DNA of 17,892 bases from Alistipes sp. (GTDB lineage Bacteria; Bacteroidota; Bacteroidia; Bacteroidales; Rikenellaceae): positions 1 through 17,892 of the forward strand of contig JAGBTW010000173.1 of assembly GCA_017631135.1 (NCBI GenBank), given 5' to 3'. Both the position numbers and the translations under genes were made by a program. The notes under the pieces were generated by a model that was given only the letters and a program-made list of their open reading frames with translations, had not been told where the DNA came from and ran no database searches. Below are positions 1 through 17,892 of this stretch, piece by piece (position 1 is the first letter of the stretch; every line of letters starts with the position of its first letter).

Positions 1-489
1 ACGGTGCCCTACTTCGAGATATTGGCACTCTCGGGACTCTTCTACCCGCTTGCCATCGTGTCGTATAATGTACTGAAGGTTAAGAGTGACGGCAAGGCCA
101 TCGTGCGCCTTGAGGTTACGAAGCGCGTTATCATGACTGCTGTGCTGTGCTATACTATCCCACAAAGCGTCGAAGCCATAGCTTGGGGTATGACAGCTAT
201 GTCGGCAGTTGAGTTTCTGCTTAACACCGCCTTTGCGATGCGCTACATGAGCCGCAAGTGGATATCGCTCATAAAGAGTATAGCACCCTCATTTATCGCT
301 GCCGCAGCGATGTTTGGCACTCTATTCCTCATCGCTCCCCACATCGCCACACTAAACATTGCTCTGCGCCTCGGCGTGATGATTATCACTGGCGGAGCAT
401 TCTACATCGCTTCAGCGTCGTTGTTGCGTCTCCGCGCACTGCGCGAGGCAATAGAGCTCGTGCGAGGCATGCTCGCTAAAAGTGCGTAA
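1..489 (+). CDS. Polysaccharide/lipopolysaccharide flippase, MOP (WzxC-like) family, C-terminal part
   Basis: The reading frame is open from base 1, so this is the 3' end of a gene that starts outside the window; about 162 residues are visible. They are strongly hydrophobic, with a tract near residues 5-25 (ILALSGLFYPLAIVSYNVLK) and at least three further membrane segments, and end in a short basic tail. The stretch with a Pro in a helix followed by an NVLKVK-type loop resembles the C-terminal half of WzxC-like flippases, which move undecaprenyl-linked oligosaccharides across the inner membrane for O-antigen or capsule assembly. The family call is by recognition, and other MOP transporters are possible. 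The gene converges on thiL and their 3' ends overlap by 14 bp. I see no terminator between them. Confidence 0.72.
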   Translation, partial: TVPYFEILALSGLFYPLAIVSYNVLKVKSDGKAIVRLEVTKRVIMTAVLCYTIPQSVEAIAWGMTAMSAVEFLLNTAFAMRYMSRKWISLIKSIAPSFIAAAAMFGTLFLIAPHIATLNIALRLGVMIITGGAFYIASASLLRLRALREAIELVRGMLAKSA

Positions 490-1411
490 ATCCCTGCAAC
501 TCTATCTCTGCGGGAGCACCATTATCCAACCACACTAACTCACCGCCCTCGGTGATGCGACCTATCGCCGTAAGGGGCGTACCTGTTGCTGCGCGCAACG
601 CCTCTGCCACCTCAACAAAGCGCTCGGGAGCAACGGTCAACAACAACTCGTAGTCCTCACCCCCCGTCGTTGCAAAGCGAATATCGTAGTCGGTGGGCAC
701 AACCTCCAAATATATCTCCGCACCAACACCCGACTGCTCCATGATGTGCTTTATGTCCGAGGCTATGCCATCCGAGACATCCATCATCGCGTGTACCGCA
801 TCGTGCTCTCCGAGGAGCTTTCCCTCCGCTATGCGCGCCTGTGCTGTGCGGTGAATCTTTGCTGCAGGGGTATTGAGGTCGCCAAACATTATATCCACGA
901 GACCCTTTGACGAAGCACCGAGCTTGCCCGTAACACAGATGAGGTCACCCACCCTTGCTGCCGAGCGACGCTTGATGTTTGACATGGGTGCGCGACCTAT
1001 AGCGACAACATTTATGCATACCTTGTCGCGCGAGGCTGTGGTGTCGCCACCCACGAGCGCCACACCATACCTCTCGCATCCCTCATAGAAACCGCGCATG
1101 AAACCCTCTACCCACTCACCTTGCGTAGCTTCAGACAACGACAGCGAAAGGAGCACCGCCGTGGGCGTTGCACCCATAGCTGCCACATCGCTTAAGTTGA
1201 CCATCAGAGATTTATAGCCCACCTCCTCGGGCGATGATGCGCCACGCAGAAAGTGAACATCCTCAACAAGCATGTCGGTAGATATGACCAAGGCATCACT
1301 GCCCATGTCGAGTACTGTGCAGTCGTCGCCTATCGGCTCGAAGCCATTGTGTGGCAACTTCGCAAAGGTCTTGGCAATGTCGCCAATAAAGGAAAATTCG
1401 CTCTTTTTCAT
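476..1411 (-). CDS. thiL: Thiamine-monophosphate kinase ThiL
   Basis: ThiL phosphorylates thiamine monophosphate to thiamine diphosphate with ATP, the last step of cofactor synthesis in the cytoplasm. The 311-residue length is normal for the family. Visible ThiL/AIR-synthase-fold motifs in order are IGDDCTVL (28-35, with metal-binding Asp29/Asp30), STDMLVEDVHF (44-54), NLSDVAAMGA (72-81), VGGDTTAS (120-127), MDVSDGIASDI (210-220) and TGGEDYELLL (249-258), with the usual GF-x-HF-type C-terminus. The start gives the standard N-terminus (MKKSEF) and lies only 4 bases after a clear -7 box, so the mRNA is probably leaderless. It does not sit with other thiamine genes in this window. The identification is secure. 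Confidence 0.95.
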   Translation of the reverse strand: MKKSEFSFIGDIAKTFAKLPHNGFEPIGDDCTVLDMGSDALVISTDMLVEDVHFLRGASSPEEVGYKSLMVNLSDVAAMGATPTAVLLSLSLSEATQGEWVEGFMRGFYEGCERYGVALVGGDTTASRDKVCINVVAIGRAPMSNIKRRSAARVGDLICVTGKLGASSKGLVDIMFGDLNTPAAKIHRTAQARIAEGKLLGEHDAVHAMMDVSDGIASDIKHIMEQSGVGAEIYLEVVPTDYDIRFATTGGEDYELLLTVAPERFVEVAEALRAATGTPLTAIGRITEGGELVWLDNGAPAEIELQGFTHF

Positions 1412-1415
1412 AGTG

Positions 1416-1446
1416 CAAAGATAGACAAATTAGCCGTATAAACAAA
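1416..1446 (-). promoter_or_regulatory. thiL promoter (Bacteroidota -33/-7)
   Basis: On the minus strand TTTG (complement of 1443-1446) is followed after 19 bases by TATCTTTG (complement of 1416-1423). This matches the Bacteroidota sigma-ABfr consensus TTTG / TAnnTTTG. The -7 box ends 4 bases before the thiL ATG (1409-1411), so transcription should begin at or next to the start codon. Confidence 0.75.
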
Positions 1447-1478
1447 AATAGGAACAGGCTGTGTTAAATATCAGTTTT

Positions 1479-1615
1479 AGAGACTAAAGAGACATTAAGA
1501 GACTTAAGGGATGTTTCGAACAATGGTTGATAGTCAACAGTTGATAGTATCATCCCTTATGTCTCTTATGTCTCTTATGTCCCTTATTTCTCTTATTTCT
1601 CTTTTATCTCGTATT
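1479..1615. repeat. Fold-back tract of 9-nt periodic repeats (copy 1)
   Basis: Seven consecutive 9-nt units of the form TCYCTTATK run from 1553 to 1615 (for example TCCCTTATG, TCTCTTATG, TCTCTTATG, TCCCTTATT, TCTCTTATT). The complementary series AGAGACTAA / AGAGACATTA / AGAGACTTA / AGGGATG lies at 1479-1513, so the two halves form an imperfect inverted repeat of about 35 bp around a 37-nt loop. The loop holds its own small hairpin, GTTGA-TAG-TCAAC (1526-1538), and a second TTGATAG (1541-1547). No coding potential is apparent. Together with the hairpin at 1651-1778, this fills the gap of about 365 bp between thiL and the next gene. The function is unknown. Confidence 0.8.
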
Positions 1616-1650
1616 GTTTAAGAGAAAGAGAATAACCCCTTATCACAATA

Positions 1651-1778
1651 AATTTTTCGTCAGAGTGGTGCTAATTTGCCGCCGATAAAGAGAAAGAGCG
1701 GATGGGACATACTAAAACGTATTTCCCATTCGCTCTTTGGATTGAGGTGGCGAAGTAGCGCCACTATCACGAAAAATT
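1651..1778 (-). terminator. Nested hairpin element A downstream of the Ig-like lipoprotein gene
   Basis: The outer arms 1651-1660 and 1769-1778 are perfectly complementary over 10 bp. They flank the core CAGAGTGGTGC (1661-1671) and GCGCCACTATC (1758-1768). A second stem pairs about 1676-1683 with 1746-1753. An inner stem of 20 nt per arm (1693-1712 with 1719-1738, 18 of 20 identical after complementing) has a 6-nt loop. On the minus strand the inner stem ends in CGCTCTTTCTCTTT, so it can act as an intrinsic terminator for the gene whose stop codon (1777-1779) overlaps the outer arm. The outer structure is more than a terminator needs. Copies B and C near 8443-8615 share the design. Confidence 0.72.
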
Positions 1779-3156
1779 ACAGTTGGACGCGGGTGACTGC
1801 TCGCACTGTGTATATGTACGTCTTCATGGGCTCGAGACAAACAACGCTGTCAGACATGAAGGCGATAAGCTCAATCATATCATCGGATGTCTCGTTTGAT
1901 GACCAATAATAGGTCTCGACGAAGGGCATGCCACCGTTATCGGTGAGGAGCTTGTTGTATGCAGCTACGCTATCATTCTCGAAGCGGTGTGTGCCGTTAG
2001 AGATAGCATCCCACATCCACTGAAGCTCGGTTGAAGATGGCATAAACCAACCCTCGCCATGCTCCATGCACCACTTAAATGCTGGATAGTTGTTGATGTC
2101 GCGCACACCACCTTCTGCCTTTGAGTAGCGGGGGTCAAAGGGATCGTAGGTATTCCACTCACCTTTAGACGAGTTGCAGTTGCAGTATACATTTTCTGTT
2201 GACCACTGCAAATCGGCCTCGTCCATTGAGAAGAAGTATGCGAAATTATCCTTGATAGCATAAGCAACGCACTTTGAGCCATTCACCTCGTAGATCTTAC
2301 CAATCTCGTATGCATAAGTGACATTGGGGTCGTAGGCGTCGATGCTAATGGTGTTAGAGCGTGTGTCGTTATAGAGGGCGTATACGTTGTATGTACCCGC
2401 CACGGTGGTTGAGAAGATGTTGCTCTCGAGAACCTCGCCAGCTGTTGTGCGAAGCTCGCATGTTGCAGTCACATCCTCCTCGCCATACATCGCTGTGAAG
2501 GTCACGCTCTCCGCGCCATCAGCCTTGATGCGCATAGTCGAGGCTGTGAGCGTGAGGCTCTTCTGTGTGGGAGCATCCACAGCAACAGCGTTTACGATAA
2601 CCTGGTTAGACTTTGTGTCGCCATACTTCGCCTCGAAGACAAACTCACCAGCCACATCAGTCGAGAATGTGTTATCCTCGAGCTCCGTAGCGTAGTTAAC
2701 AACGGTGATTACCGCGTCAGATGTCATATCCTCGCCATCTACCGTAACGGTAAATGTTACGATGTCGGTGCCGTTAGCCATAATCTCGCCCTTGTCGGCC
2801 GTAAGGACAACGCTCGACACAGACTGCTCGGTAGGTGTAGCGGTGATGGTAACAGCAGGCGATGTAGCATCCTTGTATGATGCCATAAAGCGATACTCAC
2901 CCGCCTTGGTTGTTGAGAATTTTGCGTCACGAAGAACAGTGTTATCATTGAGGCAGATGATCATCGCCTCCTCTGTCACAACGCCGTCTACCGTAACCTC
3001 GAAATTTACGCTCTCCTGGCCATCAGCCAATATTGCACTCTTTGTAGCGGAAAGGACAACCTCATAGTCGTGATTATCGACGGGTTGCACCTCCTCGCAC
3101 GCCGTAAAGCCTACGGCGAGCGAGAGAATAGCGATTAGACTAAATAGTTTTTTCAT
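1777..3156 (-). CDS. Surface lipoprotein with three Ig-like repeats and a DUF1566-like C-terminal domain
   Basis: This 459-residue protein begins with a lipoprotein signal peptide (MKKLFSLIAI..., acylated Cys20 in GFTAC). Three tandem repeats with a period of about 84 residues follow, at roughly 31-107, 115-191 and 199-275. Each has the pattern ADG-x-E/D-x-V-x-F-x-V, then VT, then FST-x-x-AG-x-Y/F, then S-x-x-V/I, which resembles bacterial Ig-like (invasin or Big-type) beta-sandwiches. The C-terminal part (about 280-459) has GWFMPSSTELQWMW (369-382), YYWSSNE (416-422) and VRAVTRV (451-457), an arrangement like DUF1566/Lcl-type domains. It is probably exposed on the outer membrane as an adhesin or ligand-binding protein; the ligand is unknown. 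It lies 16 bp after the upstream lipoprotein gene and so is likely in the same operon. Confidence 0.85.
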   Translation of the reverse strand: MKKLFSLIAILSLAVGFTACEEVQPVDNHDYEVVLSATKSAILADGQESVNFEVTVDGVVTEEAMIICLNDNTVLRDAKFSTTKAGEYRFMASYKDATSPAVTITATPTEQSVSSVVLTADKGEIMANGTDIVTFTVTVDGEDMTSDAVITVVNYATELEDNTFSTDVAGEFVFEAKYGDTKSNQVIVNAVAVDAPTQKSLTLTASTMRIKADGAESVTFTAMYGEEDVTATCELRTTAGEVLESNIFSTTVAGTYNVYALYNDTRSNTISIDAYDPNVTYAYEIGKIYEVNGSKCVAYAIKDNFAYFFSMDEADLQWSTENVYCNCNSSKGEWNTYDPFDPRYSKAEGGVRDINNYPAFKWCMEHGEGWFMPSSTELQWMWDAISNGTHRFENDSVAAYNKLLTDNGGMPFVETYYWSSNETSDDMIELIAFMSDSVVCLEPMKTYIYTVRAVTRVQL

Positions 3157-3172
3157 AACCTATCAAGTAAAA

Positions 3173-4711
3173 TTATTGTGCGTTAGCGAACATATCGGGA
3201 GTCACGCGAACAGCATACTGTGTTGCGGTGTTCTCCTCGTTGATTACCTCGAAGAAGAATACATAGTCATCAGCTTCTACGCCAGGGAATGATACTGTAG
3301 CACCCTCAGCGGTCTTTGCAGCCTCGAGTGTTGTAGACTCAACAGATGTGCGGAACATGAAGAATGCCTGAATCTGTGACCAGTCGTTAGGATCCCAATA
3401 CTTTGCAAAGTCGTAGTTGTTCCAAAGCTGAGCACCAACCTTCATATCTATAGCGTTGTCGTCAGTCTTTACGAGGAACTGAATGTCATACTTGAAGCCA
3501 TTCTTAACGATTACAGGCTCCGACACCTCCAATGAAGCAACAATGTCTGCTGAAGGCTCCTTGGTCTTGAATGGGATAGCTACATAGTTGTAGTCGTAAA
3601 CGGTTGTTGGATCTGAAACCTCAGGATCCATGTAGAAGAGCACCAAGACATAATCAGTCTTGTTATTCAAAGGCAAGTAGTTAACAACGGTTGAAGAACC
3701 TGTCTGACCCATGTACTCACGAATGAATGTGCCGAAGTCGTAGCCCTGCTCCACGCCGATGTTGTTAAGACCAAAGTAGCTGCGCATAACGATGTTTGCC
3801 TTTGACTCCGAAGCCAATGTCTCGTCGTAAGACTTCTTTGTCCATACGTAGTAGCCCCAGAATGACTCCTCGCCCTGTGCGGGAGTTACATCTACAGAGA
3901 AACCAGTGTGTGTAACCTGGAGGTTAGAGTATGTGAACAAAGAGTTGGGGTCAACCTCGGGAGCCTCGGGAGTAGAGAACTCGTAGCGGAAGAGCTTAAT
4001 CTCCTCCTCCTGGTAGTGTACAGCCTCCCAATTCTCGAAGTTAAAGGCCACAGCGAGGTAGTCCATCTCGGCATTTAGGCGGCAGTCGAGAGTTGTCTCA
4101 CCCTGGGTAATGTAGTCACCGCTGCTGGGGTTCTCGATGATATACTCGAAAATCTGGTAGTCGTTGTTGTAGATACCAAAGGCATCGAGCTCCATCTTTG
4201 TGATTACGCGGAAGTAGTAGCGGTTAGCTGTTGTATTGGGCTTAGCAACAGCCTTTGCAGAGGTTGCAGTGATGTTTGACACCTCGATCTCTACATCGAA
4301 CTCATCACCAGAGATGGGATCCTGCACGGGGAGCGTCTTCAAGCTATGGCGTGCTACGACCTCGTCGGTGATGCCAAATGCTACTGCAACATACTCGGTA
4401 TCGGGAGTAAGGTTTGTCTTTGTGAGGGTCTTCTTGCCCTTTGTGAAGCTGACGTCGCTTGCATCGGTGAACTTTGCGATGATGTCGGCATCTGCCAAGC
4501 CCTCAATCTCGAGAGCCTCGATGATTGTTGCGAAGTACAACACAGCATTGTCTGTGGGCACAACCTCCACCTCAACTGATGTTGTCGTTGTCTTGGCGTT
4601 CTGGAACGCGAAGTTCACTCCGTTGTTCAGCTCGGGCTGGTTTGTTGGTTCACAGCCAAGAGCGAAGATAGCTACGAGAGCTATGCTCAAAAGTGAAAAA
4701 AGTTTTCTCAT
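3173..4711 (-). CDS. Lipoprotein with three Fn3/Ig-like repeats, function unknown
   Basis: I do not recognise a named family. The 512-residue product starts MRKLFSLLS and has a good lipobox, FALGC, with Cys20. I chose the ATG at 4709-4711; an in-frame TTG two codons earlier is less likely. The body appears to hold three diverged beta-rich repeats at about 32-128, 137-248 and 256-384. Each combines a Y/F-Y-F-x-x-I/V strand, a helical insert and an L-x-x-x-T/M-x-Y-x-x-V-A-F strand close to its end (for example DTEYVAVAFG and MDYLAVAFNF). A distinct C-terminal domain spans about 388-512. Such modular lipoproteins are common on the surface of Bacteroidales. It is the first gene of a two-gene operon with the 1777-3156 lipoprotein and has its own promoter near 4805. 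A role in binding host or food glycans or proteins would be a guess. Confidence 0.83.
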   Translation of the reverse strand: MRKLFSLLSIALVAIFALGCEPTNQPELNNGVNFAFQNAKTTTTSVEVEVVPTDNAVLYFATIIEALEIEGLADADIIAKFTDASDVSFTKGKKTLTKTNLTPDTEYVAVAFGITDEVVARHSLKTLPVQDPISGDEFDVEIEVSNITATSAKAVAKPNTTANRYYFRVITKMELDAFGIYNNDYQIFEYIIENPSSGDYITQGETTLDCRLNAEMDYLAVAFNFENWEAVHYQEEEIKLFRYEFSTPEAPEVDPNSLFTYSNLQVTHTGFSVDVTPAQGEESFWGYYVWTKKSYDETLASESKANIVMRSYFGLNNIGVEQGYDFGTFIREYMGQTGSSTVVNYLPLNNKTDYVLVLFYMDPEVSDPTTVYDYNYVAIPFKTKEPSADIVASLEVSEPVIVKNGFKYDIQFLVKTDDNAIDMKVGAQLWNNYDFAKYWDPNDWSQIQAFFMFRTSVESTTLEAAKTAEGATVSFPGVEADDYVFFFEVINEENTATQYAVRVTPDMFANAQ

Positions 4712-4769
4712 GGTCAAATAAAAGTGATATTAAGTTAGTATTAATCTATTCTTTTTGTAACACACTCAC

Positions 4770-4834
4770 ACCCTTTCCTACGGAAAGAGTACATCAAAAT
4801 CGCACAAATATAACGATATTATTGTAAATAGCAA
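4770..4834 (-). promoter_or_regulatory. Promoter and 5' leader hairpin of the two-lipoprotein operon
   Basis: TATATTTG (complement of 4805-4812) matches the Bacteroidota -7 box. A TTG-rich -33 region lies 19 bases upstream (about 4832-4837). The predicted leader of roughly 85 nt contains a 9-bp stem with a 3-nt loop (4770-4778 with 4782-4790, one G-U pair). The leader hairpin could affect mRNA stability or translation, which is unproven. The rest of the gap from 4712 to 4991 is AT-rich, and I see only the terminator at 4907-4949. Confidence 0.55.
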
Positions 4835-4906
4835 CAACTTTTCTATTAAATCACGCCTAAGCGCCACAAAATTGAGCTATTTCAAAACGCTGTGCGGACA
4901 AGGGGC

Positions 4907-4949
4907 AAAAAAAAGTGCTTCGTTCGACCCTATGCGCATCGATCGAAGC
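4907..4949 (-). terminator. Intrinsic terminator of the BACON-like lipoprotein gene
   Basis: Arms 4917-4927 and 4939-4949 pair over 10 of 11 positions around an 11-nt loop. On the minus strand the stem ends in CGAAGC and is followed after two bases by eight T (complement of 4907-4914). It lies about 42 bp after the stop codon at 4992, so it fits as the terminator of that gene and separates it from the next lipoprotein operon. Confidence 0.85.
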
Positions 4950-4991
4950 AATCCTAAATGTAGTTATATTTACCTATACTCAAAGCGGTGT

Positions 4992-6239
4992 CTACCAGTC
5001 GATAAACTCACCGCGGCCCCTGAAGACACCTCGGATGATATTACCCCTATCATCTACCGTGTCGATGGTAAAGAAATATAGATCGGTATCGTCCATCTCG
5101 ACCAATACCGAGCCACGCGAGAGTGGTGCAAAGTCGACATATCCCGCAGTCATATACCAGCTATTCTGCTGCATATATTGACCACCAAGGTCCTCCGCCG
5201 AGCCTGGAATGAAGTGTCCCGCTGTAGTGCCATGTGTATACTCTCCGCATACATCGCGACTACCCGCGGGTAGCTGCAGGTCTATTTGGAACTGGTCACC
5301 GCGCTCCTCGCCTGTTTCGGGGTTGATATACTCGTACATATATACCTGGCAAGTGTTGCAACCGTTATACATGAGGTCGCCCACAAAAGCACCTACAAAC
5401 ACGCCATCCTCAATATCGAAGAAGTGGTTGTTGGTGAGTGTGCTCAATCCCTCTGTAACGTTATTAGAGTAGACTGGTATATCGAGACTTCCTGCGTACT
5501 CTACGCGATGATTTTCGCCCGTTGCAAGAGCGACATTTGCCACGATTGAGCCATTTTCGACCACAACCTCGGCAGAAGAGTAGGCTACCTCCTCGCCACC
5601 TCGAACATAGTAGCTATACATATAGTTAATATCGCGATTTTCCATCTCGTCACTAACGGCAAGACTATAAGTGCCATCGGGAATTGTGGCTGTTGGCGTC
5701 TCCTTCGACACCGCCTCCGTAGCACACAAGTCAAAGCAGTAGTACTTTGAGCCACCATAGAACGAGCCATCCTCCTTTACGCCATCTGTAGACAATACGA
5801 CGAAGTAGCTATGCACACCACTATCGTTGTTGCAGTGCGTAAAGATGCTTCCCGAGGTCGTTGTGGCTTTGAAGTCAACATCTATGGTGACATGCTGCAT
5901 GATGGTAACCGAAGCCTTCGCCTCGCCATAGCGCAGCTCGATTGTTCCTCGGCGCTCGCCACCGCTGTCGTTGGGTGCAACGACAAAGGTCACAACATCC
6001 TCCGTTATCTCTATCACACTTGCCCAATCGACATTGCTGAAGGCATCGAGCTTGAGTCCCTCGCGACGATTCTCTATCGTGTAGCCTATCTCGCCCAAGT
6101 CGCCTATGCTATCGTACCATTGCGAGTTCTCCGTTGTGACAACTATCACGGGTGCCACGCCGTTGTTTGCAGTTGGTCCACTCTCGCTACAGCCCACGAG
6201 CATGGTGACAAAAGTAAACAGCACTAAAATTCTTCTCAT
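4992..6239 (-). CDS. Lipoprotein with N-terminal BACON-like domain
   Basis: The 415-residue product starts at the ATG at 6237-6239. That start gives a clean signal peptide and lipobox (MRRILVLFTFVTMLVGC, Cys17); an in-frame start 13 codons upstream would place extra residues before it. Residues about 30-117 look like a BACON domain: a beta-rich N-terminal module with DWASVIEI, a VAPNDSGGERRGTIELRYG segment and a closing VTIMQ strand. The remaining 300 residues hold several Tyr/Gly-rich beta segments and Cys pairs (Cys136, Cys168, Cys172, and an NGCNTC motif) that I cannot assign to a family. BACON modules are typically found in surface carbohydrate- or mucin-binding proteins of Bacteroidota, so a surface binding role is plausible. 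The gene is monocistronic, with its own promoter and terminator, and divergent from argR. Confidence 0.8.
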   Translation of the reverse strand: MRRILVLFTFVTMLVGCSESGPTANNGVAPVIVVTTENSQWYDSIGDLGEIGYTIENRREGLKLDAFSNVDWASVIEITEDVVTFVVAPNDSGGERRGTIELRYGEAKASVTIMQHVTIDVDFKATTTSGSIFTHCNNDSGVHSYFVVLSTDGVKEDGSFYGGSKYYCFDLCATEAVSKETPTATIPDGTYSLAVSDEMENRDINYMYSYYVRGGEEVAYSSAEVVVENGSIVANVALATGENHRVEYAGSLDIPVYSNNVTEGLSTLTNNHFFDIEDGVFVGAFVGDLMYNGCNTCQVYMYEYINPETGEERGDQFQIDLQLPAGSRDVCGEYTHGTTAGHFIPGSAEDLGGQYMQQNSWYMTAGYVDFAPLSRGSVLVEMDDTDLYFFTIDTVDDRGNIIRGVFRGRGEFIDW

Positions 6240-6290
6240 ATTGCTTAAACTATTAGTAGGTTTAGGTTTATATACCAATCATCGTAAGCA

Positions 6291-6320
6291 CAAAGATAAT
6301 GAAATATCGGCTAATTCAAA
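6291..6320 (-). promoter_or_regulatory. Promoter of the BACON-like lipoprotein gene
   Basis: On the minus strand TTTG (complement of 6317-6320) precedes TATCTTTG (complement of 6291-6298) by 18 bases, close to the Bacteroidota -33/-7 consensus. The expected leader is about 45-50 nt before the ATG at 6239. Confidence 0.7.
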
Positions 6321-6403
6321 TCGTTTTTTGATATAATAGGCGCTACGATGTAAAAAAAACAAAAATATTCTTTTTTTTCTTACCTCGATTAGATAAATTT
6401 TAT

Positions 6404-6411
6404 TAAATTTG
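6404..6411 (+). promoter_or_regulatory. Likely -7 box of the argR promoter
   Basis: TAAATTTG matches TAnnTTTG and lies 73 bases upstream of the chosen argR ATG, or 40 bases upstream of the alternative GTG. No convincing -33 TTTG is present; a T-rich tract occupies that position. The call rests on the -7 box alone. Confidence 0.45.
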
Positions 6412-6484
6412 CATACCGAAAATAAAACAGAGAATTTAGTTTGCAAGCACCGTGAGTACAAAGAACTATCAGGATGACAAGCCT

Positions 6485-6949
6485 ATGAACCAAAAGGCAC
6501 AGCGCCTATCGGTCATTCGCAAGATTATTCGCACAGAACATATATCATCACAGGAGGAGCTTATAAAGCGTCTCGAGGAGTGTGGTGTTCAGATAACACA
6601 GTCTACCTTGTCGCGCGACTTGAAGTATATGCACGTTGCCAAAGTACCCAACAAGGAGAAGGGTTATGTATATGTGTTGCCCAACAACACGCGCAACGAC
6701 CACGTTGTCTCGACCAACATCTCGGACAACATCACCGACATCGCCTTCTCGGGTAACATGTGCGTCATAAGCACCAAGCCAGGCTATGCAAGCGCCATAT
6801 CTGTGCCCATCGACAGCCGCGGCATAAGCGAGGTGTTGGGTAGCATCGCGGGTGACAACACCATATTGCTCATCCTGCGCGAGGGCTTCGACATGGAGTC
6901 GCTCATGGAGCAACTATACATGCTGTTCCCCTCGTTGCGAGCGCTATAG
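6485..6949 (+). CDS. argR: Arginine repressor ArgR
   Basis: ArgR is a hexameric, arginine-responsive DNA-binding regulator of arginine synthesis and breakdown. With the ATG at 6485 the product has 154 residues, the usual family length. An in-frame GTG at 6452 would add 11 residues (STKNYQDDKP-type) and cannot be excluded. The N-terminal winged helix shows the family pattern ISSQEELIKRLEECG, then ITQSTLSRDLKYM, whose SRDLK is the recognition-helix signature. A linker follows, then the C-terminal arginine-binding and oligomerisation domain with VISTKPGYASAISVPID and GSIAGDNTILLILRE, whose GDNT replaces the common GDDT. No arginine biosynthesis genes are nearby; argS lies 10 kb away. The 29-bp gap to the next gene suggests cotranscription. 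Confidence 0.93.
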   Translation: MNQKAQRLSVIRKIIRTEHISSQEELIKRLEECGVQITQSTLSRDLKYMHVAKVPNKEKGYVYVLPNNTRNDHVVSTNISDNITDIAFSGNMCVISTKPGYASAISVPIDSRGISEVLGSIAGDNTILLILREGFDMESLMEQLYMLFPSLRAL

Positions 6950-6978
6950 TCGGCAATTAAACAACAATATCATATCTT

Positions 6979-8094
6979 ATGCAGAGGCTTCGACTTCTCG
7001 TTTATGCTCTACTTGCAACCATAGCCGTGGCATGTAATGCAGAGGGCCCTGATGTGCCCAACGCTCCCACACACATCGACTATCCCGAGATACCCAATAA
7101 CGAGATTTGGTATACGACATCCAACAAAGAGACAATCACACCCTCGTGGGCACCCTCGCTGGAGCACGCAATAGTGAGCAACACCTATGCTGATGGCAAG
7201 GGTGTGATGTGCTTCGATGGGGATATTACCGAGATAGGCCCTATGCTGTTTAGCAACAGCTACAGACTCACGAGCATAACCCTGCCTTTGAGCGTCAAGC
7301 ATATAGGCAAAGAGGCCTTTGACAATTGCACAGAGCTCAAGACAATCACCATATCGCCCTACGTCGAGAGCATAGGCAAGAGAGCATTCTATGGATGTCC
7401 AATCACGGAGTTCACACTCCCCGCAGGTGTAACGACACTCGAGGTAGCGGTGTTTGGCGCATGTCAAAAGCTTGAGAAGGTCACCCTATCCGAAGGTCTT
7501 ACCAAAATCTCAAAAAATGCATTCACAAGCTGCACAGCGCTCAAGTCGCTCAACATTCCCAAGAGTGTCGAGGAGATTGAGGCGGGAGCATTCGCTGGTT
7601 GCCGCAGCCTCGCCCAGTTCAGCGGCAAGTATGCCTCGGAGGATGGCAGATGCCTCATTAAGGACAACGCACTGATTGCGTTTGCGCCCAATGGCATTAG
7701 GAGCTACACCATCCCCAAGGGCGTTACCACCATTGGCGAAAGTGCATTTGCGCTATGCGAGAACATTGAGTTTGTCGACATCCCCACGAGCGTGACACGC
7801 ATCGAGGCCATGGCATTCAGCTACTGCTACGCCCTCGAGACCATAACCATACCCGAGAATGTGGAATATCTCGGTGCAAGGTGCTGCTTCACATCGTGCA
7901 CCCCACAGAGTGTCTACTGCATGCCCACGACACCACCCACAGCCGACAAGGGTACAGAGTCGAGCTGGCTTGCCTTTAGCTCTGCTCCCTACCCCGAGCT
8001 AACGATATATGTCCCCAAGGGGTCTGTCGAGGCCTACAAAATTTCGGCAGAATGGGAACAATTTGCAAAGAACATTGTAGGCTACGAGTTTTAG
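6979..8094 (+). CDS. BspA-like leucine-rich repeat (LRR_5) lipoprotein
   Basis: The 371-residue protein opens with a lipoprotein signal (MQRLRLLVYALLATIAVAC, Cys19). Residues about 75-310 contain seven or eight LRR_5 units of the Treponema/BspA type, with the repeated pattern L-x-x-I-x-L/I-P-x-x-V-x-x-I-G-x-x-A-F-x-x-C (for example AFDNCTELKTITIS, AFTSCTALKSLNIP and AFSYCYALETITIP). The unit at 215-240 is interrupted by a KYASEDGRCLIKDNALIAFAP segment typical of this family. The C-terminus (TIYVPKGSVEAYKISAEWEQF) is also typical. Such proteins are surface-exposed and can bind host matrix proteins or mediate coaggregation in related species. It starts 29 bp after argR, an unusual partner, so readthrough from the argR promoter is likely unless it has an unseen promoter. 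Confidence 0.92.
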   Translation: MQRLRLLVYALLATIAVACNAEGPDVPNAPTHIDYPEIPNNEIWYTTSNKETITPSWAPSLEHAIVSNTYADGKGVMCFDGDITEIGPMLFSNSYRLTSITLPLSVKHIGKEAFDNCTELKTITISPYVESIGKRAFYGCPITEFTLPAGVTTLEVAVFGACQKLEKVTLSEGLTKISKNAFTSCTALKSLNIPKSVEEIEAGAFAGCRSLAQFSGKYASEDGRCLIKDNALIAFAPNGIRSYTIPKGVTTIGESAFALCENIEFVDIPTSVTRIEAMAFSYCYALETITIPENVEYLGARCCFTSCTPQSVYCMPTTPPTADKGTESSWLAFSSAPYPELTIYVPKGSVEAYKISAEWEQFAKNIVGYEF

Positions 8095-8123
8095 GCAAGG
8101 CAAAATAATTTGCAGTATACAGT

Positions 8124-8160
8124 AATGGAGATGGCTAATTCAGTTTTAGTCATCTCCATT
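8124..8160 (+). terminator. Hairpin terminator after the LRR lipoprotein gene
   Basis: Arms 8124-8138 and 8146-8160 pair over 14 of 15 positions around a 7-nt loop, 29 bp after the LRR stop codon. The stem is followed by GCTTTATG rather than a run of T, so termination may be weak or may depend on the flanking A and T bases of the stem. Confidence 0.6.
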
Positions 8161-8231
8161 GCTTTATGGGGGGGGTAATAAAAGAGTAGTAGTGAGTAGG
8201 CGCGAGCAAGCTCGCTTGGGGCTAGTAGAGA
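8161..8231. other. Spacer with G8 run and small palindrome
   Basis: This is a non-coding spacer. It contains a homopolymer of eight G (8168-8175) and a compact hairpin GCGAG-CAAG-CTCGC (8202-8215). I find no gene, promoter box or known RNA in it. Confidence 0.5.
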
Positions 8232-8325
8232 GAGTTTAGGGAAATTAAGGAGGTTAAGGAGATTAGTGTTTTCTTATAGAAGTAGTCTCCTTAAATTCTT
8301 TAATTTCACTAAATTCACTAAACTC
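8232..8325. repeat. Fold-back tract of 9-nt periodic repeats (copy 2)
   Basis: The left arm (8232-8262) is a purine-rich series with GAGTTTAG, AAATTAAGG and TTAAGGAGA. The right arm (8286-8325) is its pyrimidine-rich complement and reads in 9-nt steps as CTCCTTAAA, TTCTTTAAT, TTCACTAAA, TTCACTAAA, CTC. The ends (8232-8239 with 8318-8325) pair over 8 bp and the inner stem (8254-8262 with 8286-8294) over 9 bp. One extra TTCACTAAA unit must bulge on the right arm. The architecture matches the tract at 1479-1615 but the unit sequence differs. The function is unknown. Confidence 0.75.
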
Positions 8326-8341
8326 ATAATACCTCCACTTT

Positions 8342-8446
8342 CATTAGCGCTACAACCCAGATTTTCCTTTTAGAACCCTTCGAACCCTTCGAACTCTTTG
8401 AACCCTTCAAAAAAACTTCCCTCCATTAGCCCCACGACTCCAATTT
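8342..8446. repeat. Imperfect 23-nt direct repeat pair
   Basis: A 23-nt segment beginning CATTAGC and ending ATTT occurs at 8342-8364 and again at 8424-8446, with 17 of 23 positions identical. The second copy runs directly into hairpin element B, so the first could be a decayed or partial copy of the boundary of such an element. The 9-nt repeat tract at 8373-8408 lies between them. Confidence 0.45.
8373..8408. repeat. Four tandem 9-nt units GAACCCTTC
   Basis: Units at 8373, 8382, 8391 and 8400 read GAACCCTTC, GAACCCTTC, GAACTCTTT, GAACCCTTC and run into an A7 tract. This is a third 9-nt periodic tract in the window, with its own unit sequence. No open frame of interest uses it. Confidence 0.85.
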
Positions 8447-8486
8447 CTTGTCAGAGTGGTGCAGATGCGCCGCTATCACAAGAAAT
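8443..8486. other. Hairpin element B, compact copy
   Basis: The arms 8443-8451 and 8478-8486 are perfectly complementary over 9 bp. They enclose the core CAGAGTGGTGC (8452-8462) and GCGCCGCTATC (8467-8477) with a very short apical segment. The core is the same as in element A, but the arms differ in sequence while keeping complementarity. It lies two bases from element C, so B and C form a tandem pair. Confidence 0.7.
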
Positions 8487-8488
8487 CC

Positions 8489-8615
8489 AATTTCGCATCA
8501 GAAGTGGTCAGGCTTGGTCTCGACATGAAAAAGCTCCGGATGGATAGTACTTTTCGTACATTCCATTCGGAGCTTTGATTGAGAGGCCGAGAATGGCCTC
8601 TTATCATGCGAAATT
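8489..8615 (-). terminator. Nested hairpin element C downstream of the M16 peptidase gene
   Basis: The outer arms 8489-8498 and 8606-8615 pair perfectly over 10 bp. Core segments CAGAAGTGGTC (8499-8509) and GGCCTCTTATC (8595-8605) follow. An inner stem of 21 nt per arm (8530-8550 with 8556-8576, 18 of 21 identical after complementing) has a 5-nt loop. On the minus strand it ends in CGGAGC followed by five T, a plausible intrinsic terminator. The outer arm overlaps the peptidase stop codon (8614-8616). CTCAATC precedes the inner stem here and in element A. An extra 6-bp hairpin, GAGGCC/GGCCTC (8583-8600), offers an alternative fold. Confidence 0.75.
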
Positions 8616-11436
8616 AACGCTCGGGGCGCATTACTACAAGAGTACGGTTACCATCGTCGAGGAGCTTCTTGGCCATTGCCTGAACATCCTCAAGGGTGAT
8701 GCTCTCGAGGATACCGAGGTACTCCTCCTTATAGTTGTAACCCTCCTCGTACCAACGGTCGATAGCTGACATCCAGCCGCTGTTGTTCTCGAGAACGTTA
8801 GCGTAGTTCTTCTGGAGGAACTCCTTTGACTTTGCGATGTCGTCAGCGAGAGGACCGTTCTCGGCAATCTTTGCAATCTCTGCGTCGCAGATGTCGATAA
8901 GCTCGTCAGCAAGCTGCTCGTTGGTGTCGAACACAATGATTGCCATGTACTTCTCTACGGGGTACTTGTTGATACCACCCTGTACGTGTACGCCGTATGT
9001 ACCACCCTTCTCCTCGCGGATAGATACCATATAGCGTGAGTCGAGGGCGCGTGTGAGGAGGTCGAGAACGAGACGGTTCTTTGCGTTATCCTCGATGTCG
9101 CCAGAGAATGTGAGGTATACAGATACCTTGGGCTGCTGCATAGCTACGCGGAAGTCGTTAGTAACCTCGCCTACTGCTGTGCGTACGCCATCGTCAACAA
9201 CTGCATACTCAACCTTCTTTGAAGTGGGGAGTGAGCCGAGATACTTCTCAACGAGAGGCTTCAAAGTGTTGAGATCCACGTTACCAGCGATAACGAAGCG
9301 GAAGTCATCAGCGTAAGAGAAGAGCTGGCTGTGTACGCTTACCAAAGTCTCGAGGTTGAGTGACTCGATCTGTGCTGATGATGTCACCTGACGACGAGGA
9401 TGGTTCTGGTAGAGGGTCTCTGTAAATGCCTTACCCATGAGGTAGCTGGGGTCAGACTCCATGTTACGGAAGTAGGGAACATACATGTTCTTCAAGTTCT
9501 GAAGGTCAGTCTCATCGAAGCGAGGAGCTGTGAAGTTGAGGTACATGAGCTGGAGGATGGTCTCGATATCCTTGGGTGAGCCACCTGCGTTAACGCTGTG
9601 CTCATACTCGCTTACACCTACAGAAGCGTATGCGCTCTTACCAGAGAGCTGCTTTGCAAGCTCCGTAGCAGAGAACTTGCTGATACCTGACTGCTGCATA
9701 ACCATGGGGAGGTAGTCACCGTGGAAGTAGTCAGCATCGTTCAACATAGACTTACCGCCCTTTGCCGAAGCAGAGATGATAACCTCGTCAGCCTTCAATG
9801 TAGAGGGGCGAACAACAACCTTGATGCCGTTCTTCAAAGTCCACTCTGTGTAACCAAGTGACTCGTTGGTCTCAACATTAGCAACCTTTGCACCCTTGAA
9901 CTTCTGTGCGGGGTCTACGAGGGGCTCGATAACTGTGTTATCCTCGTAAGGTGCAATCTCCGAAGCCTCAACCTCGGCGATGATAGCCAAGAGTTGCTCC
10001 TCTGTGGGGATTACAACGTCCTCCTTCTTGGGTGAGCGAGCGAGGATCACAAGGTTCTTGTTAGGTGTAGCCATCTGTGCATACGCCTCGTTAACCTGCT
10101 CAACAGTGAGGCTGTTGATGAACATCTGGTCGAGCTGCCACTCTGTCTCTGCGTCCATCATAGGTGAGCCATCAGCATAGTTGTCGAGGTAGCGCTGTGC
10201 GTACTCTGCGTTGCTTACGTCGTTGCGGTTTGTGTAGCTACGCTCTGCCCAGCGGAGAATCTCCTGCTTTGCACGCTCAAACTCACCAGCTGTGAAGCCA
10301 TAGCGACGCATGCGCTCCATCTCGGTGTACATAGCGCGGAAAGCCTCGTCGATGCGACCCTCGTGAGCTGTTGCAGAGAACATTGTAGACTCCATTGTGG
10401 GGCAGATGCCGATGCTACCCTCGCTCATGCCACCGCCGAGGAAAGGTGCGTTAGCAGACTTTGAAATATCCTCGAAGCGCTCGTTCATCATGATAGATAC
10501 GAATGACTTGATGAGGTTGAATGAGTAGCCTACGATAGTGTTGTTGTACTCCTTGGGAAGAGCATCGCGACGTGCGAACATCATGACGCTTGACTGTGTC
10601 ATCTCGGGATCAGAGAAGATAGAGACGATAGGCTGCTCTGTTGCAGGAACGTAGTGCATAACCTTCTGTGCTGCATCTGCAGGTGAAGCGGGGATGTCAG
10701 CCATGAGGGTCTTAATCTTTGACTCAACCTGGTCTACGTCGATGTCACCAACGATAACCAAAGCCTGCAACTCGGGGCGATACCACTTCTTGTAGAAGTT
10801 AACCAATGCCTCCTGGTCGAAAGACTTCAGGCCATCGAGGTAACCGATAAGGTTGCGGTGCTCGTAGAGAGTGCCCTTGAAGAGGTTACGAATCATGTCG
10901 TTCTGTGCACGGAGGCTTGCGCCATCGCGTGTACGGAGCTCCTCCATGATAACGCCACGCTCCGAGTCAATCTCCTCGGGCTGCAAAGCGATGAACTGTG
11001 ACCAGTCGTGGAGGATAAGAAGAGCGAGGTCTACGTTCTCCTCGGTTACGGGGAGGTCCATCACCATGTACTGTGTGCAGTCCCATGAAGTGAAGGCGTT
11101 GAGGTTGTTACCAAACTGAACACCGATAGTCTCGAGCTTCTCGATAATCTGCTTGTCGGGGAGGTTCTTGGTACCATTGAAGGCCATGTGCTCGAGGAAG
11201 TGAGCAAGACCCTGCTGGTCGTCATCCTCCTGGATAGCACCTACATCGTGGTAGATGTAGAAGCTTGCCTGGCCCTTAGGCTTCTCGTTGTGGCGAATGT
11301 AGTAGGTCATGCCATTGTCGAGCTTGCCTACACGTACTTCAGGATCAAGAGGCAACTGCATCTCTGAGGGATCCTGCGCACAAATGCTCGCGATACCTAC
11401 GAAGAGGGCTACGAGCGAAAAAAGCATTTTTCTCAT
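8614..11436 (-). CDS. M16 family zinc metallopeptidase (PqqL-like, exported)
   Basis: This 940-residue protein has a signal peptide (MRKMLFSLVALFVGIASICAQ) without a lipobox, so it is probably periplasmic. The inverted zinc motif HxxEH is present as HFLEH (His79, Glu82, His83). The third ligand is likely Glu159 in EEIDSERGVIMEE, 76 residues after His83, as expected for M16. Two M16 halves are visible: an active N-terminal half (about 30-250, with its partner domain to about 500) and a second half starting near LGYTEWTLKNGIKVVV (about 540) that lacks HxxEH, as in PqqL/pitrilysin-type two-part clamshells. These enzymes degrade short peptides held in an internal chamber. The gene stands alone between a promoter near 11518 and hairpin element C. 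The substrate is unknown. Confidence 0.93.
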   Translation of the reverse strand: MRKMLFSLVALFVGIASICAQDPSEMQLPLDPEVRVGKLDNGMTYYIRHNEKPKGQASFYIYHDVGAIQEDDDQQGLAHFLEHMAFNGTKNLPDKQIIEKLETIGVQFGNNLNAFTSWDCTQYMVMDLPVTEENVDLALLILHDWSQFIALQPEEIDSERGVIMEELRTRDGASLRAQNDMIRNLFKGTLYEHRNLIGYLDGLKSFDQEALVNFYKKWYRPELQALVIVGDIDVDQVESKIKTLMADIPASPADAAQKVMHYVPATEQPIVSIFSDPEMTQSSVMMFARRDALPKEYNNTIVGYSFNLIKSFVSIMMNERFEDISKSANAPFLGGGMSEGSIGICPTMESTMFSATAHEGRIDEAFRAMYTEMERMRRYGFTAGEFERAKQEILRWAERSYTNRNDVSNAEYAQRYLDNYADGSPMMDAETEWQLDQMFINSLTVEQVNEAYAQMATPNKNLVILARSPKKEDVVIPTEEQLLAIIAEVEASEIAPYEDNTVIEPLVDPAQKFKGAKVANVETNESLGYTEWTLKNGIKVVVRPSTLKADEVIISASAKGGKSMLNDADYFHGDYLPMVMQQSGISKFSATELAKQLSGKSAYASVGVSEYEHSVNAGGSPKDIETILQLMYLNFTAPRFDETDLQNLKNMYVPYFRNMESDPSYLMGKAFTETLYQNHPRRQVTSSAQIESLNLETLVSVHSQLFSYADDFRFVIAGNVDLNTLKPLVEKYLGSLPTSKKVEYAVVDDGVRTAVGEVTNDFRVAMQQPKVSVYLTFSGDIEDNAKNRLVLDLLTRALDSRYMVSIREEKGGTYGVHVQGGINKYPVEKYMAIIVFDTNEQLADELIDICDAEIAKIAENGPLADDIAKSKEFLQKNYANVLENNSGWMSAIDRWYEEGYNYKEEYLGILESITLEDVQAMAKKLLDDGNRTLVVMRPER

Positions 11437-11517
11437 ACGGTTGATATTTAAGTTAATTAAAAATTAATTTTCTGCACTATCGTCATACCGCACACTTATT
11501 TACGGTAATAATCCACG

Positions 11518-11525
11518 CAAATATA
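11518..11525 (-). promoter_or_regulatory. Likely -7 box of the M16 peptidase promoter
   Basis: TATATTTG (complement) matches TAnnTTTG and would give a leader of about 75 nt before the ATG at 11436. The -33 position holds only a weak TTTA. The surrounding 11437-11657 stretch is AT-rich with no other clear signal. Confidence 0.5.
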
Positions 11526-11657
11526 CTATTTTTTTGTCTAAATAGATACTTTATATCTATATTTTTTTCTTATTGAACAATAAATATTACATATAGAGTA
11601 ATCCACGAACAACTAACGATGGCAACAAGACTTTATTATTAACGATATAATAAAACA

Positions 11658-11694
11658 TTAAAGACCAAAACCTTACAACAGCCTTGGTCTTTAA
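11658..11694 (-). terminator. Intrinsic terminator of the sigma factor operon
   Basis: An 11-bp perfect stem (11658-11668 with 11684-11694) encloses a 15-nt loop, 22 bp after the stop codon of the membrane protein gene. On the minus strand it ends in GGTCTTTAA and runs into a T-rich tail. Confidence 0.8.
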
Positions 11695-11716
11695 CCTCTT
11701 GCTTTAAGGAGAGGGG

Positions 11717-12298
11717 TTACTCCTCGCGCTTTAGGTCGCGCGTTGCTTTGATAATCTCGTTGGCAGTGCGTTGTGCCTTAACCAGGCTATGGACTCCAAA
11801 GGCAAGACCGATAGCGAAACCCACCGCGCCGCCAATCATAACGGGGAGATTCTCCGCCTTCAAGATGTCGTAGGCCAGCAGACCACCCCACACCAAAACA
11901 AAGGGAATCGAGAAGTATAGCCACTTGATATTCATACGCTTGTAGCGAACCATGGTCTCGGCAATCTCTACAATGGAGTAGCGCGAGAAGTACTCATCGC
12001 GCAGACCCTTGCATGTATGCCATTCGGTGATAGCTGCAACAATAAGGAACACCGCAGCCGCATAGCCATAAATAGAGTTAAAGCCAAGGAACCCGATTGA
12101 CCAAATCATATATGGCGCAAAGAGCAAAGCTATAACGATGAAGAATATGCTGCGGCGCAAGAGTTTATTCGCCTTCTCGGACATAATTCTTCGCATCATG
12201 CGCTCGGTAATTATACGCTCCGAATTGAGCATATCCTTAAGCTTCGCAAGCTGGTCGCGCATATCGTCAAGTTCCTGATAATCTGTATGGTTTTTCAT
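11717..12298 (-). CDS. Four-helix membrane protein linked to an ECF sigma factor, possible regulator
   Basis: I cannot assign a named family. The 193-residue protein has a charged, probably coiled-coil cytoplasmic N-terminus (about 7-48, rich in Asp, Lys, Arg, Met and Leu). Four predicted membrane segments follow at about 50-70, 73-92, 126-145 and 150-172, with a 30-residue polar loop between the second and third and a basic C-terminal tail (174-193). Even membrane crossing puts both ends on the same side, likely the cytoplasm. It starts 11 bp after the sigma gene stop and is clearly in the same operon, the usual place for an anti-sigma factor. It has no zinc-binding ZAS motif or FecR domain. 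An anti-sigma or sensor role is inference from position only. Confidence 0.85.
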   Translation of the reverse strand: MKNHTDYQELDDMRDQLAKLKDMLNSERIITERMMRRIMSEKANKLLRRSIFFIVIALLFAPYMIWSIGFLGFNSIYGYAAAVFLIVAAITEWHTCKGLRDEYFSRYSIVEIAETMVRYKRMNIKWLYFSIPFVLVWGGLLAYDILKAENLPVMIGGAVGFAIGLAFGVHSLVKAQRTANEIIKATRDLKREE

Positions 12299-12309
12299 AT
12301 CATGCTATG

Positions 12310-12789
12310 TTATTCGTTAGACATATTTTTGAGTTGCTCCTTTATGCGGTAGAGCTTCACCGAGACATTCTTCACCGATATACCGACAATAGCAGCAATC
12401 TCCTCATAGCTCATATTCTCGAGCCACAACATAACAATCGCTCTATCAAAGGGCTGAAGCCTATGTATGCGCCTATGAAGCATCTGCATCTGACGGCTAT
12501 CACCATCCTCGGCGGTATAGAGGTCGCGACTCATATCAAGTTTTAGCGACGACGAGCGACGCTTACTGCGCTCCATTGAGATGCAGGTATTAAGACTGAT
12601 ACGCCAAATCCATGTTCTTATATTGCTACGTTGCTCAAAGCCATCGAAGCCATGCCACAGCTTGATAAGCACCTCTTGAAAGAGATCATCAGCCTCATCG
12701 CCACACTTGGCAAACATAAAGCACACGGAGTAGATTGTGCTACGATGTTCGCGAACGATATTCGTAAATTCCTTTTCTTTTTCTGTCAT
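12310..12789 (-). CDS. ECF-type RNA polymerase sigma-70 factor
   Basis: The 159-residue protein has the two domains of ECF sigma factors. Region 2 (about 8-78) includes the core-binding segment DEADDLFQEVLIKLWHGFDGFE and the -10 recognition part RTWIWRISLNTCISMERSKRR. Region 4 (about 104-156) includes LQPFDRAIVMLWLENMSYEEIAAIVGISVKNVSVKLYRIKEQL, a helix-turn-helix that reads the -35 element. It directs RNA polymerase to a small regulon, which the sequence does not reveal. A four-helix membrane protein follows after 11 bp. The upstream region has a -7 box at 12863-12870, so it is at least partly read by the housekeeping sigma factor; no obvious autoregulatory ECF promoter is visible. The subfamily is not resolved. 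Confidence 0.93.
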   Translation of the reverse strand: MTEKEKEFTNIVREHRSTIYSVCFMFAKCGDEADDLFQEVLIKLWHGFDGFEQRSNIRTWIWRISLNTCISMERSKRRSSSLKLDMSRDLYTAEDGDSRQMQMLHRRIHRLQPFDRAIVMLWLENMSYEEIAAIVGISVKNVSVKLYRIKEQLKNMSNE

Positions 12790-12862
12790 TGTCTATAGTT
12801 TGTTTAATAGGTCTTTGTTACATCCTTTTACTCGTTAGACGCACAACACCCTATGTTTACTA

Positions 12863-12870
12863 CAAAGATA
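12863..12870 (-). promoter_or_regulatory. Likely -7 box of the sigma factor operon
   Basis: TATCTTTG (complement) matches the Bacteroidota -7 consensus about 74 bases upstream of the ATG. The -33 region is an A/T run without TTTG, so strength is uncertain. Confidence 0.55.
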
Positions 12871-12944
12871 CGAAAAAAAATTTTTTCTGCCGAGTTTTCT
12901 GAGGGCTATGTATGGTCTATTAGCCTCTTTTCGCCATTCGTAGT

Positions 12945-12976
12945 TTTGCGTTTTAGAGGAATAATTCATATCTTTG
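12945..12976 (+). promoter_or_regulatory. Promoter of the thioesterase-glycosyltransferase operon
   Basis: TTTG (12945-12948) is followed after 20 bases by TATCTTTG (12969-12976), an excellent match to the Bacteroidota -33/-7 consensus. The ATG lies 20 bases further on, so the leader is only about 12-16 nt. Confidence 0.8.
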
Positions 12977-12996
12977 CATATAAATAGATTAAGACT

Positions 12997-13722
12997 ATGG
13001 CAGAGATTACAACTTATAAATATCGCGTGGAGCCACAAGATGTGGATTTTACACTGCGTGCTTCGGCAAGTTCTATTGTCAACTATATGCTAAACGTCGC
13101 GGGAAGCGACGCCCACAACAAGGGCTTCGGTGTGGAGGTCCTGCAGGATAGCTCATTGACATGGGTGCTCATGCGCTTCGCAGTGGAGATAGAGAGCCGC
13201 CCCGAGCAGTACACCGACATAGAGATTGACACCTGGATTAGCGACTTCAACCGCCTCGCCTCAACGCGTAACTTCCGCATGCGCATCGGCGACAAGGTCA
13301 TAGCCTCGGGCGTATCGCAGTGGTGCGTGCTCAACATGGAGACTCGCCAGGCAGCGGATATGTCTATGATGAAGGAGGCGCACGACAGATTTATCGTTGC
13401 GGAGCCATCGCCCATCGCTGCCCCCGCGCGCCTACGCCCCATAGAGGCTGCGGCATCTATTTCGCGCCCCGTGGTATATAGCGACATCGACTTTAACCGC
13501 CACATGAACACACTGCGCTATGTAGACCTCATCTTCGACACTCTCCCCTTGGAGAAGTTCGAGAGTGGTGACGCCATGCGTCTTGATATCAACTTCTTGG
13601 CCGAGGCACGCTATGGCGAGGTTGTGTCGGTTGGTTATCTCGACACCGAGGGTGCTCGCCAGTTTGAGATTACGTCAGACGCCGACAAAGTGTTGTGCCG
13701 CGCAAAGATAGAATTCAAATAG
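12997..13722 (+). CDS. Acyl-ACP thioesterase (FatA/FatB family)
   Basis: This enzyme hydrolyses acyl-acyl carrier protein to free fatty acid and ACP in the cytoplasm. The 241-residue length suits a bacterial member of the family, which has two hotdog folds. The N-terminal hotdog (about 1-125) contains the RVEPQDVDFTLRASASSIVNYMLNVAG helix and WVLMRFAVEI strand. The C-terminal hotdog has SDIDFNRHMNTLRYVD, in which Asp165, Asn167 and His169 correspond to the catalytic D-x-N-x-H of plant FatB. Glu203 (NFLAEARYGE) sits at the expected spacing for the fourth active-site residue. The start follows a strong promoter by 20 bp. A glycosyltransferase gene follows after 8 bp in the same operon. Chain-length preference cannot be read from the sequence by eye. 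Confidence 0.93.
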   Translation: MAEITTYKYRVEPQDVDFTLRASASSIVNYMLNVAGSDAHNKGFGVEVLQDSSLTWVLMRFAVEIESRPEQYTDIEIDTWISDFNRLASTRNFRMRIGDKVIASGVSQWCVLNMETRQAADMSMMKEAHDRFIVAEPSPIAAPARLRPIEAAASISRPVVYSDIDFNRHMNTLRYVDLIFDTLPLEKFESGDAMRLDINFLAEARYGEVVSVGYLDTEGARQFEITSDADKVLCRAKIEFK

Positions 13723-13730
13723 ACAACTAT

Positions 13731-14873
13731 ATGGCAGACAAAAGGTTAAAGATAGCAATCGTAGGTCCTGCACACCCATACCGCGGAGGCTTGGCATCCA
13801 TCATGGAGACCATGGCACGCGAGTATCAGTCGCGCGGCTACGAGGTACATATCCTCACCTTCACGCTGCAATACCCCTCGTTCCTCTTTCCTGGAAAGAG
13901 CCAAACCGTAGATACTCCCCCACCCGCCGACCTCGACATACGTCGCAGAGTCTCGACCATAAATCCGCTGTCGTGGTGGAGCGTGGGTCGCGAGCTCTGC
14001 AAGATGCGTCCCGACATCGTGCTGATGAAGTATTGGACACCCTTTATGGCTCCGTGCTTCGGCACTATTGCGCGCCTTGCACGCAAGAACAAACACACGA
14101 AGGTTATCTGCCAGATTGATAATGTCGAGCCACACGAGCACCACATAACCGACAAGCCCTTCAACCGCTACTACCTCGGCTCGGTGGATGGTTTCGTCTA
14201 TATGTCGGAGCAGGTGCACGAGGAGTTAAAGGCTTACACATCAGTGCCTATGCGCTTCTCACCACATCCCATGTTCGAGCACTTCGGCTCGCGTGTGGAG
14301 CGCGGTGAGGCATGCGCAAAGTTAGGCATTGACCCCACGCAAAGATACGCTATGTTCTTCGGACTAATACGCGACTACAAGGGTCTCGACACACTGCTTG
14401 ACGCTTGGAGCGAGTTTAGGCGCAAAGGAATAAAATTGCTTATCGCGGGTGAGTTTTACGCCTCACGAGAGAAATATATCGCTCACATTGAACGACTTGG
14501 ATTAAAAGATGAAGTTATTTTACACGACTTCTTCGTGCCTGATAGTGATGTACGCTACTACTTCTCGGCAGCCGACTGCGTGGTGCTACCCTATAAGACT
14601 GCGACACAGAGCGGCGTGACACAGATATGCTACAACTTCTGCACCCCCGTTATCGTCACACGCGTGGGTGGCTTGGCGGAGATTGTCCCCGACGGTAAGG
14701 TGGGTTATGTCTGCGACCCCACAGCCGAGGGTGTGCGCGACGCCTTGGAGCGCATCTTCGAGGGGGACCGCATAGCGGAGTTTGCCAACAACATGACGGA
14801 GGAGCGCAAGCGCTTCTCGTGGAGTGCTATGTGTGACGAGATTGAGGCGGTTTACCGCTCATTAGTCGAGTAG
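13731..14873 (+). CDS. Glycosyltransferase family 4 (GT-B fold)
   Basis: The 380-residue protein transfers a sugar from an activated nucleotide donor. I chose the ATG at 13731 because it lies 8 bp after the thioesterase stop and gives the canonical opening RLKIAIVGPAHPYRGGLA (5-22), the glycine-rich first loop of GT-B enzymes. The C-terminal Rossmann domain begins near MFFGLIRDYKGLDTLLDAW (208-226), continues with KLLIAGEFY, and has FSAADCVVLPYKTATQSGV (278-296), with the usual GT4 acceptor/donor-site stretch ending in VGGLAEIV (312-319). The E-x7-E motif is modified, with Thr/Ala in place of the first Glu, as in several subgroups. The acceptor and sugar are unknown; envelope glycan or glycolipid synthesis is plausible beside a fatty-acid thioesterase. 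Its 3' end overlaps the convergent reductase gene by 12 bp. Confidence 0.9.
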   Translation: MADKRLKIAIVGPAHPYRGGLASIMETMAREYQSRGYEVHILTFTLQYPSFLFPGKSQTVDTPPPADLDIRRRVSTINPLSWWSVGRELCKMRPDIVLMKYWTPFMAPCFGTIARLARKNKHTKVICQIDNVEPHEHHITDKPFNRYYLGSVDGFVYMSEQVHEELKAYTSVPMRFSPHPMFEHFGSRVERGEACAKLGIDPTQRYAMFFGLIRDYKGLDTLLDAWSEFRRKGIKLLIAGEFYASREKYIAHIERLGLKDEVILHDFFVPDSDVRYYFSAADCVVLPYKTATQSGVTQICYNFCTPVIVTRVGGLAEIVPDGKVGYVCDPTAEGVRDALERIFEGDRIAEFANNMTEERKRFSWSAMCDEIEAVYRSLVE

Positions 14874-15836
14874 GAAGCACATCGTATCTACCCCATCGGC
14901 ATAGTCCATAAGCGCAGGATATTGCGCACGACCAAGGGGCTGTGCTCCCTCAATTTCGCAACTCGACACTACGCATTGTACACGCTCCGCATTATCCTTA
15001 AGCCACGCCTTAACATCCTCTATACCTGTGTATTCATAGAGCATAACAACAGCTAACGACTGCGCAAAATCACTACCACGGCGCATAACGAAAGCCCCCG
15101 CATCCCAGAACTCCGCGCCCTCAACGGTAAGCGTAGCGCGCATAGCCTGTACATTGCGCTTAAGCTTCACATTCTCCGCCACACCGCGCTCAAAATTTGG
15201 GACATAGCCCTGTGGCACAAAGAGCATCGACACCGAGCGACAACCAAGACCCGAATACGCTGTAATATCGTTATACAACGCGCGCAACTCCTCCGCACTC
15301 TCCGCGCCATTAAGCACAGCAACCGAGTGACGGCTACCACGCAACAGCGTGCGCGTAGAGGCAAAGTGCTCGCGGAAATAGGCATTAGCATCGTCACCAC
15401 CAGTAGCAATTGCCATGTCGTAGGTGGCATCTGCCGAGTAGTCATAAATCGTAATATAGGGCTCTATATCTCGCAATAGTTCAACGACATAGCGCATCAA
15501 TACACTATCCTTGCTCGAAGGCTTAAGGTGACACTCGTGTCCCGCAGCAAGCACACACAACAAATCGAAGAAACCAACCAACGGAATATTACCCGCCATG
15601 ATGACCGCAACGCGCTTGGGCTCTGTAGTTGCTGTATAGTTATTTAGCCATTTTGTAAGTCGCTCGCGGTCGAGCATCTCGGTGCGAATGGCCTCTACCG
15701 CGCGCAGTATATCGGCACGCGTAAACCAGCCATTAGCCTCGATAGCCTCCTCTATAACTTTGTTAGTGCGATCATCACCACCAAAACTATTAAGTTGCTC
15801 ACCCAGAGCGGTAAATATCTCTAAAATAGGCTTCAT
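14862..15836 (-). CDS. LuxC-like acyl-CoA reductase
   Basis: This 324-residue protein belongs to the LuxC/acyl-CoA reductase part of the aldehyde dehydrogenase superfamily, which reduces activated acyl groups to aldehydes using NADPH. Visible features are RVAVIMAGNIPLVGFFDLLCVLAAGHECHLKPSSKD (75-110, cofactor-binding region), ATYDMAIATGGDDANAYFREHFAS (137-160) and YSGLGCRSV (194-202) with the likely nucleophile Cys199. It is shorter than bioluminescence LuxC (near 480), as other Bacteroidota members are. I chose the ATG at 15834-15836, which lies 2 bp after the exonuclease stop; a start 11 codons upstream would overlap that gene. The physiological substrate is not known, and ArgC-like or other reductase activity is less likely. 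It is the last gene of a three-gene operon. Confidence 0.82.
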   Translation of the reverse strand: MKPILEIFTALGEQLNSFGGDDRTNKVIEEAIEANGWFTRADILRAVEAIRTEMLDRERLTKWLNNYTATTEPKRVAVIMAGNIPLVGFFDLLCVLAAGHECHLKPSSKDSVLMRYVVELLRDIEPYITIYDYSADATYDMAIATGGDDANAYFREHFASTRTLLRGSRHSVAVLNGAESAEELRALYNDITAYSGLGCRSVSMLFVPQGYVPNFERGVAENVKLKRNVQAMRATLTVEGAEFWDAGAFVMRRGSDFAQSLAVVMLYEYTGIEDVKAWLKDNAERVQCVVSSCEIEGAQPLGRAQYPALMDYADGVDTMCFLLD

Positions 15837-15838
15837 CG

Positions 15839-16333
15839 TTACAATATTTTGAGTGCTATAGCGGCGCACGCCTCGGCATCTGCGAGGGCATGGTGGTGCG
15901 TAGCAAGTTCATAGCCACACGCCAGCGCCACGGTGGGCAAGCGGTGGTTGGGCAGCTCCTTGCCAAAGACCTTGCGCGAGGTCTGACATGTGCAGTGGAA
16001 TGTATACTCGGGGTATGGCATGTTGTAGACATCGTGCACAGCCCTCAAACAACGCTGCTCGAATGGTGCGTTGTGCGCCACGAAGGGCAGTCCCACAAAC
16101 AAGGGCTGCAGCTCGCGCCACACCATAGGGAAGCCCACCTGAAAGTCGGTATCCTTGCGCGTCATGCCGTGCACGCGCGTGTTGTGAAACGAGTAGTAGT
16201 TGGGCACTGGGCGCACAAGACGGTGCACGCGTTGCTGTACCCTACCATCGCGCACAACAACAATGCCAACAGAGCAGATGCTCGAGGGGTCACTGTTTGC
16301 AGTCTCGAAGTCTATGGCGACGAAATCTCTCAT
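15839..16333 (-). CDS. DEDDh 3'-5' exonuclease (DnaQ/epsilon-like)
   Basis: This 164-residue single-domain protein resembles the proofreading subunit of DNA polymerase III and RNase T-type exonucleases, which remove nucleotides from 3' ends using two metal ions. Motif I is VAIDFET with Asp8 and Glu10. Motif II is FVAHNAPFEQRCL, where the usual Asp after Phe is Glu92. Motif III is HHALADAEA with His147 and Asp152, giving the DEDDh type. The ATG at 16331-16333 is one base after the lipoprotein stop; an upstream TTG overlapping that gene is less likely. No BRCT or UvrC-like fusion is present. Substrate (DNA or RNA) is unknown, and the role in an operon with a thioredoxin-like lipoprotein and a reductase is unclear. 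Confidence 0.9.
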   Translation of the reverse strand: MRDFVAIDFETANSDPSSICSVGIVVVRDGRVQQRVHRLVRPVPNYYSFHNTRVHGMTRKDTDFQVGFPMVWRELQPLFVGLPFVAHNAPFEQRCLRAVHDVYNMPYPEYTFHCTCQTSRKVFGKELPNHRLPTVALACGYELATHHHALADAEACAAIALKIL

Positions 16334-16334
16334 T

Positions 16335-17297
16335 CTATAGGGCTTCAAAATAGGCTATGGCATTCTCGATTTGCGCTACCGACGTGCCATCCTTGATTAT
16401 CACACGCTTCTCTCTGTCAAGCAGATAGAGCGACGGAATCGCCTGTAAATTGTAGCTACGCTCATGGGTCAGCACCATGCCTTTATCGTAGCTATTAATC
16501 CAGCTGCTTGGCATGTCCGAAAGGTGGTTATGCCACGCCTCAAGGTCTTCGTCGGGATATACCGCCAGCACCTCAACAAGGTCGTTCTCCATCATCTCGT
16601 TGATGAGTGGCGAAGCACCTATCTGCTCGATAATCTCGCGACACATGGGGCAACCAGGATTCGAGAACATCAAGATGACATAGTCGGCATCAATATCGCG
16701 CAATCGACCCTGCTTACCCGTAGCCAGCGTATATACAAAGTCCGTCGCGGGCTCACCTATGCGGTTTTTGCGCGCAAGCTCGAGGTCGTAGGCGGGGGCT
16801 ATACGGTCGTACTCATCGTACAAGGGCGACTCCACCAACACCTCAAGGATGGGGATGTATAGCTCATCGTTGCGTAAGGGCGAGTTGGGGTCGTGAAGCA
16901 CACCCTCGGCAACATAGGCGAAGAAGTCGAGCACGGGACGGCTATGCTCGGCACGATGCATGACACTCTTAAGCAACGAGTCGCAACGCATGCGCTCGGT
17001 GCCGACGCCGAGATACGAGACATAGTCGGCAAACGCCTGCATGACCTGCACGGTGTCGTACTCCACAACGCGCTCGCCACACTCGAAGTCGAAGCCATCC
17101 CAGTAGCGGCTAATAGCTTCGTCATACTCCTCCTTCGTTGTGATGCTGTATATGTCGAAGTCGACATCTACATGGCGCGTGCCTGGCGCGAAGTGCTCCA
17201 CAACGCTCTCCTTTGCGTTCTCCTTTTTGCGCTTCGCATCGCCACACGACACCAGCACCACGGCGAGCAATATCAGTATAAAATAGGTCTGCTTCAT
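16335..17297 (-). CDS. Thioredoxin-fold lipoprotein with DUF5106-like N-terminal domain
   Basis: The 320-residue protein begins with a lipoprotein signal (MKQTYFILILLAVVLVSC, Cys18); I chose the ATG at 17295-17297 because it places this signal at the N-terminus. Residues about 40-175 form a helical region with YDEAISRYWDGFDF and Y-x-L-x-x-A-R-x-N-R, resembling DUF5106. From about 180 (IGEPATDFVYTLATGKQG) a TlpA/AhpC-like thioredoxin fold follows, with FSNPGCPMCREI (211-222; Cys216-Pro-Met-Cys219) as the redox site and IPSLYLLD (287-294, cis-Pro288). It should act in the periplasm as a thiol-disulfide reductant or oxidant for envelope proteins. CPMC replaces the commoner CPPC. It heads a tight operon with the exonuclease and acyl reductase. 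Cys105 and Cys73 in the N-terminal domain could be further redox partners. Confidence 0.88.
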   Translation of the reverse strand: MKQTYFILILLAVVLVSCGDAKRKKENAKESVVEHFAPGTRHVDVDFDIYSITTKEEYDEAISRYWDGFDFECGERVVEYDTVQVMQAFADYVSYLGVGTERMRCDSLLKSVMHRAEHSRPVLDFFAYVAEGVLHDPNSPLRNDELYIPILEVLVESPLYDEYDRIAPAYDLELARKNRIGEPATDFVYTLATGKQGRLRDIDADYVILMFSNPGCPMCREIIEQIGASPLINEMMENDLVEVLAVYPDEDLEAWHNHLSDMPSSWINSYDKGMVLTHERSYNLQAIPSLYLLDREKRVIIKDGTSVAQIENAIAYFEAL

Positions 17298-17311
17298 AGT
17301 CTTAATAATAA

Positions 17312-17342
17312 GGGGGTTATCCAACTGCTATTGGACACCCCC
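17312..17342 (-). terminator. Intrinsic terminator of argS
   Basis: Arms 17312-17324 and 17331-17342 form GGGGGT-x-TCCAA paired with TTGGA-x-ACCCCC around a 6-nt loop with a small internal mismatch. On the minus strand it lies 43 bp after the argS stop, ends in five C and continues into TTATTATTAAG. It would separate argS from the next operon, although no strong separate promoter is evident for that operon. Confidence 0.75.
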
Positions 17343-17385
17343 GTATATTGTATTAACCCAATTTGTTGTTAAAATCACAACAAAA

Positions 17386-17892
17386 TTACATGCGCTCGGG
17401 CACGTTAATACCGAGCAAAGACATCGCCGAGCGGATAACGCGTGCTACCTCCGCTGCGAGCTTAAGGCGCAATGAGCGAACAGCCTCGTTCTCCTCCTTG
17501 AGGATAGAGTGGTCGTGGTAGTAGCCATTAAACTGCTTTGCGAGGTCGTAGGCGTATGCCGCAATTACAGAGGGTGCAAACTGCTCACCTGCGGTGCGAA
17601 CAACTGCGGGGTACTCCGCCAAGGCCTTAACAAGCTCAACCTCCTCGGGAAGGAGTGTCGCGTTAGTGTATGTGCTTGCGTCGATGCCCGCCTCCTCTGC
17701 CTTGCGCAAGATAGAGCGGATACGCGCATGGGTGTACTGGATGAATGGACCTGTGTTGCCGTTGAAGTCGATAGACTCGCGGGGGTCGAAGAGCATGGTC
17801 TTCTTGGGGTCTACCTTGAGGATGAAGTACTTCAAAGCGCCAAGGCCTACCATCTCCGAGATTGCCGCAGCCTCCTCCTCCGAGCAGCCATC
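17386..17892 (-). CDS. argS: Arginyl-tRNA synthetase, C-terminal part
   Basis: The frame is open to the window edge, so the gene starts outside. The visible 168 residues carry the ArgRS C-terminal region: VGLGALKYFILKVDPKKTMLFDPRESIDFNGNTGPFIQYTHARIRSILRK, which spans the end of the catalytic domain (the MSK-like KMSKS region would lie upstream). The anticodon-binding DALR domain follows, with EEVELVKALAEYPAVV, FAPSVIAAYAYDLAKQFNGYYHDHSIL and the terminal LLGINVPERM. The enzyme attaches arginine to tRNA-Arg in the cytoplasm. It reads toward an intrinsic terminator at 17312-17342. Recognition is secure; only the 3' end is seen. Confidence 0.94.
   Translation of the reverse strand, partial: DGCSEEEAAAISEMVGLGALKYFILKVDPKKTMLFDPRESIDFNGNTGPFIQYTHARIRSILRKAEEAGIDASTYTNATLLPEEVELVKALAEYPAVVRTAGEQFAPSVIAAYAYDLAKQFNGYYHDHSILKEENEAVRSLRLKLAAEVARVIRSAMSLLGINVPERM

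Follow-up and report, generated by a model that had tools for sequence, protein, structure and literature searches.

The window, i.e., the whole stretch of 17,892 nucleotides of Alistipes sp. DNA analyzed here, carries three hairpin elements, two of which adjoin genes of the minus strand (Table 1). Direct reading confirms the hairpins, together with the arms and inner cores quoted in the initial annotation. The arms are AATTTTTCGT (1651-1660) and ACGAAAAATT (1769-1778) in A, ATTTCTTGT (8443-8451) and ACAAGAAAT (8478-8486) in B, and AATTTCGCAT (8489-8498) and ATGCGAAATT (8606-8615) in C. In A, CAG (1661-1663) faces ATC (1766-1768). The outer arms of A and C were also rightly said to reach the stop codons of their neighbors, as both frames end with TAA in the right arm (1777-1779 and 8614-8616, respectively). 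Relatives of the M16 gene in two other genomes (G004 and G011; 80-81% identical) are without the element at this site and have slightly different last residues.

Table 1. Elements, repeats and adjoining genes in the window
Feature	Position	Strand	Description
Copy A	1651-1778	+	Full-length element; model match 127.3 bits; one of 16 training copies
Copy B	8443-8486	+	Short form: outer arms, CAG/ATC loop, single inner stem with four-base loop
Copy C	8489-8615	+	Full-length, second stem different; model match 129.1 bits; also a training copy
Decayed neighboring copy, right end	1634-1654	+	Abuts A and shares bases with its left arm; read by eye
9-base tandem repeats, two arrays (1479-1508, 1556-1614)	1479-1614		CAGA side of A
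9-base tandem repeats, three arrays (8232-8265, 8292-8326, 8373-8408)	8232-8408		CAGA side of B and C
Gene with stop codon inside A	1777-3156	-	Weak Big_1 match, under Pfam cut-off
Peptidase M16 gene, stop codon inside C	8614-11436	-	Relatives in G004 and G011 80-81% identical

A and C form long, almost uninterrupted hairpins that contain additional covarying stems, and B has two outer stems only. RNA folding of the three elements, each with a little flanking sequence, gave z-scores of -11.5 (A), -5.1 (B), and -10.4 (C) for the plus strand versus -8.9, -3.7, and -6.5, respectively, for the minus strand; in every case, none of 200 shuffles folded as well. Short copies of about 45 bases such as B, which was not reported by model R1, make up 9 of 233 motif hits. 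The decayed copy beside A matches a right-end type (...CCCCTTATCAC...) seen in other copies.

A dispersed family and its covariation

Three copies alone are thin evidence, but 91 distinct aligned copies are not. This element of gut Alistipes, about 127 bases long, occurs in dozens of copies per genome. The source genome (incomplete, 1.29 Mb) holds 57 distinct places, and 56 of the 81 genomes of the genus have a match, as expected from the earlier prediction of further copies in related genomes. The full-length set comprises 190 copies selected with a motif rule that tolerates a single arm mismatch. The model-fitted alignment (A2) comprises the window and 99 of 113 loci, including two window copies that trained the model; covariation is also seen in an alignment not fitted to the model.

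Among the 91 distinct copies, both sides vary in 39 of the 47 pairs, and pairing holds in 96.8% of the cells versus 78.0% after shuffling. The covariation claimed at the outset exceeds both shuffled and slid controls. The outermost pair is of several types (A-U in 52 copies, G-C in 16, U-A in 8, and others), and 85 of the 91 retain the 3x3 loop CAG/ATC. Four pairs are mostly U-G or G-U (61, 75, 81, and 79 of 91). Since G.T pairs outnumber A.C pairs by 474 to 39, the folding strand is the one reading CAGA...TATC, antisense to the adjoining gene. The better folding of this strand, the plus strand in the window, recurs in 30 of 30 sampled copies.

These data do not sustain the loose likeness to a kink-turn noted previously on the minus strand. 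It is the other strand that folds, it does so without CTGA, and its loop is the symmetric CAG/ATC. A kink-turn has a three-base bulge and tandem G.A/A.G pairs, which are absent from the element on the folded strand. In Rfam, the matches touching the elements are all far under the gathering scores (the best, mir-4766, at 24.3 bits against 72), in agreement with the initial view that this is no named RNA family.

Placement behind stop codons and possible termination

A reading-frame stop codon lies at the TATC edge in 145 of the 190 full-length copies and at the CAGA edge in one, which bears out the proposed tie to gene 3′ ends. On contig G017:C6, 18 of the 22 listed copies are at most two bases from a stop and the other four stand behind another copy; on G003:C40, the stop of a minus-strand gene is found at only 21 of 34 copies. 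One copy abuts the 3′ end of a tRNA-Arg gene instead of a stop codon. In some close orthologues, an ordinary terminator stands in place of the element and the C-terminus is unchanged. Because a count of 106 such orthologues is inflated by diverged elements and by overlapping loci of one place, only individually read cases are used here.

Native terminators seem rarer beyond the element: 24 of 61 element-free ends carry a run of at least six T within 130 nt of the stop, but only 23 of 184 copies are followed by one over the same distance. Of 81 copies, 45 have a run of at least four T past the apical hairpin on the gene-sense strand and 19 on the opposite strand. However, the element is not evidently a strong terminator, since gene-sense runs of six or more T lie inside it in only 30 of 184 copies, and those of five or more in 95, versus 66 for the opposite strand. 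When positions 1400-8800 were scanned for consensus terminators, A, B, and C were left unflagged and 6 sites were found against 6.4 expected.

Possible function and mode of spread

We tentatively consider the element a dispersed, structure-constrained hairpin directly behind stop codons that forms a gene 3′-end module, predicted to be a terminator/insulator; we hold this reading at somewhat below even chances. Of the options offered by the initial annotation, a dispersed element living in terminators comes closest. In the gene-sense direction, the inner hairpin and its T run would end transcription instead of the native terminator. Transcripts that come in from the opposite side would fold the complete hairpin and then be stopped or cut, with RNase III as an obvious candidate for the cutting, so that the gene end would be insulated. 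Copies may multiply between loci and swap segments. Against the insulator reading, a sense mRNA ending at the inner hairpin would be unable to fold the outer stems, where covariation is strongest.

Whether changing stems betoken selection on RNA structure, as was first proposed, depends on how the arms change. Of 207 copy pairs whose interiors are 93% or more alike, the 70 closest show differences at 172 of 1400 arm sites and 177 of 7006 interior sites. There, 57 arm pairs changed on both sides yet still match; because these copies were preselected to carry no more than one mismatch in the arms, compensated changes are overrepresented among them. Arms differ in matched multi-base blocks even between copies whose interiors are 96-100% identical. 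As the arms vary in such blocks and faster than the interior, their covariation may be partly due to recombination or template switching, either of which can produce such blocks without selection; that part of the proposal is weakened, whereas the kept loop and the G.T excess still point to a constraint on one folded strand. Caution is due in general, as covariation of palindromic repeats can stem from copying between arms or between copies besides selection on RNA structure. We think it quite unlikely that the arms are matched mainly by mutation, i.e., that inverted-arm template switching or inter-copy recombination homogenizes both sides, in which case covariation would tell little of function. 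PMC8604942 describes such homogenization of inverted-repeat arms by template switching, and one locus has an arm, CACACC, that is matched by a GGTGTG resembling the usual outer flank. Yet this process should erase fixed mismatches and wobbles, both of which persist, and it leaves the 145-to-1 placement at stop codons unexplained. The arms are not a fixed property of the locus, as those of 25 orthologous pairs agree at 7.6 of 10 positions versus 7.2 for random pairs. The conserved loop and strand-specific wobble pairs could also suit an RNA made from the CAGA...TATC strand that acts in trans or is bound by protein at the CAG/ATC loop. This is very unlikely, given the dozens of diverging copies per genome, their polar placement relative to another gene, and left flanks that share little in the information-content profile (25 copies of G000 and 26 of G003).

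A non-autonomous mobile element, whose single-stranded CAGA...TATC DNA folds into a hairpin and is joined in at replication forks, is a somewhat unlikely alternative; gene-end location would then reflect target choice and purifying selection. It would accommodate the dispersed and tandem copies (13 of 190 have a second copy at most 60 bases beyond the TATC end), the patchy occurrence in the genus, the different elements behind the same stop codon in close relatives (L024/L182), and the folding of one strand. Furthermore, orientation tracks the inferred replication strand: successive copies agree in 83 of 88 cases in eight genomes, and in G003 and G017 the CAGA strand is C-rich in all 8 contig sets. 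However, agreement falls to 7 of 8 sets for third-position skew and to 7 of 8 for coding-strand bias, and six other genomes are far less uniform (20 of 29; 2 of 4 in G074 and 5 of 9 in G088), which contradicts a general lock to replication. Ribosomal protein L2, a marker of replication direction, turned up in only 3 of 10 genomes. On G020:C7, the nearer element agrees with it and another about 400 kb off does not; on G024:C10, the agreement is with a weak partial hit. The known single-strand transposases act on the lagging-strand template according to passages of PMC6006769, which here would be the opposite strand. A clean insertion with a matching empty site was looked for and none was found.

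Candidate agents of spread were also rejected. Y1 transposase genes (PF01797), as in RAYT/REP systems, occur in only 1 of 81 genomes (G091), itself without the element, and IS110 in 1 of 37 (G078), which holds no copy. Reverse transcription in trans finds no tracking match, as RVT_1 occurs in 7 of 22 genomes (incomplete assemblies): G011, G017, G021, and G022 have many copies and no RVT_1 match, G002, G007, G014, and G023 the reverse, and G003 and G006 both. A search for viral carriage gave no exact match to one element pattern, and no palindromic empty site (two arms around TCA) was among the perfect 9-base palindromes with a three-base center. No convincing larger, gene-bearing version or parent transposon with the same ends emerged from the sequences examined; four of five long pairs of solitary ends came from one cluster.

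A self-spreading hairpin, copied as a folded single strand, installing itself exactly behind a stop, displacing the native terminator and having its outer arms rewritten to match wherever it newly lands, is in our estimate unlikely. If true, it would represent a class of mobile gene-end element without a known enzyme. The spread is puzzling in any case, with dozens of copies per genome and no recognized transposase tracking the element. The many natural compensatory variants of this one hairpin, at fixed sites behind genes, lend themselves to tests of long 3′ hairpins in Bacteroidota.

Comparison with known systems

In a search of the open-licence literature, no paper was recognized as describing this family. 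Integron attC sites are long imperfect hairpins of poorly conserved sequence that begin near stop codons. Unlike them, the Alistipes element has no fixed terminal core, its outermost pair being of several types, and its copies adjoin ordinary chromosomal genes. In size, number of dispersed copies, predicted long stem-loop transcripts and a proposed effect on mRNA stability, it resembles the 127-bp enterobacterial repeat ERIC (IRU, RU-1) and other bacterial MITE-like repeats (about 100-200 bp, dispersed, mobility unproven) as characterized in passages of PMC2229807. The same passages give those repeats short terminal inverted repeats, TA ends and target duplications; in contrast, the arms of the Alistipes element vary, its placement right at stop codons is strongly polar, and the TA-flanked ERIC/RUP type is not matched (TA closes the left flank in 16 of 190 copies and borders the element at both ends in one).

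REP, BIME, and REPIN sequences, as portrayed in parts of PMC6006769, are likewise extragenic, palindromic, strand-asymmetric hairpins in many copies. REP/REPIN are, however, moved by Y1 (RAYT), whose gene is confined to the one element-free genome mentioned above. A GT[AG]G foot at the hairpin base is not among the positions kept in the 91 copies, and atypical Bacteroidetes REPs without this foot are described in the same source (PMC6006769). Comparable, too, are intrinsic terminators and the palindromic candidate RNAs of human-gut Bacteroidetes, e.g., HMP2_4205 of 132 bp (PMC8040213). The relevant passages do not mention dispersal behind stop codons. Like the Alistipes element, these candidates are palindromic and from Bacteroidetes, and they may overlap with it; most of the 250 palindromic gut candidates are predicted there to hold terminators (PMC8040213).

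Copies in the window and across the genus

The hairpin reported in the initial annotation is present in the window as described there, with two full-length copies (A and C) and one short form (B), and plus-strand folding was far better than that of shuffled sequence for all three (z-scores of -11.5, -5.1, and -10.4 for A, B, and C, respectively). In keeping with its view that no named RNA family was recognizable, an Rfam search gave no close family; at E values of up to 1 there were a few matches, all far under their gathering scores.

The host genome has 17 occurrences of an 11-base core, CAGAGTGGTGC, two in the window and one evidently within a coding stretch; the reversed pattern, taken as control, occurs once. 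A covariance model built from 16 host copies, which match it by construction, gave 91 matches in this genome, corresponding to 57 distinct places, many matched on both strands. The search proposed in the initial annotation did find further copies in related genomes: under stricter filters, a match at E ≤ 0.001 was obtained in 56 of 81 Alistipes genomes (in some a single weak match only), and in 21 of 34 when the good-quality ones were counted. Sixteen genomes from the remaining families of the order were searched, and none had a match. When named genomes were scanned with a sequence pattern, at least 113 stretches were found; among the matches listed, all 113 titles were Alistipes or Rikenellaceae assemblies and 96 named a ruminant host. 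Viral contigs gave zero matches to the same pattern.

TRF detected five tandem arrays in the window, all built of a 9-base unit and all situated on the CAGA side of the elements. An element stands no more than 400 bases away from 18 of 32 nine-base arrays on contig G017:C6 and from one of six on G003:C40, and element flanks in RGIG1643 contain repeats of about 10 bases. Outside the CAGA edge, several host loci, among them the window, L021, and L024, have in common a CATTAGCG...AGACC-like stretch beside 9-base repeats, which may be a decayed older element.

Positions of the features (in the window unless a locus is named)
Feature	Position	Basis or remark
Copy A, full-length hairpin element	1651-1778	sequence read directly
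Copy B, short hairpin element	8443-8486	sequence read directly
Copy C, full-length hairpin element	8489-8615	sequence read directly
Decayed right end of element	1634-1654	adjoins A
9-base-unit tandem arrays	1479-1508, 1556-1614, 8232-8265, 8292-8326, 8373-8408	TRF
CATTAGCG...AGACC-like stretch	8340-8442	
Arginine repressor gene	6452-6949	
BspA-type leucine-rich-repeat protein gene	6979-8094	after arginine repressor gene
Element ending at 3' end of tRNA-Arg gene	L070:2466-2593	tRNA-Arg 2592-2664, minus

Covariation and the folded strand

When 91 distinct copies were aligned by fitting to the model, 39 of 47 pairs had undergone change at both partners, with double change in 738 of 4226 cells. 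The share of cells that pair was 96.8%, versus 78.0% in shuffles and 29 to 48% with one side slid. The 16 training copies were also aligned with MAFFT; this alignment, not fitted to the model but with its structure predicted from itself, gave both-side change in 30 of 47 pairs and 94.4% pairing, a value reached by 0 shuffles. The CAG/ATC loop just inside the arms was retained in 85 of the 91 copies. G.T pairs numbered 474 against 39 A.C pairs, whereas mutation alone should equalize the two; on this sequence evidence, it is the CAGA...TATC strand that folds. With RNA parameters this strand was also the better folded in all 30 copies sampled (mean -74.5 versus -56.5 kcal/mol), and for A and C it is antisense to the adjoining gene.

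Among the 70 closest of 207 similar copy pairs, differences affect 177 of 7006 interior sites and 172 of 1400 arm sites, with 57 arm pairs altered on both sides yet still matching; because copies were selected by a rule on their arms, such matched change is favored, and the copy pairs are not independent. The inner hairpins of orthologues L185 and L049 also differ in matched blocks, interior likeness across 25 orthologous pairs ranges from 0.52 to 0.99, and some close pairs (L024/L182) have quite different elements at one and the same stop. These matched-block changes and differing elements indicate exchange of segments or whole elements, or a rewriting of the arms. Homogenization of arms by template switching is documented (PMC8604942); the retained loop and the fixed wobble pairs indicate that it does not account for everything. 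Arm sequences vary with the species: the host has AATTTSTTGT, G003 has ATTTTGTCGT-like arms, and RGIG1643 has AGCTTGGCGT (loci L128-L240 and G003 stretches).

Placement at gene ends

Among 190 unique full-length copies in the sequences analyzed, a stop codon lies at the TATC edge in 145 and at the CAGA edge in one, counting stops of open frames of at least 80 codons within -12 to +15 of the edge. The commonest stop/arm junctions, reading into the arm, are T/AA (63) and TA/A (18). Of the 22 copies listed on G017:C6, 18 are no more than 2 bases from a stop and the remaining four lie behind another copy; on G003:C40, 21 of 34 are at such a stop and the others elsewhere between genes. For one element, the place of the stop codon is taken by the 3' end of a tRNA-Arg gene. 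Where close orthologues lack the element, several have an unchanged protein end and an ordinary hairpin-and-T-run terminator; relatives of the M16 peptidase gene, whose stop lies in C, have no element there and different last residues. The sequence 3' of the stop of the second M16 gene in G011 (L104) resembles the inner part of host element L004:1521-1647, without outer arms.

Among the best-scoring matches listed, successive copies along contigs had the same orientation in 83 of 88 cases in eight genomes and in only 20 of 29 in six further ones. Orientation is strongly biased in some species and follows no general law. In all eight contig sets of G003 and G017, the CAGA strand is the one richer in C, which under the usual skew rule would place the adjoining gene mostly on the leading strand. 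Agreement was found in 7 of 8 sets for third-position skew and likewise in 7 of 8 for coding bias.

Possible function and relation to known elements

At gene ends lacking the element, 24 of 61 have a run of six or more Ts within 130 nt of the stop; in the 130 nt past the element, 23 of 184 copies have one, as though the element substituted for the native terminator. Inside the element, such runs are found on the gene-sense strand in only 30 of 184 copies, and runs of five or more in 95 on that strand versus 66 on the other. A consensus terminator scan of window positions 1400-8800 flagged none of A, B, and C. On these results, termination by the element can be called only likely. We tentatively read the element, at somewhat less than an even chance, as a gene-end module, in which gene-sense transcription would end at the inner hairpin, and RNA arriving from the opposite direction would fold the complete hairpin and be stopped or cut, providing insulation. 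Placement, the strand that folds, and the loop are established from the sequences, and termination, insulation, and the way in which copies spread are inferred. The main rival, that the element is a single-strand DNA mobile element, we consider somewhat less likely. No candidate mobilizing enzyme emerged among Y1 transposase, IS110, and reverse transcriptase genes, which were present in just 1 of 81, just 1 of 37, and 7 of 22 genomes, respectively, the last unrelated to element copy number.

As a dispersed bacterial palindrome, the Alistipes element is of the same broad kind as ERIC, RUP, and REP. Membership in REP/RAYT (given, for example, the rarity of Y1 transposase) and in TA-flanked MITEs was rejected on the tests made. 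Palindromic terminator-like RNAs of human-gut Bacteroidetes have already been published (PMC8040213), and part of the family may be catalogued there. What distinguishes the Alistipes element is its placement at stop codons together with long, strand-specific covariation.
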